Assembly (NCBI GenBank): GCA_903928685.1 | Contig: CAIYRS010000077.1 | Coordinates: 1 to 64,000 of the forward strand | From: an uncultured Methylococcaceae bacterium | Lineage (GTDB): Bacteria > Pseudomonadota > Gammaproteobacteria > Methylococcales > Methylomonadaceae | DNA length: 64,000 bases | Reading direction: 5' to 3' | Shown: positions 1-64,000 of the stretch, one piece after another | Layout of the letters: each line of letters begins with the position of its first letter | Numbering within the stretch: the stretch's first letter is position 1 | Translations under genes and position numbers: made by a program | The notes under the pieces: model-generated | What the model was told of the DNA's origin: nothing | The model's database searches: none | The model's input: the letters and a program-made list of their open reading frames with translations, nothing else

Positions 1-265
1 CCCGTTTGCCGCGTCGAGCACCGGAGTATTTGTCGGGAATAGCCCGAAGGGGTGCGGCATGGATGCCGCACGGCGGCAGATGGGCAGGAAGCCCATTCTG
101 CCGTCCCCCGACAAATACCCCGCAGGGCACAAGTGCGAGGAGCGCAAGACATGAGCGGCAATCGGGCCGCCTTTTCTTTGGCTACTTGCTTTTGGCGGCG
201 CAAAAGAAAGTAGCTCGCCTTCGGGTGCGAGAACCCGATCAAAATAACTGTCGCGATAGCGACTC
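1..265. repeat. Dispersed ~260-bp intergenic repeat, copy 1
   Basis: This stretch is nearly identical to 53503-53750. Both begin cccgtttgccgcgtcgagca and end near gtcgcgatagcgactca, and both contain small hairpins, for example gtgcggcatggatgccgcac. Copy 1 has about 18 extra bases near 108-130 that copy 2 lacks. An open frame runs through it, but the same sequence occurs between genes elsewhere, so it is not annotated as coding. The window edge may cut the element. Confidence 0.8.
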
Positions 266-278
266 AGCATAATTAATT

Positions 279-1238
279 TCAAACCTCAGAAATCGTCTGT
301 GTAACATCAGTTTTATCAGCCGAAATAAGCGCCAATTCCCGCAACTGCATTAATCCGTAAAGACTTTCCAGGCGAGGGCAGGGAACACCCAATTGTCTTC
401 CGGCAGCTACGGCATTGCCCAAAATGGCTTCCGTCTCCATCGCCTGCCCACGTTCAAAATCTAACAACATGCTAGTTTTATACGGCGGCATGTTGTAAGT
501 CATGTCGATATTTTTGTCGATAATATCCTCAGCAAAGTGATGCCCGCTTGCGGCGGCAATTGCCACCACTTCCTGCATAATCGCCCGCACCAAGGCGTCT
601 TGGCTTTGCAAAATCGCCAAGGTCGGCAAACCGCCGGACAACACCGATAACGGATTAAACGGCGCATTCCAAATACATTTTTGCCAACGCGCCGCGACAA
701 TATCAGCAGTGGTCTCACAAGCAATGCCTGCTTGCCGGAACAATTCGGCAAGCTGCTCGGTTTTGGCACTGACAAATCCCGGCAAATTGCCCAATACCAA
801 ACGCCCGTAAGCCAAATGCTGGATTTGCCCTGGCGCAGTACGGTTGCAGCACAAAAACGCCAACGCACTGACGACTTCATTATTGGGAAACGCCGTTTGC
901 AGCTCAGCTTCAATCGCCACGCCGTTTTGGATAAAGACAATCGCGGTGTTATCGCCAACCGCCTCGCGGATTAACGCCACACGATCAATAGCCGGAATGA
1001 TTTTCGTGCAAAGCAAAACCACATCGGCAATACCTTGGTAATCGCTCAACTTTGCCAATACTTGTTCCGGCTTAAACTGCCAAGTGCCTAAAGTGCTGTT
1101 GATGCTAAAACCGTGTTGTTTAACTTCCGTATAATCGGAGCGGCACAAAACCGACACACGAGCGCCCGCTTTTGCCAACAACGCGCCGTAAAAACCACCA
1201 ACTGCGCCTGTGCCGATTACTAAAACATTTAGTGTCAT
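279..1238 (-). CDS. panE: 2-dehydropantoate 2-reductase (ketopantoate reductase)
   Basis: Predicted to reduce 2-dehydropantoate to pantoate with NADPH, in the pantothenate/CoA pathway in the cytoplasm. The protein has 319 aa (family about 300). The N-terminus carries the Rossmann signature GTGAVGG (residues 9-15). The middle has the ApbA/PanE pattern W-x-K-x3-N-x3-N (WQKCIWNAPFN), which contains the catalytic lysine and substrate-binding asparagines. The start is ATG at 1238. It is a lone gene: panB and panC are not in the window, and the next gene upstream lies about 300 bp away. PanE-like paralogs with other 2-oxoacid substrates exist, so the exact substrate is family inference. Confidence 0.85.
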   Translation of the reverse strand: MTLNVLVIGTGAVGGFYGALLAKAGARVSVLCRSDYTEVKQHGFSINSTLGTWQFKPEQVLAKLSDYQGIADVVLLCTKIIPAIDRVALIREAVGDNTAIVFIQNGVAIEAELQTAFPNNEVVSALAFLCCNRTAPGQIQHLAYGRLVLGNLPGFVSAKTEQLAELFRQAGIACETTADIVAARWQKCIWNAPFNPLSVLSGGLPTLAILQSQDALVRAIMQEVVAIAAASGHHFAEDIIDKNIDMTYNMPPYKTSMLLDFERGQAMETEAILGNAVAAGRQLGVPCPRLESLYGLMQLRELALISADKTDVTQTISEV

Positions 1239-1346
1239 GGATTAGGAAAAATGGGATGAAATTGAGTGGGGGATGAGGCTATGAAAATATTCAAAAACCA
1301 CTCGAGTGAAGTTTTTTAACATGTTGATTTTTTTTATAAATTTTAG

Positions 1347-1370
1347 GAGTAAAAAACATATTTTCTACTC
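1347..1370. repeat. Imperfect AAACATRTTT-core palindrome
   Basis: The arms gagtaaaaaaca and tattttctactc form an imperfect hairpin in the gap 1239-1536. It belongs to the same family as the better palindromes at 14494-14529 and 60372-60399. It could act as a weak terminator for the hydrolase or upstream of panE. I see nothing else in this gap. Confidence 0.4.
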
Positions 1371-1536
1371 ATCAATCGAAGGCTTTTACACTCTCGTACC
1401 GTATTCCTCGACATAGAATAAAAGCGGCATAATGTTTTTCAATTATTGCAATTACGGTATTAAGCCGTTGTCACCTATCGTCCTGAAGGGTTTACAGAAA
1501 ATTTGTCATAAACAGCTGTTTTTAAATTTAAAAAAA

Positions 1537-3048
1537 TTACTTTTTTAAGCACTTTATCCAGAAATATTTGGTAATACCGGATATACCGACAATAAAACTG
1601 ACAGAAACTAATACAACTAAACTATTTAGCAAGACGAGTTCTAAGCTAAGGTTATTTTCCAAGTAAAACGAAATTAACCCGCCCAATACTGTCGACATTA
1701 AAGCCGTTATGCCTACCCACCAATAAGTACGAATTTTTAAGCCCTTCTCAAAGCTAATATTCGCATCCCACTGGGTATCATTATTTTTTGGTTTAGGAAA
1801 ATCATTGTTGCTCAATATCCATTCTGTTAAGCGATTTACGAAACAATCTGGTTTATTTTTTAAAAACGTTAAGTATTTGATATGGCTGTAAAGCAATAAA
1901 GGATGGGCTTTGTAACAATAATTTTTTGGTGTTACTGGTCCTGCGTTATAAGAGTCTAATGATGCAGCAACAGGATCGGTATGGTCGAAAATATTTAGCC
2001 ACTCAAACTTATCTGCGAATACGGGTTTTTGAGGATTAATGGGCACAATAGCTCCCCAAAGATAAGCAAATTTGTCTAGCGGGGAGCCATAAGTGACAAA
2101 ACCTCTGAGCTTTTCAAATAAAACATTACGTGAAAGAGCCGCTTGGTCATCTTTTATCCAAAGGGGTCGAGCTGGGCGCATGTCATTAGTATTTTCTTTA
2201 TCCGCAAGTTGTATTACTAACCCTTCTTTCTGAAGGCATTTTTTCCAAGTTTTTTCATTAAGATAATTAGGCAAACAATGCTCGGTCTCCATCAAGCCAT
2301 TCCATGCCACTACAGAGCCCAAGCTATGGGCAAGTACATACCAACGGTCATAATTAAGCGAGCAGGCATCAACCAAAACTTGAACCATTCGGCGTCTTAT
2401 AGAATAGCGGGGTGGAATTCCGAAATCGGTCAGTGTTGCCCCGTTTACCCTTAAAAAATCTTGGTAAAGTTTTACATCGCCTAGATATTGAAAAAGTATG
2501 TCCGCCCTAAAGAAATTTAATCCAATTTTTCGTAAGAAATAAGCCATAGGGATCAAACTAAAAGAGGCTAGCAAAAAAACTAAACCAACAGCGGCGAGAC
2601 GTAATCTCACTAAAAAGTCTTTTTTGGGATCAAAGAGTGATGAAGGTACTTGAAGAGCAGCAGCACCTGGTAAATCGGATTTGTTATAACGCTCAAAAAC
2701 CCAAAGGCTACAAACCCAAAAATAAAACCTTATCCATTCCCATAAGGTACTTTTGTTATCAAGATCGGCCCACCAAACTTCATGGATAAAAAGAGATTTT
2801 TGTACTTTTTCATTATTAATAGAATGAAAAAAATCTATTTGCAAAGGTGCTCCATCTTCTGAGAGCCAAATTTGATTTTCAGCTGCATATTCAGCATCTT
2901 GGGTAACATGCGGTTGTACAGAAACCTGATCTATATTTTTATCAGTCTTTAATGATCGGATAATTTCTAATACTTCGGTAGATAAATGCTCAAAGCGTTT
3001 CTGCTCCCCGATTCCGTGAACTAAAACAATGCCTATTTGTTCAGACAT
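1537..3048 (-). CDS. Membrane-associated alpha/beta-hydrolase-like protein
   Basis: 503 aa, no specific family recognised. The N-terminus has a hydrolase-type LVHGIGEQ (oxyanion strand-turn), and residues around 240 have the nucleophile elbow AHSLGSVVAW, as in serine lipases and esterases. TYGSPLDKF and the HTDPVAAS segment further on are compatible with acid and histidine positions. A hydrophobic segment lies near residues 165-190 and two more near the C-terminus (about 440-500), so it is probably membrane-bound. ATG at 3048 is preceded by AGGGGGC, a good ribosome site. It lies 73 bp downstream of ppsA on the same strand and may be co-transcribed. Substrate unknown. Confidence 0.6.
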   Translation of the reverse strand: MSEQIGIVLVHGIGEQKRFEHLSTEVLEIIRSLKTDKNIDQVSVQPHVTQDAEYAAENQIWLSEDGAPLQIDFFHSINNEKVQKSLFIHEVWWADLDNKSTLWEWIRFYFWVCSLWVFERYNKSDLPGAAALQVPSSLFDPKKDFLVRLRLAAVGLVFLLASFSLIPMAYFLRKIGLNFFRADILFQYLGDVKLYQDFLRVNGATLTDFGIPPRYSIRRRMVQVLVDACSLNYDRWYVLAHSLGSVVAWNGLMETEHCLPNYLNEKTWKKCLQKEGLVIQLADKENTNDMRPARPLWIKDDQAALSRNVLFEKLRGFVTYGSPLDKFAYLWGAIVPINPQKPVFADKFEWLNIFDHTDPVAASLDSYNAGPVTPKNYCYKAHPLLLYSHIKYLTFLKNKPDCFVNRLTEWILSNNDFPKPKNNDTQWDANISFEKGLKIRTYWWVGITALMSTVLGGLISFYLENNLSLELVLLNSLVVLVSVSFIVGISGITKYFWIKCLKK

Positions 3049-3121
3049 ACACGCCCCCTAATTGATTTAAAATTTAATTTCAAATAAAACTCAAACGAAA
3101 TGTATTATTTGAGTTTTTCAA

Positions 3122-5530
3122 TTACTGCGTCAACCTCAGTTCAGTTTCCAATACTAATTGGGTGGTTTTCAGCACCGTATCAGGGTTCAAACTCATCGAA
3201 TCAATCCCAATTTCCACCAAATATTCCGCCATTTCAGGATAATCCGAAGGTGCTTGTCCGCACAGGCCACAATGGCGATGATTTCGGTGTGCGCCTTCCA
3301 CTGCCATTTTAATCATCATTTTCACGCCCGCATCGCGCTCGTCAAAATCTTCGGCGACGATAGCAGAATCACGGTCTACGCCTAGCGTCAATTGCGTCAA
3401 ATCATTCGAACCAATAGAAAAACCGTCGAAATGTTTGGAAAACTCATCAATCAAAATGACATTGTTCGGAATTTCGCACATCACATAAATTTGCAGGCCG
3501 TTTTTGCCGCGCTCCAAACCCAGTTCCGCCATATAGGCCAAGACGCGCTTCGCTTCGTCAACGCGGCGGCAGAACGGGATCATCAAAATCACGTTGCTTA
3601 ATCCCATGTCTTCGCGTACCCGTTTCATCGCCGCGCATTCCAGCGCAAAACCTTCGGCATAAGCTTGATGGGTGTAGCGGGATGCGCCACGGAAGCCGAT
3701 CATCGGATTTTCTTCGTCAAACTCAAACCAACGTCCGCCTAGTAACGTGGCGTATTCGTTGGTTTTAAAATCAGACATTCGCACCACCACGGGTTTGGGA
3801 TAAAACGCGGCGGCAATCGTGCTCACGCCTTCGGAAAGTTTTTGGATGAAAAACTCGGCGGCGGTGGCGTGGTTGCGGGTCAGTTGCGCCAATTGTTCCC
3901 GCTCATCGGCATCTTGCACTCGTTCAGGATGCAGTAAGGCCATCGGATGCGCCTTGATGTATTCGGTGATGATGAATTCCATCCGCGCCAAACCCACGCC
4001 ATCATTCGGTAAGAAGCTGGTTTTAAAGGCCAGTTCGGGGTTGCCGATGTTGAGCATAATGTGGGTGTTGGGATGCTGTAAACCAGACAAATCCGTGGTT
4101 TGGATGTCAAAAGCCAACAAGCCTTCGTAGACTTTGCCATTGTCGCCTTCGGCACAGGACACGGTGACAGCCGAGCCGTCTTTAATCGTGGTCGTGGCGT
4201 TGTCGCAACCAATCACCGCCGGAACCCCAAGTTCGCGGGAGATAATCGCCGCATGGCAAGTCCGTCCACCGCGATTGGTGACGATGGCGGAGGCGATTTT
4301 CATCACCGGTTCCCAATCGGGCGTGGTCATATCGGCAATCAGCACATCGCCTGCCTTGAAACTACCCAATTGCCCGACATGTTCGATAATCCGCGCCGTT
4401 CCGGTGGCGATTTTGCTGCCGACCGCGTGACCCGTGACAATCGCTTTGCCTTGGCCTTTCAGCACATATTGCTCCAAGACCATACCGCTTAATTGTGACA
4501 CCACGGTTTCAGGCCGCGCCTGTACGATGTACAACTTGCCGTCGAGGCCATCTTTCGCCCATTCCATATCCATCGGTTTGGCGTGTCCGGCCTTGTCGCT
4601 GTAATGCTGTTCGATTTTCAATGCGTAATCGGCAAGCGTCAGCACATCGGCATCGTCCAAACAAAACCGTCCGCGTTCTTCTTCCGAGGTGACGATATTG
4701 CGGGTCGGTTCGCAGGTGCGCCCGTCGCTGTAGACCATCTTGATTTTTTTCGCGCCCAAAGTGCGTTTCAACACGGCGCGGTGGCCTTGACGGAATGTGG
4801 GTTTGTGGACGTAAAATTCATCGGGATCGACCGCGCCTTGCACGACGTTTTCGCCCAAGCCATAAGCTCCGGTAATGAAAACGACATCGCTAAAACCCGA
4901 TTCGGTATCCAGCGAAAACATCACGCCGCTGGCGTCCAAATCCGAACGTACCATCTTCATAATGCCGATAGACAAGGCCAGTTTGAAATGGTCGAAACCT
5001 TGGTCGATGCGGTAATGGATGGCGCGGTCAGTAAACAAACTGGCAAAACAGCGTTTGCAGGCTTCCAGCAAAGCTTGTTCGCCGCGAATATTCAGATAAG
5101 TGTCTTGCTGGCCAGCAAAACTGGCGGTCGGTAAATCCTCGGCAGTCGCCGAACTGCGCACCGCAACGCTTAAGTCTTCACCGTATTGTTGTTGCAATTG
5201 TGCATAGGCGGCGAGAATTTGCGTGACCAAATCGGTTGGCAGTGGCGCGGCGTAGATAATCTCGCGGGCTTGCAAGGCGCGTTTGGCAAGGTCGTTGACA
5301 TCGTCAGGATTTAAGGCATCCAAGGCCTGATGCAAACCCGTCCAAGCATCGGCTTTGTCCAGCACATAACGGTAGGCTTCGGCAGTAATCGCAAAACCGT
5401 TTGGGATTAAAATGCCCTGCGGCGTGAGTTCTTGATACATTTCCCCCAGCGAGGCATTTTTGCCGCCGACGAGAGGGATGTCGTCTATGGTCAGTTCGTT
5501 GAACCAGCGGATGTAGTTGTGCGTAGTCAT
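3122..5530 (-). CDS. ppsA: Phosphoenolpyruvate synthase
   Basis: Makes PEP, AMP and phosphate from pyruvate, ATP and water. The 802-aa length fits the family. The order is an N-terminal ATP-grasp-like pyruvate/phosphate-binding domain (LVGGKNASLGEM near residue 20, AVRSSATAEDLP near 125), a swivelling phosphohistidine domain with TNRGGRTCHAAI (His near 420), and a C-terminal PEP/pyruvate TIM barrel with the GSNDLTQLTLGVDRDS signature and CGLCGQAPSDYP. ATG at 5530 has GGAGATCC just upstream. In a methanotroph the enzyme would work alongside NifJ in the pyruvate-PEP node. The upstream gap holds a palindromic repeat rather than an obvious regulator site. Confidence 0.95.
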   Translation of the reverse strand: MTTHNYIRWFNELTIDDIPLVGGKNASLGEMYQELTPQGILIPNGFAITAEAYRYVLDKADAWTGLHQALDALNPDDVNDLAKRALQAREIIYAAPLPTDLVTQILAAYAQLQQQYGEDLSVAVRSSATAEDLPTASFAGQQDTYLNIRGEQALLEACKRCFASLFTDRAIHYRIDQGFDHFKLALSIGIMKMVRSDLDASGVMFSLDTESGFSDVVFITGAYGLGENVVQGAVDPDEFYVHKPTFRQGHRAVLKRTLGAKKIKMVYSDGRTCEPTRNIVTSEEERGRFCLDDADVLTLADYALKIEQHYSDKAGHAKPMDMEWAKDGLDGKLYIVQARPETVVSQLSGMVLEQYVLKGQGKAIVTGHAVGSKIATGTARIIEHVGQLGSFKAGDVLIADMTTPDWEPVMKIASAIVTNRGGRTCHAAIISRELGVPAVIGCDNATTTIKDGSAVTVSCAEGDNGKVYEGLLAFDIQTTDLSGLQHPNTHIMLNIGNPELAFKTSFLPNDGVGLARMEFIITEYIKAHPMALLHPERVQDADEREQLAQLTRNHATAAEFFIQKLSEGVSTIAAAFYPKPVVVRMSDFKTNEYATLLGGRWFEFDEENPMIGFRGASRYTHQAYAEGFALECAAMKRVREDMGLSNVILMIPFCRRVDEAKRVLAYMAELGLERGKNGLQIYVMCEIPNNVILIDEFSKHFDGFSIGSNDLTQLTLGVDRDSAIVAEDFDERDAGVKMMIKMAVEGAHRNHRHCGLCGQAPSDYPEMAEYLVEIGIDSMSLNPDTVLKTTQLVLETELRLTQ

Positions 5531-5600
5531 TTGGATCTCCTTTTATTTTTGTTATGGAGAAATTTTGGCTAGATCGCGTAATGGTAAATTTTCTGAAGAT

Positions 5601-5679
5601 TAAGCCGTTCGTGGTGAGCTTGTCGAACCATGAACGGCTTAACCGCCCATCCTTCGACAAGCTCAGGACGAACGGTTAA
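5601..5679. repeat. REP-like palindrome (CTTCGACAAGCTCAGGACGAAC type)
   Basis: Two oppositely oriented copies of a roughly 28-bp unit containing ttcgacaagctcaggacgaa make an imperfect palindrome between ppsA and the globin relic. The same unit is the core of the larger elements at 51930-52167 and 56238-56524. Apart from it, 5531-5845 shows no gene. Confidence 0.75.
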
Positions 5680-5845
5680 GCCTAAAACAGAAAACCTGAC
5701 CGTTTGAAACAAATCCTAACCAATAATAAACTTACATTTTACGTGGGTATATTACCAGTTACTTGAGGAATACGCATGAACATCAAACATATGGAGATAC
5801 GTAAATGGTACGAGGAGAGGGTTGATATTTGGCGAGGTTACCAAG

Positions 5846-6225
5846 TTATTGATTAATCATATGCGTTGCCAATTGTTGCAAGGCATTGCGGAGATTAGTT
5901 TCCAGTGTGGCATCCATCGGTACATCGGCTATCGCCTTATTCATGTACAACATCCATTGGTCACGTTCAGATTCACCAATCGCAAACGGCAGGTGGCGGG
6001 CACGCAACATAGATGACCGAATTCTTCAATAAACAAATTAGGGCCACCTAAGCAGCCTGACAGAAACTTGAACAATTTCTCTTTAGCGGTGGAAAGATCG
6101 GTCTGATGAATAGCGCGAATGCCTGCCACTTCGGGTAAGGTATCCATGTAAAAATAAAAGCGGTCGACTAAGTTAAGAATGGCTTGTTCGCGACCCATTG
6201 CGCCGTAAGGTGTTTGGGTTGTCAT
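5846..6225 (-). pseudogene. Truncated globin, frameshifted
   Basis: The first ~70 residues (from MTTQTPYGAM, with LVDRFYFYMD and FLSGCLGGPNLF) match a group II truncated haemoglobin, a small haem protein linked to O2/NO handling. After EEFGH the frame breaks. One base appears to be missing near 6011-6012; restoring it gives MLRARHLPFAIGESERDQW and a normal globin C-terminus ending ATHMINQ at the stop 5846-5848. The rebuilt protein is about 126 aa, the family's normal length. As given, the frame ends at 5941 with a 94-aa nonsense tail. Either a recent mutation or a sequencing error fits, because the sequence on both sides of the break is intact. Confidence 0.85.
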
Positions 6226-6277
6226 TGCAAATGGCTTTGTAAGATTGGTAAGTTGTTGATAGTGGCTAATTAGTTTG

Positions 6278-6359
6278 TAGGATGTACCGACGAGAGGAGG
6301 CGCATCGTTCGCGGTTGTTTGTTACGCGATTGATGCGCTTCGTGCCTGAGAACATCCTA
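6278..6359. repeat. Palindromic intergenic repeat (taggatgt...acatccta)
   Basis: The outer arms taggatgt/acatccta and inner gcgcatc/gatgcgc are inverted. It is related to the shorter element at 37128-37162 and to partial matches near 61578. It lies between the globin relic and a small unknown gene and has no coding content. Confidence 0.55.
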
Positions 6360-6388
6360 TTTAGCCCATCTTATCGATTTATGTCTTT

Positions 6389-6799
6389 CTATTTTCGAAA
6401 TATTAGTAACTCTCCATCATTTAGTTGTGCTACGAGTCCATATTTTTCTTGGCTTCTAATAATTAACTTGCCTTCAAAAGTAGACAATATATCCTTTTTT
6501 TTATTGCTACTGTATGACGATAAGACTTTACCTATCGCCATTTGTGCAACAGGGATTAACCCACCCGTTACAACGCCAAGTATTGCTGATATTGCAACCT
6601 GAGCATCGGCCATTGCGTTTGAGTTCTTGAAATAACTCAAACGCCTATCTATATGATTATAAGATTCCGACATCTCTTTACACAAAATAATGGCATCAGC
6701 CTCTTTATCCATTGCACTTTTAAATTGCATCCAAGTAATACAACGCTCCAAACGGTAAAATGTTTTGTCTCCATCGGGAAAATGAATTGTAAATATCAT
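6389..6799 (-). CDS. Hypothetical protein with glycine-rich hydrophobic stretch
   Basis: 136 aa from ATG at 6799; an upstream in-frame TTG (6811) is less likely. No family recognised. The N-terminal half is mixed and charged (FTIHFPDGDK). The middle has a hydrophobic, glycine-rich segment (AISAILGVVTGGLIPVAQMA, about residues 70-90) that could insert in a membrane. The C-terminus is basic, then beta-like (KYGLVAQLNDGELLIF). AT content is higher than in the flanking metabolic genes, which suggests an accessory gene. Confidence 0.5.
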   Translation of the reverse strand: MIFTIHFPDGDKTFYRLERCITWMQFKSAMDKEADAIILCKEMSESYNHIDRRLSYFKNSNAMADAQVAISAILGVVTGGLIPVAQMAIGKVLSSYSSNKKKDILSTFEGKLIIRSQEKYGLVAQLNDGELLIFRK

Positions 6800-6941
6800 A
6801 ATAAAGCCCAAATTTTCGTTAAATTTAAATATTTTAAATACCCAAGAGACGTATTACCAAAGTGTTGTGGAGAATGAGAATATTCAAAAATTTGCTTAGT
6901 GCCTTTAAGTTATTAATTCTCAAAGCCTTAATTCATAAGAT

Positions 6942-7457
6942 TCAGAGAAAAGCAAATAGAAGACATAAAGAAACGGTGTGGGATAAAAAAAACAAATATT
7001 CTCTTATAGCATGAAAATATCTAGTGAAAATTGTTTTGATATTAAAACCATTTGGGTATGTCTTGGGAAAGGTATATAGAAATAAGAACAAAATCGCATT
7101 AAAAACAACAGCTAGGATAATGAAATTACCACTACCAGTAGGCATACTATTCAACTGTAAGACATCTTTGCATTTATCAATAAGATATAAAAAACTTAAA
7201 ACATAAGCGAATGTTGATACAAACCATACTAATAAAATACTTTCGTTTTGCTGCGCTTGGTTATAAATGATTTTTGCTGAACCGTAGGAAGAAAAGAAGA
7301 TAAACCCAATTAGGATTGCTGTTGCAACTCTTTTGTTTGGTATTGTTGAATCAAGTTCTATTGAAGTCCCAAACCAATTTAGCAAAGCAACTATAAATGT
7401 AATTATGCTAATCAAATTGCCTAATAAAGTTATTATTTTTTCAAAAGATATATACAT
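6942..7457 (-). CDS. Hypothetical integral membrane protein
   Basis: 171 aa with about five hydrophobic segments (near residues 10-28, 42-60, 75-95, 108-128 and 150-170) separated by short polar loops. No family recognised. The gene is strikingly AT-rich compared with ppsA or nifJ. ATG at 7457 follows tagggacaaaaa, a weak ribosome site. It sits between another unknown gene and the HicAB pair, in what looks like an accessory patch. Confidence 0.5.
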   Translation of the reverse strand: MYISFEKIITLLGNLISIITFIVALLNWFGTSIELDSTIPNKRVATAILIGFIFFSSYGSAKIIYNQAQQNESILLVWFVSTFAYVLSFLYLIDKCKDVLQLNSMPTGSGNFIILAVVFNAILFLFLYTFPKTYPNGFNIKTIFTRYFHAIREYLFFLSHTVSLCLLFAFL

Positions 7458-7497
7458 TTTTTGTCCCTACATGGATTACTTTTCGTTCTTACTTGCT

Positions 7498-7833
7498 TTA
7501 AACACCCACCTCACGACTCAATGCCTCAGCAACCCACTGGTTCAAACTTTTGCCTTGTGCTGTTGCTGCACTAACAACATCAGCGTGTAGATTTGCCGGA
7601 ATACGCACATTAAATTTACCGGAAAAAGCTTTGCGTGGCTCTATGCCTTTTTCGCGGCACACATCCAAAAATACTTTGAGTGATAGCTCGCCTTCGTGCT
7701 TAAGCCCTTCCACATCGGCGGCATAAAAATCCGCACTACCGTTCAGGTCAATAAATTCTCCTCTGAACAGGGCAATATCGGGGTCATAAGTAATAATTGC
7801 TTTATGATCTTGAATTTTCATTACGTTAATCAT
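7498..7833 (-). CDS. hicB: HicB-family antitoxin
   Basis: 111 aa. The N-terminal half is the HicB RNase-H-like fold (KAIITYDPDIALFRGEFIDL, FYAADVEGLKHEGELSLKVF). The C-terminus is a ribbon-helix-helix DNA-binding region (GKFNVRIPANLHADVVSAAT, SLNQWVAEALS). It should neutralise HicA and repress the operon. Its ATG overlaps the stop of hicA in an ATGA tetranucleotide, so the two are translationally coupled in the usual hicA-hicB order. C-terminal RHH HicBs are common. Confidence 0.9.
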   Translation of the reverse strand: MINVMKIQDHKAIITYDPDIALFRGEFIDLNGSADFYAADVEGLKHEGELSLKVFLDVCREKGIEPRKAFSGKFNVRIPANLHADVVSAATAQGKSLNQWVAEALSREVGV

Positions 7834-8084
7834 GGATTTACCTCGTTGTCATTTAGCCACTTGCGGATTGAAGCAACTGCGCCCTTGTCGGTATTTGGCG
7901 ACGGATGTGGGCGATGGAATACCCGTACTTCGCCAAACAGGACAACCGCAATCCGAGACCCTTCACGCTCACTAATCTCCGCACCCAGTTCTGCCAATAA
8001 TGCTTCAATATCGCGCCATTGGATATTGCCGCTAACTGGGTGAGCAAAAATGGCTTCTAATGTTTTTTTGTGTTTGCGCTTTAT
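7830..8084 (-). CDS. hicA: HicA-family mRNA interferase toxin, no canonical start codon
   Basis: The frame reads KRKHKKTLEAIFAHPVSGNI, then QWRDIEALLAELGAE, GSRIAVVLFGEVRVFHRPHP and DKGAVASIRKWL. This is a full-length double-stranded-RNA-binding HicA toxin with its catalytic-type histidine in FHRPHP. A stop (tag) lies only six codons before KRKHKK, and no ATG, GTG or TTG falls between. The codon where the methionine is expected is ATA (8082-8084). Either a rare ATA start is used or the start has been lost, leaving a toxin pseudogene with an intact antitoxin. With ATA the product is 84 aa, the usual length. Confidence 0.8.
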   Translation of the reverse strand: MKRKHKKTLEAIFAHPVSGNIQWRDIEALLAELGAEISEREGSRIAVVLFGEVRVFHRPHPSPNTDKGAVASIRKWLNDNEVNP

Positions 8085-8136
8085 AGCCCAATAGTACTAA
8101 ATTTCAGTACTAATTTAAAGCTAAAGCGTTTTATTT

Positions 8137-8901
8137 CTATTGAATTTTTAACCATTCCAAATAAGACGGTTCTTCCATAATGTCATCATGGTTTGTATTA
8201 GAAATGACTGTTAGCGTCGCCACATTTTTGCTAAAGCTTTTATAAAGCTGTTCGGTGTTGGCATACGGGATGACTTGGTCGTGTGAAGCAGCGACCACTA
8301 AAGTCGGGGCGGTGATTTGCGGGGCGTATCGCCACGATTCAAATTTATCCATCAACAGCCAGTTGATCGGAAACAGCGGAAACTTGCCTTGCGCCACATT
8401 GAGGATGCTGTCAAACGGCGTAATCAGGACAAGCTTAGCGATGGGGCGTTGGCTGGCTAATCGGGCGGCAACTCCCGAACCCAAGCTCCGCCCGACTACT
8501 ACAACATGCGAATGCTGCGGGTAAACCAACTTATCAAACAAGGCTAGCGCATCATCATGCAAAGCAGACTCGCTAGGCTCGCCAGTGCTATCGCTATAAC
8601 CCCGATAATGCGGCAGATAAATGGCATAGTCTGGAAACATCTTTGTAAACAAAGGCAAGCTCCAAGCCACATCTTCCATATTGCCACCGAAATAAATCAG
8701 GGCATTTTCGCTTTTTTGCTGATGTGCGGTAATGGCTAACTCAGCGCCTGTGACCGCCAACTTGAGTTTTCCAGCCGCCGCTTCAGCACTAGTACTGGGT
8801 GTTGGATGGTAAATTAAAGATCGCTGGGCGAGGTATAAACCTAAGCAAAGCACCAGATAAATGCCCGTAACGGCAAAAGTAATCACAAAAAGACGCGGCA
8901 T
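8137..8901 (-). CDS. Alpha/beta hydrolase, ABHD13/Bem46-like
   Basis: 254 aa. An N-terminal membrane anchor (about residues 4-24, LFVITFAVTGIYLVLCLGLY) is followed by a hydrolase fold: IYFGGNMED (oxyanion loop), LPHYRGYSDS, the nucleophile elbow VVGRSLGSG with the catalytic serine, ASHDQVIPY with the acid, and NTNHDDIME with the histidine. This arrangement is typical of membrane-anchored Bem46/ABHD12-13 hydrolases. Substrate unknown. It is separated from the next gene by only 32 bp and may share the transcript of the downstream-oriented metabolic genes. Confidence 0.75.
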   Translation of the reverse strand: MPRLFVITFAVTGIYLVLCLGLYLAQRSLIYHPTPSTSAEAAAGKLKLAVTGAELAITAHQQKSENALIYFGGNMEDVAWSLPLFTKMFPDYAIYLPHYRGYSDSTGEPSESALHDDALALFDKLVYPQHSHVVVVGRSLGSGVAARLASQRPIAKLVLITPFDSILNVAQGKFPLFPINWLLMDKFESWRYAPQITAPTLVVAASHDQVIPYANTEQLYKSFSKNVATLTVISNTNHDDIMEEPSYLEWLKIQ

Positions 8902-8933
8902 GTTAATGTCCAGAAAAATTCAGGCTAACAATA

Positions 8934-9947
8934 TTACCGCAACACCCCCGCCGGACAAGAATAGTTATCCAACACCTGCACATAATTCGCTCGTTCGTAG
9001 GCACTGGGGTCAATCGCGTGTTGTTGGCTGACGCTGCCTTTAAGTTGCTGAATGGATTCGTATTCATGCTCGACCAGCCAGTTTTCCAATTCCGTTAGCA
9101 AGTCGCGTAAACGTTCCGGGCCTTGCATTAATAAAACGCTGCACAATTGCACAATGTCCGCGCCTGCCAGCAAGGCTTTGACGATTTCTGGCGTTTGCTG
9201 GAAGCCGCCTGTGACTGCCAGCGACAGCTTGACGCGCCCGTACATTAACGCCGTCCAGCGTATGCGTAACAACGCTTCGGCGGGGGTAGACAGTTCCAGT
9301 TTCGGCACGACTTGCAGGGTTTCCAGATCAATATCGGGCTGGTAAAAGCGATTGAACAACACGATACCGTCGGCTCCGGCTTGTTCTAGGCGTTTGGCGA
9401 AATGGATGGGTGAGCTGAATTGTGAGGACAGTTTCAGCGCAATCGGCAAGCGGATATGGCTTTTGAGTTCCTGCAAAATGTGCAGATAACGGTTTTCCAC
9501 CGCCGCGCTGTCTTCGTTAAGGTCGGCGGCGAGATGGTAGATGTTCAGTTCCAAAGCATCCGCGCCCGCGTCTTGCATGGCGAGGCCGTAATCCAACCAA
9601 CCGCTGGTGGACGTGCCGTTCAGGCTGGCGATAATGGGAATTGCCAGACGGGTTTTCAGTTGGGTTAGATGCTCAAGATACTGGTTTTGGTAGGTTTTTG
9701 GATTGTCCACCGCAGGATGGAAGGAATCCGCTTCGCCGTGGCCTATCGCTTGCTGGAAAAAAAAACGCGTCATGTGCTGGGTTTCGTTTTCGATTTTTTC
9801 TTCGAACAGCGAATACATGACGATAGCGGACGCGCCTGCATCTTCCACCCGTAACGCGCTGCTGAGGTCTTTGCTGAGAGGGGAAGCGGAGGGGACTAGC
9901 GGGTTTTTTAGATTTAAGCCTAGATAATTTGTTGTTAAATCAACCAT
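8934..9947 (-). CDS. Dihydroorotate dehydrogenase-like flavoprotein
   Basis: 337 aa TIM-barrel flavoprotein of the DHOD-like branch. LGLNLKNPLVPSASPLS (FMN-loop start), IASLNGTSTSGW, ALELNIYH, LPIALKLSSQ, GIVLFNRFY and LAVTGGFQ are the successive beta-strand and FMN-contact regions. The serine/cysteine general-base loop differs from true PyrD, so pyrimidine synthesis is not assumed. ATG at 9947 has TTGGAGACC eight bases upstream; the upstream in-frame TTG overlaps that ribosome site and is rejected. It follows nifJ on the same strand. DHOD-like genes are often found beside NifJ, which suggests a redox role with pyruvate:ferredoxin oxidoreductase (inference). Confidence 0.8.
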   Translation of the reverse strand: MVDLTTNYLGLNLKNPLVPSASPLSKDLSSALRVEDAGASAIVMYSLFEEKIENETQHMTRFFFQQAIGHGEADSFHPAVDNPKTYQNQYLEHLTQLKTRLAIPIIASLNGTSTSGWLDYGLAMQDAGADALELNIYHLAADLNEDSAAVENRYLHILQELKSHIRLPIALKLSSQFSSPIHFAKRLEQAGADGIVLFNRFYQPDIDLETLQVVPKLELSTPAEALLRIRWTALMYGRVKLSLAVTGGFQQTPEIVKALLAGADIVQLCSVLLMQGPERLRDLLTELENWLVEHEYESIQQLKGSVSQQHAIDPSAYERANYVQVLDNYSCPAGVLR

Positions 9948-9961
9948 GATGGTCTCCAAAA

Positions 9962-10038
9962 TGTAGGATGGGCTGAGGAACGAAGCCCATCATATGTCGT
10001 CGCGGTGATGGGCTTCCCTTCGTTCAGCCCATCCTACA
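9962..10038. repeat. Palindromic repeat (tgtaggatgggctga...)
   Basis: The arms tgtaggatgggctga and tcagcccatcctaca enclose further inverted segments (cgaagcccatca/tgatgggcttc). A partial copy lies at 55645-55675. It sits between nifJ and the DHOD-like gene, where transcription is expected to pass, and may stabilise or attenuate the transcript. Confidence 0.7.
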
Positions 10039-10053
10039 ATTATTCGCTGGTTA

Positions 10054-10188
10054 CCAAGCTCTGGCTTACCCTCTGGGGCATAAATGGTAACCCAAGTCTT
10101 AGAAGCTCTAGCTTCGAGAATAACGGGGAAGCTAGAGCTTCCTGGACTGCATTCCCATTTATGCCCCAGAGGGTAAGCCGGAGCTTGG
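10054..10188. repeat. Nested palindromic repeat
   Basis: Outer 34-bp arms (ccaagctctggcttaccctc and its complement) match with one mismatch. An inner hairpin gaagctctagctt/aagctagagcttc sits at 10102-10141. The inner motif recurs at about 14438-14452, and the outer one partly at 62845-62868 (atgctccagagggtaagc). With the previous palindrome it fills most of the gap between nifJ and the DHOD-like gene. Confidence 0.7.
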
Positions 10189-10211
10189 GAACGAGCCGAA
10201 CTATGTCTATA

Positions 10212-13200
10212 TCAACCATTGCTTGTCTCCAATTTTAATTGCGCCTTCACCGCCGACACCGAAGTATTCTCCGTCCAATCCAATTCAGACAATTGCTTGT
10301 AATAATGATAACGGTGCTGCACGTCTTTTTGCGCCTGCGCCAAAAACGCTTCCGCCGCGTCCGGGTGGGTTTGCCATAACATACTGAAACGGGTTTCGCT
10401 CATGACAAATTCGCGGTAGGGGATGGACGGTTCGGCGGAATCCAAGTGCATGGGGTTTTTGCCTTGCGGGATTTTGCTGGGGTCGAAGCGGAACAAAGGC
10501 CAATGCCCGCTTTTTACGGCTAGATTTTGTTGGCGGTGGTTGTTGGACAAATCCACGCCATGCGCGATGCACGGTGCGTAGGCGATGATGATGGACGGGC
10601 CGTCGTGGGCTTCGGCTTCCAAGAATGCGCTTAGGGTTTGTGTGTCTTTGCCTGCGTAGGCGACATGGGCGACGTAGACGTTGGGGTAATCCATCGCCAA
10701 TAAGGCCAAGTCTTTTTTCGCCGTGGCTTTGCCGCCAGCGGAGAATTTCGCCACCGCGCCCAACGGTGTGGATTTGGAGGTTTGCCCGCCGGTGTTGGAA
10801 TAGACTTCGGTGTCCAGCACCAAGATATTGACATTACGCCCGCTCGCCAACACATGGTCGAGTCCGCCGAAGCCAATGTCATACGCCCAACCGTCGCCGC
10901 CGATGATCCAGACGCTTTTTTTGCAGAGATTGTCGGCGAGTTCCAATAAAGTTTTGGCTTTGCTGTCGGTCATCGTTGCCAAGCGTTGTTTCAACTCGGC
11001 GACCCGTTGGCGTTGTTCGTAAATGCCTGCTTCGTCGGATTGGTCGGCTTCCAAAATCGCCGTCACCAACTCTGCACCTAAGGGTTCGCGTAAGGCTTCC
11101 AACAATTCTTGCGCATAAGCGGTTTTTTTGTCGATGGCGACGCGGATGCCTAAACCAAATTCGGCATTATCTTCAAACAACGAATTGTTCCAAGCCGGGC
11201 CGCGTCCATCGGCGTTTTTAGTCCACGGTGTGGTCGGCAAATTGCCGCCGTAAATGGAGGAACAACCTGTGGCGTTGGCGATGACCATGCGGTCGCCGAA
11301 TAATTGCGAGGCCAATTTTAAATACGGCGTTTCGCCACAACCGACACACGCGCCAGAAAATTCAAACAAGGGCTGCAAGACCATCGAACCTTTAATGGTG
11401 TTGGTTTTCAGCAAGCGGCGGTCGTATTCGGGAATATCCAAAAAAAACTCCCAATTGGTCTTTTCGGCTTCGCGCAAGGCAGGTTGCGGCTGCATGTTCA
11501 GCGCTTTGCGGCTGACGTTGGATTTGTCGCGGATCGGGCAGATGTCCACGCACAGCGTACAGCCCGTGCAGTCCTCCGGCGCGACTTGGTAAGTCATCGC
11601 CAGTCCTGCGGGAAAATCTTTGCCTAACATCGCCGCGTGTTTGTACGTGTCTGGCGCGTTAGCCAATAATTCGGTTTCGTAGATTTTGCTGCGAATTACG
11701 CCATGCGGGCAAACCATCACGCATTTGCCGCATTGCGTGCATAAATCAGTTTCCCAAACGGGGATTTGCAAGGCCAAGTTGCGTTTTTCATATTGCGCCG
11801 TACCTGTGGGGAAAGTACCGTCTATGGGCATGGCGCTGACGGGTAATAGGTCGCCGTGTCCGGCAATGATGTTGGCGGTGACTTTTTGTACGAAGTCGGG
11901 GGCGGTGGCAAATATTGCAGATTTAACGAGAACGGCTCCTTCTCCCTGAGGGAGAAGGTTGGGATGAGGGGATATAAACAAACTCCCTTCCTTATTTTTA
12001 TTTCCCCTCACCCAACCCTCTCCCTCTGGAGAGGGCAAATTAACCGGATGCAAATTGGCTAAGGTTTCATCTATCGCTTTGAAATTCAACTCAACAATCC
12101 GCTGGCCTTTTTTTCCATAGGTTTTTTCCACCGCATGTTTGATCGCGGCGATCGCGTCATCCTTGGGCAACACGCCGGAAATGGCGAAAAAGCAGGTCTG
12201 CATGATGGTGTTGATGTGCTTGCCCATGCCGCACAAGCTTGCAACTTGATAACCATCAATCACATAAAAGCGGATTTTTTTGGTGCGGATTTGCATTTGC
12301 ATCCGCACAGGTAACGATTCCCAAACGCTATCAACCGCTTGCGGGGTGTTCAGTAAAAACACGGCGTTGTCCGCCGCATTTTTCAGCATATCGTAACGTT
12401 CCAAGAAAATCGGTTGATGGCAGCCGATGAATTGCGCGTCGTTGTCGGCGATCAAATAGGTGGAGCGGATAGGTTTGGCACCAAACCGTAAATGCGACAC
12501 GGTGACCGCGCCGGATTTTTTCGAATCGTAGACAAAATAGCCTTGCGCGAAGAGTTCGGTTTCTTCGCCGATGATTTTGATGGTGTTTTTGTTCGCGCCT
12601 ACCGTGCCGTCACTGCCCAAACCGTAAAACATGGCTTGGAAAGCATCTTTTTGGGCATCGGTGCGGTAGCTGTCATCCCAGCTCAAACTGGTGTGGGTGA
12701 CATCATCGCGGATGCCGATGGTGAACTGGTTTTTCGGTTGGGTTTGCAGTAACTCGTCAAAAATCGCATTAATCATGCCGGGCGTAAATTCTTTGGATGA
12801 CAAGCCGTAGCGTCCGCCGATGATGGTCGGGAAGCCGGAGAATTTGCCGGAATTTTGCGCGATGGCGGTGACGACATCTTTATAGAGTGGCTCACCATCT
12901 GCGCCGGGTTCTTTGGTGCGGTCTAAAACGGCGATTTTTCGGCAACTGGCGGGCAAAGCCGCAAGCAAAGCATCGGAAGAAAAGGGGCGGAACAATCGCA
13001 CTTTCAACAAGCCCACCGCCTCGCCGTTACGGTTCAGATATTCCACGGTTTCCTGCGCTGCTTCCGCACCTGAACCCATCAAAACAATTACCTGTTCGGC
13101 ATCCGCCGCACCCACATAATCAAACAATCGATATTGGCGGCCTGTTAAACCAGCGAATTTGTCCATTGCGGCTTGGATAAGCTGCGGCAAGGCTTGGTAG

Positions 13201-13901
13201 TAACTGTTTACCGCTTCCCGCGCCTGAAAATAGACATCAGGATTTTGCGCCGTGCCGCGCAAGACTGGATGGTCGGGCGACAAGCCGCGCTGGCGGTGTG
13301 CGTGCAAGGCGTTGTCGTCGATCATCGCCGTCAACACATCATCGTCAACCAAAACAATTTTGGCGATTTCGTGCGAAGTACGAAATCCATCAAAAAAGTG
13401 CATGATGGGAATGCGTCCCGCCAAAGTAGCCGTTTGCGCGATGACGGCAAAATCTTGCACTTCTTGCGGCGAATTGGAGCAAAGCATGGCAAAACCCGTC
13501 ATCCGCGCCGACATCACATCACTGTGGTCGCCAAAAATCGACAAGGCTTGGCAGGCCAAAGAGCGGGCGGCGATGTGGAAAACCGTGGGCGTGAGTTCGC
13601 CCGCGATTTTGTACATATTTGGCAGCATCAGCAATAAGCCTTGTGAGGCAGTGAAGGTGGTCGCCAGCGTTCCGGCCTGTAACGCGCCATGAATCGCCCC
13701 CGCAGCACCTGCCTCGCTTTGCATTTCGATGACTTGCGGCACCGTTCCCCATAAGTTCTGCCGCCCTCGCGCCGACCATTCATCCGCCCATTCGCCCATC
13801 GGCGAGGCGGGCGTGATCGGGTAAATGGCGATGACTTCGTTGAGCTTGTGGGCGATGCTGGCGGCGGCTTGGTTGCCGTCGATGGTGGCGTGATGGATCA
13901 T
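10212..13901 (-). CDS. nifJ: Pyruvate:ferredoxin (flavodoxin) oxidoreductase
   Basis: Interconverts pyruvate plus CoA with acetyl-CoA plus CO2, using low-potential ferredoxin or flavodoxin; cytoplasmic and oxygen-sensitive. At 1229 aa it is a single-chain enzyme with all domains: the pyruvate-binding N-terminus (AIYPITPASPMGEWAD), a transketolase-type domain II, the gamma-like domain, a two-cluster ferredoxin domain (CTQCGKCVMVCPHG and CTGCTLCVDICP), a cluster-ligating CVGCGETPY and a TPP domain (GDGWAYDIGFGG). ATG at 13901 follows AGGAGGG. It is about 35 residues longer than typical because residues about 622-655 are a translated palindromic repeat. An FNR-type box lies about 100 bp upstream. 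Confidence 0.97.
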   Translation of the reverse strand: MIHHATIDGNQAAASIAHKLNEVIAIYPITPASPMGEWADEWSARGRQNLWGTVPQVIEMQSEAGAAGAIHGALQAGTLATTFTASQGLLLMLPNMYKIAGELTPTVFHIAARSLACQALSIFGDHSDVMSARMTGFAMLCSNSPQEVQDFAVIAQTATLAGRIPIMHFFDGFRTSHEIAKIVLVDDDVLTAMIDDNALHAHRQRGLSPDHPVLRGTAQNPDVYFQAREAVNSYYQALPQLIQAAMDKFAGLTGRQYRLFDYVGAADAEQVIVLMGSGAEAAQETVEYLNRNGEAVGLLKVRLFRPFSSDALLAALPASCRKIAVLDRTKEPGADGEPLYKDVVTAIAQNSGKFSGFPTIIGGRYGLSSKEFTPGMINAIFDELLQTQPKNQFTIGIRDDVTHTSLSWDDSYRTDAQKDAFQAMFYGLGSDGTVGANKNTIKIIGEETELFAQGYFVYDSKKSGAVTVSHLRFGAKPIRSTYLIADNDAQFIGCHQPIFLERYDMLKNAADNAVFLLNTPQAVDSVWESLPVRMQMQIRTKKIRFYVIDGYQVASLCGMGKHINTIMQTCFFAISGVLPKDDAIAAIKHAVEKTYGKKGQRIVELNFKAIDETLANLHPVNLPSPEGEGWVRGNKNKEGSLFISPHPNLLPQGEGAVLVKSAIFATAPDFVQKVTANIIAGHGDLLPVSAMPIDGTFPTGTAQYEKRNLALQIPVWETDLCTQCGKCVMVCPHGVIRSKIYETELLANAPDTYKHAAMLGKDFPAGLAMTYQVAPEDCTGCTLCVDICPIRDKSNVSRKALNMQPQPALREAEKTNWEFFLDIPEYDRRLLKTNTIKGSMVLQPLFEFSGACVGCGETPYLKLASQLFGDRMVIANATGCSSIYGGNLPTTPWTKNADGRGPAWNNSLFEDNAEFGLGIRVAIDKKTAYAQELLEALREPLGAELVTAILEADQSDEAGIYEQRQRVAELKQRLATMTDSKAKTLLELADNLCKKSVWIIGGDGWAYDIGFGGLDHVLASGRNVNILVLDTEVYSNTGGQTSKSTPLGAVAKFSAGGKATAKKDLALLAMDYPNVYVAHVAYAGKDTQTLSAFLEAEAHDGPSIIIAYAPCIAHGVDLSNNHRQQNLAVKSGHWPLFRFDPSKIPQGKNPMHLDSAEPSIPYREFVMSETRFSMLWQTHPDAAEAFLAQAQKDVQHRYHYYKQLSELDWTENTSVSAVKAQLKLETSNG
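11937..12037. repeat. Palindromic repeat inserted in frame within nifJ
   Basis: Imperfect 33-bp arms (ctccctgagggagaaggttg... and ...cccaaccctctccctctgg) flank about 35 bases of AT-rich centre. This is the widespread 'ccctcacccaaccctctccc' palindrome class that normally sits between genes. Here it is read on the minus strand as PSPEGEGWVRGN...SPHPNLLPQGEG with no stop. It falls in the linker between the gamma-like region and the ferredoxin domain, where NifJ family length varies. Confidence 0.85.
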
Positions 13902-13993
13902 ACAACCCTCCTAAAGCGCGTTTTTGATGGCTTGAATCGCCCAAAGCTTAGGCTGATTGCTGTCTTTAATCGAGTTAAATCTTTTAATTTTTT

Positions 13994-14007
13994 ATGATCT
14001 AAATCAA
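13994..14007 (-). promoter_or_regulatory. FNR/ANR-type box upstream of nifJ
   Basis: On the minus strand the sequence is TTGATTTAGATCAT, against the FNR/ANR consensus TTGAT-N4-ATCAA (9 of 10 positions). Its centre is about 100 bp before the nifJ ATG, and a gattaa hexamer lies at a spacing compatible with a class II activated promoter. Oxygen-responsive control of an oxygen-sensitive enzyme makes sense but is inferred. Confidence 0.6.
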
Positions 14008-14071
14008 GTTTGGCTTACTTAAGCTATCGAAGGTTTTAATTTGTGAATCTGGCTAATTAAAGCCCAAAGAA

Positions 14072-14105
14072 AAGCCCCAGCGCCTGGAGAAAAACGCTGG
14101 GGCTT
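14072..14105 (-). terminator. Rho-independent terminator-like hairpin
   Basis: A perfect 11-bp stem (aagccccagcg/cgctggggctt) with a 12-nt loop, followed on the minus strand by ttctttg. It lies downstream of the 2OG oxygenase gene and upstream of nifJ, so it would isolate nifJ from read-through. Confidence 0.65.
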
Positions 14106-14107
14106 GA

Positions 14108-14566
14108 GTGGAATCAGCCGATCATAAAGGGGGAAATTACGACTGACTGTACGCCGTACAAGGCGGACAAATGCTATGACCGAGTGCTATAGGCCAAGTT
14201 CAATTATTACCGATAAAAATAGTCTGGATTTTGGTAATTGTTAAATTGAAACTGGCATAAGTTATTTAGGAAGTCGCCCAAACCTTTAGCGCTATTGCTG
14301 CTGTGTTGGGACTTCTTTACCACTACTGCCAGTAGCGAAGTAAGGTGTATTAAAGATTAGATCGACTGCCAAAAGGCTATGTAAACTCAAAAGCAGTAAG
14401 GTTGCAGCTTGTAAATAAAGAATTGGAAGCCATTCTCGAAGCTAGAGCTTCTAATGCTGGGTGCGTAAAATTAGAGATACTTTAAAGTCTTTGAATACGG
14501 AGTAAAAAACATGTTTTTTACTCCGTATTTAGATATAAATCAGAGTATTAAGTTTTATTGCATTCC
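14108..14566. other. Gene-free stretch between nifJ and the oxygenase gene
   Basis: No open frame of gene quality. It contains a copy of the gaagctagagcttct motif (about 14438-14452), which is also the inner hairpin of the element at 10054-10188, and the palindrome at 14494-14529. I see nothing else. Confidence 0.6.
14494..14529. repeat. Perfect 36-bp palindrome with AAACATGTTT core
   Basis: The left arm aatacggagtaaaaaaca is exactly complementary to the right arm tgttttttactccgtatt, with no loop. It lies 37 bp beyond the stop of the oxygenase gene, so it can serve as a terminator in either direction. Sequence relatives lie at 1347-1370, 56533-56548 and 60372-60399. Confidence 0.8.
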
Positions 14567-15403
14567 TTAATGCTTACGCCATTTCAATAAAATCGGCGGG
14601 ATAAACTCTTTCAGCAAATCCTTGGCTTTTTGCTTATCGAATTCTAAGCCGAACAATTTTTCCCCAGGGCGTTCTTTGAAAACCGTGGTGTGTTCAGGGC
14701 CCTGCTCTTCTTCAGGTCGGCCTACGGTGTAGTAATACAAGGCGACTGAGCGGCGGGTGCGGTTTTCTGGGCAAGTCAGCGGGTCTGGGTGTCCGTGCCA
14801 TGAGGTTTCTGTGGTTGAGAACAGGGCGACGCGGTTAAAAATCGGCAGGATTTTTACTTCTGCGTTGGTGACATCCTTATCCCATAATTCCAAATAGCCA
14901 CCATAAGAATCTTCCCAATTTTCATTTAGATACACCAGAATGTTAAGGCGGCGCTCTAAGTTTTTGCGTTGATATTTATTAAAATCAATATGCAAAGACA
15001 ATTTGCCGCCCGGCATGATTTGGTGCATACCGCCGCCTGTTAAATGCGGGTCTGGCAACAAGCCGCTGATTCCTGTGAGTTTTTCGATAAACTCAATAAA
15101 CATCCCGGAATTCATAATGCTGATTAATGCCCGCACATACGGGCCAATGTCGGCATCACCTTTAGAAGCGAGTTTTTTCTCGGCTTTGCCATCAAAACGC
15201 TGCCAAGTTTCGGCGGTAGCTTCAGGAAATTCTTCAGAAACTTTGGCGATAAATTCTTTCGGGAAAAAATCATCAAAAATAATGTGTGGGAACGGCGACG
15301 CGGTTTGGTATTTTTCGGCGTTGTCTTCGGCGATTTTGGTCAATTGCTCAACGGAGACAATTTTGTTGAGATAATCTAACGGAAAGGCTGGGCTATTTTC
15401 CAT
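14567..15403 (-). CDS. 2-oxoglutarate/Fe(II)-dependent oxygenase
   Basis: 278 aa, prolyl-4-hydroxylase-type 2OG-Fe(II) fold. The iron ligands are visible as H138-x-D140 (LSLHIDFN) and a distal histidine in SWHGHPDP (203 or 205), with R217/R218 as the 2OG-binding candidate. FPHIIFDDFF near residue 40 is a common N-terminal landmark. ATG at 15403 has GGAGAACACC upstream; an in-frame TTG overlapping the ribosome site is rejected. It lies downstream of the polymerase, acyltransferase and adenylation genes, so it could hydroxylate a product of that cluster, but the substrate is unknown. Confidence 0.8.
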   Translation of the reverse strand: MENSPAFPLDYLNKIVSVEQLTKIAEDNAEKYQTASPFPHIIFDDFFPKEFIAKVSEEFPEATAETWQRFDGKAEKKLASKGDADIGPYVRALISIMNSGMFIEFIEKLTGISGLLPDPHLTGGGMHQIMPGGKLSLHIDFNKYQRKNLERRLNILVYLNENWEDSYGGYLELWDKDVTNAEVKILPIFNRVALFSTTETSWHGHPDPLTCPENRTRRSVALYYYTVGRPEEEQGPEHTTVFKERPGEKLFGLEFDKQKAKDLLKEFIPPILLKWRKH

Positions 15404-15501
15404 GGTGTTCTCCAAGGCTATGGGTGGACTTATTTTTATTAATATAAGAAACTACTAGCGACAAAGATTTTACGCTTTTATGAAAACAAATTCTGTCGCC
15501 C

Positions 15502-16887
15502 TTACAGCACTTTTTTAAATTTATATTTGCGGGTATCCGGTGCAATGGTGGCTTTGGTGGTGCCTTGATAACCATCCCATTTGCTTAACCGCAAGTAAGC
15601 ATCGGATAAGCCAGTAATGATGAAAAATAGCGTGCAACTTTGGTATAGCATCCCAACTGTACAGACAGCGATAAAATACATCAGGTAAGTTGCTGCAAGG
15701 GTAAACGCTAATGAACTCCCCCTTGGGTCGGGCATTGGGCGGGTCATGCCATGCACCAGCAAGCGCCCCATCATGCCAAAAAAGATGGTTAGCAATAAAC
15801 CGACGGCAATAACGCCGTGGTTTAAATAGTACAGCAGAAAATTATTGTCTATCGATTCAAAGCCTGGAATTTCCGGCCATTTCATCAAGCCCCAACCGAA
15901 CCATAAATGTTCGTTGGCTTCATCCATGTATTCTGTGACCAATTCATATCGGTAGGCGGCAGTTTCCTGATTATCGTCCTTCGCGTTGGCACGGCCTACA
16001 GAAGCGTAGTTTAAAAAGGCAAGCAGCAGCGGCACGCCGACAAATAACATGAAGGCAATGACGCAGGTCATGGCTAAAACACGTTGTTTGGATCGCCCTA
16101 TAATAACGATGCCCGCCCCGACAATCCCCGCTAACCATTGGCCTTTGCCAAAAGTGCCCAACACGCCGCCCAGGATAAACAAAGTAAAAATCTGCGCTGG
16201 CGTAAACCAGGGAATCCAAGCTAGTTGCTTGATTTTTTTTGGCCATGCGTCCGACCATTGCAGCCAACGTTGTAAGCGATAGCCCACCGCCATGACAATG
16301 CCATCGACCAAGCAATGCCCATAAGGCCCTGCCGCTCTTGCCAGGCCGAATCGGAATGTTGTTACCCAACCTTCGCCTTGTCCCGGGAAGAACATACCCA
16401 AATAGGCTTGCCATAAGTTATAGCCGAATTTGTTTTCAAATAAATTCATAAAAAACACAAATGACAAGCAGAGCACCACGCATTTGGCAAAGTCATAGCG
16501 TAAATTAAACGGTTCGATCAGGCTTTTGGCGAAAATATAGGGAAAATAAACGGAGGTCAGTTCAAAAAAAGCCAAATTCTGGGCATCAGAATAACCGGAA
16601 GCAAGAAATTCGGAGATTGATACCGCAATTGCAAATCCGCCAACGATTAGATCGGTATAACTAAAACGATAACCCGGTGATCCCTTCATAACGAATACGG
16701 CGAACAAAGCCACGGAAGCACTTTGGTTAAAAGTAGGATCAGGCAAGCCTGGGGTAATCGCGCGGTAATAATCCGGCAAAAGCAACACTGTTGGAATATA
16801 AACCCAGATGAAAGCTTTCTGAACTGAATAATTTTGTGCGACGTAATAGGCCAATAAACCCGGCAGATAAGCGATATATGAAAGCAT
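15502..16887 (-). CDS. O-antigen ligase/polymerase-like membrane protein
   Basis: About 461 aa with roughly ten hydrophobic segments and a larger loop in the C-terminal half (about residues 300-350), the topology of Wzy/WaaL-type glycan polymerases and ligases. ATG at 16887 is chosen because it follows the acyltransferase stop by 4 bp; a longer frame from GTG at 16935 would overlap that gene by 44 bp. The pairing with a hexapeptide acyltransferase suggests surface-polysaccharide assembly. Sequence alone does not separate polymerase from ligase. Confidence 0.65.
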   Translation of the reverse strand: MLSYIAYLPGLLAYYVAQNYSVQKAFIWVYIPTVLLLPDYYRAITPGLPDPTFNQSASVALFAVFVMKGSPGYRFSYTDLIVGGFAIAVSISEFLASGYSDAQNLAFFELTSVYFPYIFAKSLIEPFNLRYDFAKCVVLCLSFVFFMNLFENKFGYNLWQAYLGMFFPGQGEGWVTTFRFGLARAAGPYGHCLVDGIVMAVGYRLQRWLQWSDAWPKKIKQLAWIPWFTPAQIFTLFILGGVLGTFGKGQWLAGIVGAGIVIIGRSKQRVLAMTCVIAFMLFVGVPLLLAFLNYASVGRANAKDDNQETAAYRYELVTEYMDEANEHLWFGWGLMKWPEIPGFESIDNNFLLYYLNHGVIAVGLLLTIFFGMMGRLLVHGMTRPMPDPRGSSLAFTLAATYLMYFIAVCTVGMLYQSCTLFFIITGLSDAYLRLSKWDGYQGTTKATIAPDTRKYKFKKVL

Positions 16888-16891
16888 GCGT

Positions 16892-17470
16892 TTAAGTTTT
16901 AATGACTTGAGCAGGAATGCCGACCGCAACAGCACCCGCTGGAATATCTTTTGTAACTACCGCATTCGCGCCAACTACGGCATTTTCACCGATAGTCACA
17001 CCGCCCAAAATGGTCACGCCACGACCTATCCAAGCATTTTTGCCGATATGGATAGGTTTGCCCTCGTGTCCGCTATGGCGCATAGAGCCTTCGCCGACAA
17101 TGCGGTGATTGGCATCGCGCAGGCTGGAATATTCGCCAATCATCACTCCGTCTTCCAAGACAATCGACGCAAACGCCACCAAATGCACCCCACGTGATAA
17201 CACTACCTCATCACCGATGCTAATCGTGCCTGCATCTTGGGTTTCCAGATACAAATCGCGGTACAGATACAGATTTTTCCCTAAACGGATTTGCTTAGTG
17301 CCGTGCAATTCCGGCATGTTCAGCACCACAACCGACGGATGCACCGAGCCATTTAATGCGCTGTTGAGACGGGCGCTTGCCCAGAGGCGTTGGAGTGCGC
17401 CTAGTTTGTTGGTTAATGCAGCGACAGGTTGCAGGGTTTTTACCAAGATTGTTTTTAGTTGTTGGCTCAT
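16892..17470 (-). CDS. Left-handed beta-helix (hexapeptide) acyltransferase
   Basis: 192 aa. Imperfect hexapeptide repeats run through the second half (IGDEVVLSRGVHLVAFASIV, IGKNAWIGRGVTILGGVTIG, ENAVVGANAVVTKDI, AVGIPAQ), ending in the AGVPAK-like motif of NodL/maltose-O-acetyltransferase and WbbJ-type enzymes. The N-terminus is more helical. The motif GEGSMRHSGHEGKPIHIG includes the usual histidine region. It probably O-acetylates a sugar or lipid-linked glycan. It overlaps or abuts the downstream polymerase gene, so the two are one operon. Confidence 0.8.
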   Translation of the reverse strand: MSQQLKTILVKTLQPVAALTNKLGALQRLWASARLNSALNGSVHPSVVVLNMPELHGTKQIRLGKNLYLYRDLYLETQDAGTISIGDEVVLSRGVHLVAFASIVLEDGVMIGEYSSLRDANHRIVGEGSMRHSGHEGKPIHIGKNAWIGRGVTILGGVTIGENAVVGANAVVTKDIPAGAVAVGIPAQVIKT

Positions 17471-17590
17471 GGGCTTACCTTTATCTGGGGTCGAAAGGCT
17501 ATAGGTCGTTACAAGGTATCGTAAGTTGGGTATGCCGCCAAAGCAAAACGATAGACACTTTACTTAGACGGGATTGTTACCGTGACTACT

Positions 17591-20341
17591 TCACCTCAAC
17601 CTGCGGGCTTGTTTTAGCGCGAAACTGGTGAACCATCCCCAGCTTTTCCATATTAAACACCCGCCAACGATGGCAGCTATTGCCCCGATTTCGTTACTGA
17701 CATGACCAAGGGCATGTTTAGCTAGGGAATGGAATTGAAAATGTGTCAGGTAAATAAACAGCGAAGAAGCTGCAATCATGTTTGTACAGTAAGCCAAAAT
17801 GTTCGGCAAACTGACTCGTTTGATAAAAAGCACAAAAACCATTGCCACAAGGGCGAAAATATTAAAATAGCCTATTGCCCACATGCTTATAGCTAAGGCG
17901 ATTAACGGTAATTTTTTTTGATAACTCTCCGCACAAACCATCGTTAATCCCAGAAAGAACAGCCATAGTTTCATGTGCGGCACTCTATGGTACAAATCGT
18001 TGGTATCCCAAAAATGATCGATAACACCGCCTAAAACAATAGAAACAATTAAGGCAGTGAATCCAAAAATATAGGGTTTATTTAGGGCGAAGGTTCGGAC
18101 TGGTTTGATCAAAAATAAAGCTATCAGAATGATATATATTTGAACAAGAATCTCGATAAACCAGTAAGTTAGCGCATGATCAAAATAGGGGGAAATGAAG
18201 TTACTGATAAGCAACGCGCTTTCCCAATGAAATTCCGAAAACACTTGCTGCAACAGTAAAATATATAAAAACACCGGTATAAAAATTTTGACGATGGTGT
18301 TGACGATAGGTTTGACGGTGTTTTTTTGACAAATGGAAGTAAGTTGATACGTTCCAAAACTGCACCCAGCCACCATAAACAGAGCATCAGTCGATCCGCT
18401 AATTGACAGCAGTTTAAAATGGTCTAGCACCACAAGAATGATTGAAATGGCGCGGACTAAAACAGTCGAGTAAATTTTGTGTAAAAAAAGTTTGCTGGTT
18501 TTTTTATTGTGCTTAACCAAATCCCCAATCGGCGTGTCTTCCCAGTTGTCTGGCAAATACCCCAATTTTTTCTCTATGACGATAGAGGCTTCAATAAATG
18601 ACAGGGAATCGCCACCAAGCTGAATAAATGATTGTTTAGGATCTATTTTTGCTAAAGAAAGCAGTCTCTTGAATTCTGGTATCAAACCATTTGCTTCATC
18701 ACTGTCATCGGACAATTCATCGCTGTCTTCACTGTCGCCCTGATTGTTGCCGAGTTGGATCAGTCGGCTACGATCCAGCTTGCCGTTTGGTAGTAACGGT
18801 AAGTCATCAAGATAGATAAATCTTGATGGCACCATATAGGCTGGCAGTTTTTGGGCAAGATTTGATTTTAATTGGGCTGTGGTGGTGTCTTGTTCGCCAC
18901 CATTAACAATAACGTAGGCAACCAAGATATTTTCGCCGTTCGGCAGGCTTTGCGGCAGTACCGCTACATTTTTAATGAGGGATTCATTCTGAATCGCTTT
19001 AACCACTTCGCCCAGCTCAATTCTAAATCCCCTAATCTTGACTTGATCGTCAATCCGTCCTTTGATAACCACCGCGCCATCGTCGCGATAATAGCCATAG
19101 TCACCTGTCCGGTATAATAAATCGCTGCTGTCGTCGCTGAAGGGCGATTTGACAAAACAGCTTGAAGTCAGCATTTCGTCATTCAAATAACCTAATGACA
19201 AGTATTTCGTCCTGATACATATCTCACCGGATGCTTTTATATCGGATAGGCTGAAATCTTCTTTAAGAACCAGAATCTGCACATCGGCTATGCCTCGCCC
19301 TATGGGGATTTCGCTTAAATCTTCCGCCTTATCAATAACATGATAAGCCATCGCTTGCGGTGTTTCCGTTGTGCCGTAAAAATTGACCATTGATACTTTG
19401 GGCGCAACCTGTCTGAGTTCGTTGACATGTAAAGCCCGCAGGACATCGCCGCCAGAAAATACCATACGCAGCTCAGGCAGTGATTTATGGCCTTCTGCGC
19501 CTGCACACAACAGCCTAATCATTTGTGGCGTTAAATGGGTAAAGTTAATTTTAGAGCTAAAAAACCAGTTAAACAGCTTTATCCCGTTAGCGATGATGTC
19601 ATGTTCAGGGATATTAATTTCGCCACCTATCGATAGCGGTACAAAAATATCCCTTAAAATAGGGTCGTGGCTTAAGCCTGAAATCATCGAAAATCTGTCG
19701 CCAGATTTAGGTTTAAATGTGTTTTTATAGAAATCGACAAAATGTACCAAAGGCGAATGACCCGTCTTGATACATTTTGGTTTGCCAGTCGTGCCAGAGG
19801 TAAATAGCAAATAAGCAACGTTGTTGTCGCTACCTTCTGGAATGATTTCTTCACTGTTGTTAGCAAGCTCATGCAGCTTATCCATGCTGACGGCAAGAAT
19901 GTCGGTGCTGTTATAAGTTGTAAATAACCGCTTCAGTTCCTTTTCTTCGGTGTCAATTCCTATGATAAAAGCAGGATCAATTAGATCGGTTAACTGTTTG
20001 ATTTTTTCATCGGGATAAGCGGAATCAATCACCACAAATGTAAAATTAGCCCGACTGCACGATAAGATTGAAATAACTAATGAGGCTGATCGTTTGCCGT
20101 ATAGGGCAATGATCCTGTTTCTGCTACTTGGTTTTGACAGTAAATGACTGGCAAGCGCCTTGCTTAAAGCATCGACTTCTTGATAACTCAGTACGCTTAA
20201 TGAATCGCGTATGGCAATGGATGAGGGCTGGTTTTTACATGTTTCCAAAAACAGATCATGAATTTTTTTCCCTGTAATCATATCCTGAACAGGAATATTT
20301 ACATCAGGACGCATATCAAAGGTTTCGGAATTTATTTTCAT
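17591..20341 (-). CDS. NRPS-like adenylation-carrier protein fused to a membrane domain
   Basis: 916 aa. Residues about 25-525 form an adenylation domain with A3 LLFTSGTTGKPK (178-189), A5 NFYGTTETP (320-328), A7 YRTGDYG (410-416), A8 RGFRIELGE (437-445) and A10 LPNGKLDR with Lys521. An acidic linker follows (532-550), then a carrier domain with GGDSLS (phosphopantetheine Ser579). From about residue 620 there are ten or so membrane segments resembling an acyltransferase-3 type module. No condensation domain is present. It probably activates an amino or hydroxy acid, holds it on the carrier and passes it to a membrane-bound acceptor. The substrate is not readable from the motifs alone. Confidence 0.85.
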   Translation of the reverse strand: MKINSETFDMRPDVNIPVQDMITGKKIHDLFLETCKNQPSSIAIRDSLSVLSYQEVDALSKALASHLLSKPSSRNRIIALYGKRSASLVISILSCSRANFTFVVIDSAYPDEKIKQLTDLIDPAFIIGIDTEEKELKRLFTTYNSTDILAVSMDKLHELANNSEEIIPEGSDNNVAYLLFTSGTTGKPKCIKTGHSPLVHFVDFYKNTFKPKSGDRFSMISGLSHDPILRDIFVPLSIGGEINIPEHDIIANGIKLFNWFFSSKINFTHLTPQMIRLLCAGAEGHKSLPELRMVFSGGDVLRALHVNELRQVAPKVSMVNFYGTTETPQAMAYHVIDKAEDLSEIPIGRGIADVQILVLKEDFSLSDIKASGEICIRTKYLSLGYLNDEMLTSSCFVKSPFSDDSSDLLYRTGDYGYYRDDGAVVIKGRIDDQVKIRGFRIELGEVVKAIQNESLIKNVAVLPQSLPNGENILVAYVIVNGGEQDTTTAQLKSNLAQKLPAYMVPSRFIYLDDLPLLPNGKLDRSRLIQLGNNQGDSEDSDELSDDSDEANGLIPEFKRLLSLAKIDPKQSFIQLGGDSLSFIEASIVIEKKLGYLPDNWEDTPIGDLVKHNKKTSKLFLHKIYSTVLVRAISIILVVLDHFKLLSISGSTDALFMVAGCSFGTYQLTSICQKNTVKPIVNTIVKIFIPVFLYILLLQQVFSEFHWESALLISNFISPYFDHALTYWFIEILVQIYIILIALFLIKPVRTFALNKPYIFGFTALIVSIVLGGVIDHFWDTNDLYHRVPHMKLWLFFLGLTMVCAESYQKKLPLIALAISMWAIGYFNIFALVAMVFVLFIKRVSLPNILAYCTNMIAASSLFIYLTHFQFHSLAKHALGHVSNEIGAIAAIVGGCLIWKSWGWFTSFALKQARRLR

Positions 20342-20678
20342 AATAGCTGCCCTCGTTTTAAATTACAGTGTTGAAATACAATTATTAATTGTTTAGTCCC
20401 GTATTCAATTGGAATGAATTGGCAGAAAAATATTCGGCTTCGTATCGTACCACTGAAACGCGGCATAAAATGCGTCAAAAAAAACAGTCTTGAAAACCAT
20501 GTTTTATCATACCCAAATCTATAGAGAAATTATCATTACTTCCCTACGATTTTTGCAGGCATTGAAGCACTAATGCTTTTTTAAATGTAGTCTAAAGAGG
20601 GTATGTTAGCTATATTTATTCTCAGTTTATTAAAACAGCTATTAATCATTGGCTTATCTACTTATCAAAATAATCCCC
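20342..20678. promoter_or_regulatory. Divergent promoter region
   Basis: AT-rich gap between the adenylation fusion gene (minus) and the C13 peptidase gene (plus). It should hold both promoters, but I cannot pick out convincing -35/-10 pairs or an operator. GAGGGCAGCT before the minus-strand ATG is its ribosome site. Confidence 0.4.
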
Positions 20679-22040
20679 ATGAAAAAACTCTTAAGCGATT
20701 GCCTAAAAAACCTGCAAATGGGTTTGCGTGTGTGCTGTTTTTTACCTGTTACTACCAGCCAATTTGTCATCAATAGCGATCAATTGGTAGCCCTGATATT
20801 ATTGGATTTTCTGTTGGCGAATGGCTTAGATTGCTTATTGGCATTGCCTGATCCGGTTTTTGATAGCTACGCACTGCCGACTTATGCTTTAGGGCAATTG
20901 GCGTTTTTACTGCAAGCTTATGTCATTGCCAAGCTGTGGAAAAAAGCCAGCTTATTTTTGACCTTATCGGTGCTGGCTTTAGCGGTGTCGCCGTTATTAC
21001 AAGGGCTAATCCATTGGGATTATTATCTGGAGCGCGGCAAAGACTTACCGGATTCAAATTATGTTTGGTGGGCGGGGATCATCAGTTTTTATAGCATAGT
21101 GGTTTTGGGGCGCAGCATTTATATAGCGGCAAACCGCAAAAAGTTTTTAACCGCAGTTTTTGTCTTAGTCACTTTGGCAGCGGCTTCGGCGGAATTTGCC
21201 TATTTCGGCGATTACCAAAAATTCTGGAATAGTGATGAATCTGAAGAACAAGCGGAAGCCGATCCGTGGTTGGAATACCGCAACATGGATGCCGAACAAT
21301 TGATGTACCAGCAGCCATCGTTATTGGCGAAAACCTTGGCGGCATTACAAGCCCAGCAGCCAAGCAAAGCCGAGTGGTTTTTTGTCGGCTTTGCGGGGTA
21401 TGCCACGGAAGATGTGTTTTCCAAAGAAGTCAACTTCGCCAAGACTTTAGTGGATAAGCAATTTGCTACTGCCGGGCATTCGCTGAATCTCATCAACCAT
21501 TTAAAAACCCGCGACACCATTCCGTTGGCAACTGCGACCAATCTTGCCGCCAGTTTAAAACACCTTGGCGGCCTGATGGATAAAGACAATGATGTGTTGA
21601 TGTTGTACTTAACCAGCCACGGCTCAAAGCAGCATCAATTAAAAGTCAGTTTTTGGCCGTTGGCCTTAAACGACATTACCCCCAAATCCTTACACGAAAT
21701 GCTGGATGCGGCGGGCATAAAATGGCGGGTGTTGCTGGTTTCTTCCTGTTATTCAGGTGGCTATATCAATGAATTAGCCAACGATACCACCGTGGTTGCC
21801 ACTGCGTCGGCAGCCGATAAAACCTCATTCGGTTGCGGCAGCGAATCTGAATTCACTTATTTTGGCGAAGCCTTGTTTAAAGATGCCTTAGCGCAGCAGC
21901 CGTCAATCATCAAAGCCTTACAACAAGCCCAGCAAGCGATTGGCGAACGGGAAAAACGCGAGCAACAAGAGCCATCGTTGCCGCAGTTGTCGGTGGGTAA
22001 ATTGATTGCCGCTAAGCTGGATAATTTAGTGGCTAATTGA
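20679..22040 (+). CDS. Membrane-anchored C13 (legumain/GPI-transamidase-like) peptidase
   Basis: 453 aa from ATG at 20679; an upstream in-frame TTG at 20649 is less likely. The N-terminal third has about five hydrophobic segments. The C-terminal half is a caspase-like C13 domain with the catalytic histidine in YLTSHGS (about His313) and the catalytic cysteine in VSSCYSGGY (about Cys357), followed by ATASAADKTSFGCG. Bacterial C13 proteins of this type are poorly characterised. It is divergent from the adenylation-carrier gene and may process an envelope protein. Its C-terminus is rich in glutamine and glutamate. Confidence 0.8.
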   Translation: MKKLLSDCLKNLQMGLRVCCFLPVTTSQFVINSDQLVALILLDFLLANGLDCLLALPDPVFDSYALPTYALGQLAFLLQAYVIAKLWKKASLFLTLSVLALAVSPLLQGLIHWDYYLERGKDLPDSNYVWWAGIISFYSIVVLGRSIYIAANRKKFLTAVFVLVTLAAASAEFAYFGDYQKFWNSDESEEQAEADPWLEYRNMDAEQLMYQQPSLLAKTLAALQAQQPSKAEWFFVGFAGYATEDVFSKEVNFAKTLVDKQFATAGHSLNLINHLKTRDTIPLATATNLAASLKHLGGLMDKDNDVLMLYLTSHGSKQHQLKVSFWPLALNDITPKSLHEMLDAAGIKWRVLLVSSCYSGGYINELANDTTVVATASAADKTSFGCGSESEFTYFGEALFKDALAQQPSIIKALQQAQQAIGEREKREQQEPSLPQLSVGKLIAAKLDNLVAN

Positions 22041-22085
22041 ATGTTGTGCTCGTTCCGAAGCTACATCGTATTGGATGCTAGAAAC

Positions 22086-22165
22086 GTAGGTCGGGTTAGT
22101 GATAGCGTAACCCGACGCACTCAGCATTCAAAATGTCGGGTTACGCTATCGCTAACCCGACCTAC
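22086..22165. repeat. 80-bp palindrome (gtaggtcgggtta...)
   Basis: 31-bp arms gtaggtcgggtta...aacccgac and their complement with one mismatch enclose an 18-nt centre. It follows the C13 peptidase stop and precedes the convergent MATE gene, so it may act as a bidirectional terminator. A partial match (gggttacgctatcg) occurs at 55605-55618. Confidence 0.7.
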
Positions 22166-22231
22166 CCATATGCAATCCTGTCGATCCTTTGTTGTTCGTG
22201 TCTTTTCGTGTTTTTCGTGGACAAATTACGC

Positions 22232-23536
22232 TTAACCAACCTCAACTTTCCATTTCCCCGTCCCCACAGCAAACCATTTCCCCAAGGCTTTAAATAGCGT
22301 TGATATGCCAATCACCCACCAAACCGCCGCTGCGCCGTAACCAAAATAAATGGCAAACAACCAGCTAAATGGAATCCGCAAAAAATTAACGGGCGCAGAC
22401 CACAACAGGATGGATTTGGTTTTGCCCGCACCGCTCAGCACACCTTCTGCCAAGGCTTCATAAGCAATGAATAATTGCGAGAACGCCAAAATTTGCGCGT
22501 AACGCACCGCTTCGGCTAATACCAGCGGGTCTTGGGTAAAAAAACCGCACAGCAGATTGGCGCCAAAAAAGAAAATAGCCGTTATCACCAAACCCAAAAC
22601 CGTCAGCAACTTAAACGCCAATTTGATGGCTTGGATGGCTTCGGGGACTTTGCCTGCACCTAAGCTGCGCCCGACAATACTGGCAATACCCATAGAAAAT
22701 CCCCAAAACACCGGCCAAGTAAAACCTTCCAAGGCTGAGAAACCAATGCCCAAAGCGGCATTCACTGGCGCACCTAACGGAGAAATCACCCAATGCAACA
22801 TGGCGGCGTAAACACTGGCGAACATTAACGTCCCCCAGCACATCGGCAAACCAATCTTGGCGATTTTTAATACCGTGCGGTTAAGCAGAAAATTCCGGGC
22901 GCGAAATGGGTGGCTGCGGTTTAGTAACAGTAAGCCGATAAATAAAGCTACCGCTTGGCTAAGTCCGGTCGCCATCGCTGAGCCGCCGATGCCGTAATCC
23001 AGTTGATAAATGCAAATTGGGTTTAAGACGATATTTAAAACCGTGGCGATCACTTGCAGCAATAGCACCGTGCGGGTTCGTCCATAAGCAATAAAAATGG
23101 CGTTGACCGTGGGCATGATGGCTTGCGGCAAGCAATACACCGCGTGCCAATGTAAAAAAGCCGTCGCTTGTTTGGCGACGTTTTCCCCTAAACCCAGCAA
23201 TTGCGTCAGCGCCGGAGCAAATAAATAGCTTAACGTTAAAACCATCGCCCCCAGCAACAGCGCCCCGGTTAAGGCATTGCCAATCAATTGTTGTTGCTCT
23301 TGTTCGCGGTTGCCGCCCACGGCTTTGGCAATCAGGGAAATACTACCAGCGGAAATGATGGCATAAGCGGCGTAATAGGCAATCAATATAAAAGTACAAG
23401 CCGCAATAGCAGCTTGCGCCTCCACGCCCAACCATTGCACCGCGTGTTGGTCGATAACACGGTAAGCGTTATCAAGCATAGCCGACAACGCAACAGGCAA
23501 GGTGAGGGCGATCAGTTGTTTACTGCGGATAGTCAT
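22232..23536 (-). CDS. MATE-family multidrug/metabolite exporter
   Basis: 434 aa, about 12 membrane segments in two homologous halves, consistent with Na+ or H+ coupled MATE exporters. The opening IALTLPVALSAMLDNAYRVI and the internal FIAYGRTRTVLLLQVIATVL...PICIYQLDYGIGGSAMAT pattern (the N-P-...-G-x-G-x-A-T region) are typical. ATG at 23536. It is convergent with the C13 peptidase. Substrate unknown; it could export the product of the neighbouring adenylation cluster, but nothing shows that directly. Confidence 0.85.
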   Translation of the reverse strand: MTIRSKQLIALTLPVALSAMLDNAYRVIDQHAVQWLGVEAQAAIAACTFILIAYYAAYAIISAGSISLIAKAVGGNREQEQQQLIGNALTGALLLGAMVLTLSYLFAPALTQLLGLGENVAKQATAFLHWHAVYCLPQAIMPTVNAIFIAYGRTRTVLLLQVIATVLNIVLNPICIYQLDYGIGGSAMATGLSQAVALFIGLLLLNRSHPFRARNFLLNRTVLKIAKIGLPMCWGTLMFASVYAAMLHWVISPLGAPVNAALGIGFSALEGFTWPVFWGFSMGIASIVGRSLGAGKVPEAIQAIKLAFKLLTVLGLVITAIFFFGANLLCGFFTQDPLVLAEAVRYAQILAFSQLFIAYEALAEGVLSGAGKTKSILLWSAPVNFLRIPFSWLFAIYFGYGAAAVWWVIGISTLFKALGKWFAVGTGKWKVEVG

Positions 23537-23634
23537 GGTGTGCAGGTTAATGGCTAGTTGGGCTAGCTAATAAACCCAGTTGAGGGGGAATAGTCAAATC
23601 GGTGTGGGTTTATTTTCGAGTTGGGTGAAGCAAG

Positions 23635-23792
23635 GTAGGGTGTATAAGCGAAGCGCCATACACCGAATTGTGAATAGACAACACGCCATGTAGGGTCAAT
23701 TCATGACAGGAATGAATAACGGGGAGCGGTAAATTCGTTTGCAGTGATTGCAATCCCGATGCGGTGTATGACGCTTCGCTTATACACCCTAC
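23635..23792. mobile_element. MITE-like element, 158 bp, copy 1
   Basis: It starts gtagggtgtataagcgaagc and ends with the inverted complement; the terminal inverted repeats are 31 bp with one mismatch here. It matches 24952-25109 over its whole length with about ten differences. There is no coding capacity. Both copies are preceded by agcaag. Confidence 0.85.
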
Positions 23793-23824
23793 GGGCCTAC
23801 GGGTCAGGTTTGGAGTTTTTTAGT

Positions 23825-24009
23825 TTGGGGTTTGGTGGTTTCGGAAGGCAATTTGGGTGGTTTTTTATGTAGGGTGGGCAAACAGCTTTATCGTTTGCCC
23901 ACCATCATATGCCGATACAGTGGTGGGCAGAAAAGCGTTGCCCACCCTACCCGGCTTGGGGTTTGGCGGTTTCGGCGACAGTTTTGGGTGATTTTTTGCG
24001 TAGGGTGGG
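23825..24009. repeat. 54-bp direct repeats flanking a REP palindrome
   Basis: Segments 23825-23878 and 23956-24009 are direct repeats (ttggggtttggyggtttcgg...tagggtggg). Between them sits the palindromic unit 23869-23950. The arrangement points to tandem duplication of a REP unit with its flank. Confidence 0.65.
23869..23950. repeat. REP palindrome (gtagggtgggca...)
   Basis: The arms gtagggtgggca and tgcccaccctac enclose inner inverted segments. The unit gggcagaaaagcgttgccca recurs next to both RAYT relics (43448-43479 and 47044-47128), so it probably belongs to the REP family mobilised by that transposase. Confidence 0.7.
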
Positions 24010-24050
24010 AATAGGTGATAGGCCGGGGGCGAACAATAAGCGATAGCAGT

Positions 24051-24758
24051 TCATTGTGGCACCTTCAGAACTTGGCCAAATTGCGGCTTGTATATTAGTA
24101 CGCGCTCATAAGGTGAGCCTAGTGGTTGTTCCCCGATTGGCCACTTCAGTTCCTGATCTTGCGCGGGATCCCTAAAGTCGACGACGAGCAAGAGCCAATA
24201 AGCATCGCATTTTTCGTAGTTGGTTAGCTTATGCGTCTTTTCGGCAACGATCTCTCGGATGCGCTCAACTGAAAGGAACGGGACAGAGGAAGTCTGCGAG
24301 GAGCGCCATAGGGCATCAGGGTACTCGTCCGAGTTGCAGTAAACGAAGCGTAGTTCTGGTATGTGCTTAAAGAGGATGGGACTCAGTTGTGAAGATGGCT
24401 TGTTCTCAACCTGCATCGCAAGTGCAGCAATGGCTTTTGCTACAGGGCCAATCTTGGTTATTGGGTTTTGAGGTTGAAAATCAACTGTCAGTTCGATTCG
24501 TTTTCCACCATTCGCCTGATGCAAAGCCTGTGCTTGCTCAATGACTTGTTTACGGCGAGGTCGCTGAACTTGCTCGCTGGCAGGATCTGAACCATTCGAT
24601 ATGTACAGGTTGGCAATTTCAACCCCTACTTTAAGTGGCCCCCGAATAAGCACATCAGGCTTGTCCTTGAACTCAACGACGCCAGATGGCAGTGGGTAAT
24701 GCTTCTGGAACTGCTCGAAGTAGTGCTGCTCAATTGCTTGGTTGCTGAGTTTTGCCAT
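24051..24758 (-). CDS. Hypothetical protein, possible PD-(D/E)XK-like fold
   Basis: 235 aa, no family recognised with confidence. The segment KPDVLIRGPLKVGVEIANLY (about residues 33-52) has the spacing of a nuclease-type PD...E-x-A motif, but the final lysine is replaced. RRKQVIEQAQALHQANGG is a charged helix, and SVERIREIVAEKTHKL with VVDFRDPAQD follows. It may be a restriction-like nuclease or a catalytically inert relative. It is solitary, flanked by the two 158-bp mobile elements. Confidence 0.5.
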   Translation of the reverse strand: MAKLSNQAIEQHYFEQFQKHYPLPSGVVEFKDKPDVLIRGPLKVGVEIANLYISNGSDPASEQVQRPRRKQVIEQAQALHQANGGKRIELTVDFQPQNPITKIGPVAKAIAALAMQVENKPSSQLSPILFKHIPELRFVYCNSDEYPDALWRSSQTSSVPFLSVERIREIVAEKTHKLTNYEKCDAYWLLLVVDFRDPAQDQELKWPIGEQPLGSPYERVLIYKPQFGQVLKVPQ

Positions 24759-24951
24759 AAAAGTCTAACGTTGAGTAGACATCCTAATTGACGTAAAAAA
24801 CGTCAAAAGTTTACCTATAAATTTTTAAAATATTAAAACTCATTTGTTTTCATTTTCTTAGCAACATTTAGAATGACCTAAAAAAGCTAGATTACACTTC
24901 AGGCGAATCAAACAACAGCTTTGTTTTTGCTTTTTTGTGCAGCCCAGCAAG

Positions 24952-25109
24952 GTAGGGTGTATAAGCGAAGCGCCATACACCGAATTGTGAATAGACAACA
25001 CGCCATGTAGGGTCAATTTATGGCAGGAATAAATAACGGGGAGCGGTAATCCGTTTGCAGTGATTGGCAATTTCGATGCGGTGTATGGCGCTTCGCTTAT
25101 ACACCCTAC
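24952..25109. mobile_element. MITE-like element, 158 bp, copy 2
   Basis: Full-length second copy of 23635-23792, here with perfect 31-bp terminal inverted repeats. It fills the gap between the hypothetical gene and the end of selO, placing the two copies on either side of the 235-aa gene. The rest of 24759-25143 is AT-rich with no gene. Confidence 0.85.
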
Positions 25110-25143
25110 GGACTGTCGTCGGCACATCCTACAATTACCGCAA

Positions 25144-26742
25144 TCAAGAACTACAAGACAACATCGAGCATCCTGCTTTATGCCTTGCCCAATCCGGGCG
25201 TTTTTCTGCGTAGCTTTGTTTGTCTGGCTGCTCATCGTATGGGTGGCGCAGCAGTTCTAATAAATCCAAAACCATCGTATTGTCGCCTTGTTCAGCCAGG
25301 TCGATGGCTTGTTGCGCCAGATAATTTCGCAACACATATTTTGGGTTGACGGCATCCATTTGCTGGCGGCGGCTGGCTTCGGGCTGGGCGTCGGTTTGTA
25401 GTCGCTGGATATAAACGCGCAACCATGCGGCTAAACGGGTTTGATAATCGGCGCTTAGCGTTTCTGGCAGATAAAAAGCATTTGCCAGTGGGGCGATTAG
25501 CGCGTCGTCGGTTAAGCCGAGGTCTAATGGCAGCTTTGCCAGTTGCCGATAAAAAATCGGCATATCGGTTTCTGCCATTTGCAAAATGCTGAGTAATTCG
25601 GTGCATAAGTCATTATCGGTTGCAGTTGCAAAAGCTTTTAAGCCCAATTTATTAGCCATCATCGCTTGCCAGCCGCTTTCAAAATGGTCTTTGTAGGTTT
25701 TTAGCGCTTGCTGCAAAGGCTCTACTTCGTCGATTAACGGGAAAATGGCATTCGCCAGTTGCGCCAAATTCCAATAGGCAATGGACGGTTGGTTGCCGTA
25801 ACGGTAACGGCGTCCGCCAGCATCGGTGGTGTTGGGTGTCCAATTCAAATCGAAATTTTCCAGCCAGCCGTAAGGGCCGTAGTCGATGGTTAATCCCAAA
25901 ATCGACATATTGTCGGTGTTCATTACGCCGTGGACAAAACCGACCCGCTGCCAATGCACAATCATGGTGGCGGTGCGTTGGCATACTTCGCTAAACCACG
26001 CTAGATAGGTGGCGGTGGAGGGTTCGCCCAAGTGCGGAAAATCGGTGCGGATGGTGAAATCTAGCAGTTGCTTTAACACGTTAATTTCGCCACGCGAACT
26101 GAATAACTCAAAATTACCAAAGCGGGTAAAAGACGGCGCAACCCGGCAGACTACCGCGCCGGGTTCCAGTTTGGGATTGCCATCGTAGAACATATCCCGC
26201 AGGACTTTTTCACCCGTGTTGATGACTGACAACGCGCGGGTGGTTGGTACGCCCAAGTGGTGCATGGCTTCGCTGCATAAAAATTCGCGGATGGAGGAGC
26301 GCAACACCGCTAAGCCGTCGGCACGACGCGAATAGGGCGTAGGTCCCGCGCCTTTTAATTGCAAGGCCCAATGTTCGCCGCGTTGGTTTTGCAGTTCGCC
26401 TAAATTAATCGCCCGCCCATCACCCAATTGCCCCGCCCAATTACCAAACTGATGACCGCCATAACACATGGCGTAGCTTTCCATGCCATTTGCCAAGCGG
26501 TTGCCAGCAAACACTTGCAGGAAATCTTCCGACTGGCAAACGCTATCCGGCAAATCTAGTAGGGCAGCTGTTTCTGGCGAATACGCCACTAATTGCGGCT
26601 CGCTGACGGCGGTCGGTAACACCTTGGAATAACACGCTTCGCTGACTTGGCGCGGCAAATTGATGTTTTCAGTATCGCCGGGTAGTTCGCGTAAAAAGCG
26701 GTTGTCGAAGTGTAAATTATCTAAAGGGGAGGTGGTAATCAT
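25144..26742 (-). CDS. selO: Protein adenylyltransferase SelO (YdiU)
   Basis: 532 aa pseudokinase-fold AMPylase that transfers AMP to hydroxyl side chains of proteins and is linked to redox stress. Visible family blocks are FAGNRLANGMESYAMCYGGH (N-lobe), GAGPTPYSRRADGLAVLRSS, VPTTRALSVI, FVHGVMNTDNMS (active-site loop with Asn and Asp) and DYGPYGWLENFD. The C-terminus ends in CSS, the cysteine form of the selenocysteine tail of eukaryotic SelO. ATG at 26742. A solitary gene. I see no defect. Confidence 0.93.
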   Translation of the reverse strand: MITTSPLDNLHFDNRFLRELPGDTENINLPRQVSEACYSKVLPTAVSEPQLVAYSPETAALLDLPDSVCQSEDFLQVFAGNRLANGMESYAMCYGGHQFGNWAGQLGDGRAINLGELQNQRGEHWALQLKGAGPTPYSRRADGLAVLRSSIREFLCSEAMHHLGVPTTRALSVINTGEKVLRDMFYDGNPKLEPGAVVCRVAPSFTRFGNFELFSSRGEINVLKQLLDFTIRTDFPHLGEPSTATYLAWFSEVCQRTATMIVHWQRVGFVHGVMNTDNMSILGLTIDYGPYGWLENFDLNWTPNTTDAGGRRYRYGNQPSIAYWNLAQLANAIFPLIDEVEPLQQALKTYKDHFESGWQAMMANKLGLKAFATATDNDLCTELLSILQMAETDMPIFYRQLAKLPLDLGLTDDALIAPLANAFYLPETLSADYQTRLAAWLRVYIQRLQTDAQPEASRRQQMDAVNPKYVLRNYLAQQAIDLAEQGDNTMVLDLLELLRHPYDEQPDKQSYAEKRPDWARHKAGCSMLSCSS

Positions 26743-26904
26743 AGTAAAGACAAAGTGATTTGGAAATAAAGTAAATTCATAATGTTAGTGTTTTTTGACA
26801 TCCATTTTTTATGAAATTCGCACATTATGATTTGAAAAAAAGCAATATGAGTACGATTTCCCTATTTTGCCTTAATGAATTGCCATTTATAGCCTATACC
26901 ACAG

Positions 26905-28569
26905 GAGACTGTGAAAGTATTCAAAAATAAGCACCTTAAAAACCAAAGCCCCACTGCGAAATTAAAAAATGCTTTAATAAAGGTGTTTTTTTAGTTGTTT
27001 TTACGCATATTTCAGGTTTTTCTCCCCATTTTCTTGGCGTTGGGCACAATAATCCCGTAAATGCCCGACGCCGAGCACTGCCAACACCCTGCTGAAGTTA
27101 TAGCCTAGTGCCATCAAGCTGAACTCAGCACGGCATTTTTCCAAGCCCCTCATTAGAAAATGCTGCGCCCCGGCACGGTTTTTCAATGTGCCAAACGGGT
27201 GTTCGCCCAATGCCGCCCGATTTTTCATCGCATCGGGGCGCTGTGCCATGCGCAGCTTGTGGCGCTCAATGACCGCTTCATGTTCCCAGCGTTCTATTTG
27301 TTTGCGTCGTGTGCTTGGCTTTAAACACTGCTGCCGGATTGGGCAGCCTGCACAGGTTGAGGCTTTACTTTGATAACGGATATAGTTTTTATGGTTTTTG
27401 CGCTGCGGTTGGCCGGAAGGCTTAAGCGTTTCGCCTTGCGGGCAAACATAGCAATCTTGCCCGGCATCATAGCGGAATTGTCCCCGGGCAAAACGCCCCT
27501 GTTCCGCAATGCGCTTGGATTTGTCGGGGACGGCAACATACACGGTGATGTGGTTGTCTTCGCAGGCTTTGATTTGCCCACTTTCAAAATAGCCGGCGTC
27601 CGCAAGGCCTGTTAAGTTTTCGGATTGCAGGATGGCCTGCGCCTTTTCCAGCATGGGCGCCAGTAAGCCCGTATCGTTCCCCTCTTGGGTGACCTCTTCG
27701 GCGACAATCAGCTTATGCTTGCTGTCCACGGCGATCTGCACATTGTAGCCGCCCGTGGTTTCGCCGCGTTTGCTCAATAGCCGTGCGTCTTTGTCTACGG
27801 TGGATACCTGTTTATGGCCACTGGCCTTAAGCTGTTGCTGCAAGGCTTGCTTCTGCGCCTGTTTTTCCTGCAGGCGTTTAATCTTTTCTGCCAAGTGCGC
27901 ATCTTCAGCCAAACTGCCTTTGCCGTCCGCATCGTCAGACGCATCGTTTTTTTCCAACGCGTCTTGGTAGGCTTGGATTTTCTTTTCCAGTTGGGCGAGC
28001 TGGCTGTCCAGTTTTTCGCTGGTGTAAATGCTGGCTTTGTTGGTGTTGGCCTTGAAAAAACTGCCGTCCACGCCGACTTCCTCGCCGCCGAACAGGTCGA
28101 GTTCTTTGCACAGCAACACAAAATCGCGGTTCGTCGCTTTCAGTGCCGCCGTGTTGTTTTTGCGAAAGTCGGCGATGGTTTTATAGGTGGGTTTTGAGCC
28201 TTCCACCAGCCATATCAATTCCAAATTGCGCACCGCTTCACGCTCCAGCCTCCGGCTACTGTGAATGCGTTGCATATAGCCGTACAGGTACAGTTTGAGC
28301 AACACCGCCGGATTGAACGACGGTTGCCCCCTGGCGGCACCCATCTGGCTGTGCTGGTAACCCAGCGTGGCCAAATCCAATGTCGACACATAAGCGTCAA
28401 TGGCACGGACGGTGTTGGTCGGGCTGACATAATCTTCAACACACATTGGCAGGATCATGTCTTGGTGTCGGTTTAAGGTGGCTTGGTAACGGCGTGGCGG
28501 CATTTGTGATAAGGCTTTGTGGTTATGTGTCTATTATATCGCGTCGCGTAGCTATACTTTCACAGTCTC
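26905..28569. mobile_element. IS1182-family insertion sequence, complete
   Basis: 1665 bp bounded by perfect 16-bp terminal inverted repeats gagactgtgaaagtat (26905-26920) and its complement (28554-28569). The four bases acag occur directly outside both ends (26901-26904 and 28570-28573), a likely target duplication. One transposase gene fills it. The right end lies 6 bp from the stop of the KefB/C-type gene, which is left intact. Confidence 0.9.
27001..28503 (-). CDS. IS1182-family DDE transposase
   Basis: 500 aa and apparently intact. The N-terminal DUF772-type region (PAVLLKLYLYGYMQRIHSSR, RNLELIWLVEGSKP) is followed by the DDE core: VGVDGSFFKANTNK (first Asp), ADAGYFESGQI (second Asp) and EHPFGTLKNRAGAQHFLMRG (Glu region). 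A cysteine cluster CPQGETLKPSG...CAGCPIRQQC sits between, as in this family. A charged coiled region near residues 160-220 is typical. ATG at 28503. The intact frame with intact ends suggests recent mobility. Confidence 0.93.
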   Translation of the reverse strand: MPPRRYQATLNRHQDMILPMCVEDYVSPTNTVRAIDAYVSTLDLATLGYQHSQMGAARGQPSFNPAVLLKLYLYGYMQRIHSSRRLEREAVRNLELIWLVEGSKPTYKTIADFRKNNTAALKATNRDFVLLCKELDLFGGEEVGVDGSFFKANTNKASIYTSEKLDSQLAQLEKKIQAYQDALEKNDASDDADGKGSLAEDAHLAEKIKRLQEKQAQKQALQQQLKASGHKQVSTVDKDARLLSKRGETTGGYNVQIAVDSKHKLIVAEEVTQEGNDTGLLAPMLEKAQAILQSENLTGLADAGYFESGQIKACEDNHITVYVAVPDKSKRIAEQGRFARGQFRYDAGQDCYVCPQGETLKPSGQPQRKNHKNYIRYQSKASTCAGCPIRQQCLKPSTRRKQIERWEHEAVIERHKLRMAQRPDAMKNRAALGEHPFGTLKNRAGAQHFLMRGLEKCRAEFSLMALGYNFSRVLAVLGVGHLRDYCAQRQENGEKNLKYA

Positions 28570-28575
28570 ACAGGC

Positions 28576-30378
28576 TTATTGGCTATCCAAAGCATCGGTT
28601 TTTAATATGCGTTCTAGCTCGGCTTTTTGGGTGCGGGCAAAGTTGACCAGTTCGGGTTCGTTGTCGAAAAAGGCGAAGGAGTGTTTTAGGGCGGTTTCGT
28701 CGTATTGTTTAAAGCGTTCGGCTTTGGCGTGGATTTCTGCGGGGTTGTTGCCTAGCGTTACCATGATGTGTTCTGCCATGGCTAAGGAGGAGTCGAAAAT
28801 TTCCCGTTTGTAAAAATCTACGCCCGCTTTGTAGAGTTCGTAAGCATGGCGGCGGTTGTGGGCGCGGGCGAAGATGGTCAGGTGCGGGAATTCGGCTTTT
28901 GCCAGTTTGACGATGCTTACGCTGGTTTGCGGGTCGTCGACGGCAACAATCAGCAATTTGGCGGTGCTTGCGCCTGCGCTGTGTAATAAATCCAGCCGCG
29001 AGGCGTCGCCGAAATGGCCTTTAAAACCGAATTTGCGTAATAGTTCGATTTGGTCGGGGTCTTTTTCTAAAACCGTGGCTTTAATGCCTTGGGCGGTGAG
29101 GAAGCGCCCGATGACTTGTCCGAAGCGTCCGAATCCGGCAATGATGATGGGGTTGGCTTCGTTGATGTTGTCGTAATTGTGTTCCGGCAATACGCTCATG
29201 AATTTGGGGACGATGAAGCGGTTGTAGATCAGCATCAATAACGGCGTGGCGGCGATGGATGTGGCGACGGTTAAGGTGAGGAATTTACTTTGCGCTTCAG
29301 GCAATATCGCTAGGCCAGCGGCAAATTGGAATAGTACGAAGGCAAATTCGCCGCCTTGGGCGAGGGCGAAGGCAAAGCCCAGATTGTTGAGGTTGTTGAG
29401 TTTGAACAGTTTGCCAAGCGCAAATAACACCAGACTTTTGCTGAGCATTAATAGGCATACGGCTAAGCCGACTTGCAGCGGGCTATCGGCAAATAAGCCG
29501 AAATCCATGCCCATGCCGACGGAGATAAAAAATAAGCCGAGCAATAAGCCTTTGAAGGGTTCTATATCGGTTTCTAAGGTGTGGCGGTATTCTGAATTTG
29601 CCAGCACCACGCCGGCGACAAATGTGCCTAAAGCGGGCGATACCCCGACCATTTGCATCAGTAAAGTAATGCCGACGACTAACGCTAAAGATAGCGCGGT
29701 GAACACTTCGCGTAAGCGGGTTTTGGCGATTTCCCGAAATAAATGCCGCGATAAATAGCGTCCGGCGACGATGACGGTGGCGATAACGCTGGCGACAATC
29801 ACCGCTTGTAGCCAGCCGGGAAAGTCGTTTATTAAGCTGCTGTGGGCGCTGGTGATGGCTTCGCCTTCAATCGCCAGCAACGGCATGATGACCAGGATGG
29901 GGATGACGGCGATATCTTGGAACAGGAGCACGGCAAAGGCGGTTTCGCCCATTGCCGTGTTCATCAGGTTGGTTTCTTTAAGCACTTGTAAAACCAAGGC
30001 GGTGGAGGATAGCGATAATGCCATGCCTACCGCTAAGCTGGTCTGCCAGGAATAGCCTAAGGCGCAACCGATGGCAGTAAATGCGGCGCTGGTGAGTACA
30101 ACTTGCAGGCCACCTAAACCGACGATGGATTTCCGTAACCGCCAGAGCAATGCGGGTTCTAGCTCTAGGCCGATCATAAACAACATCATTACCACGCCGA
30201 ATTCGGCAAAGTGCATGATTTTATCGGCATCGCCAATCAGCGCGAACCCGTATGGCCCGATGATGACGCCTGCCGCGAGATAGCCGAGTACCGAGCCGAG
30301 TTTAAAGCGGCTGGCAAGCGGCACGACGACGCAGGCGGCAACCAAAAAAATGAAGATGTTGAATAGGCTATCGTCCAC
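28576..30378 (-). CDS. CPA2-family cation:proton antiporter with TrkA-N domain (KefB/KefC-like)
   Basis: About 600 aa. Residues 10-380 hold some 12 membrane segments with the CPA2 pattern (GSVLGYLAAGVIIGPYG, LSLSSTALVLQVL, LLFQDIAVIP with the transport Asp). A soluble RCK/TrkA-N domain follows, with the Rossmann motif IIAGFGRFGQVIGRFL. In the family this effluxes K+ or Na+ and is gated by nucleotides or glutathione adducts. GTG at 30378 is preferred because GGAG lies 8 bp upstream; a TTG at 30393 is the alternative. The ancillary KefF/KefG subunit is not nearby, so substrate and gating are uncertain. Confidence 0.85.
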   Translation of the reverse strand: MDDSLFNIFIFLVAACVVVPLASRFKLGSVLGYLAAGVIIGPYGFALIGDADKIMHFAEFGVVMMLFMIGLELEPALLWRLRKSIVGLGGLQVVLTSAAFTAIGCALGYSWQTSLAVGMALSLSSTALVLQVLKETNLMNTAMGETAFAVLLFQDIAVIPILVIMPLLAIEGEAITSAHSSLINDFPGWLQAVIVASVIATVIVAGRYLSRHLFREIAKTRLREVFTALSLALVVGITLLMQMVGVSPALGTFVAGVVLANSEYRHTLETDIEPFKGLLLGLFFISVGMGMDFGLFADSPLQVGLAVCLLMLSKSLVLFALGKLFKLNNLNNLGFAFALAQGGEFAFVLFQFAAGLAILPEAQSKFLTLTVATSIAATPLLMLIYNRFIVPKFMSVLPEHNYDNINEANPIIIAGFGRFGQVIGRFLTAQGIKATVLEKDPDQIELLRKFGFKGHFGDASRLDLLHSAGASTAKLLIVAVDDPQTSVSIVKLAKAEFPHLTIFARAHNRRHAYELYKAGVDFYKREIFDSSLAMAEHIMVTLGNNPAEIHAKAERFKQYDETALKHSFAFFDNEPELVNFARTQKAELERILKTDALDSQ

Positions 30379-30428
30379 AGGTTGCTCCGGCAAAGGCTTA
30401 AATTGTGAAAATGTTGCGTGTAGTCAGA

Positions 30429-30863
30429 TTATGCTGATGTTTCTTCGGCTTCTGCTATCGGCTCAACATTGACGGCTTCTTGGGCGTTTTGGCGGTCATT
30501 GGCAAACACTTCGGCAATTAAAGGCATATACGGCGCCAATTGCGGGATGACCGGGATTTTCCAAGATTTTCCGGTGATGTAGGAAAAAATGGTTTTTAAC
30601 CAAGGTTTGTTGGTTTCCGTTTGCAGCAGGGCAAAGTGGTAGTTTTCGCCGTCATGGCTGATAGCGAAATCTTGCAACCAAACTTCAATGGCTTCGGTTT
30701 CGCCGTAAAGCGTGGTTTTAAGGTAGGCTTTTTTGTTGTCCAGATCAAAGTTAAATTCGTTTAACTCGGCGATTTCTTTCAGGATTTTATTAGCCACCCA
30801 GATAATTAAGGTGCTTGGTGTCCATCTGATGGCCATTTTTATTATTTTGGATTTGTAGCTCAT
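30429..30863 (-). CDS. Hypothetical protein
   Basis: 144 aa, no family recognised. It starts with a basic and hydrophobic helix (KIIKMAIRWTPSTLIIWVAN), then alternating beta-like segments (FNFDLDNKKAYLKTTLYGET, AIEVWLQDFAISHDGENYHF), and ends in an acidic alanine/glutamate tail. It looks like a small soluble lipid- or membrane-surface protein. It lies 50 bp upstream of the antiporter gene in the same direction and may be co-transcribed. Confidence 0.55.
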   Translation of the reverse strand: MSYKSKIIKMAIRWTPSTLIIWVANKILKEIAELNEFNFDLDNKKAYLKTTLYGETEAIEVWLQDFAISHDGENYHFALLQTETNKPWLKTIFSYITGKSWKIPVIPQLAPYMPLIAEVFANDRQNAQEAVNVEPIAEAEETSA

Positions 30864-30986
30864 GTTTTACCTTTATTGTAGTTGTAATGGGGAAGGTGGA
30901 TTTTACATGCCGTTTGTTGGGGTTTTTATTAAAGGCATTTAAAAGGTTTATTCAGTCAGTGGTTTTTGTTGGCTTAATTTAAGTTT

Positions 30987-31060
30987 GTAGCGGCGGACGG
31001 TTTTTAGAACCTGTATCAAAAACGGCTACGATTAGGCGAGCAGCAGCTCGCCGCTACGAA
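30987..31060. repeat. Dispersed hairpin repeat (gcggacgg...gctcgccgctac), copy 1
   Basis: It contains gcggacgg, ctgtatcaaa and ggcgagcagcagctcgccgc (a strong hairpin) in the same order as at 51794-51876. The outer gtagcggc/gccgctac are also inverted. It lies in the gap 30864-31177, which holds no gene. Confidence 0.7.
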
Positions 31061-31177
31061 TTAATGCCGACAATTCAATATCGACTGAATAATAGGATAG
31101 TAGAAAAATCAGCAGATTGTATGAAACTGGCATCAAAACTAATCCAATGCCTAGATTTTGGTGTTAGTAATACGCGA

Positions 31178-31978
31178 TTAAGAAAACAGCATATCCTGTT
31201 TGCCAAACAAGTTTTTGTACAAAGCCAAGTCTTGTTTGTAAAGCTTGCTGACGATGGCTTGGGTTTCGTCATCATAAAGCGCGGCAGGCGAGGGCAGTTT
31301 TCCGGCTTTTTTTAGGGTGTAGATGTCGTCGGGTAAGCATTCGGCAAAATTGTCATCGCTTAGCAGTTGGAAGCGGTCGGTGCCGTGTTGGGTCAGCGGT
31401 CTGGCATCAACAATTTGTAATCCGGCTTTGTTTTCGATGATAGTTTTGGCTTGGGCAAATTGTTCTAAGCAGAAATAATCATCGTAGGATTTGTAAACCA
31501 AAAAGTCGCTTTGTGGTTGCCAATGGATGTTGCTGAGTAACACTTTTGGCGTGCTGATGGCTTTAACAAATGCCTTAAAACTTAAGGCGCTGATTTCAGT
31601 TTTGCGTTGCAGGGTTTCGTAAAGATGCCAAGCTTCGGCGGTCCTATCGACAATTTTATCTAAATAAGCACTGGCTAAGCGGGCATAAGGGCAGCGCAAG
31701 ATAACAAAGGTGTAATCGGCAAGCTGCAAACTGGCGAGATCGGCGGTGAAGGTGCTGTTGTTTTGGTGTATCCAGTTAAAGTCGGACGGATCGCTAATGC
31801 AGCCGTTAGCCATGGCTAGTGATACCCGCATGGTTGAGCAGGCATTTTTGGGGATAAAGCTGTAAATGCTGTTGCTGCGGTAAATTCTTAAGGCGAAGTT
31901 GTTGGCAAACTGATGCGCTCTGTTTCTTGCCAAATAATCGTAAGTGGCGGCGGAAAAATTAAGCTGGCGATTTTTCAT
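31178..31978 (-). CDS. PAPS-dependent sulfotransferase-like protein (Sulfotransfer_2 type)
   Basis: 266 aa. The 5'-phosphosulfate loop is visible as FIPKNACSTMRVSLA (about residues 41-55) and the 3'-phosphate motif as VILRCPYARLASAYLDKI (about 92-109), the hallmark pair of carbohydrate sulfotransferases. It probably sulfates a surface glycan or lipid using PAPS. No PAPS-synthesis gene is in the window. ATG at 31978. It lies just downstream of mlaA on the same strand (25 bp). Confidence 0.8.
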   Translation of the reverse strand: MKNRQLNFSAATYDYLARNRAHQFANNFALRIYRSNSIYSFIPKNACSTMRVSLAMANGCISDPSDFNWIHQNNSTFTADLASLQLADYTFVILRCPYARLASAYLDKIVDRTAEAWHLYETLQRKTEISALSFKAFVKAISTPKVLLSNIHWQPQSDFLVYKSYDDYFCLEQFAQAKTIIENKAGLQIVDARPLTQHGTDRFQLLSDDNFAECLPDDIYTLKKAGKLPSPAALYDDETQAIVSKLYKQDLALYKNLFGKQDMLFS

Positions 31979-32003
31979 AAGGCATCAGTTTGTGGCAGTT
32001 TGC

Positions 32004-32885
32004 TTATTTGGTTTCTGCTTCCGGCGCGGATAAATTCAGCATGTGATGGCTGCTGTCTGGCGCCGATGCAGGCGCTGTTGTAGCAGTTGTTGGGCTGGTT
32101 TCCGTGCTCGTTTTGGCAGGGCTGCTGCTAGGTGGTGGGGTGTTGAAGTTTTCGTCCAAATCCAAATCATCCGCTACGTTGCCATCGTTGACTAAATAAT
32201 CACGGCGCTGTTTATAGGCATTTTTAAGGAAATCGTAGCGGTTGACGGCGGCTTCATTAACGACTTTTTCAGTACCCAATAAATCCGCACGGGTATCGGT
32301 AACTTCAACGACTTTAGAGCCAGCGGCTGCGGCGCTGGCAGTCGGGCTAATGAATGATACATAAGTCAGCGGGTTTAATAAGGCATCGCCAACGCGTCCC
32401 AAGGTATCTCTTGGATTGCTTGAACCAAAGATTGGCAACACCAGATAAGGCCCAGAAGGCACACCCCAATAACCCAGGGTTTGTCCGAAATCTTCGTTGT
32501 GTTTAGGCAGGTCAACCATATCCGCGACATCCACCAAGCCGCCAACACCCGCCGTGGTGTTGATAATGAAACGGCTCATATCCATGCCAGATTGCAGCAT
32601 TTTAAATTGCAGCATATCGTTTACGGTGACGCCAATATCATTGATATTGCTGAATAAATTGGTTACGCCGTGGTCGACAAAACTCGGCGTTACCCATTCA
32701 TAACCTTGCGCCAATGGTTTTAAGATAAATTTATCCAATTGGTCATTAAAGGATTGCGTGCCACGATTCCAACTGTACCAAGGGTCATCAGCATGTTGTG
32801 GGCTAGCCGCACAACCAGCAAGGGCTAAGGCCATGGCTATGCTGCCCAAGAGAATGGATGGTTTGGAAATAGTGGCTGTAGGCAT
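32004..32885 (-). CDS. mlaA: Outer-membrane lipid-asymmetry lipoprotein MlaA
   Basis: 293 aa lipoprotein that removes misplaced phospholipids from the outer leaflet of the outer membrane. The start is ATG at 32885 with AAGGAACC upstream; an upstream extension to 33032 lacks a signal. The signal peptide ends in the lipobox LALAGC. Family blocks are DPWYSWNRGTQSFND, FSNINDIGVTVND, RFIINTTAGVGGLVDVAD, EDFGQTLGYWGVPSGPYLVL and SSNPRDTLGR. The C-terminal tail is rich in Pro/Ser/Thr/Ala and is species-specific. The mlaBCDEF genes are not in the window. Confidence 0.93.
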   Translation of the reverse strand: MPTATISKPSILLGSIAMALALAGCAASPQHADDPWYSWNRGTQSFNDQLDKFILKPLAQGYEWVTPSFVDHGVTNLFSNINDIGVTVNDMLQFKMLQSGMDMSRFIINTTAGVGGLVDVADMVDLPKHNEDFGQTLGYWGVPSGPYLVLPIFGSSNPRDTLGRVGDALLNPLTYVSFISPTASAAAAGSKVVEVTDTRADLLGTEKVVNEAAVNRYDFLKNAYKQRRDYLVNDGNVADDLDLDENFNTPPPSSSPAKTSTETSPTTATTAPASAPDSSHHMLNLSAPEAETK

Positions 32886-33587
32886 GATTGGTTCCTTGCT
32901 AATTTTTGTATTAATTTTTCGTTGCACGGTTTTGTTGATGGCAGCAATTTTGTCGATTGCCGGATAAGATTTTAATTTTAAAATCCAGACGGCAATTCTA
33001 GCATTGGAACGAAATATTCGGTTATTTAACAATTAAATATCGGGATAATTTATTGAGTTCAGCTTGGTATTGGGTATTTATTACTGCAATTAGCCAGTTA
33101 TCGGTATTTCAAAAACGTTATCAAATGATTTGCCAAAGAAATTAGTTTTTCGCAGTCATGGAATAATTTGGCTAGTGCCGATGGCTTTTTATGAACAGCT
33201 TAATGCAAGTAAATTTGATGCGGGCTGTTTATTGCTATTGTTAATTTAATCAATAGCTTATGTTTTATGTGTTTACTATGCCATGCGTTTTAGAATTAAG
33301 TTCAGAAAATACCAAAAAGTTGTCCACAATTTTTGTGGATAAGTTTGTGTATAACACCTGAATAAAGCCTTCAATGCCTGATAAATACAGGCTTGGCATT
33401 AAATTGTAGTATTTTCATACAAAAATTTTGATTTTTTTAAATCAATGACTTAAAAGTTTTTACTAAAATTTGTAGGGTATTTTTTAGCAAAATCGGCGTA
33501 ATAATAAAAATCAAGCTTCTTGTGCATAAACAATTGTTGGTAAGCTGTTGGGCAACCCCATTTGGATCTTTTTAGCAGGTATTTAGG
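32886..33587. other. AT-rich gene-free region with DnaA-box-like cluster
   Basis: About 700 bp without a gene. It includes ttgtccaca (33320), tgtggataa (33334), tgtgtataa (33346) and tgtgcataa (33521); the last three match TTATNCACA exactly on the minus strand. A very AT-rich run occupies 33400-33520, including the inverted pair ttgattt/aaatcaa at 33431-33448. It divides the mostly minus-strand left half from plus-strand genes. Confidence 0.55.
33320..33529. other. Cluster of four DnaA-box-like 9-mers
   Basis: Three exact TTATNCACA matches (33334-33342, 33346-33354 and 33521-33529, all on the minus strand) plus one near match TTGTCCACA on the plus strand (33320-33328). An AT-rich stretch lies between the last two. 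It could be an origin, a DnaA-titration site or a DnaA-controlled promoter; none is proven. Confidence 0.5.
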
Positions 33588-34091
33588 ATGTTTTTATTCA
33601 TTATATGTAGTTTGGTTTTGGCATTTATCGTCCAAACCTCAAATCCGTGGCTCGCACTATTGGTTGATCCTATGGTGTTTTATGCGGCTTTAACCGTTGC
33701 CGCATTAGCCATGGTGGCGGTGATTATTAAAAAAGGCCCGAATCAACAGTATTACGATGTTTTCGCCAGCAGTGCCTTAGTCGCCTGGTACGCCCATTGG
33801 CAGCCCATCTTTAACGATGATTCCCCGGTATTATTTGCATTTCCGGTGTACTTTGTCTTTATGGCGGCGTTTATAGAATTAGCGATGTTAAAGCAACGCC
33901 AGCGTGTAGATGATGTTACTTACCAACACATGCAAGCCTTGGCTAAAAAAAGCCGAGTGCAGCCGTGGTTAGTGATGGTGGGGGTTTTAGTGAGTTTGAA
34001 TTTGGATGACCACTATATGCTGTATCCGGTCATGATGACGGTACTGATGATCCGGTTTGCGTTGTTCCGGTATTTGATGAATCGGGATTAA
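33588..34091 (+). CDS. Hypothetical integral membrane protein
   Basis: 167 aa with four or five hydrophobic segments (about residues 2-16, 22-46, 60-75, 83-102 and 128-160). The connecting loops are short, and the cytoplasmic side has a basic patch (KQRQRVDD). No family recognised. ATG at 33588 follows ggtatttagg. It is the first plus-strand gene after the DnaA-box-like region. Confidence 0.55.
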   Translation: MFLFIICSLVLAFIVQTSNPWLALLVDPMVFYAALTVAALAMVAVIIKKGPNQQYYDVFASSALVAWYAHWQPIFNDDSPVLFAFPVYFVFMAAFIELAMLKQRQRVDDVTYQHMQALAKKSRVQPWLVMVGVLVSLNLDDHYMLYPVMMTVLMIRFALFRYLMNRD

Positions 34092-34181
34092 TTTTTCCAA
34101 AATGAACTATAGAATGAACTATAGTTTGCTGACCAACCAAAAGTCTGGATTTAACCCTAACGAGTCACGGAGAAGCATTGC

Positions 34182-36863
34182 ATGTTGTTACCCAAACCCA
34201 GAGCCTTATGGCTTCTGCCTTTGTTTTTGTTGGCAGCGCCAGCCCACGCAACCTTAAATGATGCCTTACTTACAGGCGATCCCAGCCAGCTGCCCGCATT
34301 GGAAAGCGAAATTGTTGATGCCGCTTTATTGCAGATAAAAACTTACCAAAGCAATCAAAACAAGTTGCTGACGGGTATTTATGGCAGCGGTGCGATTAAT
34401 TACGCACCCGGCAATCGTACCCAGTTGCTGGTTATCCAAGAAAACGAAAGCGTTTTCCCATTGCTTTCCGGTAATAATGGCAAAATTTTGGCGGTGCAAG
34501 GCTCGGCGGGTGGTGGACGATTTGCCGCGTTTGGTGCGGAGCCAAGCAGTTATTTTTTGGCGGGGAAAAATCTGGCTTATGAAGACAGCTTTAAGCGGGT
34601 TTTGGGTTGGTTGTTGACAGGTACAGCAGGCGATACCAGCCGTTTGGCGCAAGCGCAAAAAGTGGCGTTAACCTTTACAGGCGGCGCGAACACTGGCATC
34701 ACCAAGTGGCTTGGGCAACAAGCCGCGCCGTGGACGACGAAAATCTGTAATGATCCGGCGACTATTGCCACTTGTTATCAAAACCAAGATTTACTGATTG
34801 TCAGTTGGGAAAGCAATGCGACTGCGGCGAACAATGCCATCGTACTGGCAGCCATTAAAGCGCACATGGCGCTGAAAAAACCCGTGCTATATGTGCATAC
34901 TTGGTACGAAGGCACATCAAATTTTAGCGATATATTGTCGGCTTTTCTGGGTTTTAGCTTGCCTTACGGCGGCAATTACTGGGATAACGATGCCGCCAAT
35001 TTTACCCAGCTGAGCGATATGCAAGCTGGGCAAGATAGCTTTGCTGGCATCCAACGCTTGTTAACGCATTTTAAAAACCAAGATTACCATTTCAATTGGA
35101 GCGGCTGTAACGATGACCGCTCCTGCAAAAATATGACCGATTTGGTCAGCGAATTTTATAACGGCGCAGAAGCCGTTAAACAACAAGTGGCGGCCTGGGA
35201 GCAAAACAATGTCGATGTGTTTGCCAGAGGCGGACGTAAACTGGGCAAATTGTTGGTGTTGCTGGGCGATAAATACCGTGCGGGCATTAACTATCCCATG
35301 CGTAAAGGCATTGCTAATGACACCACGTTTTTGAAAGCCTTGTATGCCGACCATGCCGCGTACATCACCCGTAAAATCAATCCTCGCCAAGCCGATTTAG
35401 GCAGCTTCAGCGGCAAAATCCCAGAAGTGTTGCCTGCTTTAAGCAAAACCTTAACTTTAGCCACCCAAGCTAGCGCGGTGAGTTCTTCTTCTGGCTATTA
35501 CGCCTTAGCAGGGCAGAGCATCAGCTTAACCCGCAAAGACAGCAATCCGGTAAAAGCCTATGTGCATGTCAATATGTTACGCAGCGGTGCCGCCCATGTT
35601 TTCGACACTTATGACCGCCCGCTGTTTTTGTGGAGTACGCGCATTCCGCTAGAAATAGGCAAAGCTGTCAAAATTACTTCGCCCTATGGCGGCATTGTGT
35701 TTTTAAATGCCGACAGCACCGCCACGTCGCAAAAAATTCAAGTTGCGGCGACAGGTTTGGCAGCGTTCCCCAGTTTTAATGGCACTAACGCAACAGAATT
35801 CACCAGTGAATTGGCAAGCACGCCGCTGAATTGGGCAGAGCTTAAATTTCCTGGCATACAAATCCATTCACGCTTGGATTTATTGCATGAATCCATTGCT
35901 GATCCGCTGATTGGCGGCAATTTGTCCAGATTGTTAGATTTAACCCAAACGTATCTTTATAAAGACATTTACGGATTGGCGGGATTTGTCGGTACAGGTC
36001 TGACGCAGCCGCCCAAAGTATTGGCGTTTTGTACCAGCCACGGTTGGGATTGCACCAGCGCAACACTGCATGGCATGAGCAACATCCAGCACGTCAACGC
36101 CGACCGCGCCAACTGCGGTTACGGCTGTTCTGGCAATCCTTACGACCAATATTGGGCGTATACACCATTAGGTTGGGGCGAATCGCATGAGATAGGCCAC
36201 AACTTGCAACGCGGTCGTTTAAAAATTTACGATGGCGCATCTACCGAAGTCTCCAACAATATTTTCCCGACCCATAAATGGTTGCGGTTCAATAAAGTGG
36301 CGACCGAAACCATCAAATACGGACGCGATTTAGGCTTCAAAGCTACCTTTAATGCTTTGCAACAAGCAGCATTGACAGCCGATCCGATTGAAAGCGCGCG
36401 CACGGCAATTTGGGTAAACGGCGGGGTTTTCCAGCGTTTGGTGTTTTACTGGCAAATGGCGATGAGCAGCCGCAGTGTAACTCAGCTGAGTGATAACGGC
36501 TGGGACTTGTTCCGCTTAATGTATCTGCACGAACGCTTGTTCACTAATGCCATAAGCAGCGACAGCAATTGGACGGCGCAACGCGCTGCATTAGGTTTTA
36601 GCCAATATGCTAGCCGCCCGACCGCAATTACTGGCAACGATTTTATGCTGGTGTCGATGTCCTACATCACTAACCGCGACCAACGCCCGTTCTTTGATAT
36701 GTGGGGGGTAAAATACAGCACCGAAGCCAGCGCCCAAGTCGCCAGTTATGGCTTTGCGGCGGTGAAAAAGAACTTTTGGGTAGTGGCGGATGAAGCAAAA
36801 GCCTTTAAAGACCCATTGCCTACGCCTGTATTGATTAATGGCACTAATCTTTGGCCTTTATAA
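34182..36863 (+). CDS. Secreted ImpA-type (M60/M88-like) metalloprotease
   Basis: 893 aa. Signal peptide at the N-terminus (LLPLFLLAAPAHA). The gluzincin motif is HEIGHN in GWGESHEIGHNLQRG (about residue 669), followed by a downstream glutamate in GASTEVSNNIF, the enhancin/M60 arrangement. A long N-terminal half (residues 30-420) and a beta-rich middle match the ImpA family of mucin- and glycoprotein-cleaving proteases of Pseudomonas. It is therefore predicted to be an exported zinc peptidase acting on glycosylated proteins. ATG at 34182; a terminator hairpin lies 33 bp beyond the stop. Confidence 0.85.
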   Translation: MLLPKPRALWLLPLFLLAAPAHATLNDALLTGDPSQLPALESEIVDAALLQIKTYQSNQNKLLTGIYGSGAINYAPGNRTQLLVIQENESVFPLLSGNNGKILAVQGSAGGGRFAAFGAEPSSYFLAGKNLAYEDSFKRVLGWLLTGTAGDTSRLAQAQKVALTFTGGANTGITKWLGQQAAPWTTKICNDPATIATCYQNQDLLIVSWESNATAANNAIVLAAIKAHMALKKPVLYVHTWYEGTSNFSDILSAFLGFSLPYGGNYWDNDAANFTQLSDMQAGQDSFAGIQRLLTHFKNQDYHFNWSGCNDDRSCKNMTDLVSEFYNGAEAVKQQVAAWEQNNVDVFARGGRKLGKLLVLLGDKYRAGINYPMRKGIANDTTFLKALYADHAAYITRKINPRQADLGSFSGKIPEVLPALSKTLTLATQASAVSSSSGYYALAGQSISLTRKDSNPVKAYVHVNMLRSGAAHVFDTYDRPLFLWSTRIPLEIGKAVKITSPYGGIVFLNADSTATSQKIQVAATGLAAFPSFNGTNATEFTSELASTPLNWAELKFPGIQIHSRLDLLHESIADPLIGGNLSRLLDLTQTYLYKDIYGLAGFVGTGLTQPPKVLAFCTSHGWDCTSATLHGMSNIQHVNADRANCGYGCSGNPYDQYWAYTPLGWGESHEIGHNLQRGRLKIYDGASTEVSNNIFPTHKWLRFNKVATETIKYGRDLGFKATFNALQQAALTADPIESARTAIWVNGGVFQRLVFYWQMAMSSRSVTQLSDNGWDLFRLMYLHERLFTNAISSDSNWTAQRAALGFSQYASRPTAITGNDFMLVSMSYITNRDQRPFFDMWGVKYSTEASAQVASYGFAAVKKNFWVVADEAKAFKDPLPTPVLINGTNLWPL

Positions 36864-36895
36864 GCTCGGCTAAGTAGTAGCGCATTTCTAAATAA

Positions 36896-36930
36896 GATAG
36901 CTGCACGGTTTTTGATGACGTGCAGCTATC
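36896..36930 (+). terminator. Hairpin terminator after the ImpA-type gene
   Basis: A perfect 12-bp stem gatagctgcacg/cgtgcagctatc with an 11-nt loop containing ttttt. It lies just past the stop, but no strong T-run follows. Probably terminates the protease transcript. Confidence 0.6.
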
Positions 36931-37455
36931 ATCCAAAACTTTTCCAAGCTTGGCTTAAAAGCCTCTTCAATTCGCCAATTTAACTGCCATATTTTTGGCA
37001 GTAATCCAAAGCCATTTTCATCTGCTGTTTCCGCAAAATCATTTGAGTTTCGTTGTTGAATGCAACGCTCAGCTAATCGATTTCGGTCATGCTTCTACAA
37101 GCTAAAAACCAACGGAATCAATTAGTTATAGGATGCGCTTCACTTTATTCAGCACATCCTATTTAGCGCATCTTATCTTGTTAGTTTTTATGGCATTTGC
37201 CACAGTTGCCTCGGTGATATGGCCTATTTATCTTCGATGGCTGCTTTAGGGTTTTAGCGGAAACCAAAAAATTTTATATAAAATAATGGGTTAGTTTTTT
37301 AGTCAGTAGCTGTTTTTTGTGGCACAGCTTGTGCGATGAATAATGCACCTAATAATAAATTGATTGGCGTGTACGTGTTGTTCTCGGCTTTAACACATAA
37401 TCCACTTAGTTATTTGGTTACCAAAAACATAACGACAACTAAAAAAGGAAAACCC
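36931..37455. other. Intergenic region without a clear gene
   Basis: About 500 bp. It holds a taggatg-type palindrome at 37128-37162 and short frames that look like decayed sequence on the minus strand (36990-37080). The ribosome site aaaaaaggaaaaccc just before 37456 belongs to the amidohydrolase gene. Confidence 0.45.
37128..37162. repeat. Short palindrome ataggatg...catcctat
   Basis: Inverted ataggatg/catcctat with gcgcttcactttattcagca between. Related to the element at 6278-6359 and to the gatgtgctgaa...gaagcgcatc segment near 61578-61615. Confidence 0.5.
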
Positions 37456-38733
37456 ATGCAAAACAACAAACATCCCGTCGGTATACGGCTTTTAGGCGTA
37501 GCCATTTTGGCGTCCCAAGCCTTCATTGTTAACGCCGCCGATTGCCGATTATTTACCGCAGACCGCCTTTTTGACGGCAATGAGTTAAAAACCGATATGG
37601 GGGTTGCCGTAAGAGGAAAAAACATCCTTCAAGTTGGTAGTAAAGCTTCGCTGGCTGGCTTGTGCAGTAAAGTATTGGATTTGGGCAATGCGACTTTATT
37701 GCCCGGGTTTATTGAATCCCATGCCCATATCCGCTTTCAAAATGTTGATAAAGAAAAAGTTTTACAGCACGGCATAACAACCGTACAAGATACTGGCGGG
37801 CCATTATTTCCCCCAGAAGGTGGCATAAGGCAATTGCGTTTATTGAGTGTTGGGCCAATTTTGCAAGCCACCGATGGTTATCCTTTGAATATTTTTGGTG
37901 GTACTAGCGGCTACGACAAAATTGGCTACACCTTGAATACAGAAGCGGAAGTACCAGCGGTTGTGCAGCATTTGGTGGATGGTGGCGCAACTGCCATTAA
38001 AATCGCCTTAGAGCCGGGCGGGGAAACTGGTGCGCCTTGGATGATGCCACATGGCGAAAACCCCATCCCAACGCCACCATGGAATATCTTGTCACAGCCG
38101 ATTGTTAACGCCATTGTCAATGAAGCCCATCATCCTAAAGATGGACGGCCCGTGCGCCGGGTAATCGTCCATGTCGGCGAAAATATCGGTTTTGAACGGG
38201 CATTAACCGCAGGTGTTGATGAATTTGCCCACATGCCTTGTGCGCCCATCGATGCGGCGTTATTGACACAAGCCGCCAATACCAAAGGCTTAAGTTTTGT
38301 GAGCACCGTTGATACCTTATCTTCGTGCGTGAATACCAACACCCAAATGGGCATCCACTCCAACACCGCCATATTGGCAGGCAAAATTGCCGAATGTGAA
38401 ACCAGTACGCCAGGGCAATGCGCGCAAATTTTGTACGGCTCAGAAATTGGTCACGATAACGTGCCATGGGGGATTAATGGCGAAGAAATGCACATGATGC
38501 TGAAATTGACTAGCGGCGCTGCCATTGATTTTGGGGATGTTTTGAATGTGTTCCGTGCAGCCACCTCAAAAGCGGGCGCACACTTAGGTATCAATAAACT
38601 GGGGACTTTGGTTGCAGGCGCACCAGCCGATATGATCGCCGTTCGCGGCAATGCGATTGAACGGTTTAAAATCTTGGAATACCCGGATTTAGTGATGTCA
38701 GGCGGGCGTTTGGTGGTTAATAAATTTAGATAA
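37456..38733 (+). CDS. Exported amidohydrolase-family protein
   Basis: 425 aa with a signal peptide (about residues 1-25, GVAILASQAFIVNAA). The metal-dependent hydrolase motif HAHIRFQN carries the HxH pair. Further metal or catalytic candidates are IKIALEPGG, VIVHVGEN (His) and EIGHDN near the end, and the fold closes with GTLVAGAPADMIAVRGN, the usual composite beta-domain sequence. Start ATG at 37456 with AAGGAAAACCC; an earlier in-frame ATG at 37336 lacks a ribosome site and hides the signal peptide. Substrate unknown (imidazolonepropionase/prolidase-like subgroup is possible). Confidence 0.8.
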   Translation: MQNNKHPVGIRLLGVAILASQAFIVNAADCRLFTADRLFDGNELKTDMGVAVRGKNILQVGSKASLAGLCSKVLDLGNATLLPGFIESHAHIRFQNVDKEKVLQHGITTVQDTGGPLFPPEGGIRQLRLLSVGPILQATDGYPLNIFGGTSGYDKIGYTLNTEAEVPAVVQHLVDGGATAIKIALEPGGETGAPWMMPHGENPIPTPPWNILSQPIVNAIVNEAHHPKDGRPVRRVIVHVGENIGFERALTAGVDEFAHMPCAPIDAALLTQAANTKGLSFVSTVDTLSSCVNTNTQMGIHSNTAILAGKIAECETSTPGQCAQILYGSEIGHDNVPWGINGEEMHMMLKLTSGAAIDFGDVLNVFRAATSKAGAHLGINKLGTLVAGAPADMIAVRGNAIERFKILEYPDLVMSGGRLVVNKFR

Positions 38734-38783
38734 GTGTTTGAATTACAATTTGTAAGCAAGATACTATTGTTAATCATAGCAAA

Positions 38784-38880
38784 ATTTGTAAGGTGGATTG
38801 CACCAGCGATCCACCATCTTGAAGCCACGGTGTTGTATTGGTAGCCGTGGTTTGCCTGTCGGCGAAACCACCTTACAAAT
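38784..38880. repeat. Nested palindromic element
   Basis: The outer arms atttgtaaggtgg/ccaccttacaaat enclose two inner hairpins (ggtggat...atccacc and ccacggt...gccgtgg). It lies between convergent genes and may double as a bidirectional terminator. No second copy was noticed in the window. Confidence 0.65.
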
Positions 38881-38904
38881 CAAACGTCTTACGTGTTAGC
38901 GGAT

Positions 38905-39987
38905 TCAATTCTCATTTAGTCCAGAAGGTGATCGAGTGTGCAAGCGGTCTTTCCAGCTTGATTCTAAACGAATGACTTCATTAGTATCCATATCTGGTGA
39001 CACTCTTTCCAAAATACTAAATTGGAAAGAATCAGGATTTCGATTCCGAAGAAGTTTATTGTTTCCGTGTCCAGTAGCAGCATAATTTTCCCATCGCCCA
39101 AGAAGGTTCGAGTTACCGTATGCTGACCCAACATAAGCTTTGCCATCTGAAGCGTCGAAAATGAAGTAAATGCCTCTCCATTGTGACAATAGTTGCTTCC
39201 AACGAGTAGGTAATACTTTAAGTTCTTCCCAAGTGAAATTAATATCGCGCCATTCAGGCATTTTTGCATCCAGTACGCTTTCCTCGTGTACGGATAGCAC
39301 GAGTAAGTCGTTTTTATGAGCTCTTCGCCACCAAGATCGCTCTGGCGGCGGCCACGTAATAATCAGTTTGCCTTTCCAATGAGAATAAAAGTCTGTCAAA
39401 ACAAGTTCAAACCAGCGAACTGTAGGACGGTCACGTTCAAATTCTTCAGTAAACCATCTCTTGCCCCCAAATTTCTCTATCTCTTTGTAGGCTGGTATTT
39501 CCATGAAAGTTTCGCTAGTTAAGGTTTTCGAAGAATCTATGGAATATAAACCAATGAATACCGCCTTACTTGGTTCGTGTCCCCAAAATGCCGCTACATA
39601 CCCATACCCTACAAGTGATTCAAACGCATTTTCAACTTTAATCCCACTTTGAGTTTGCTGATATGCGTTAAAAATATCCGGCTTTTCAATAACAAGCCAA
39701 GGGAATACTTTTTTGAGTCCTGGTTCACGTGGACAATGGCGACACACGATTACGTTTTCAGGATTAATGCCTTGCTTTTGAAGCATATCGTTAAAATTCA
39801 TGAGTAATGATTTTTCTACCTGTGTATAGCCCGTTAACGCTAAGTGAACACTTTTTTGGTGTCGTTTTTTTGAATCAAGACCATAACAAATTAGTTTTCT
39901 GTTAACAATTGGGTGATGGTAAAAATCAACGTGATGTTGTTTTTCAAAGATGGCATCAAAAAACATGTTTTTTGACTCCTCTTCCAT
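38905..39987 (-). CDS. GIY-YIG nuclease-domain protein
   Basis: 360 aa. The C-terminal ~95 residues are a GIY-YIG fold: GIYFIFDASDGKAYVGSA (GIY...YVG), LLGRWENYAATGHG (catalytic Arg) and EVIRLESSWKDRL (metal-binding Glu). The N-terminal ~250 residues are not recognised and probably give specificity; they include FGGKRWFTEEFERDRPTV and LIITWPPPERSW. Proteins with this layout are usually stand-alone nucleases with suspected defence roles. The 20-bp palindrome tcaaaaaacatgttttttga covers codons 5-11. Confidence 0.8.
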   Translation of the reverse strand: MEEESKNMFFDAIFEKQHHVDFYHHPIVNRKLICYGLDSKKRHQKSVHLALTGYTQVEKSLLMNFNDMLQKQGINPENVIVCRHCPREPGLKKVFPWLVIEKPDIFNAYQQTQSGIKVENAFESLVGYGYVAAFWGHEPSKAVFIGLYSIDSSKTLTSETFMEIPAYKEIEKFGGKRWFTEEFERDRPTVRWFELVLTDFYSHWKGKLIITWPPPERSWWRRAHKNDLLVLSVHEESVLDAKMPEWRDINFTWEELKVLPTRWKQLLSQWRGIYFIFDASDGKAYVGSAYGNSNLLGRWENYAATGHGNNKLLRNRNPDSFQFSILERVSPDMDTNEVIRLESSWKDRLHTRSPSGLNEN

Positions 39988-40038
39988 GTAATCACTTAAT
40001 TTTTTACCACTACCAACAATTGTTTACCCCATCATGAT

Positions 40039-41994
40039 TCAATAATCAGACAAACTCTTAGGCGGTATCGCTGCCCGCAGCGCGTTCAAGATTGCCAAGC
40101 CGTCGATCACTTCCTGCGCCACCGCTCCCGCCACTGGGCTTAAGTAGCCCATGCCCGCAAACACCATGCCGATAACGCTGAGCACCATGCCGCCGACTGC
40201 GCTTTGCAGGGCGATTTTCCGCATCCTGGCGCCGATGTGCAGCAGCTCGTCCACTTTCAGCAGCGAGCTGTCCATAATCACCGCGTCCGCCGCTTCGCCG
40301 GTAATGTCGCTGTTTTGCCCAAAGGCAATGCCGATGGTCGCCGCTGTTAACGCGGGCGCGTCGTTAATGCCATCGCCCATAAACACGGTTTTGGCTTTTT
40401 GGGTTTCTTCGCGCACCAAGGCCAATTTTTGTTCGGGGCTTTGGCTAAAGAAAACGTGTTTGATGCCGACTTTATCTGCCAGATAGCGCACTTCCGATTC
40501 CCTATCGCCAGAAACCAGCATGACTTTTTCAAAGGAATGGTTGGGTCGCAAGTGGTTGATAAACGAAGAGCTATCGCTACGCACTTCATCGCGGAACTGC
40601 AAGGTTGCCGCGTAGGCTTCGTCTATCAGCACCACGCATTCCAAACCGCCGCTCATGGGCGGCAATTCGGCGAGCTGGTCGGGGTGTAATACGGTGAAGT
40701 TTTTGCGACTGGTGACTTGGATGATTTTGCCATCCACCGACCCTTGCAAACCTGCGCCCGGCAATTCGTTGATGTCGTCAACTTTCAGCAAGCTGATGCC
40801 CGCTTTTTCTGCGGCGTTAACAATGCTGCCCGCCAGCGGGTGTTTGGAATAACGTTCCAAACTGGCAACCAAAGTCAACACCGTGGCTTCTTGATGGTGT
40901 GGGTTGACCAACACCGCCGTTAACGCGGGCCGTCCATAAGTAAGCGTGCCGGTTTTGTCGAAAATTGCCGTGCGGCATTGCCCGATGGTTTCCAAAATGG
41001 CTGGATTTTTGATGATGATTTCCCGCCGCGCCGCCAAGGAAATGGCGCTGATGATGGTGACCGGGATGCCAATCAATAATGGACACGGCGTGGCAATCAC
41101 TAACACCGCCAAAAAACGCACCACTTCACCGCTGTATCCCCACGCCAGTAACGCCAGCAATACCGCTAACGGCGTGTACCACGCGCCCAGTTGGTCGCCC
41201 AAGCGGCGCAGACTGGGGCGGTGTTGGTCGGATTCGCGCATCACCGTCATAATTTTGGCGTAGCGCGAGTCGATCGCCAGTTTGTCGGCGCGGATTACCA
41301 ACAAACCATCGCCATTAACCGCGCCGGACAATACTTTGGAGCCGTTGATTTTTGACATCAGATACGGTTCGCCTGTTAAAAACGATTCGTCCATGGTGCT
41401 ATTGCCTTCCAAAACCGTGCCATCTACGGGGCAAATTTCGTGCGGTAAAATCGACAACCTGTCACCGATGTTGATTTGGTCGATAGCAATATCCACCAGT
41501 AAATCTTCCGATTGGCGATGGGCAATCGACGGCATCCGATTGGCTAAGGCTTCCAGCACCGACGAAGCTTTCCGCACCGCGTAAGCTTCCAAAACACTGC
41601 CACCTGCCAGCATCAGCACCACCAGCGTGCCTGCCAAATATTCCTGCAAGGCGATAGCGGTAGTGATGGCAATCGCCGCCAGCAAGTCTGCGCCAAAATT
41701 GCCGCGTAATAGCTTGCGGAAGATTTGGTAAATTTGCGGCACACCAGCAAACAGCAGCACGGCGAGCAAAGGCACATCAAGCCACGCTATCGAGACCTTA
41801 AATTGGTTTTGCAACAATTCTGAACTATCTGCCGACAGCGACCAATGCACCGCCAAGCTATAAAATTGTTCAGGAATGGCGAATGCGTAGCGCAACAGCA
41901 GATCAGTACAGATGCCAAGTAAGCTGAAAATGACGATATTGATGTCAAGCCGCGAAGAGGGTGGTTTGTTGGCAGGCGTCATCGTTTTACTCAT
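40039..41994 (-). CDS. P1B-type heavy-metal translocating ATPase
   Basis: 651 aa. Visible P-type features are TGEPYLM (actuator), the phosphorylation motif DKTGTLTYG, the SKHPLAGSIV (His-Pro) nucleotide-domain motif and GDGINDAPAL hinge. The metal site in the sixth membrane helix reads TPCPLLIGIP instead of the usual CPC or SPC, so the metal is not obvious. There is no N-terminal Cys-x-x-Cys metal-binding domain. Start ATG at 41994 overlaps the end of the cytochrome gene by 8 bp, so the two are one operon. It should export or import a transition metal; which one is unknown. Confidence 0.88.
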   Translation of the reverse strand: MSKTMTPANKPPSSRLDINIVIFSLLGICTDLLLRYAFAIPEQFYSLAVHWSLSADSSELLQNQFKVSIAWLDVPLLAVLLFAGVPQIYQIFRKLLRGNFGADLLAAIAITTAIALQEYLAGTLVVLMLAGGSVLEAYAVRKASSVLEALANRMPSIAHRQSEDLLVDIAIDQINIGDRLSILPHEICPVDGTVLEGNSTMDESFLTGEPYLMSKINGSKVLSGAVNGDGLLVIRADKLAIDSRYAKIMTVMRESDQHRPSLRRLGDQLGAWYTPLAVLLALLAWGYSGEVVRFLAVLVIATPCPLLIGIPVTIISAISLAARREIIIKNPAILETIGQCRTAIFDKTGTLTYGRPALTAVLVNPHHQEATVLTLVASLERYSKHPLAGSIVNAAEKAGISLLKVDDINELPGAGLQGSVDGKIIQVTSRKNFTVLHPDQLAELPPMSGGLECVVLIDEAYAATLQFRDEVRSDSSSFINHLRPNHSFEKVMLVSGDRESEVRYLADKVGIKHVFFSQSPEQKLALVREETQKAKTVFMGDGINDAPALTAATIGIAFGQNSDITGEAADAVIMDSSLLKVDELLHIGARMRKIALQSAVGGMVLSVIGMVFAGMGYLSPVAGAVAQEVIDGLAILNALRAAIPPKSLSDY

Positions 41995-42550
41995 CCAGTG
42001 ATTTTTTGTTACCCGTCAGCATCGCTTTTGCCAAACTTTCTTTGTGGATAAAGCTTTCAATAGCAACACCAGCAATATGGGCAATAACTAAGGCCAGCGT
42101 AAAATTGGCGAAAAATTCGTGCAGGGTTTCCCAAGTTTTTTCATTCGCCGAACCGATAGCCGCTAATGGTTCTAAGCCTTGGTCGGCGCCATACACGGCA
42201 AAACCGCTTAAAGTGGTCATTAATAAACTCAGTAACAACAACACAATCATCGCCGCGCCCGCCGGATTGTGCCCCAAATAACGTTTAGAGCGTAGCGCGA
42301 CAACGGTTTTAAAATATTCGATAGCACTTGCTGGCGTGCATAAAAAACTGCTGAACCGTGAGTAATAGCTGCCAACAAATCCCCAAACAAAGCGGAATAT
42401 CAGCAGGGCAAACACCAAATAGCCCGCCCAAATATGAATGTCGAGCAGTTCTTCTTCGGTCAGATAGGCCACGGTGAAAGCTAGCACCAACAACCAGTGA
42501 AAAATCCTTAAGGGTAAATCCCAAACTTTGGTTAATGTTGTAGAAATCAT
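41987..42550 (-). CDS. Cytochrome b561-like (hydrogenase/thiosulfate-reductase b-type) membrane protein
   Basis: 187 aa with four hydrophobic segments. Haem-ligand histidines are likely in WDLPLRIFHWLLVLAF (first helix) and ALVIAHIAGVAIESFIHKE (last helix), with HIWAGYLVFALLIFRFVWG between, the pattern of Ni-Fe-hydrogenase-type cytochrome b and cytochrome b561 proteins. It would pass electrons between the quinone pool and a periplasmic partner. The overlap with the metal-ATPase gene implies co-expression. No hydrogenase or c-type cytochrome gene is nearby. Confidence 0.82.
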   Translation of the reverse strand: MISTTLTKVWDLPLRIFHWLLVLAFTVAYLTEEELLDIHIWAGYLVFALLIFRFVWGFVGSYYSRFSSFLCTPASAIEYFKTVVALRSKRYLGHNPAGAAMIVLLLLSLLMTTLSGFAVYGADQGLEPLAAIGSANEKTWETLHEFFANFTLALVIAHIAGVAIESFIHKESLAKAMLTGNKKSLDE

Positions 42551-42697
42551 AAATATTTTCCCGGTTTTATATCCACAGCAATTGTGGGTTTATTGGGCAA
42601 CTATACGCGCACCAATTTATAAAACAATGCGGTAGCCAACAGACTATTACTTGGTTAATGTTGAATGTCAGAATTATTATCGTAGGGGCGAGCTGAT

Positions 42698-42975
42698 GTG
42701 CCTACACTAAATCGGACACACAATTTAAAAAATCCCGAAAAAGAGTGTGATCCTAATGTTAGCCAAGAAAAAGCCAAAATCTATACCGCTAAATTTAGGG
42801 GCTCAGCCGTCAAGCTTGCCAATGAAAGCGATAAGCCCATTGCTAAAACGCCAAGGAGTAAAACACCCTGCATATCTGGATTAATAAATATAGTAGGTAA
42901 ATGGCGCAGGACGACACAGTTTGGAAGGACTGCCAGCTTAAGCGCCTCGCCTGCTTAATAGAGGAGCGTAATTTG
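42698..42975 (+). pseudogene. IS3-family OrfA (transposase helix-turn-helix) remnant
   Basis: The frame KIYTAKFRGSAVKLANESDK then PIAKT matches the start of IS3/IS911 OrfA. After a frame change the expected continuation appears as AKE-(stop)-NTLHIWINKYSR. QLKRLACLIEERNLL, resembling the leucine-zipper end of OrfA, follows. No OrfB (integrase) part was found. A decayed insertion-sequence fragment. Confidence 0.7.
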
Positions 42976-43214
42976 TTACCTCATTCAATTCCAATACGCC
43001 ATGGTCTTTGGCGGGCAATAAGGCGTCTTCCAAATCAGGGTTCAAAAGGGCTTTTTTCTTGTGCCCCCTTGGGTATTAGCCACTTTGCCAAAGTTGGGCA
43101 GCTTACGTCGAAAATCCGGTAAATGCCCCTCATGCTAGGCCGCTAGTAATAGCCATTGAGTATTTGTTCTTTTTCGGCTTCGCTATCCTTGGACTTTATG
43201 GCATTAATGACACC

Positions 43215-43273
43215 CGCTGACGGCATAGGGAACTTCTCCCGACTTCGGTTCCAAGTTCCCTATGCCGTTAGCG
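43215..43273. repeat. Hairpin cgctgacggcataggg...ccctatgccgttagcg
   Basis: 21-bp arms with one mismatch around a 17-nt loop. No second copy was noted in the window; probably a REP-like structure. Confidence 0.55.
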
Positions 43274-43315
43274 GTAGTGACTATTTTTTGTTTTCACAAT
43301 TGCTAGGCTTAATGG

Positions 43316-43425
43316 CGGACTGGTCACGGATTTGGTGTTTCCAAAAACGGCGTTGCCAGAGCGTGGATTCCCGATGTTTGCGTTTAGACACGTTTAACCA
43401 ATCGGCGCGGTGGTAATTGGATAAG
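43316..43425 (-). pseudogene. Internally deleted RAYT relic
   Basis: Matches the RAYT pseudogene at 46362-47007 at about 90% identity. The middle part (equivalent to 46534-46640) is fused directly to the 5' end (equivalent to about 46990-47035), joined at the shared gcggyggtaat. A deletion between these short direct repeats removed the N-terminal coding region. Confidence 0.75.
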
Positions 43426-43447
43426 ATTCAAGCGGTTTGTGGTATTG

Positions 43448-43479
43448 GTAGGGTGGGCAGAAAAGCGTTGCCTACCCTA
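43448..43479. repeat. REP unit next to the RAYT relic
   Basis: gtagggtgggcagaaaagcg...ctaccct, the same family as 23869-23950 and 47044-47128. It occupies the same relative position upstream of the relic as the unit upstream of the larger RAYT pseudogene. Confidence 0.7.
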
Positions 43480-43623
43480 TGACTGCTTCTGCCCGAAGCA
43501 TACGGCTGCTATAACAAATCACCCACCACACCTAAAATCAAAAACTTCGCCGCTTAAATGGACAACGCTATTTTTCCGGTATATTGAGTTACTGCTTATT
43601 AACAGCTTAACTCGCCTAAATAA

Positions 43624-44088
43624 ATGAAAATATACACCATTTACCGAAAACAACAGCTCGCCATCAGCACCTTACAAGCTTGGCAATTTCTGTCATCCCC
43701 GCATTACTTAAACCAAATCACCCCTGATTTTTTCAACATCGAAATTACTTCACCCGTGCCCGATGAAATTTATGCGGGATTACTGATAAGTTACCGGATG
43801 AAAGCCGTGTTCGGCATACCGATGTCATGGCTTTCGGAAATTTGCCACTGCGACCAACCACGCCGATTTGTTTACCAACAACGCGTAGGCCCGTTTAAAT
43901 TCTGGAGCCACGAAGTCAGTTTGAAAGAATGCGATGGCGGCATTGAAGTAGAAGACATCGTTTTCTATGCCATGCCCTTAGGTTGGCTAGGCGAAGCTCT
44001 TCACGCCATACTCATTGGTGATAAATTGCAGCGGATATTCGACACCCGCTACCAGTATTTGCAAGCAAAATGGGGGATGAAGGCATAG
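43624..44088 (+). CDS. SRPBCC-superfamily ligand-binding protein
   Basis: 154 aa with the START/Bet v1-like helix-grip arrangement: IYTIYRKQQLAISTLQAWQF, then a central beta-sheet (SYRMKAVFGIPMSWLSEICH, RRFVYQQRVGPFKFWSHEV) and a C-terminal helix (LHAILIGDKLQRIFDTRYQY). This resembles the cell-division-inhibitor-like and polyketide-cyclase-like SRPBCC proteins. It probably binds a hydrophobic ligand. Isolated in the window and bordered by repeat debris. Confidence 0.75.
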   Translation: MKIYTIYRKQQLAISTLQAWQFLSSPHYLNQITPDFFNIEITSPVPDEIYAGLLISYRMKAVFGIPMSWLSEICHCDQPRRFVYQQRVGPFKFWSHEVSLKECDGGIEVEDIVFYAMPLGWLGEALHAILIGDKLQRIFDTRYQYLQAKWGMKA

Positions 44089-44474
44089 AGGTTAGAAAAG
44101 CAATGCACTTCCAAGCTGGGGTTTGGGAACAAGATAAATATTTATTATTTTCAAATCGTTGCATTAACTTTTTGCGGATTTCCCCATTAATACCGCTCTA
44201 CACCTCTCGCCAGGTTTGTTTTAATACTATTTCGCTGTTACAGCCACTTTAGCTAAGTCGTCTATTTGTCCTTATCAGAAGCTTGATACGGTTTAGGAAT
44301 TTTCTTGTAATGCCCACTTATCTCCCAGATAATCAAAAAGCTTTCAAGCTTGACTGGGTTTGGTATTTTTCCATTAACACCGGACACCTGTACGGTGTAC
44401 AGACCTTTGGCATAGCTTACGTTAGTTCTATAAATCGAAAATAATAAAAATAACGCGTGTTTTTGGAGGGTCAA
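44089..44474. other. Intergenic region, possible gene fragment on minus strand
   Basis: A minus-strand frame at 44262-44474 reads GLYTVQVSGVNGKIPNPVKL then FLIIWEISGHYKKIPKPYQ. It looks protein-like but has no promoter, a poor start and overlaps the ribosome site of the next gene. I would treat it as a fragment or chance frame. ggagggtcaa before 44475 is the ribosome site of the next gene. Confidence 0.35.
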
Positions 44475-46184
44475 ATGAATATTCGCTTAGCATTTTTAGC
44501 AATAGTTTCTTTAGCTAGTTTTTCAAATTATGGCTATTCCGCAGTTTTGCCGACAGATGTTGCTAAAGCCTATGTGCAGGCAATTACTAACGGTACTGGC
44601 TCTAAGGTTGCCGGATCAATTGATTATGTGGCATTAGGTTGTACGGCGGCGACCGTATACGATGAACAAAAATGCCAAAAAATCGTTTTTAATGGCAAAG
44701 ATGGCAAAACGCTGCTGATGGAGTCGATTACGGCAAGCAATATCGCCAGCCTTATACCGATTGGTGATGTACGCAGGATTTACGGAAATGATCCGCAATA
44801 TGCAAATGTTCGGGAGCTGTTTTTTTTACTCAGCACAAAAAACAGCGGTTGGTATTCTGGGCTTGAAGGCGAAGACAAAGCCAAAGCCATTCTCCAGCGC
44901 CATCTTGAATCCAGCGGTCCAGGCGGCATGTACGGAAATTTTATCTGGCCATTTGATGCTTCAAGTCCGCAAAAAGCCAAAGTTACCTCGACTGGAGTTG
45001 ACTTTCTAATCGTATCCTTGCCGTCAGCGGCAGCCTTAGATGTTAATAAATCACCGCTCTACTATTGGGCTTTGCAAACTGATTTCAGCAATATGGCTTA
45101 TCCGCTAGGTTTTGATTTTGCAGGTGTTTCTGGTATCGACCCCAACCGTTGCAAAAACACCAAAGTGGCCTGGGGGCATGTTGGCCTGCAATACGCAAAA
45201 AACAATCCTAGCTTACCGAATAGCGTCCAAAAGCAAGCCAATTGGGGCGGCGGTGGCGACGGGTCGGGTATTGGTGATTACGGTTGCGGCGGCAGTGACG
45301 TTACCAAACTTAATTGGAAAGTCGGCACATGGTATGAATATCGGGTGAAGCGGGCTGTGAGACGCGCGCCAAAATTGTGGGAATGGGTGGGTGAAATCTA
45401 TAAAAAAGGTGATGCCGCCCCCATTTACAGTAAAACCATTTTTGGCGGCGAATATGTAACTTATGCGACCACATGGGCGGAGCTTATCAACGTCAGTTGC
45501 ACTTCCCCCAGATTAATTACCCAGTGGGCCAATCCTTGGATGGGTAATGCAGGCGGTAAATTTAGGGTTGGGCGAGTAAACTTAGAAAATGGTGCGGATG
45601 GCTGTTTACGCTCGAAAGAAATTATCTCCAACAAATGCCAAGCCAAATGGACACAATACCAAGGCGCGATTAGTCCGGCTACTCATGCCGCTGCAAATTT
45701 GCTACGCAAGACGAACTCTAGCGATATGCAAGAAGGCTATTGCGAGCGCGTACCTGATGCCACAGAAATTGCCATAGCGAAAGCTTATATCCAAGCAATT
45801 TCAGGAGGAACTGGCGCTAAGCGGGTATCGACTGCAATTGACTTTACTGCACTGGGTTGTAATGCGGACACTGTCTTTGATGATGGAAAATGCCAAGCCC
45901 CCGTCTTTAATGGCAAAGACGGTAAAACCGTACTCATGGAAGCCATTACCTCTGTATCGGACGGCAATTGGCATTCTTCCAACATACAGTCAATAATCCC
46001 CTTTGAGACCATCAACCGTATTTTGACCGATCCCAAATATGCCCTAGCGAAAGAGTTATTTGGCTATTTCTCTATGCAGAATGACGGCTGGTATGATTAT
46101 CTGGATGGGCCTGGGAAACCAAAAGATGTGATGTTCCAATACATAACCGCAGTGAATGCGGCCAATGCACTTAAAACTAAATAA
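44475..46184 (+). CDS. Secreted protein with internally duplicated domain, unknown function
   Basis: 569 aa with a signal peptide (MNIRLAFLAIVSLASFSN, cut near residue 23). Residues about 28-150 and 435-560 are homologous to each other: AKAYVQAITNGTGSK versus AKAYIQAISGGTGAK, FNGKDGKTLLMESIT versus FNGKDGKTVLMEAIT, and SGWYSGLEG versus DGWYDYLDG. Between them lies a Trp/Gly-rich segment (NWGGGGDGSGIGDYG, KVGTWYEYRVKRAV) with several cysteines (CKN, YGCGGSD, VSCTS, DGCLRSK, NKCQA), reminiscent of a carbohydrate-binding beta-sandwich. ATG at 44475 has GGAGGG upstream. No family recognised. Confidence 0.6.
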   Translation: MNIRLAFLAIVSLASFSNYGYSAVLPTDVAKAYVQAITNGTGSKVAGSIDYVALGCTAATVYDEQKCQKIVFNGKDGKTLLMESITASNIASLIPIGDVRRIYGNDPQYANVRELFFLLSTKNSGWYSGLEGEDKAKAILQRHLESSGPGGMYGNFIWPFDASSPQKAKVTSTGVDFLIVSLPSAAALDVNKSPLYYWALQTDFSNMAYPLGFDFAGVSGIDPNRCKNTKVAWGHVGLQYAKNNPSLPNSVQKQANWGGGGDGSGIGDYGCGGSDVTKLNWKVGTWYEYRVKRAVRRAPKLWEWVGEIYKKGDAAPIYSKTIFGGEYVTYATTWAELINVSCTSPRLITQWANPWMGNAGGKFRVGRVNLENGADGCLRSKEIISNKCQAKWTQYQGAISPATHAAANLLRKTNSSDMQEGYCERVPDATEIAIAKAYIQAISGGTGAKRVSTAIDFTALGCNADTVFDDGKCQAPVFNGKDGKTVLMEAITSVSDGNWHSSNIQSIIPFETINRILTDPKYALAKELFGYFSMQNDGWYDYLDGPGKPKDVMFQYITAVNAANALKTK

Positions 46185-46361
46185 TTTGCTAGCTCTTTTA
46201 TAGTTTGGGTGCTGGGATTTTATTGGATGATCTCAGCACCAACTGCCACAAAAATAAGAAATTCCTTTAGTTACTGAGCAATACGGAATTTCTCAACCTC
46301 GCCCAATTTTTTTAAATCAAAATGTAATGGAACGGGTAACAACCCCGTTCCAGCCTAGCAA

Positions 46362-47007
46362 TCATTCCCCAGAGGTAACAACCTCCAAATCATCCGCCAC
46401 CCCCGCCCAATTCAGCGGATAAACCCGCTCAGCTACATAACGATGGAAAGTTGAATAAGGCCAATCGGCAACGTGTTGGCAATAACCATGTTTGACGGGG
46501 TTGTAATGCAGATAATCGACGTGACGGTTAAAGTCGGATTGGTCACGGATTTGGTGTTCCCAAAAGCGGCGTTGCCAGAGCGTGGATTCCCGATGTTTAC
46601 GTTTGGACGCGTTCAGCCAATCGGCGCGGCGGTAATGTTCCCGACATTGGATGCTGACTTGGCGTTTAATCAAACCTCAACGGCTAGAAAAATCGGCATC
46701 GCCTTCCGGGCAACGTCCAAATGCTCGGCAACTGCTCCTGCGTTGCTCTACCTTCTGCATGACCCACATGGACGTGGGGAATGCAGATAGCGCAGGAGCG
46801 GCTATCTGTCCATGCAGTCGAATGCAAGTGGTCGGGCAACAACACCCACGCATCAATGGTGAATGGTTTTTGCTAGCGCACAGAGATGTTCGCTTCCCGC
46901 AAAGCCACCCGCACAGCCTCATCACACAAAATCGGCTGGCGGCGGAAAATCACAACCGTAAAAAAATAACACGCCCCTTGGGTGTTAGCGCGGCGGTAAT
47001 TGGACAT
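46362..47007 (-). pseudogene. REP-associated tyrosine transposase (RAYT), inactivated
   Basis: The start MSNYRRANTQGACYFFTVVI, the mid motif VLLPDHLH-IW (the HuH histidines) and the C-terminus RFWEHQIRDQSDFNRHVDYL, then HYNPVKHGYC and WPYSTFHRYV identify a Y1-type RAYT. Three lesions are visible: a TAG in place of a probable CAG after NISVR, a 96-bp insertion at 46725-46820 inside the HLHCIW codons, and a one-base insertion just after (cccgg for ccgg). A 103-aa frame at its 3' end remains open but lacks the HuH domain. Confidence 0.85.
46725..46820. mobile_element. 96-bp element inserted in the RAYT gene
   Basis: Removing it restores the codons D-H-L-H-C-I-W across ccaaatgc|aatgcaagtg. Its ends (cggcaactgctcc... 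and ...ccatgcagtcg) match both ends of the 48-bp insertion at 56401-56448. It has an extra 49 bases in the middle that themselves contain inverted segments. No target duplication is evident. Confidence 0.75.
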
Positions 47008-47043
47008 GGTTTAAGCGGTTGGTAGTTTGTGGTATTGGTATTC

Positions 47044-47128
47044 GTAGGGTGGGCAACGCTTTTCTGCCTTTATGCCCTTTAGGTACACCTTTTGCGGCAT
47101 GATTAGTTGGCAGAAAAGCGTTGTCCAC
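47044..47128. repeat. REP pair upstream of the RAYT gene
   Basis: gtagggtgggcaacgctttt and the inverted aaaagcgttgtccac frame a 40-nt spacer, the bulge-palindrome pair typical of RAYT-associated REPs. It starts 37 bp before the RAYT start codon. Confidence 0.7.
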
Positions 47129-47132
47129 ATGA

Positions 47133-49586
47133 CTAAAGTTTAATAGCGGCAGCAACAGAGTTAAAACTTTGTGCGCCCATTTTTTGAAGAGTAGGCCAAT
47201 CAAAATATACAGGAGGTTCACTAATTTTAGCCCAGCATTCGTTGAGATATTCGCTGAATTTAATGGTTCGATTATAGCGAACACCTATATCGAATGACTC
47301 TAGTTTTTTCAAAATGTCATTTCGATAAATTTCATCGAAAATTGGAGTGTCAAATAGTACCGCATCCATATAAGCAAAACTGGTTGCCCAATATTGGACA
47401 TGGTATACGCCAATAGTTGTAATTCGAAAAGCAAGAGGCATATCCCCAACAAGACCTTGTAAACCTTCATCAAAAGTTATTCGTTCAGTAGTTTCAACAA
47501 GTTTTTTATTTGTTAGTCGTCTCAATTTATGTTCTATCTGGTCACTAACAAAACCATATTTCTGCATTTCAGTTAGTAAATCAGCTGTCCTAACAAATCC
47601 ATCGGGTGATTTATGCTGTCCGTCACTAATCAGATAACTAATAATTATTGGAGAAAGAAAATGTTCTTTTTTATCTGGATATCGCACATCAAAAAGATTT
47701 AAAGCTAGCGATGATGGTGCGTGATAATGAGAATATGCACCTAATATTGCTTGTTTAGTAAATTCATGTAACGGAATCATATATTTTCCGTCGGTTTCCA
47801 TTATGTTAATGATTTTTTCTGAATCAACATTTGCACTGCCAATAAAATCTTTAATTAAATCTAGTGCTTGGCGTATGTTTCCGCCTGTAATATTGCTTAG
47901 AAGTCGATTAATTTCTTTGTTGTTTTGCAACGAAAATAATAAAGCTTTTAAAAACAATGCTATTGATTCTAGTTTTATATTTATGCCTTCTAAACGATCT
48001 AATTGAGATTTTCCTTCAGCTAAATCCAATGAAAACTTCAACCGCTTAACAAGAACTAAATCAACTCTTGGCGGTGATATAGTAATAATTCTCTGAGAAT
48101 AGCCGGAAATTGATCCTGAGAACTTTGATGCAAAATATGTCTGAGGGCGAAGTGAGACTAAAACTAGTGCATGCCAGGTGGCGGCAAATTCTTGTGCAGC
48201 CATGAAAGCATCCTGTTGATCTAAAGGTTTTCTTTGGTCTGCATTGTCAATTGAAATAATTACTTGCTTTTTTCTGCCTTTTGAAAAGTGTTCAATACTT
48301 CGCCGAAAATGCTCTACTTTATTTTTTGTCAGAGATTCAATAAATTGTATTTGGTGTTCAATGAATTTTTCTGGAGCTGATTCTTTTAGAGGAGCATAGA
48401 TTCCATTATCAAATCGCTGGATATCTCTATAGTAAATTCCTCGAACTGTATTATTTTCATATAAATCGACTTCATACTCCTCAAAAAGCTGCCTCTCGAT
48501 TTCTTCTAAAAAGAAGGTGTGTAAATCTTGGCCTAAATTAGCTTGGCTACCAAGATCAATATAGATAAATATCGAATTTTTAATCTCATCAATAGCTTTT
48601 ACAAAAATCAAATGTCTTATAAAAGATGTTTTTCCAACTCCTACATCGCCAATAATAACAATTGGACGCCTACCTAGTGCTTCAGCAACTGCTTCTGAAT
48701 CCATTCCATATTTGTCATTTGTAGAAGGTTTCAAACCCTGTAATTTTGGACTTTGTAAAGATGGATTAAACATCGCAGCATAGCGGGCTGATAGTATTTT
48801 CTTACCCACCAAAGCATCTTTAGCCAGAGCTCCACTTTCGCAATAACATTCTTCATAAAACCGTTTTCTATATGAAGGAGTATTTGGAGCGTCTTCAATT
48901 AATAGGTCACTTAACATACGTAAGCTTTGTTGCGAATCACTTGGATATCGAAAAGAAGGGTAACCAGGTAGATAGCTCGAAAGTTTTGCTGGTATCCCTG
49001 TTGGTACACTGGAAACGAGATCTTTTAATAATAATTTACGGTGTTCAGCTTCTGGTGAAATTGCTTGCCAAAGACGATGGAAGTTACTTTCAATTTGATC
49101 CCAGCCATTAAATAGTAAGCATTTTCCTTCTGATGGTGGTATTCCATCGTTTCTTACCCCGATAAAGATAATGATTTGTGTCATATTTGAAACAACACCG
49201 ATTTGTATGCCGCGATCACTACAATACTTTTGTGTTTGTTCGAAAGCAGATTGAAAATTTGAGCTCAATTTCAATAATGAACTTAGTGATCGGAGAATAC
49301 TGTTATTGGTTTCGCAAGGTATATCAAAGGAGTTTCCTGCGCGTTTCGCTTCGATTACTATTTGTGGAGGGACTCCAAGTTCGTAATCGCTATATTCCCC
49401 ATTAAATCTGCGTTCAAGATGTGTTTGATTGGGGTGCCACCCTAAGCATTCATGAATTAGGCGGTCTATGAATCTATGACGTGTATCAGCTTCATTAATA
49501 TCATAATTTTCATTTTTTATGTCTTCAAGTAGGCGCGATATGGCAATCTGACCAGCAGCAAGATCAGACGGTATAGAATTTGTCAT
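47133..49586 (-). CDS. PD-(D/E)XK nuclease-like domain fused to a P-loop NTPase; candidate defence protein
   Basis: 817 aa. The N-terminus (1-130) resembles type I restriction HsdR N-terminal/PD-(D/E)XK nucleases: FIDRLIHECLGWHPNQTHLE, then EYSDYELGVPPQIVIEAKRA, with D67, E79 and K81 as candidate metal ligands. Residues about 309-320 hold the Walker A motif GDVGVGKTS and about 440 a Walker B VIISIDNAD. The C-terminal ~200 residues look like winged-helix modules (DLLTEMQKYGFVSDQIEHKL, RRLTNKKLVE). The order nuclease-NTPase-helical C-terminus is that of STAND-type, Avs-like anti-phage proteins. ATG at 49586. It sits beside a toxin-antitoxin pair and mobile debris. Function inferred, family not proven. 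Confidence 0.7.
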   Translation of the reverse strand: MTNSIPSDLAAGQIAISRLLEDIKNENYDINEADTRHRFIDRLIHECLGWHPNQTHLERRFNGEYSDYELGVPPQIVIEAKRAGNSFDIPCETNNSILRSLSSLLKLSSNFQSAFEQTQKYCSDRGIQIGVVSNMTQIIIFIGVRNDGIPPSEGKCLLFNGWDQIESNFHRLWQAISPEAEHRKLLLKDLVSSVPTGIPAKLSSYLPGYPSFRYPSDSQQSLRMLSDLLIEDAPNTPSYRKRFYEECYCESGALAKDALVGKKILSARYAAMFNPSLQSPKLQGLKPSTNDKYGMDSEAVAEALGRRPIVIIGDVGVGKTSFIRHLIFVKAIDEIKNSIFIYIDLGSQANLGQDLHTFFLEEIERQLFEEYEVDLYENNTVRGIYYRDIQRFDNGIYAPLKESAPEKFIEHQIQFIESLTKNKVEHFRRSIEHFSKGRKKQVIISIDNADQRKPLDQQDAFMAAQEFAATWHALVLVSLRPQTYFASKFSGSISGYSQRIITISPPRVDLVLVKRLKFSLDLAEGKSQLDRLEGINIKLESIALFLKALLFSLQNNKEINRLLSNITGGNIRQALDLIKDFIGSANVDSEKIINIMETDGKYMIPLHEFTKQAILGAYSHYHAPSSLALNLFDVRYPDKKEHFLSPIIISYLISDGQHKSPDGFVRTADLLTEMQKYGFVSDQIEHKLRRLTNKKLVETTERITFDEGLQGLVGDMPLAFRITTIGVYHVQYWATSFAYMDAVLFDTPIFDEIYRNDILKKLESFDIGVRYNRTIKFSEYLNECWAKISEPPVYFDWPTLQKMGAQSFNSVAAAIKL

Positions 49587-49766
49587 TTTGATTTCCGTAT
49601 TATTTGCTAAGTTAATGAAAATATCTTGGCCTTAACTCGTAAGGCGGTTTCTGATATATGAAAACTTTAAAAGCACTCAGTTTTAGTTAGTTCTCAAGCT
49701 ACGTGTTTGGAACTAGTGAACTAAAGCCCCAAACCATCCAATTTATCAATCAGATAAAATTGTTGC

Positions 49767-50000
49767 TTATACGCTATGCGATTCAACATAAGCATCCAGT
49801 AATCTGCGTATCATCCGCTGGTATTGGGTGTTATTTTTAGCCGCTTCTGACTTGAAAAACTCAACACTTTTCTTACTCAACGCCAAGGTGACTTTAACCC
49901 CTTCTTCATTGAAAGCTAATTCGGCGGGCGAGGGCAGAAAATCTGCAATTATCTTTACGTCGCCCAAGGGTTCATTGGTATATTTTATTTTCGCGTTCAT
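49767..50000 (-). CDS. brnA: BrnA-family antitoxin
   Basis: 77 aa from ATG at 50000. The C-terminal half is a ribbon-helix-helix region (VKVTLALSKKSVEFFKSEAA, TQYQRMIRRLLDAYV), as in BrnA. The N-terminal half (YTNEPLGDVKIIADFLPSPA) contacts the toxin in characterised pairs. It overlaps the 3' end of brnT by 29 bp. It should neutralise BrnT and repress the operon. A 12-residue upstream extension with a weak start is rejected. Confidence 0.85.
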   Translation of the reverse strand: MNAKIKYTNEPLGDVKIIADFLPSPAELAFNEEGVKVTLALSKKSVEFFKSEAAKNNTQYQRMIRRLLDAYVESHSV

Positions 50001-50262
50001 AGATTGCCTTGCCTTTACGCCAGTAGCCAGCGCCAATAATTCGAATAACAGCGGCCCGATAAGTGAACCGCACGGTTAAAATTCCACCACCAACTGCTCC
50101 GAAACAATAGAAACGTTCTTCGGTTTGGCTGTGGGATTCGTCTTTGGCAATAATACGAAGAGGATCAGCAAAGGCATATTGGGCAACGGTAAATGAAATG
50201 CCGTGCTTTGCCTGATTCAACACATCTTTTTCTACATCCCATTCAAATTTTGTTTTTGCCAT
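49972..50262 (-). CDS. brnT: BrnT-family RNase toxin
   Basis: 96 aa. The family opening FEWDVEKDVLNQAKHGISF is present, with FADPLRIIAKDESHSQTEER (histidine and ERF segment) and VRFTYRAAVIRIIGAG. The canonical end IISAR-R-A-x-x-x-E-x-x-x-Y is changed here to IIGAGYWRKGKAIYE, so activity is uncertain. Together with brnA it forms a type II toxin-antitoxin module in the usual toxin-first order. ATG at 50262. Confidence 0.85.
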   Translation of the reverse strand: MAKTKFEWDVEKDVLNQAKHGISFTVAQYAFADPLRIIAKDESHSQTEERFYCFGAVGGGILTVRFTYRAAVIRIIGAGYWRKGKAIYERENKIYQ

Positions 50263-50316
50263 AATTTAAGGATAACAGTTGCCCATATTGTTCGCCATAC
50301 GTTTGTATGGGTGATT

Positions 50317-51600
50317 TTACATACTCTCCTCATCAATCCCCAAAACCTTCATCTCCAAGCCCTCAATCTCCTGCAAAGATTTCCCCGCTATTCCCTGCAA
50401 ATCGCCATACATGCCGACGGTGGCGTTCATTACCCGCTCGATTTGTGTTTGCCGTTTTGCCCATTGCTTCATGATGGCTTTGCGTTCTTTGTCCAGGTCT
50501 TCTTGCATGGTGGAGAAGGCTTCGACGATGGCTTCTACGCGTTGTTTGAAGCGCGGGCCGGTGAGGTATTGGTAGACCAGTTCGGTTTTGCCGTGTTGGC
50601 CTTCGGCGGCGAGGCGGGCGAGTCCGATTTGTTGCAGGGTGTGGCGGAGGATGGTGGCGACGGGGAGTGCTGCGCGGGGGCTGGTGACCCAGATGCCGTC
50701 GATTTCTTCGAAGTTTTCTACCCCTTTGGGCAGGGCGTGGCTGACCAGCACGGCGATGTCGGCTTTGGCGTTGCGTTGGTCTTCGCGCAGTTTCACCAGC
50801 CAGCCGTCGCTCCAGTTTTTGGTACGTTTGGTTTCCCATAATAGCGTGCCGCTGATTTGTCCGGTGGGGCTGATGACGCGTTGCAGGGCATCGCCCCCGT
50901 TGTCGCCTTTGGCAACGGGTTCGATGCTGTCATAGGGGAATTTGGCGCGGAGCATGGCTTCCAATTCCATTTCTTGGACTTCGCCTTGCAGTTGTTGCGA
51001 GCCTTGTTCGGCTTTGCGTTTGAGTTCTTCGATTTTTTGCTGCATGGAAGCGATGGTTTGTTCGCGTTCCAGCACTTTGAGGTTAAGGCTGTCTTCGGCT
51101 TCGCGTTTGGCTTGGGCGCGGACTTCACCTAGGCCGTCTTGGATGCGTTTGGCGACGGTCAATTCCAGTTCACGTTTGGCATCGTCAAGTTCGCGTTGTT
51201 TTTTGATGAGTTCGGCTTGGGCTTGTTGGGCTTCGGCGAGTTTGATGTCGCGTGCTTTGAGCACGTCGTTGAGTTCTGCCAGTTCGCGGGTTTTGCTGTC
51301 GATTTCGTTGGCGGCGGCTTGTTTGGCTTTTTGGCTTTCTTCGCTGATGATGCGCTGGCGTTCGGTTTGCAGTTGCGCGGCGACTTGTTGGGCGATTTGT
51401 TCGTCTAGCGTGCGTTTGGCATCTTGCAGTTGTTTTTGTTGTTCGCGCAGGCCGTTTTCGCGCTGGGCGATGTCTTGGTCTTTTTGTGCCAGTTGTTGTT
51501 CAAATTGCTGGCGGGTGGCGGCAATCAGCGGGGCGGCGAGAGATTCAGTTAGGCGGATTTCGGTGGCGCAGTTGGGGCAATGGATGGTGGGTTCGGTCAT
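50317..51600 (-). CDS. DUF2130 coiled-coil protein
   Basis: 427 aa. It opens with a zinc-ribbon-like CPNC (only one pair), then a long coiled coil (about residues 25-225, rich in Gln, Glu, Lys and Ala), followed by the DUF2130 domain with GTLLWETKRTKNWSDGWLVK and VSHALPKGVENFEEIDGIWV. The W-E-T-K and D-G-W segments look like a PD-(D/E)XK-type core. DUF2130 proteins are widespread in bacteria and of unknown role; a DNA-linked function is likely. 54 bp from brnT in the same direction. Confidence 0.85.
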   Translation of the reverse strand: MTEPTIHCPNCATEIRLTESLAAPLIAATRQQFEQQLAQKDQDIAQRENGLREQQKQLQDAKRTLDEQIAQQVAAQLQTERQRIISEESQKAKQAAANEIDSKTRELAELNDVLKARDIKLAEAQQAQAELIKKQRELDDAKRELELTVAKRIQDGLGEVRAQAKREAEDSLNLKVLEREQTIASMQQKIEELKRKAEQGSQQLQGEVQEMELEAMLRAKFPYDSIEPVAKGDNGGDALQRVISPTGQISGTLLWETKRTKNWSDGWLVKLREDQRNAKADIAVLVSHALPKGVENFEEIDGIWVTSPRAALPVATILRHTLQQIGLARLAAEGQHGKTELVYQYLTGPRFKQRVEAIVEAFSTMQEDLDKERKAIMKQWAKRQTQIERVMNATVGMYGDLQGIAGKSLQEIEGLEMKVLGIDEESM

Positions 51601-51793
51601 TGGTGATTTAATGGTGGTTATTGTTAGGTGGATGGGCGAGCGGTGTTAGTCCCTGCTTTTATAACATGTTTTTTGTGGTGGTTGATTTAAAGCGTTGTGG
51701 TTTGATTGGTTTTGGTGTTTTTGGAAAATTTCAGTGGTGTTAGCTGGTGAAGCCTTATGCCAGAGCACGGTGGTGATAGTCAATTTAACTTCT

Positions 51794-51876
51794 TAGGGGC
51801 GGACGGTTGTCCGCCTTTTTTAGGGGCTGTATCAAATTCTGTTGTGACAAGGCGAGCAGCCGCTCGCCGCTACGAA
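51794..51876. repeat. Dispersed hairpin repeat, copy 2
   Basis: ggcggacgg...ctgtatcaaa...aaggcgagcagccgctcgcc matches 30987-31060 in order and content. The region 51601-52291 has no gene; besides this repeat it holds the element 51930-52167. Confidence 0.7.
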
Positions 51877-51929
51877 GATAACAACAGTGTTTGCTGGTTA
51901 AGCGCGACGCTGGAGCGTCATTGGCGGCA

Positions 51930-52167
51930 TTCCCACGCTGGAGCGTCACTGCCATTAAGTTAAGAATTTATATTTCTTATCAATAGGATAGATTGGTTAC
52001 AGCAGGATTTTTCCGTTCGTCCTGAGCTTGTCGAAGGATGAACGGAAAAATCCGTGAGCAAAGACTTAAACCATTCATGCTTCGACAAGCTCAGCACGAA
52101 CGGTTTAAGTCTTTGGATCATATAATTTTTTCCTTAACTTAATGGCAGTGACGCTGGAACGTGGGAA
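51930..52167. mobile_element. MITE-like 238-bp element, uninterrupted copy
   Basis: The terminal inverted repeats ttcccacgctggagcgtcac...aagttaa and their complement are 34 bp with three mismatches. The centre carries the cttcgacaagctcaggacg palindrome pair and gagcaaagacttaaacc. A second copy at 56238-56524 is co-linear but carries a 48-bp insertion. Non-coding. Confidence 0.85.
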
Positions 52168-52291
52168 CGATGTTCATGCGCTTAACACCATCAGAAAGCA
52201 GCGAATATTTTTTAAAAATACACCATAATGCCGTCCACAAATTCCACTGTAATTTAGCTTGTCGGTTAGACTTTTAAGGGTAACTTTCGCC

Positions 52292-53407
52292 ATGAAAAAC
52301 ATCATTTCCTTCGTATTGTTGGTTTGTGCCAGTGCAACCTATGCCGCAGGGCCGGAAACAGTGGCTTCTGCGAATCGGGCGTTGTGGCCTGAGCTTATCG
52401 ACTCACCCACTGCGTTTGATAAAGCGTCGCGGGCGGAGATGTTGGTGTTTGCGGAGGTGTTGTCGCAAGTGAGTATGCAGAATGCGGAAACCTTAAAAAG
52501 CCAGTTGCGGATTAAAAAAGTCAATTTGGCGTCGGTGGAAAAGATTCGTAATAAATTGGCAGGGCAGTTGTTAAAAAACTGGCAAGTGGCGGTTTGCGAT
52601 AATGACGCGGTGTTTTGTCCTAAAATTACTAGCAGCCAAGACATGGTGGCGGCAGGTATCGGCTTAGCCGCCAAGTTACCGGAAAATTATCGCGCTTGGC
52701 ACAGTAACGCCAAGTTGTTCCATAAAAATTATGCCAATGAATTGATCCGCTTGGCGGCGTTGTTTCCGGCGGTGACCAGCGAAATCGACAGTTTTTCCGC
52801 GATTGAGCGCGATGGCAGTGAATTGCCGGATCGGCAATTTGTGCTGACTTTTGATGACGGCCCGACCAATAAAGGCGGCAACACCGATGCACTGTTGCCG
52901 TTGCTGCAAAAAGCTAAGTTGAACGCGACTTTTTATATGTTGGGCGAACGTTTACAAGCGCGTTTGCAACAAACTGATGCGGCGGTGTTGTCTGATAGTT
53001 TCCAAGGCCAATGTGTGGCTTTGCATGGTTGGGAACACCAATCCCATGCCAAATGGGATAAGTGGCAAGAATCTATTGAAAAAACCAACGCTTTGGTGAA
53101 AAAGACTTTTCCTAGCCAATATAGCGCTTGGTTCCGCCCGCCTTATGGGCAACGCAAAGCTGATAGCGAAGGGTTTTTCAAAAAGCAAAATTTGCAAGTC
53201 GGGCTTTGGAATATCGATTCTCAAGATTGGAACAACCATGTGAGTGGTGATATGGCAGCGCAACGGGTATTTACCTTAATGTTGCTGTGGCGGCACGGGG
53301 TCGTTTTGTTTCATGATGTCCATCCTAAAGCCTTAGTGGCTGTGCCTTGGTTGTTGGAGAAAACCAATAATACCGGGGTTGTTTGGAAATCTTGCCAAAG
53401 TTATTAA
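52292..53407 (+). CDS. Exported polysaccharide deacetylase-family (NodB-like) protein
   Basis: 371 aa with a signal peptide (FVLLVCASATYA). The NodB domain starts at FVLTFDDGPTNKGG (TFDDGP, catalytic and metal Asp). The two metal histidines are in HGWEHQSH, followed by RPPYGQRK (Arg/Pro substrate groove) and WNIDSQDW. The N-terminal ~150 residues are an extra helical region. It probably removes N- or O-acetyl groups from an extracellular or periplasmic glycan. ATG at 52292 with AAGGGTAA upstream. Confidence 0.85.
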   Translation: MKNIISFVLLVCASATYAAGPETVASANRALWPELIDSPTAFDKASRAEMLVFAEVLSQVSMQNAETLKSQLRIKKVNLASVEKIRNKLAGQLLKNWQVAVCDNDAVFCPKITSSQDMVAAGIGLAAKLPENYRAWHSNAKLFHKNYANELIRLAALFPAVTSEIDSFSAIERDGSELPDRQFVLTFDDGPTNKGGNTDALLPLLQKAKLNATFYMLGERLQARLQQTDAAVLSDSFQGQCVALHGWEHQSHAKWDKWQESIEKTNALVKKTFPSQYSAWFRPPYGQRKADSEGFFKKQNLQVGLWNIDSQDWNNHVSGDMAAQRVFTLMLLWRHGVVLFHDVHPKALVAVPWLLEKTNNTGVVWKSCQSY

Positions 53408-53502
53408 GTGTTTCGTGTTTTTTCTAAGGCTTTATTCAAAACTTCCAAAAGTATGCGTTCAAAAACTTTAATAACTAACTTTAAGCAGTAACGCGCTTTT
53501 TT

Positions 53503-53750
53503 CCCGTTTGCCGCGTCGAGCACCGGAGTATTTGTCGGGAATAGCCCGTTAGGGGTGCGGCATGGATGCCGCACGGCGGCAAAGGGGCAGGAAGCCCCTT
53601 TTGCCGTCCCCCGACAAATGCGAGGAGCGCAAGACATTAGCGGTAATCGGGCCGCCTTTTCTTTGGCTACTTTCTTTTGGCGGCGCAAAAGAAAGTAGCT
53701 CGCCTTCGGGTGCGAGTACCCGATTAGAAAAACTGTCGCGATAGCGACTC
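53503..53750. repeat. Dispersed ~260-bp intergenic repeat, copy 2
   Basis: Second copy of 1-265, with about 18 bases missing around 53616-53622 (cgacaaat joined to gcgagg). It lies between the deacetylase and VWA genes. Confidence 0.8.
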
Positions 53751-53834
53751 ATCAAAAAGTTAAAAGACTTATACGCCACCACTTAAACAACAATTGCCAT
53801 TAATCCTAACCAAAAAATCCAGGAGTTTACCGCT

Positions 53835-55574
53835 ATGCGTTCACCATTTATTACCTTAGTCAGCGGCGCGGCACTGGCGTTGTTGCCGCATTATTCATTT
53901 GCTGAAACCCGTGTGCAGGTGAACGCCAATGCCAACCAGTTTCCTTATGTCACCGTGCGGGTGCGGGTGGCTGATAGTAAAACTGGAAAGGCGGTTACCA
54001 ATCTGAGCAAAGACAAACTGTTGGTGTCGGAGGATTTATCGAAGGTTGAGATTGATGATTTCAAAATTTTCGATAGCCATGACAGTAAAAATCCGAATGT
54101 TGATGTCATGTTTGTGTTTGACCAAACAGGCAGCATGTCTGATGAGATTGCCGCGTTGCTGCAAAAAACCCATAAATTCGCCGATATGTTGGCGCAAAGT
54201 GGCAGTAATTTTCGCCTAGGCTTGGTGAGTTTTTCTGATAAAACCGAAAAAACCTTTGATTACACCGCGGATGTTGAGCAATTTAAGAAAAACGTTTCGA
54301 CCTTAACGGCGAACGGCGGCGATGATGAGCCAGAAAACCAATTGGATGCGCTGCTGGATGCCAGCAAAATCGCCATGCGCCCAGAAGCCAAGCGGGTGTT
54401 TATTTTAGTCACCGATGCCTCGTATCATTTTCAAGACAGTATCACCAAGCAACGGCCTGAAAACGTTATTAAAGCGTTGAAAGATTTAGGCATACAGTTA
54501 CACGCCGTAGGGCCGGAATTGGATTCTTATAAATCCATGAGCCAAAGCTTGGCGGGTAATTTTTACGACAAAGACAGTGACGATTTTTCTAGTATTGTCA
54601 GCAGTATCGGCGGGGAAATATCGGCAAATTACCAGTTTTCTTACCGTTCGCCGCGTATGTTGAACGATGGCACCCGCCGCGCTGTGCGCGTGGCCATGCA
54701 GGGTGATGCCGCAACCGATGCCGCGCAATATGTCGCGCCGTGGTTTACTACAGCTAGCTCTCGGCGTGAAGCCAGCCGAGGCGACGAAAGCCCGTATGCG
54801 CCGCATAAAGTCTTGGATGGCGACCCGGCAACCGCGTGGTATCCCAGTGAGATTGGTTTAGCCGATAACGAGTGGCTGCATTTTGCCTTACCAACCGAGC
54901 GTACCGTCAGCAAAGTGACGGTGAAAGCCGCACAAGGCCACGTTTTTGATGACAAAACCAAGGTGACTTTATCGGTTGATGGCGGCGATGATTTGTCGGG
55001 TGAAAATGCCAAAGACGGTACCTCGGTCACTTTTAACTTAGCCAAACCTGTGCCTGTTCGGCAGCTGCATTTTGATTTGCATGTGCCAGCGGGTGGGCAA
55101 TTGGGTATTGCCGATATTGACGTGTTTTTGCCAGACGGTAGCTTGATTCCAGAAATTGATATGCACCATGTCACGGTGGCGAGTAGGGAATCTGCCAAGG
55201 ATATTAATGCGCGTGGTGAAAAAGCCTATCACGCTAATAAAATCGATGAGTCAGTAAAACTGTATTTATCAGCAATTAACGCCGACCCAGAATATGCCCA
55301 AGCTTACAGTAACTTAGGCTTAAGTTATTGGAAGTTAAAGCAGTATCCAGACAGCGTTACCGCTAACCGTTCAGCGATTGCTTTGGGTAAGCAACAAGGC
55401 AATTTAACGGTTATGGCGAGTTCTTATTTCAATATCGCCAAAACGTTTGAAGAGCAAAAAGAATACAAACAAGCGTTGATGAATTTCTGGTGGGCGAACC
55501 AAACCACGCCAAAACCCGTTTATGAAAAAGCGATTAAACGCATGAATGCGTTGATTGCTAAGGATGCGGAATAG
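53835..55574 (+). CDS. Exported VWA protein with discoidin-like and TPR domains
   Basis: 579 aa. Signal peptide (LVSGAALALLPHYSFA). The VWA domain (about 90-270) has a MIDAS motif DQTGSMS (D96, S100, S102; Thr98 in place of Ser), DEPENQLDALLDA and LVTDASYHF. Residues about 310-450 resemble a coagulation-factor-5/8 (discoidin) carbohydrate-binding domain (PYAPHKVLDGDPATAWYPSE). From about 460, TPR repeats follow (YLSAINADPEYAQAYSNLGL, TANRSAIALGK). It is likely a periplasmic or surface adhesion or scaffold protein. ATG at 53835 after aggagtttaccgct. Confidence 0.8.
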   Translation: MRSPFITLVSGAALALLPHYSFAETRVQVNANANQFPYVTVRVRVADSKTGKAVTNLSKDKLLVSEDLSKVEIDDFKIFDSHDSKNPNVDVMFVFDQTGSMSDEIAALLQKTHKFADMLAQSGSNFRLGLVSFSDKTEKTFDYTADVEQFKKNVSTLTANGGDDEPENQLDALLDASKIAMRPEAKRVFILVTDASYHFQDSITKQRPENVIKALKDLGIQLHAVGPELDSYKSMSQSLAGNFYDKDSDDFSSIVSSIGGEISANYQFSYRSPRMLNDGTRRAVRVAMQGDAATDAAQYVAPWFTTASSRREASRGDESPYAPHKVLDGDPATAWYPSEIGLADNEWLHFALPTERTVSKVTVKAAQGHVFDDKTKVTLSVDGGDDLSGENAKDGTSVTFNLAKPVPVRQLHFDLHVPAGGQLGIADIDVFLPDGSLIPEIDMHHVTVASRESAKDINARGEKAYHANKIDESVKLYLSAINADPEYAQAYSNLGLSYWKLKQYPDSVTANRSAIALGKQQGNLTVMASSYFNIAKTFEEQKEYKQALMNFWWANQTTPKPVYEKAIKRMNALIAKDAE

Positions 55575-55644
55575 GGAAAAAGTCTGTCGTTCCCCGTGTT
55601 GGGTTACGCTATCGTTCGGCAACTGCTACATGTGTTGGCTTTGT

Positions 55645-55675
55645 AGGATGGGCTGAACGAAGCGAAGCCCATCAT
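55645..55675. repeat. Partial copy of the taggatgggctga palindrome
   Basis: gtaggatgggctgaacgaag...cccatcatgg resembles one half of 9962-10038. Upstream, gggttacgctatcgttcggcaactgct (55605 on) shows fragments of two other repeat families, so this gap is composite. Confidence 0.5.
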
Positions 55676-55753
55676 GGGGGGTATTGAGATTGATGGGTTT
55701 CTTATCGTCAGCCTATCGCCTTTTATGTTTTGCCAATCTGAGGGTTTGAAAAT

Positions 55754-56167
55754 ATGTCTCTACGCTATGCAATCAAGTTTAAAAGTGAGCAATTTGATTT
55801 TCAGTCGGAATTGCCGGAGGAATACAATGCGGGTAACCGCTTTTACGGCAAAGATTTGGCGGAGTATCTGACCAATAGCTTTCTGGCAAGCGGGCTAGTT
55901 GCTGATTTTTTGGATGAAGATTGGGGCTGGTTGGTGTTGGGTTTAATCGGCGAGGATTTGCATTTTGATGTCGCTATCTACAATCTTCTGGATGATAGCG
56001 AGCAGCCGAGCAATGAATGGGGGCTTTGGGTTCACGCTTATGGGAAAGGCAAGATTCTTGGCTTTATTCCCAAAAGGGTTGAAATTGCAGTGCCGCAGTT
56101 TGTTGTCGATGTTATTAATATGGCGATTAAATCGGTTGCTTATGATATTGGTGATTGGGACGATTAA
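55754..56167 (+). CDS. Hypothetical acidic protein
   Basis: 137 aa, acidic, rich in Asp, Glu and Trp (FLDEDWGWLVLGLIGEDLHF, EWGLWVHAYG, ending DIGDWDD). No family recognised; the composition and small size resemble some immunity or antitoxin-like proteins, but no toxin is adjacent. ATG at 55754 with tctgaggg upstream. It lies between the VWA gene and the second 238-bp element. Confidence 0.5.
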   Translation: MSLRYAIKFKSEQFDFQSELPEEYNAGNRFYGKDLAEYLTNSFLASGLVADFLDEDWGWLVLGLIGEDLHFDVAIYNLLDDSEQPSNEWGLWVHAYGKGKILGFIPKRVEIAVPQFVVDVINMAIKSVAYDIGDWDD

Positions 56168-56237
56168 GCCGTTGTTTAAGGCTAAATGATAGGCTTCCTT
56201 GCTTCTCACCAGTAAATAAACAATGCTGGATGATGAA

Positions 56238-56524
56238 TTCCCACGCCGGAGCGTCACTGCCATTAAGTTAAGAATTTATATTATCTATCAATAGGATATA
56301 TTGGATGTAGCAGGATTTTTCCGTTCGTCCTGAGCTTGTCGAAGGATGAACGGCAAAATCCGTGAGCAAAGACTTAAACCATTCATGCTTCGACAAGCTC
56401 CCGGCAACTGCTCCATGCGTTGCTCTACCTCCTGCATCCATGCAGTCGAGCACGAACGGTTTAAGTCTTTGTACCGTATAATTTTTTCCTTAACTTAATG
56501 GCAGTGATGCCGGAGCGTTGGAAC
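56238..56524. mobile_element. MITE-like 238-bp element with a nested 48-bp insertion
   Basis: Co-linear with 51930-52167 over its whole length, but with 48 extra bases at 56401-56448 between gacaagctc and agcacgaacgg. The gap 56168-56578 holds this element plus a gcaaaacatgttttgc palindrome (56533-56548) and no gene. Confidence 0.85.
56401..56448. mobile_element. 48-bp insertion inside the MITE-like element
   Basis: ccggcaactgctccatgcgt...ccatgcagtcg. The empty site is preserved in the sister copy (52085-52101), so the borders are exact. A longer relative with the same ends sits at 46725-46820. No inverted ends or target duplication were recognised. Confidence 0.8.
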
Positions 56525-56532
56525 TATAAAGC

Positions 56533-56548
56533 GCAAAACATGTTTTGC
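56533..56548. repeat. Palindrome gcaaaacatgttttgc
   Basis: A 16-bp perfect palindrome with the same AAACATGTTT core as 14494-14529 and 60372-60399. It lies 31 bp beyond the stop of the GldG-like gene and may terminate that operon. Confidence 0.5.
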
Positions 56549-56578
56549 ATTCCTAAAGCGTAGCAATCACCTTAAAAA

Positions 56579-57898
56579 TCACCGCCGTCTACGGCTCAGC
56601 CACACTAGCACACCCCCCACCAGCAACATAAACGGCATTACCAGTAAAAAGCCAAACCCCATTAAACTCACTGCAACGGCAGGTAATTCTAGGTGTTTAT
56701 CCGGGGCGATTTTTGCGGGTAGGTCGATGAATTTATCGTCGTGGATTAACCAGTTGATTATCCGTAAACCCATATCCATATTGCCGACGTTGGCAAGATA
56801 GCTGTTCGCCAAAAAATCACCGTCGCCGATGACTACGACGCGTTGTTCGTTGTTGTTTACGGTTCTGGTCAGGGTGTAGGCAAATGCTAATGGTCCGGAT
56901 TGTTCATTGGCATCTTTGCTGATAGTGCCTTGCATGGCGGTTTCTTGCCAAGTTTTGTCGCCGCTTTCTAAGAGTTTTTGCGACTTAAATTCGTTGGGGT
57001 TTAAGGTGAAAGAGCTTGCTGCCGGATACACGGTAATTAGCTGCATGCCACGGCTAATGGGGCTTGTTGGGTAGTTGTTGGCAATCACAAAGCTAGGATT
57101 GTCCAAACCGTACAATTTTCCGGTAGTGTCGGCGATAGTGCCGGGGTTTTGCTTTAAGCCCAGATAATCCAGCAAGGGTTTTAGGTTGCTGTTATTGGGT
57201 TCGGTCATCAGCAACAAATTGCCGCCGTTTTGTAGATAGCTTTTTACCAAATCGATTTCGCCTGCCAATAAAGGTACAGTGGGGGAGGCAATCGCCAGCA
57301 TGTTGGTGTTGTCGGGGATGCTGTTCAGTTTGGTCAAATCAAGGTTGATGGCGGTGATTTTACGACGCGCCAGTTCTTTGCCAAATTGGCCTAAATCAAA
57401 ATTGGCGATGCCGTTTGGGTTGCGTTCGCCGTGCCCACTTAAAAAGCTGATCCAACGTTGTTCGCTGTTAGCCAGTTGCAATAAGGCGTTGGTGAGCGTG
57501 GATTCATCCAGAAAGCCTAAGGTTTCGCTGCGGCCTTGGTAGCTGACTAAAATCGCTCCTTGTTCGCCGATTTCTAATTCCCTTGCTTGTTGCGGTTGGC
57601 TTTCGGGGTCAACAAACTGGAAGCTGATATTGTTTTTGTGTTGTTGGTAACGGGTGATTAGTTGGGCGATTTGTATACGCAGCGGCATGCCACGTTTGAT
57701 GTAAGCGGTGATGGTTATCGGTTCGGGCAACTTATCCAGCAAGCTGATACTGGCGGCAGTTAGGGTATTGCTTTCGGCGGCGGTCAGGTCATGTCGTAAT
57801 GGGTAGCTTGCTGTCAACCACGCCAAACTGGCGATCAGGCCTAGGTAGGCGAGGGTGGTTAAACGGTGTCGGTTGCGGGCAGTGAGGCGTAAAGTCAT
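56579..57898 (-). CDS. GldG-family ABC-transporter accessory protein
   Basis: 439 aa with an N-terminal membrane anchor (LTTLAYLGLIASLAWLTASY) and a C-terminal one (VSLMGFGFLLVMPFMLLVGG) ending in arginines. The periplasmic middle has the DUF4350/GldG pattern: SLLDKLPEPITITAYIKRGM, FVDPESQPQQARELEI, WISFLSGHGERNPNG, NMLAIASPTVPLLAGEIDLV and VVVIGDGDFLANSYLANVGN. It overlaps the permease gene by 4 bp (ATGA). Together with the two genes upstream it forms a GldAFG-like exporter; in other bacteria such systems support gliding, copper or nitrous-oxide-related export, but no such partners are here. Confidence 0.85.
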   Translation of the reverse strand: MTLRLTARNRHRLTTLAYLGLIASLAWLTASYPLRHDLTAAESNTLTAASISLLDKLPEPITITAYIKRGMPLRIQIAQLITRYQQHKNNISFQFVDPESQPQQARELEIGEQGAILVSYQGRSETLGFLDESTLTNALLQLANSEQRWISFLSGHGERNPNGIANFDLGQFGKELARRKITAINLDLTKLNSIPDNTNMLAIASPTVPLLAGEIDLVKSYLQNGGNLLLMTEPNNSNLKPLLDYLGLKQNPGTIADTTGKLYGLDNPSFVIANNYPTSPISRGMQLITVYPAASSFTLNPNEFKSQKLLESGDKTWQETAMQGTISKDANEQSGPLAFAYTLTRTVNNNEQRVVVIGDGDFLANSYLANVGNMDMGLRIINWLIHDDKFIDLPAKIAPDKHLELPAVAVSLMGFGFLLVMPFMLLVGGVLVWLSRRRR

Positions 57899-58653
57899 TG
57901 TGGCAAGCGCTCGCTGGCTAGATGGCGGATGCTCAGTAATAAAAATCCGCCGCTAAATAATAAAAAATAGCCAATGTCGGCTGTGCTGAGCAGTCCGCTT
58001 TGCAGGTTTTGGTAATGCCTCAGGATAGACAGGTATTCCATTAATGGGTTGGGTTGGTCGCGGATGGCGGTGCTCCAGTCCATAATCCACAGCAATAGCA
58101 ATGTGCCGAATGCCCCCAACGCCGCTACCGTGGGATGCACGGCGATACAGGACATGTACAGGCCAATACTGGTGAATGCCGACATCAACAAAAACAAGCC
58201 GATAACATTGGCAAACAGTTTGCCAAAATCCAGTGTGCCGCCAATTAATAACGACAAGGGCATCACTGTGATAAGTACCAGCACTACCGATAACAAACCC
58301 AGTACGCCAAGAAATTTGCCCAGCACAATGTCGGTGATGGACACGGGCGCGGACAGTAGCAAAGGCAGGGTTTTGTTGCGGCGTTCTTCACAAATCATAC
58401 GCATGGTTAGCAGCGGGGTGACCAGTAATAGCACGATGCCAGCATTGCCAAATAACGGTGGCACAATAATGTCGGTAAGGCCGGGGCCGTTTACCATTGC
58501 CGCCAGTTTGCTTTGTAAGGTGACGAAAGTTTCCACTTGCGTTAAAAACAGATACGCCAAAATCAATTGCAATATCGCCAGCACTGTCCACGCCAGTGGC
58601 GATAAAAACAGCGATTTGAATTCACGGGCGGCAATCGCTAACAAGTTACTCAT
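57895..58653 (-). CDS. ABC transporter permease, GldF/NosY-like
   Basis: 252 aa, six hydrophobic segments (AWTVLAILQLILAYLFLTQV, LFGNAGIVLLLVTPLLTMRM, IVLGKFLGVLGLLSVVLVLI and others). The EERRNKTLPLLLSAPVSITD loop is typical of ABC-2 type permeases. It is coupled on both sides by 4-bp overlaps with the ATPase and the GldG-like gene. Confidence 0.9.
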   Translation of the reverse strand: MSNLLAIAAREFKSLFLSPLAWTVLAILQLILAYLFLTQVETFVTLQSKLAAMVNGPGLTDIIVPPLFGNAGIVLLLVTPLLTMRMICEERRNKTLPLLLSAPVSITDIVLGKFLGVLGLLSVVLVLITVMPLSLLIGGTLDFGKLFANVIGLFLLMSAFTSIGLYMSCIAVHPTVAALGAFGTLLLLWIMDWSTAIRDQPNPLMEYLSILRHYQNLQSGLLSTADIGYFLLFSGGFLLLSIRHLASERLPQ

Positions 58654-59576
58654 GCTGGGTGGCCTTCAGTCAGCTGGATAAAGATGTCTTCTATAGAGGT
58701 TGGCATTGGTGTCAATTCTTGTAATTCCCAACCAGCGGCGATAATAGTTTCGGTGATTTGTTGGCTGGGGTTATGGTCGTTGCTGTGCTGAATTTTTAGT
58801 TGCTGGTTATTCAGTGTTTCTATGGCAATAACGCCGGGGATTGCCATCAATACGGCGGTTTCTACCGGAAAGCGGGTGGTAATCTGCAAAATACGGCTGC
58901 CCATGCGTTGTTGCAGTCCGGCAATGCTGTCGCTTAACAGTAATTGGCCTTGGTGGATAATTTGTACATGGCTGCAAGTTTCCGCCACTTCGGTGAGGAT
59001 GTGGGTGGATAAAATCACCCCGTGATCTTGCCCCAATTCACGGATTAAGGCGCGGATTTCGCGGATTTGCAAGGGGTCTAGGCCGACGGTGGGTTCATCT
59101 AAAATAATCACTTTGGGATTATGCAAGATGGCTTGGGCTATGCCGATGCGCTGTTGGTAGCCTTTGGATAAATTGGCAATCAGGCGTTTGCTGACTGGCG
59201 TTAAGCCGCAACGGGCTTGTGCGTAAGTGATGGCGGCGGTCGCGGCGTGTTTGGCTAAGCCATGCAGTTGCGCGCAATAGCGCAGGTATTCCAGCACCGT
59301 TAGTTCCCGGTATAAGGGCGGTACATCGGGCAAGTAACCCAATTGCTGTTTGGCTTGTTTGGCTTGGCTTTGCAGATCAAAACCATTGATGCGGATGCTG
59401 CCTGCACTGGCGGCAAGATTGCCGGAAAGCATTTGCATTGTGGTGGTTTTGCCCGCGCCATTTACCCCTAAAAAGCCGAGGACTTCGCCATTATTTAGGC
59501 TAAAGCTAACATCGTTGACTGCACAGTGTTTGCCGTAATAGCGGGATAAGTGGCTGGCTTCAATAAGCAATGTCAT
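58650..59576 (-). CDS. ABC transporter ATP-binding protein, GldA-like
   Basis: 308 aa. Walker A GVNGAGKTTT, signature LSKGYQQRIGIAQAI (slightly degenerate), Walker B VIILDEPTVGLDP, and switch histidine in VILSTHILTEV. The C-terminal ~80 residues are the extra beta domain of the ABC-2 subfamily. Overlaps the permease by 4 bp and begins 6 bp after hflD, so all four are likely one operon. Confidence 0.95.
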   Translation of the reverse strand: MTLLIEASHLSRYYGKHCAVNDVSFSLNNGEVLGFLGVNGAGKTTTMQMLSGNLAASAGSIRINGFDLQSQAKQAKQQLGYLPDVPPLYRELTVLEYLRYCAQLHGLAKHAATAAITYAQARCGLTPVSKRLIANLSKGYQQRIGIAQAILHNPKVIILDEPTVGLDPLQIREIRALIRELGQDHGVILSTHILTEVAETCSHVQIIHQGQLLLSDSIAGLQQRMGSRILQITTRFPVETAVLMAIPGVIAIETLNNQQLKIQHSNDHNPSQQITETIIAAGWELQELTPMPTSIEDIFIQLTEGHPA

Positions 59577-59582
59577 CAGTGG

Positions 59583-60206
59583 TTACAGTTGGGCTAGCAA
59601 GATTTGTAATTCAGCTTGGATTTTTTTGCGGTAGAACAAAAACTTCCAACGGCTACCACCGCATTGCCGCCATAAAATTACTGAGCGGATACCTGCCAAC
59701 AAACAAGCGCGGATTTTGTCGGCGGTTTGATTATTGCTGAGGTATTTTGGGTCGCCATTCACCATAATGCGCGGCTGCATTTTACTGAGGGTATTGGCAT
59801 AAATATCGGCAAGATTCGCCAAGACATTTTCATGCAATAAGCCAAAATGTTCCGATTGTGATTGCGCTTTGCTGACACCGATAAGAATGGTATTGAGAAA
59901 ATCTTTGCGCCCGGAAAGCTGGTTTTCCAAAAACACCAACGAGGCTGAGTAACGCGCTTGTTCTGGACTGGCGATTTTGTAGCCAGTCATTTGTTGGCTG
60001 AGTTGGGTTAAGCCCAGTTTTAGGCCGTCCAAACCGCCGTAGACATCGATGACGCTATCGGAATCAATTTTCAGCACACTGCCGATGCTGGCAGTTAACG
60101 CGGCATTATCCGCCGTGCCAGTAGTTGCCAATTGATGTACCAGTGCCGCCGCTTGGGCGACACCTGCCAAAGCGATGGTTTGGTTGCTAAGGGATTTAAG
60201 TTGCAT
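59583..60206 (-). CDS. hflD: HflD family protein (high-frequency lysogenisation protein)
   Basis: 207 aa all-helical protein. TIALAGVAQAAALVHQLATT, YGGLDGLKLGLTQLSQQM, RYSASLVFLENQL and IRACLLAGIRSVILWRQCGG then RWKFLFYRK are HflD landmarks. In E. coli it is a peripheral membrane protein that affects phage lambda lysogeny by sequestering CII. ATG at 60206 gives the normal length; a TTG start at 60266 would add 20 residues not seen in the family. It is usually beside mnmA; here it leads the ABC operon instead. Confidence 0.88.
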   Translation of the reverse strand: MQLKSLSNQTIALAGVAQAAALVHQLATTGTADNAALTASIGSVLKIDSDSVIDVYGGLDGLKLGLTQLSQQMTGYKIASPEQARYSASLVFLENQLSGRKDFLNTILIGVSKAQSQSEHFGLLHENVLANLADIYANTLSKMQPRIMVNGDPKYLSNNQTADKIRACLLAGIRSVILWRQCGGSRWKFLFYRKKIQAELQILLAQL

Positions 60207-60326
60207 AAGCCGTTGTTGATATGAATCAGGAAGGCCATCGTACCAAGAATGCTCGCGGGCGTTCAATGTAAATGGCGGTAGGTTAGTGACGTAAGTAAGG
60301 AATCTGCATTAATCCACGTTGTTACC

Positions 60327-60361
60327 CAGACCTTTCAAGTTTTAAAAACCTGAAAGGTCTG
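60327..60361. terminator. Hairpin cagacctttcaag...cctgaaaggtctg
   Basis: 13-bp arms with one mismatch and a 9-nt loop, followed by agttttt on the plus strand. Located between xoxJ and hflD, both minus-strand, so it may terminate the xoxJ transcript together with the palindrome at 60372-60399. Confidence 0.6.
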
Positions 60362-60371
60362 AGTTTTTATC

Positions 60372-60399
60372 TGGAGTGAAAAACATGTTTTTCATTCCA
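60372..60399. repeat. Palindrome tggagtgaaaaaca/tgtttttcattcca
   Basis: 14-bp arms with one G-T wobble position. The same family as 14494-14529. It starts 15 bp past the stop of xoxJ. Confidence 0.7.
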
Positions 60400-60413
60400 A
60401 TTTAAAGCCCTTA

Positions 60414-61271
60414 TCAATCATCATCCCCGTGTTTGCTGGCTTTTGGTATAGGCAGCAAAGGAATGTGCTGGCTTTCTAAAATGCCTTTAATGGCATCGGC
60501 ATTTTTATCAATTAATTTATCCAGCTGCGCTTTGCGGGCTTTGTCGCCATTGCGTACTGCCATCGCCATGGAAAATTCAAATTTCATGCTTGGGGCGGAT
60601 TGCATGGGGATGAACGTGTAACTGTCTTTAGGGCTTTGGCTGATGATATAGCCAGCGATAGGCCCCCATAAAATTGCCATGTCGATTTTTTTGGCTTTTA
60701 AATCCGCTTCCATTTGCATGGCAACGTTATTGTTTTCATCGCCAGACATGGATTGGTAAGGGATACCTTGGCCCAGCAAATCCATTTTTTGCAGCCAAGC
60801 TGTGCCTGGGCTGCGGTCAAACATGGCGATTTTTAAATTCTCTTGGCGTTGCAGCGGCACTTCCGCCAATTGTTCGGCGCGTTTAATGTCATCCCAGCCA
60901 CGGCCTTTGGCGATCAACAACACATAGCTGGAGTGGTAATAAGGTTTGCTGGTCAGCACCATGTCGGAATCCGCAGGCATACCCATGACCACATCGCATT
61001 TGAAGACTTTGCTATCGACAGCGTTGTCATCCAGCGGTGCGGTTAAGGTGTTGCGGATAAAGCCAATGCGTTGTGGAAACCAAGTATATTCCAGCGTTTG
61101 TCCCAGTTGTTTGGCGAACAGTTCGGCGATTTTATTTTCAAAACCGTCGAGCTTTTTGCTGGAGTAGGGCGGGTTGAGTGGGTCGGCGCAAACTTTGAAG
61201 GTTTCGGCGGCTTGCGCGTTTACGGCAAAGCCAACCAGCGCGCAGACAGCAAGGTTTTTAGCAAATTTCAT
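60414..61271 (-). CDS. xoxJ: XoxJ/MoxJ-type periplasmic binding protein
   Basis: 285 aa with signal peptide (FAKNLAVCALVGFAVNAQAA). FKVCADPLNPPYSSKKLDGF then ENKIAELFAKQLGQTLEYTW and SKPYYHSSYVLLI are features of the quinoprotein-dehydrogenase-associated substrate-binding proteins. These accompany XoxF or MxaF methanol dehydrogenases and help activate or mature the enzyme. No xoxF, xoxG or mxa gene is in the window, so this copy stands alone with a small lipoprotein gene 17 bp upstream. Alternative: a paralog serving another PQQ dehydrogenase. Confidence 0.82.
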   Translation of the reverse strand: MKFAKNLAVCALVGFAVNAQAAETFKVCADPLNPPYSSKKLDGFENKIAELFAKQLGQTLEYTWFPQRIGFIRNTLTAPLDDNAVDSKVFKCDVVMGMPADSDMVLTSKPYYHSSYVLLIAKGRGWDDIKRAEQLAEVPLQRQENLKIAMFDRSPGTAWLQKMDLLGQGIPYQSMSGDENNNVAMQMEADLKAKKIDMAILWGPIAGYIISQSPKDSYTFIPMQSAPSMKFEFSMAMAVRNGDKARKAQLDKLIDKNADAIKGILESQHIPLLPIPKASKHGDDD

Positions 61272-61288
61272 GTAGATGTCCTAGTCAA

Positions 61289-61555
61289 TCAAGAATCGAT
61301 TTCTTCGATAAAGGTGTTTTGTATCGGGGTTTGGATGTAGTGTTTTTTCTCGTCCCAAAAATAGTAATAGCCTTTTTCGCTGGTGGTGACTTTACCGTTT
61401 TTGATTAGCCAGGTTTTTTCGGTGTTGCCGTTGGCGTAAGTGACGCGGTAATTGCCGTCGATAAATTCCACGACTTTTCTGGATAATTGGTTTTGTTGGT
61501 CTTGGGTGCAGCCAGCTATTACGCTTAGCAGGAAGAGTATGCTGATTTTTTTCAT
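61289..61555 (-). CDS. Small lipoprotein
   Basis: 88 aa. Lipoprotein signal with lipobox VIAGC (cysteine at residue 16). The mature part is basic and aromatic (RVTYANGNTEKTWLIKNGKV, GYYYFWDEKKHYIQ). It starts at ATG 61555 and ends 17 bp before xoxJ, implying one transcript. No family recognised. Confidence 0.7.
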   Translation of the reverse strand: MKKISILFLLSVIAGCTQDQQNQLSRKVVEFIDGNYRVTYANGNTEKTWLIKNGKVTTSEKGYYYFWDEKKHYIQTPIQNTFIEEIDS

Positions 61556-61640
61556 AGTATTTTTAAATTTAGTAACTTGTTGGATGTGCTGAACCTAAGG
61601 GTATGAACCAAAGCGAAGCGCATCGTTCACTTGAATTAGT

Positions 61641-62801
61641 TTACTCGGATTTTGGTTTACGCAAACTCAAGGTCACGCCGAAAGTCCCAGCATAGATGAC
61701 AAAACCTAAGACCATCATCGCCACCACGGGGTCGATTTGGTTGGAAGCGGCTAAGGTATAGCAGCCGACGCCAACCAGCATGGCGACGTTATTGAAGAAA
61801 CCTTGCAAGGCCACGGCGCGTCCGCTGCCGATACTTTGTTTGCCTAATTCTTGCAGCACGGCGTTAATCGGCACAATAAACATGCCGCCCATGACACCAA
61901 TCAACAATAACGCGATGCGGGCAGGCCAGATGCTGTCGGTCATGCTCAGTGCCACCACAAAAACTGCCATCAGATAAGACGGGATGCGGGCGCGGCGGAT
62001 TTTTTCTATGGGGATGAGCAAGATCACGATAGCCGATCCTAAAATAATGCCGATGGCTAAAAACAAGGTGAGAAAGGCGATGTCGGTGGTGTTTTTGGTC
62101 ATCAGCACTAATGGTGCCCAAGCGATGATAATCACCCGCAAAGTCGCTGCCGCCAGCCAGAATAAGCCGCCGCCGAGTATGGCGAATGACGATCGTGGCA
62201 AGGTAAAAAACTCGCCGATCTCTTTGCCAAACGCGATGATTTTAGAACCCGGATTGGCTTTGCTAATTGTGCCTTTGGGCAAAAATACCGTGAGCATTGC
62301 CGATAAGATAAACAGCACAACCGTCCCTATTAGCGACAACTGCGTGGAATAATCCGCCGCCGCCGCGCCTGCCATCATGCCCAGCAAAATCGCCAAGATG
62401 GTTGAGCCTTCCATCAAGCTGTTGGCTTTCACCAAGTAATTGTGGTCAGCAAGTTCAGGGAGAATGCCGTATTTGACCGGATTGTAAATGGCTGCACCGA
62501 CACCAACGATGCTATACGCCAAAATCGGCTCGACATTTAACAACAACAAACCCGCGCCAGTGGCTTTGATTAAGTTGGCGATCAGTAAAATTCGGGGTTT
62601 GGCGTGGGTGTCGGCAATCTCACCCACCCATGGCGCTAACACCACATACGCAATGGTAAAAGCACTTTGCACCGCCGGAATATACCAACTTTCGGTATGG
62701 CTGGAGTGCATCACAATGGCAATCACGGTAAACAATACGGCATTATCAGCAAAGGCCGACAAGAATTGGGCAAACAGTAACGGGTAGATTTGTTTGTTCA
62801 T
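61641..62801 (-). CDS. lplT: Lysophospholipid transporter LplT (MFS)
   Basis: 386 aa, 12 membrane segments. FAQFLSAFADNAVLFTVIAI and LAPWVGEIADTHAKPRILLI are LplT/MFS landmarks, with AAIYNPVKYGILPELADHNY (loop motif) and NAVLQELGKQSIGSGRAVAL. It flips lysophospholipids inward across the inner membrane so that Aas can re-acylate them. Its partner aas lies 940 bp upstream on the same strand but is separated by the MntA-HepT module. ATG at 62801. Confidence 0.9.
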   Translation of the reverse strand: MNKQIYPLLFAQFLSAFADNAVLFTVIAIVMHSSHTESWYIPAVQSAFTIAYVVLAPWVGEIADTHAKPRILLIANLIKATGAGLLLLNVEPILAYSIVGVGAAIYNPVKYGILPELADHNYLVKANSLMEGSTILAILLGMMAGAAAADYSTQLSLIGTVVLFILSAMLTVFLPKGTISKANPGSKIIAFGKEIGEFFTLPRSSFAILGGGLFWLAAATLRVIIIAWAPLVLMTKNTTDIAFLTLFLAIGIILGSAIVILLIPIEKIRRARIPSYLMAVFVVALSMTDSIWPARIALLLIGVMGGMFIVPINAVLQELGKQSIGSGRAVALQGFFNNVAMLVGVGCYTLAASNQIDPVVAMMVLGFVIYAGTFGVTLSLRKPKSE

Positions 62802-62833
62802 GGTAGCCTTGGTTTGGGTGATTTGAAATTGTG

Positions 62834-62885
62834 GTAGCCCGCATTATTTATGCTCCAGAGGGTAAGCAAGCTTCATGCGGGCCAC
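62834..62885. repeat. Hairpin gtagcccgcat...atgcgggccacc
   Basis: Inverted arms of about 11 bp enclose a fragment of the 10054-10188 repeat (ctccagagggtaagc). It lies between hepT and lplT and could terminate or attenuate between the toxin-antitoxin pair and the transporter. Confidence 0.5.
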
Positions 62886-62902
62886 CGTTATCAAGATTGC
62901 CT

Positions 62903-63322
62903 TTATGGGTTTTCCCTGACGTAACTGACGATGGCTTGGGTAAATGCCACTAATTCATCCAAATCCACCGTTATTATGGTGGTCAGTATTGCTATGTCCA
63001 ATTGTTGATATTGGTGTACGGCAATATTTCGGAAACCTACCATGGCTTTCATCCGAGTTGCTAAGGTTTCATTAATGCACTGTTGACGTGCCAACAACAT
63101 AAAGGCATCACTGCTGGAATTGGGTATGCCGATTTTATAACGCTTGATGACATGGTTGGCGAGATCAATAGCTTGCTCGCAAGCGCGGGTGATATTCAAG
63201 ATAGCGGCATCTTGACGGCTGTAATCTGCGGCAAAACCACTGCCAGCTTGGCTGTATTCTTCTCTGGCGCGTTGGATGCAGCGCTGGATACTCTGTACTT
63301 TATTAATGATGATGTCGTTCAT
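62903..63322 (-). CDS. hepT: HepT-type HEPN RNase toxin
   Basis: 139 aa, all-helical HEPN protein. The catalytic and modification motif RX4HXY is present as RNIAVHQY near residue 102: the RX4-6H RNase motif plus the tyrosine that MntA adenylylates in studied pairs. It overlaps mntA by 4 bp (ATGA). Predicted to cleave RNA when not modified. I see no defect. Confidence 0.9.
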   Translation of the reverse strand: MNDIIINKVQSIQRCIQRAREEYSQAGSGFAADYSRQDAAILNITRACEQAIDLANHVIKRYKIGIPNSSSDAFMLLARQQCINETLATRMKAMVGFRNIAVHQYQQLDIAILTTIITVDLDELVAFTQAIVSYVRENP

Positions 63323-63741
63323 ACTTTATACGCTGTTCCGGTGCGCCAAAATTCATCGACAATGTCGGCACGCTCGGCATTGAGTTTTTGATAAAAAGAC
63401 AGCGATAGCATTTCAAACTCATCCGCCGCGTAGCTATCCGCGCAAAAAATACGGCGATTGGCATTGATGATTTGTTGTTGCATCACCGTAGATACTTGCC
63501 GCAAATTTAATAAATCAATCGGTTTATCAAGCGCATCAGCAAGATTTTGTTGTATTGCCAGCCACGTTTTTAAGTCGGTATTTTTAGCATGGCGATGCGG
63601 CAATAGCACGGCAATATCGACATCGCTTTCGGCATTTTCCTGTTCGGTGGCGTAAGAGCCGAACAGATAAATCGCCTGTAAATCGGGAAACGCCAACTGT
63701 AGTTGTTGGGTCATGCGCGTTTCGGTCAACATAGCTAGCAT
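63319..63741 (-). CDS. mntA: MntA-type nucleotidyltransferase antitoxin
   Basis: 140 aa minimal nucleotidyltransferase. The motif GSX10DXD is exact: GSYATEQENAESDVD near residue 28, followed by IAVLLPHR. It transfers AMP from ATP to the tyrosine of the partner HEPN toxin and so inactivates it. ATG at 63741 begins one base after the stop of aas, and another in-frame ATG (63732) is possible. It is thus expected to be translated from the aas transcript. Confidence 0.9.
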   Translation of the reverse strand: MLAMLTETRMTQQLQLAFPDLQAIYLFGSYATEQENAESDVDIAVLLPHRHAKNTDLKTWLAIQQNLADALDKPIDLLNLRQVSTVMQQQIINANRRIFCADSYAADEFEMLSLSFYQKLNAERADIVDEFWRTGTAYKV

Positions 63742-63742
63742 C

Positions 63743-64000
63743 TTATGACAATCGACTTTGCGCCAGTTCAGTCACCGCCGGATAGTTGACTTTGCCCGTC
63801 GCCATTACCGGAATGGTATCAACTTCAATAATCTTTTTAGGCAAACCGATGGCGGCAAAGCCTGTGGCGACGGCTGTCAATTCCGACAAATTGGCTGATT
63901 TTTGGGTAGTCAATAAGATGATCTGCTCGCCTTTTTTTGGATCGGGCAGGCTGATGACCGCATGTTGGGCGTCGGGCCAGGCTTTTGTCGCCAGTTGTTC
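63743..64000 (-). CDS. aas: Aas acyl-ACP synthetase/lysophospholipid acyltransferase, C-terminal end (partial)
   Basis: The last 85 residues are visible; the rest lies beyond the window. KAWPDAQHAVISLPDPKKGE (C-terminal domain of acyl-activating enzymes), GLPKKIIEVDTIPVMATGKV (with the conserved Gly-Lys) and NYPAVTELA match the AMP-forming C-terminus of Aas. Aas re-acylates 2-acyl-glycerophosphoethanolamine. Pairing with lplT downstream supports this over a general acyl-CoA ligase, but only the end is seen. Confidence 0.7.
   Translation of the reverse strand, partial: EQLATKAWPDAQHAVISLPDPKKGEQIILLTTQKSANLSELTAVATGFAAIGLPKKIIEVDTIPVMATGKVNYPAVTELAQSRLS

Follow-up and report, generated by a model that had tools for sequence, protein, structure and literature searches.

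The 817-aa protein P0001, encoded in the window (the whole 64,000-nucleotide stretch of DNA analysed here), is probably a single-gene, DNA-cleaving defence protein that is self-contained, gated by ATP and free of any methylase. An anti-phage role of this candidate is supported indirectly by the swap of its gene for a PDC-S06 gene in a related genome, by carriage of its relatives in prophages and on plasmids, by their patchy occurrence and by the lack of a partner gene. If confirmed, P0001 would represent a one-gene restriction-like system with neither methylase nor partner, in which an AAA+ ATPase of the replication-initiator type gates an HsdR-type nuclease, and it would provide a compact model of how ORC/STAND ATPases discriminate foreign from self DNA.

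Gene and Coding Integrity

As shown by the ORF list and the translation, an intact frame of 817 aa with an ATG start runs on the minus strand from 49586 to 47133, and the plus strand across 47133–49586 is riddled with stops. The first-pass annotation had the coordinates and the length right but left the strand, which is minus, unstated; the motifs that it listed (EAKRA, D67, E79, K81, GDVGVGKTS and IISIDNAD) are all present in the translation and correctly numbered. In comparison with the 75%-identical copy from Methylomonas methanica, pN is 0.139 and pS 0.741, and in comparison with the 63%-identical Zoogloeaceae copy, pN is 0.258 and pS 0.747 (dS saturated in both cases); since pN lies well below pS in both pairwise comparisons, the gene is under purifying selection. 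The GC content of the gene is 0.355 against 0.464 for the whole window, and the segment is regarded as foreign because of this low value. The features of the locus are as follows.

47133..49586, minus strand: P0001, 817-aa protein with predicted HsdR-type nuclease, ORC-like AAA+ and winged-helix parts (ORF, alignment, models)
49047..49586, minus strand: predicted N-terminal PD-(D/E)XK nuclease domain, about residues 1–180, with E32, D67, E79-x-K81 and Q117-xxx-Y121 (AlphaFold2 model, fold matches, invariance)
47688..48944, minus strand: predicted AAA+ ATPase core and lid, about residues 215–633, with Walker A 313–320, DNAD 447–450, R480, R515 and GGNxR 568–572 (Pfam AAA_22, folds, invariance)
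47382..47672, minus strand: winged-helix-like region, about residues 639–735, followed by a C-terminal helical tail (model secondary structure, alignment with Cdc6 1fnn_A)
47049..47128, no strand assigned: REP-like palindrome adjoining the 3' end of the P0001 gene, at the homology breakpoint (sequence comparison)
46360..47037, minus strand: debris of a RAYT (REP-associated transposase) pseudogene, frames broken (blastn, 86–87% against L048, where the RAYT region is intact)
49972..50262, minus strand: BrnT toxin gene, in the same variable segment as P0001 (PF04365 match at 50014–50241)
49767..50036, minus strand: putative antitoxin partner of BrnT (ORF position)
50317..51600, minus strand: DUF2130 gene, which forms the constant flank of the variable slot (PF09903; 95% nucleotide identity to G019)

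Conserved Residues and Predicted Domain Structure

Structure prediction, which the first-pass annotation had proposed as a check, was performed with AlphaFold2 on an input of 14 sequences, and nuclease, ATPase and winged-helix folds were recovered in the model. The whole protein was predicted with a mean pLDDT of 77.2 and a pTM of 0.61, and residues 1–200 alone with a pLDDT of 83.1 and a pTM of 0.84. By predicted fold and by motif, the N-terminus is an HsdR/type IIG-like PD-(D/E)XK nuclease, which bears out the HsdR-N/PD-(D/E)XK-like reading given earlier. Folds similar to the N-terminal model are those of the HsdR fragment 3h1t (Z 10.7, 3.5 Å, 115 aligned), BpuSI 3s1s (Z 10.7, 3.9 Å, 155 aligned), DrdV (Z 10.2, 2.7 Å, 129 aligned) and the EcoR124I HsdR 2w00 (Z 7.7, 3.6 Å, 128 aligned), with a best Foldseek E of 3.7e-3, and the Pfam family HSDR_N_2 is reached by one of the 15 members of alignment A3 (E 0.0041). 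The residues E32, D67, E79, A80, K81, Q117 and Y121 are invariant in all 27 aligned proteins, and the motif QxxxY is one that we take to be typical of HsdR/RecB-type nucleases. In the linker ahead of the ATPase, an invariant Cys247 (27/27) is followed by Tyr248, which is kept in 26 of the 27.

The ATPase part is matched by Pfam AAA_22 over residues 305–452 at 27.7 bits, barely over the 27-bit cut-off, and the same family is matched by 15/15 members of A3. G313, G316, G318, K319, D447, N448, D450, R515 and R572 are invariant in 27/27 proteins, so that Walker A K319, Walker B D447 and lid R572 of an ORC/Cdc6-type ATPase are all present throughout, with a Walker B of the form DN-x-D rather than DE. 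R480, kept in 26/27, is presumed to be a STAND-like sensor-1 arginine, and GGNxR (R572) is likewise assumed to be sensor-2-like. Residues 216–739 of the model match Cdc6/ORC with a Foldseek E of 4.3e-6 (Cdc6 1fnn) and a VIA Z of 10.2–10.7: 1fnn_A aligns on model residues 221–739 with Z 10.2 and an rmsd of 4.0 over 237 positions, and 7jgr_G aligns with the ATPase/winged-helix model with Z 10.7 and an rmsd of 7.9 over 306. Further fold matches are TnsC (Z 9.9), RdrA (9.3), NRC4 (8.6), BrxC (8.3) and Avs3 (8.2). As the matched AAA+ families span only about 2.5 Z units, the initiator/STAND AAA+ clade is clear and its nearest member is not. The predicted ATPase is thus better named ORC/Cdc6-type than plain STAND, while it appears to keep a STAND-like sensor-1 arginine; of the STAND-like P-loop NTPase annotated at first, the NTPase stands, but the fold is nearest to ORC/Cdc6, TnsC and BrxC and not to a canonical STAND protein. 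The helical/winged C-terminus that had been read from the sequence agrees with the secondary structure of the model and with the Cdc6 alignment.

Distribution and Phylogeny of Relatives

The first-pass annotation could assign P0001 to no named system, and the searches give the same result. PADLOC holds no full-length model for the protein (best E 0.0017 across 37 residues) and yields only weak or partial matches to other family members; NCBIfam gives only weak or partial P-loop matches, and a search of PDB sequences gave no relative with a meaningful E-value. Relatives of similar length occur at 75%, 63%, 46% and 38–41% identity, down to 21–25%. A profile of the closer alignment A2 was used for the genome scan, the broad alignment A1 being too diverse, and it located 15 loci with relatives in genome contigs. 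Among plasmids, relatives occur in 25 of 72,556 records, in 11 of which the coverage is 80% or more, and no relative was found in 50,697 phage records or among the candidates in viral contigs. With the host genome counted each time, the gene occurs in 1/369 class genomes, 4/151 family genomes and 4/398 phylum genomes. None of the 19 other genus members has a full-length match, and one weak match of 70 residues was found in G007; L002 is a weak match with 38% identity over 70 residues. In E. coli, an Enterobacter-type relative is present in 7 of 5426 genomes and a K. aerogenes-type relative in full length in 8 of 5426.

In the tree, gamma-, beta- and alphaproteobacteria are intermixed with Nitrospinota, Nitrospina falling in the clade of the window gene. 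Three separate clades lie inside the family of the host: the window gene with Methylomonas; G435, which groups with Pseudomonas in a clade made up mostly of alphaproteobacteria; and G436, which groups with Klebsiella/E. coli. The mixed tree and the three clades in one family indicate horizontal spread. The tree and the column counts exclude L025 (frameshifted) and L005 (N-terminally truncated beside an IS3 element), L069–L072 lie outside the tree and alignment, L028 and L012 are one contig, which was counted once, and the placement of L011 and L026 is unsure owing to their long branches.

Several members depart from the common layout. The Vibrio proteolyticus copy (L025 9983–12438) is frameshifted, and the Vibrio casei copy (L005 9974–11650) is without the nuclease part, its start adjoining an IS3-family transposase gene. 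An Acinetobacter relative (L011 1827–4757) has an extra C-terminal region that, by eye, resembles cold-shock-type domains, and one A1 member also matches PADLOC CSD_V. A more distant relative at G733:C1:1068578-1070767 (L071 and L072, two pieces of one 841-aa frame) possibly represents a further subfamily.

The Variable Slot beside DUF2130

The P0001 gene lies in an exchangeable cargo site. In G019, a complete genome of the same genus, the DUF2130 gene has 95% and the RAYT region 86–87% nucleotide identity to the window, but the P0001 gene and BrnT are replaced by a gene for a 785-aa protein that matches PDC-S06, another defence candidate, in PADLOC over 782/784 positions (E 1.6e-293). The homology between the window and G019 ends at window position 47128, 5 bases from the end of the P0001 stop codon, and on the other side at 50326, close to where the DUF2130 gene ends. 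The 47128 edge carries a REP-like palindrome in the window, and G019 has one on each side of its cargo; since the G019 slot holds PDC-S06 between REP-like palindromes, the sequences suggest that cargo may be exchanged at REP sites. The swap at this REP/RAYT site suggests that the genus has a place where defence-like genes are exchanged on a small scale. At the same end of other DUF2130 loci, an ATPase-like ORF (G014 and G016) and a small antitoxin-like ORF (G015), both named by reading the sequence, were seen. The variable segment is bracketed in the window by 46360–47128 (REP/RAYT) and 50317–51600 (DUF2130), its counterpart being L048 6557–11029, and this REP-like palindrome arm also recurs at window 23868–23951 and 43456.

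The neighbours named by the first-pass annotation were mostly recovered. DUF2130 is matched by PF09903, and the RAYT debris is recognised because it aligns, at 86–87% nucleotide identity, with the part of the relative's genome that holds an intact Y1_Tnp gene: the G019 transposase exceeds the Y1_Tnp (PF01797) cut-off, and the debris in the window falls below this Pfam threshold. For the supposed BrnTA pair, BrnT was confirmed by Pfam (PF04365), but its putative partner matched neither PF14384 (BrnA) nor any PADLOC model.

Prophage and Plasmid Settings

Six of the 15 full-length E. coli loci were opened, and all six lie in prophages. Four are placed between a DUF977 gene and hokD, one of these being interrupted by IS1, and the other two, in reversed orientation, are flanked by DUF977 and DUF1367 in Rac-type prophages. 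DNA matching the DUF977 region occurs in 4013 of 5426 E. coli genomes, and most of the query, which extends as far as the start of the P0001-type gene, is matched in 7 only. Among five opened E. coli loci without a P0001-type gene, three retain the DUF977–hokD interval with other genes, namely QueH, a DUF5677 protein, and a SMEK protein with a methyltransferase; in the other two, hokD is not listed nearby. The interval is therefore a cargo slot, and not one solely for defence, as other strains hold varied genes there. This slot of lambdoid prophages was seen across L043–L045, L073 and L076–L078. On plasmids, the Shewanella copy adjoins methyltransferase and restriction endonuclease genes, and the truncated Vibrio casei copy has a type I R gene within 10 kb. 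The presence of relatives in E. coli prophages, among them proteins of the WP_001349602.1 and WP_045170235.1 types, makes the candidate function readily testable; as these relatives are only about 21–24% identical to P0001, caution is needed in inferring from them.

Neighbouring Genes of the Relatives

An all-against-all comparison of the flanking ORFs, in which the P0001-type gene itself recurred at 28 loci, revealed no recurrent partner family; the most recurrent flank families are an IS3 transposase, seen at 5 loci, and a resolvase, seen at 3. BrnT was considered as a partner of P0001 and rejected, as it does not recur beside the relatives. The defence-gene scan of the flanks covered 119 of 121 ORFs (L020:9687-9995 and L021:14486-21439 were left out), part of which were re-scanned singly in three sets of 10, one set being without any match. 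Strong defence matches were found at 4 of 15 loci: ZorA/ZorB directly upstream of the relative in L013, a type I HsdR in L012, PDC-S37 in L021 and PDC-M05A in L018. This count may be low, because a reverse-transcriptase match and a Cas1 match in the pooled scan were assigned to no locus. As controls, random stretches of 13 kb were taken from two relatives, and 139 of their 155 ORFs, in 13 of the 15 stretches (all but L060 and L067), were scanned; type I R-M genes occur in at least one of the 13, and mad3-type matches are found among the controls too. The enrichment of defence genes beside relatives is not significant (4/15 loci versus at least 1/13 control stretches, Fisher p 0.21), and the neighbouring defence genes are therefore not used as evidence of enrichment.

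Proposed Function and Alternative Explanations

In the proposed mechanism, the ORC/Cdc6-type AAA+ and winged-helix part would assemble on or encircle invading DNA under the control of ATP, or would respond instead to a state of DNA or protein that infection brings about, and the HsdR-type nuclease would then cut DNA. Since P0001 has neither a methyltransferase nor a specificity subunit, classical restriction-modification is impossible for it, and the choice between self and non-self must rest with the ATPase/winged-helix part, which may read the structure, the modification or the replication state of DNA, or else a phage protein. A more specific form of this mechanism, which we offer only tentatively and think rather unlikely to hold in full, is that the ORC/Cdc6-type part loads as a ring on replicating or origin-like invader DNA and cuts it through the fused nuclease, so that one polypeptide, carried as swappable cargo at REP/RAYT sites and in prophage slots, would perform methylation-independent restriction by replication state. 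Three findings were weighed against a role in defence, namely the enrichment p of 0.21, the lack of relatives in phage records and viral contigs, and the lack of a PADLOC model. In addition, the swap is by itself no proof of defence, because both swap sites also hold other cargo (BrnT, QueH and others).

The main rival, which overlaps biologically with restriction of the invader, is abortive infection: the STAND/AAA+ part would sense a phage protein or state, the nuclease would degrade cellular DNA indiscriminately, and the cell would die, so that the protein would still be defensive, but suicidal. The STAND-like R480 in 26/27 proteins, the presence of Avs3, RdrA and NRC4 among the structural matches and the lack of a self-marking methylase partner are consistent with such a role, which we consider possible but doubtful, since the C-terminus is predicted to be a winged helix with helices rather than an Avs/NLR-type repeat sensor, and the best folds are those of the DNA-binding ORC/Cdc6/TnsC proteins. 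The TnsC match (Z 9.9) and the adjoining IS, recombinase and plasmid genes would also fit a component of a mobile element, that is, a fusion of a TnsA-like nuclease with a TnsC-like AAA+ regulator, serving transposition or plasmid maintenance. This is unlikely: integrase, TniQ and relaxase genes do not recur, IS3 transposase and resolvase being the only such families to do so, the nuclease is HsdR/IIG-like by fold, and the lambdoid prophages that carry relatives have integrases of their own.

It is less probable still, and in our opinion very unlikely, that the ATPase–nuclease is incidental cargo of a toxin–antitoxin module that stabilises the segment; BrnT does lie just upstream on the same strand in the host genome, but it is not recurrent beside relatives, which strictly keep the catalytic residues in its absence. 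Finally, a housekeeping enzyme of DNA repair or replication, which an ORC/Cdc6-like fold joined to a nuclease might bring to mind, is highly improbable for a low-GC gene that has spread horizontally, has no full-length match in the other genus members, is missing from most relatives and is absent from all core genomes. A DNA-cleaving defence protein thus remains the preferred reading of P0001.

Comparison with Known Systems

P0001 shares the PD-(D/E)XK fold, the D..ExK and QxxxY motifs and the N-terminal placement of the nuclease with type I HsdR and with the type IIG enzymes BpuSI and DrdV. However, HsdR has an SF2 helicase motor, whereas only AAA-type P-loop families match P0001, which has an ORC-like AAA+ part instead; and type I R-M works with HsdM/HsdS partners, whereas no such partners recur beside P0001 relatives, and no methyltransferase or specificity part is present. 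With ORC/Cdc6-clade ATPases (BrxC, TnsC and SspC-type), P0001 shares the AAA+ core, the lid arginine and the winged helix, but it differs from them by its fused N-terminal HsdR-type nuclease, and no BREX, Ssp or Tn7 partners recur. Tn7-type TnsA/TnsC are defined by a DDE integrase and a TniQ/TnsD partner, and neither gene recurs beside P0001 relatives. The sensor-1 arginine is presumably shared with STAND proteins of the Avs/NLR-like kind (Avs3 Z 8.2, NRC4 Z 8.6), but STAND Avs proteins have a C-terminal repeat sensor (TPR/LRR-like), which P0001 lacks in the model and in the Pfam search for repeat families, and no Avs match was obtained in PADLOC. Similarly, the AAA+ fold matches RdrA of RADAR (Z 9.3), but P0001 has its own nuclease instead of a recurrent partner such as a deaminase.

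According to the excerpted text of PMC12839542, BrxC is a wHTH-bearing ATPase of the ORC/Cdc6 clade, and in BREX it has 1200–1300 residues and a coiled-coil C-terminus and occurs with PglZ and BrxX; P0001 has 817 aa, no such neighbours recur, and PADLOC gives no BrxC match for it. It has been reported in part of PMC13326643 that ATP regulates the self-association and DNA binding of BrxC. In excerpts from screens, PD-(D/E)XK nucleases occur in 13 and P-loop NTPases in 7 of a further 31 validated E. coli systems, each in new contexts (PMC13092281), and DNA-binding or cleavage components occur in 11 systems of a functional screen, only one of these with a methylase (PMC9519451); prophages and satellites are described as carriers of antiviral hotspots in the portion consulted of PMC9122126. 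Our literature search, which covered its sources in part, found no fusion of an N-terminal HsdR-type nuclease with an ORC-like ATPase; the DefensePredictor supplementary tables, which lay outside its scope, may hold a validated E. coli relative.

A closely related kind is found in the sections consulted of PMC10853773, where Orc/Cdc6 ATPases combined with wHTH domains and with REases, whether active or inactive, are described as mobile conflict systems, among them the CR-effectors, which combine a CDC6/ORC1-clade NTPase with a C-terminal REase. P0001 has in common with these the Orc/Cdc6-clade NTPase, the REase, the wHTH and the mobile loci. In those systems, as far as the same sections describe them, the REase either lies at the C-terminus, or is inserted and inactive, or is encoded by a separate gene, often with HerA/FtsK, whereas the REase of P0001 is N-terminal, apparently active and solitary. 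P0001 belongs to a known kind, the conflict proteins that combine a nuclease with an ORC/STAND ATPase, and adds a new variant to it.

Follow-up and report, generated by a model that had tools for sequence, protein, structure and literature searches.

Introduction

Among the known sequences that most resemble the element considered here are REP and REPIN repeats, which are short palindromes that carry GTAG beside a hairpin, are dispersed at high copy number, have C^T or C^A junctions (^ marks a junction throughout), and sometimes lie inside palindromes or genes (PMC3733652, PMC8266576). Characterised TnpA-REP enzymes cut C^T and C^A dinucleotides, and action on the GTAG strand has been reported (PMC8266576). 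RPE-4 and RPE-6 of Rickettsia are CGTC-tagged REPs, a group defined by a terminal CGTC tag, an 8-9 bp stem beginning with AT, and a CCA tail; earlier work has described REPs located within palindromes or genes, as well as in-frame RPEs (PMC3733652). The ends of IS200/IS605 elements and their non-autonomous derivatives have two subterminal hairpins without inverted ends or target duplication, and a single-stranded mechanism is presumed. The small dispersed repeats (SDR) of cyanobacteria are very small and are thought to insert precisely.

The 47- or 48-bp element found in the window (the whole 64,000-nucleotide stretch of DNA that was analysed) shares each of the REP and REPIN properties listed above. 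Unlike them, it is composed of two dissimilar hairpins in fixed order, forms a near-identical unit across genera, has a GTAG that is internal and spaced, and was not found as the flanking cognate repeat of the RAYT (REP-associated tyrosine transposase) genes that were checked. As with Rickettsia palindromic elements (PMC3733652), it is a short palindromic insertion that lies in frame within a variety of conserved genes, but its consensus lacks the CGTC tag, the AT-start stem and the CCA tail, its sequence is different, it resides in Gammaproteobacteria, and it has a defined W^G junction. It shares with IS200/IS605 ends the two subterminal hairpins, the absence of inverted ends and target duplication, and the presumed single-stranded mechanism; however, it is far smaller, has no conserved tetranucleotide 5' of the insert, and in the examined loci no Y1 tnpA gene was found between two hairpins. 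The original prediction that the element matches no IS or MITE is borne out, and neither the terminal inverted repeats nor the target-site duplication of a MITE accompany it. Its likeness to SDR, by description only, lies in tiny size and precise insertion.

No prior description of the unit was found in the open literature, a body of work outside which most subscription journals fall, and an exact-sequence text search of open papers gave one match, which appeared irrelevant. Within the open literature searched, the chimeric two-hairpin unit, its breadth, and its recurrent insertion at the RAYT active site appear to be new. Mobility of the element is strongly supported by the sequence comparisons presented below. 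We favour, with a probability of roughly 0.55, the reading that it is a REP/RPE-like, non-autonomous element of two hairpins that moves as single-stranded DNA through the action of a Y1 (RAYT-type) transposase, with the enzyme inferred from the pattern of insertion.

Results

Structure of the element

Read on the minus strand of the window, the unit is CGACTGCATGGATGCAGGAGGTAGAGCAACGCA(T)GGAGCAGTTGCCGA, with a 47-bp consensus and a 48-bp form whose second hairpin (H2) has a loop longer by one base. Among 156 copies with distinct flanks, 87 are 47 bp, 65 are 48 bp and 4 are 49 bp in length. Folding of the unit as single-stranded DNA gives two hairpins (z = -3.7 versus dinucleotide shuffles), where H1 is CTGCA-TGGA-TGCAG and H2 is GTAG-a-GCAACGC-AGGA-GC-a-GTTGC. 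The GTAG is located 5' of the H2 stem at a distance of one base and is internal to the unit. Variation in the H1 stem is compensatory, since all variants (CTGCA/TGCAG, CTCCA/TGGAG, CGGCA/TGCCG, CTACA/TGTAG and CCCCA/TGGGG) are paired. The earlier description of the element as having no inverted ends is therefore correct with regard to classical terminal inverted repeats, but the ends are structured by these two subterminal hairpins. No Rfam family scored above its gathering threshold when window positions 46000-58000 were scanned. Integron attC sites were considered and rejected because the core GTTRRRY is absent from the consensus, as read by eye. At three other loci (L057, L146 and L148), related hairpin modules (CGAC..GGA and GGTAGAGC..CGA) whose stems covary form mosaic arrays, as if single hairpins were joining in varied combinations.

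The relevant features of the window are as follows.

56401-56448, minus strand: 48-bp element copy, at the arm/loop junction of a palindrome within a MITE-like repeat
56238-56524: filled host repeat, MITE-like, with terminal inverted repeats of about 35 bp (inverted and direct repeats)
51930-52167: empty host repeat, with the insertion point between 52092 and 52093
46725-46820, minus strand: 96-bp long form of the element, flanked by AAATGC and AATGCAAG
46452-47001, minus strand: RAYT pseudogene (NCBIfam NF047646) with its HUH motif interrupted at the HLH^C codon
53663-53694, plus strand: empty site in the second host palindrome (TTGGCTACTTTCTTTT^GGCGGCGCAAAAGAAA)
178-209, plus strand: second empty site, in the same host palindrome as 53663-53694

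Re-reading of the coordinates and alignment of the flanking blocks of the filled and empty host repeats (95% and 90% identity) confirmed that 48 extra bases lie exactly at 56401-56448, and that the uninterrupted join is gacaagctc^agcacgaacgg. This copy starts with CCGG on the plus strand, and other copies start with TCGG. Both MITE-like repeats also contain a separate, very abundant palindrome.

The 96-bp unit splits the HLHCIW codons of the RAYT gene as had been proposed, with matches to NF047646 on both sides (46452-46712 and 46819-47001), and it is in frame, adding 32 codons without a stop. It is indeed a relative of the 48-bp element, as it has the same ends plus 48 bp of additional hairpins inside the H1 loop. 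The statement that the middle varies by 49 bp holds against the 47-bp form, but the difference from the 48-bp form is 48 bp. Relatives with other H1-loop inserts, forming nested hairpins and totalling 65 to 97 bp, are present in further genomes.

Insertion sites and junctions

A total of 112 usable sites, comprising 46 site families, were evaluated. Insertion is exact, with zero bases duplicated or lost at the target, and the picture of a small unit that inserts precisely, has conserved ends and leaves no target duplication applies at many loci. For several host-repeat families that are independent of one another, the flank joins exist uninterrupted elsewhere, in some cases without mismatches and in others with them, although some of the entries among the listed empty joins are themselves element copies. 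In the window, the palindrome with the join TTTT^GG is empty at both 53663-53694 and 178-209. The CT^GAG palindrome, which is the window's own host palindrome, has 98 exact empty-arm pattern matches in this genome versus about 18 filled arms. Since empty arms outnumber filled ones, the 51930 copy is most readily understood as a site that has not been filled, and its origin by deletion from the 56238 copy is not supported.

The junction is W^G in 36 of the 46 site families, compared with a background of 12% (P about 7e-25); its complement reads C^T or C^A, as in REP and REPIN sequences. Although the G at +1 and the A at -1 could in principle be partly derived from the element, their presence in empty sites shows that these are target bases. 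Insertions often lie in or beside the loop of another palindrome, and empty sites have a mean folding energy of -6.6 kcal/mol versus -4.8 and -4.6 kcal/mol for controls (P = 4e-5 and 1e-5), which is moderate evidence for a hairpin-target preference given that many site families are themselves repeats. At three loci (L155, L175 and L188), GTAG-type REPs carry the element at the 5' stem-loop junction.

Recurrent insertion at the catalytic codon of RAYT genes

Eight divergent RAYT genes carry the element at the same catalytic HUH codon. Seven of these places, in six genomes, were recovered by searching 311 genomes of the order for the HUH-codon pattern, and the eighth (L263) has diverged sequence. 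Across the class, 369 sampled genomes yielded only the window's own copy, and RAYT insertions are therefore known from a single order. Of 18 flank-read copies in four genomes belonging to one genus, 6 are at the HUH codon, a fraction biased upwards by the choice of genomes with an HUH-codon match, and none was recognised elsewhere in a RAYT gene. One RAYT frame (L130/L206) is otherwise intact, and alignment to the solved TnpA-REP structure 4ER8 places the element exactly after HLH; most RAYT genes with an insert are otherwise broken. All of these inserts are 48 or 96 bp and hence keep the frame.

The element may recognise the conserved HUH-codon DNA of RAYT genes and insert there repeatedly, in the manner of a tiny homing parasite that silences the class of enzyme to which its possible mover belongs, and we advance this explanation tentatively. 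A competing account, restricted to the RAYT finding and in our judgement doubtful, is that one or a few old events were spread by recombination or gene conversion, for which the highly conserved codons around HUH could provide short recombining tracts. However, in a FastTree phylogeny of RAYT proteins, in which some supports are modest and L263 forms a long branch, interrupted genes occur in at least four places and several adjoin intact genes; for example, interrupted L208 pairs with intact L234 (support 1.0). Moreover, identity is 63-81% between the 150-bp flanks but 81-98%, and mostly above 90%, between the 48-bp inserts, and one RAYT copy (G199) shares a 20-base core variant with a further copy in that genome. 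These three observations all argue against spread from a few events.

Copy number and spread

This genome carries about 30 copies of the element. A full-length pattern gives 27 exact matches in the assembly and a shorter pattern gives 29, adding the 96-bp copy and a few diverged ones (reversed-pattern controls, 0 in each case); as products of pattern searches, these counts are lower bounds for diverged copies. Searches for the end motifs, as originally suggested, found them genome-wide and in other genera, and not confined to the window. Within the genus, 9 of 20 genomes carry the element, and it also occurs in at least 118 stretches from other Gammaproteobacteria, with Methylobacter, Methylovulum, Shewanella, Sedimenticola, Thiohalomonas, Endozoicomonas, Lysobacteraceae, Zhongshania and others among the matches listed. 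One Shewanella genome has 112 pattern matches and Methylobacter marinus has 25. Head-to-tail arrays with a 47-bp period occur in Shewanella inside a larger palindromic repeat (L065, L067, L069, L097, L126 and L135). Strand orientation in two genomes (G676 and G677) looks mixed, which says nothing about a strand bias relative to replication because host-repeat hitchhiking confounds it. Carriage by phages was considered and set aside, as the phage collection gave no match and viral contigs only four.

Most copies in this genome are at the same point of two host palindromes, and the majority of sampled Shewanella copies are within one palindromic repeat type. This distribution would be expected if a few insertions into palindromic repeats had been copied along with their hosts (MITEs, REPs) and the element itself were not mobile now. 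We regard this as unlikely in light of the 46 distinct site families, the in-frame copies in many unrelated genes, the separate RAYT-tree branches, and the occurrence of both the 47-bp and 48-bp forms in each host palindrome of this genome.

Copies inside protein-coding genes

Open frames run through the element at twelve in-gene loci, and all twelve copies are of the 48-bp form. The association is indicated by Fisher tests by copy (P = 2e-5) and by family (P = 0.004), or with P = 7.6e-4 when the in-gene set is widened to include two 47-bp copies from transposase remnants, but these values are only indicative because the list was made by hand from open frames and domain matches, so that frame-keeping length was itself a criterion. 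Domain searches identified a squalene-hopene cyclase (L066), HrpA (L141), NifN (L120), UvrC (L115), a CbiJ fusion (L080), an HsdR-like protein (L121) and a SagB-like nitroreductase (L070). Alignment to solved homologues reveals a 16-residue insert at the element in HrpA and squalene-hopene cyclase; for NifN the gap is given as about 16-19 residues because the flanks differ too. Four weaker cases (L062, L072, L153 and L163) have an open frame alone, or a domain match that stops short of the insert. In addition, a 33-base element remnant lies in frame within BREX pglX of Moellerella (L217, NZ_CP093250.1, 1501-1533), with DNA matches in a Salmonella plasmid and two E. coli genomes (ZF34/ZF31), which suggests an old insertion retained as protein sequence.

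For very small repeats, insertion at the RNA level followed by copying back has been speculated. A hairpin RNA inserted into transcripts or single-stranded DNA would fit the tiny size and conserved fold of the element, as well as the presence of in-gene copies in both orientations. This route is nonetheless improbable, given that many target sites are intergenic palindromes and that a junction of C^T/C^A is in keeping with a DNA nuclease. Replication template switching at hairpins, which would need no dedicated enzyme and has in its favour the hairpin-enriched targets and the nested hairpins in the H1 loop, is very improbable because identical 47/48-bp borders recur at dozens of unrelated sites and because the recurrent RAYT codon is not a stable hairpin.

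Discussion

We return to the preferred reading, that of transposition as single-stranded DNA by a Y1 enzyme. The element would move in folded form after a Y1/HUH enzyme of the RAYT (TnpA-REP) type, acting in trans, cuts at C^T or C^A, and the strand would be pasted into the same dinucleotide where it is exposed in a single-stranded or hairpin target. Frame-breaking insertions in housekeeping genes would be lost, so that the 48-bp form survives in genes. Insertion into a RAYT gene probably abolishes the transposase, after which the gene would decay. Some copies, such as those in the Shewanella arrays, probably spread further as passengers of larger host repeats.

At least one RAYT-family match is present in every element-bearing genome that was checked for RAYTs. 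Several observations count against this model. The shared transposase that the original prediction proposed to look for did not materialise: neither a transposase linked to the element nor an autonomous parent was found in the examined loci, and these loci also have no paired half-elements around a gene. Apart from two doubtful exceptions, the repeats that flank the checked RAYT genes are other GTAG-REPs; at L240 a full element lies downstream of a RAYT gene, but inside a type A palindrome. The agreement with TnpA-REP cleavage is partial, because the GTAG of H2 is on the strand opposite the C^T junction. Furthermore, RAYTs also occur in three genomes of the genus that lack the element, and the genome richest in copies, that of Shewanella KJ10-1, has only one weak RAYT match. 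The W^G junction could also be produced by some other nuclease. Separately, in the REPs that flank a RAYT gene at L221 (1319-1394 and flanks), the loop contains the same GGTAGAGCAACGC core as H2, which is a possible clue to the origin of the element.

Direct evidence on how very short palindromic repeats move is scarce. In this system, the sequence reveals the borders, the empty sites, the dinucleotide at the junction and the copies within genes, and so defines a concrete substrate for in vitro cleavage. The in-frame inserts of 16 residues illustrate how small elements add peptides to conserved proteins. If the RAYT insertions are confirmed as independent events, they would provide an uncommon example of a mobile element that disables a second one by striking its active site.
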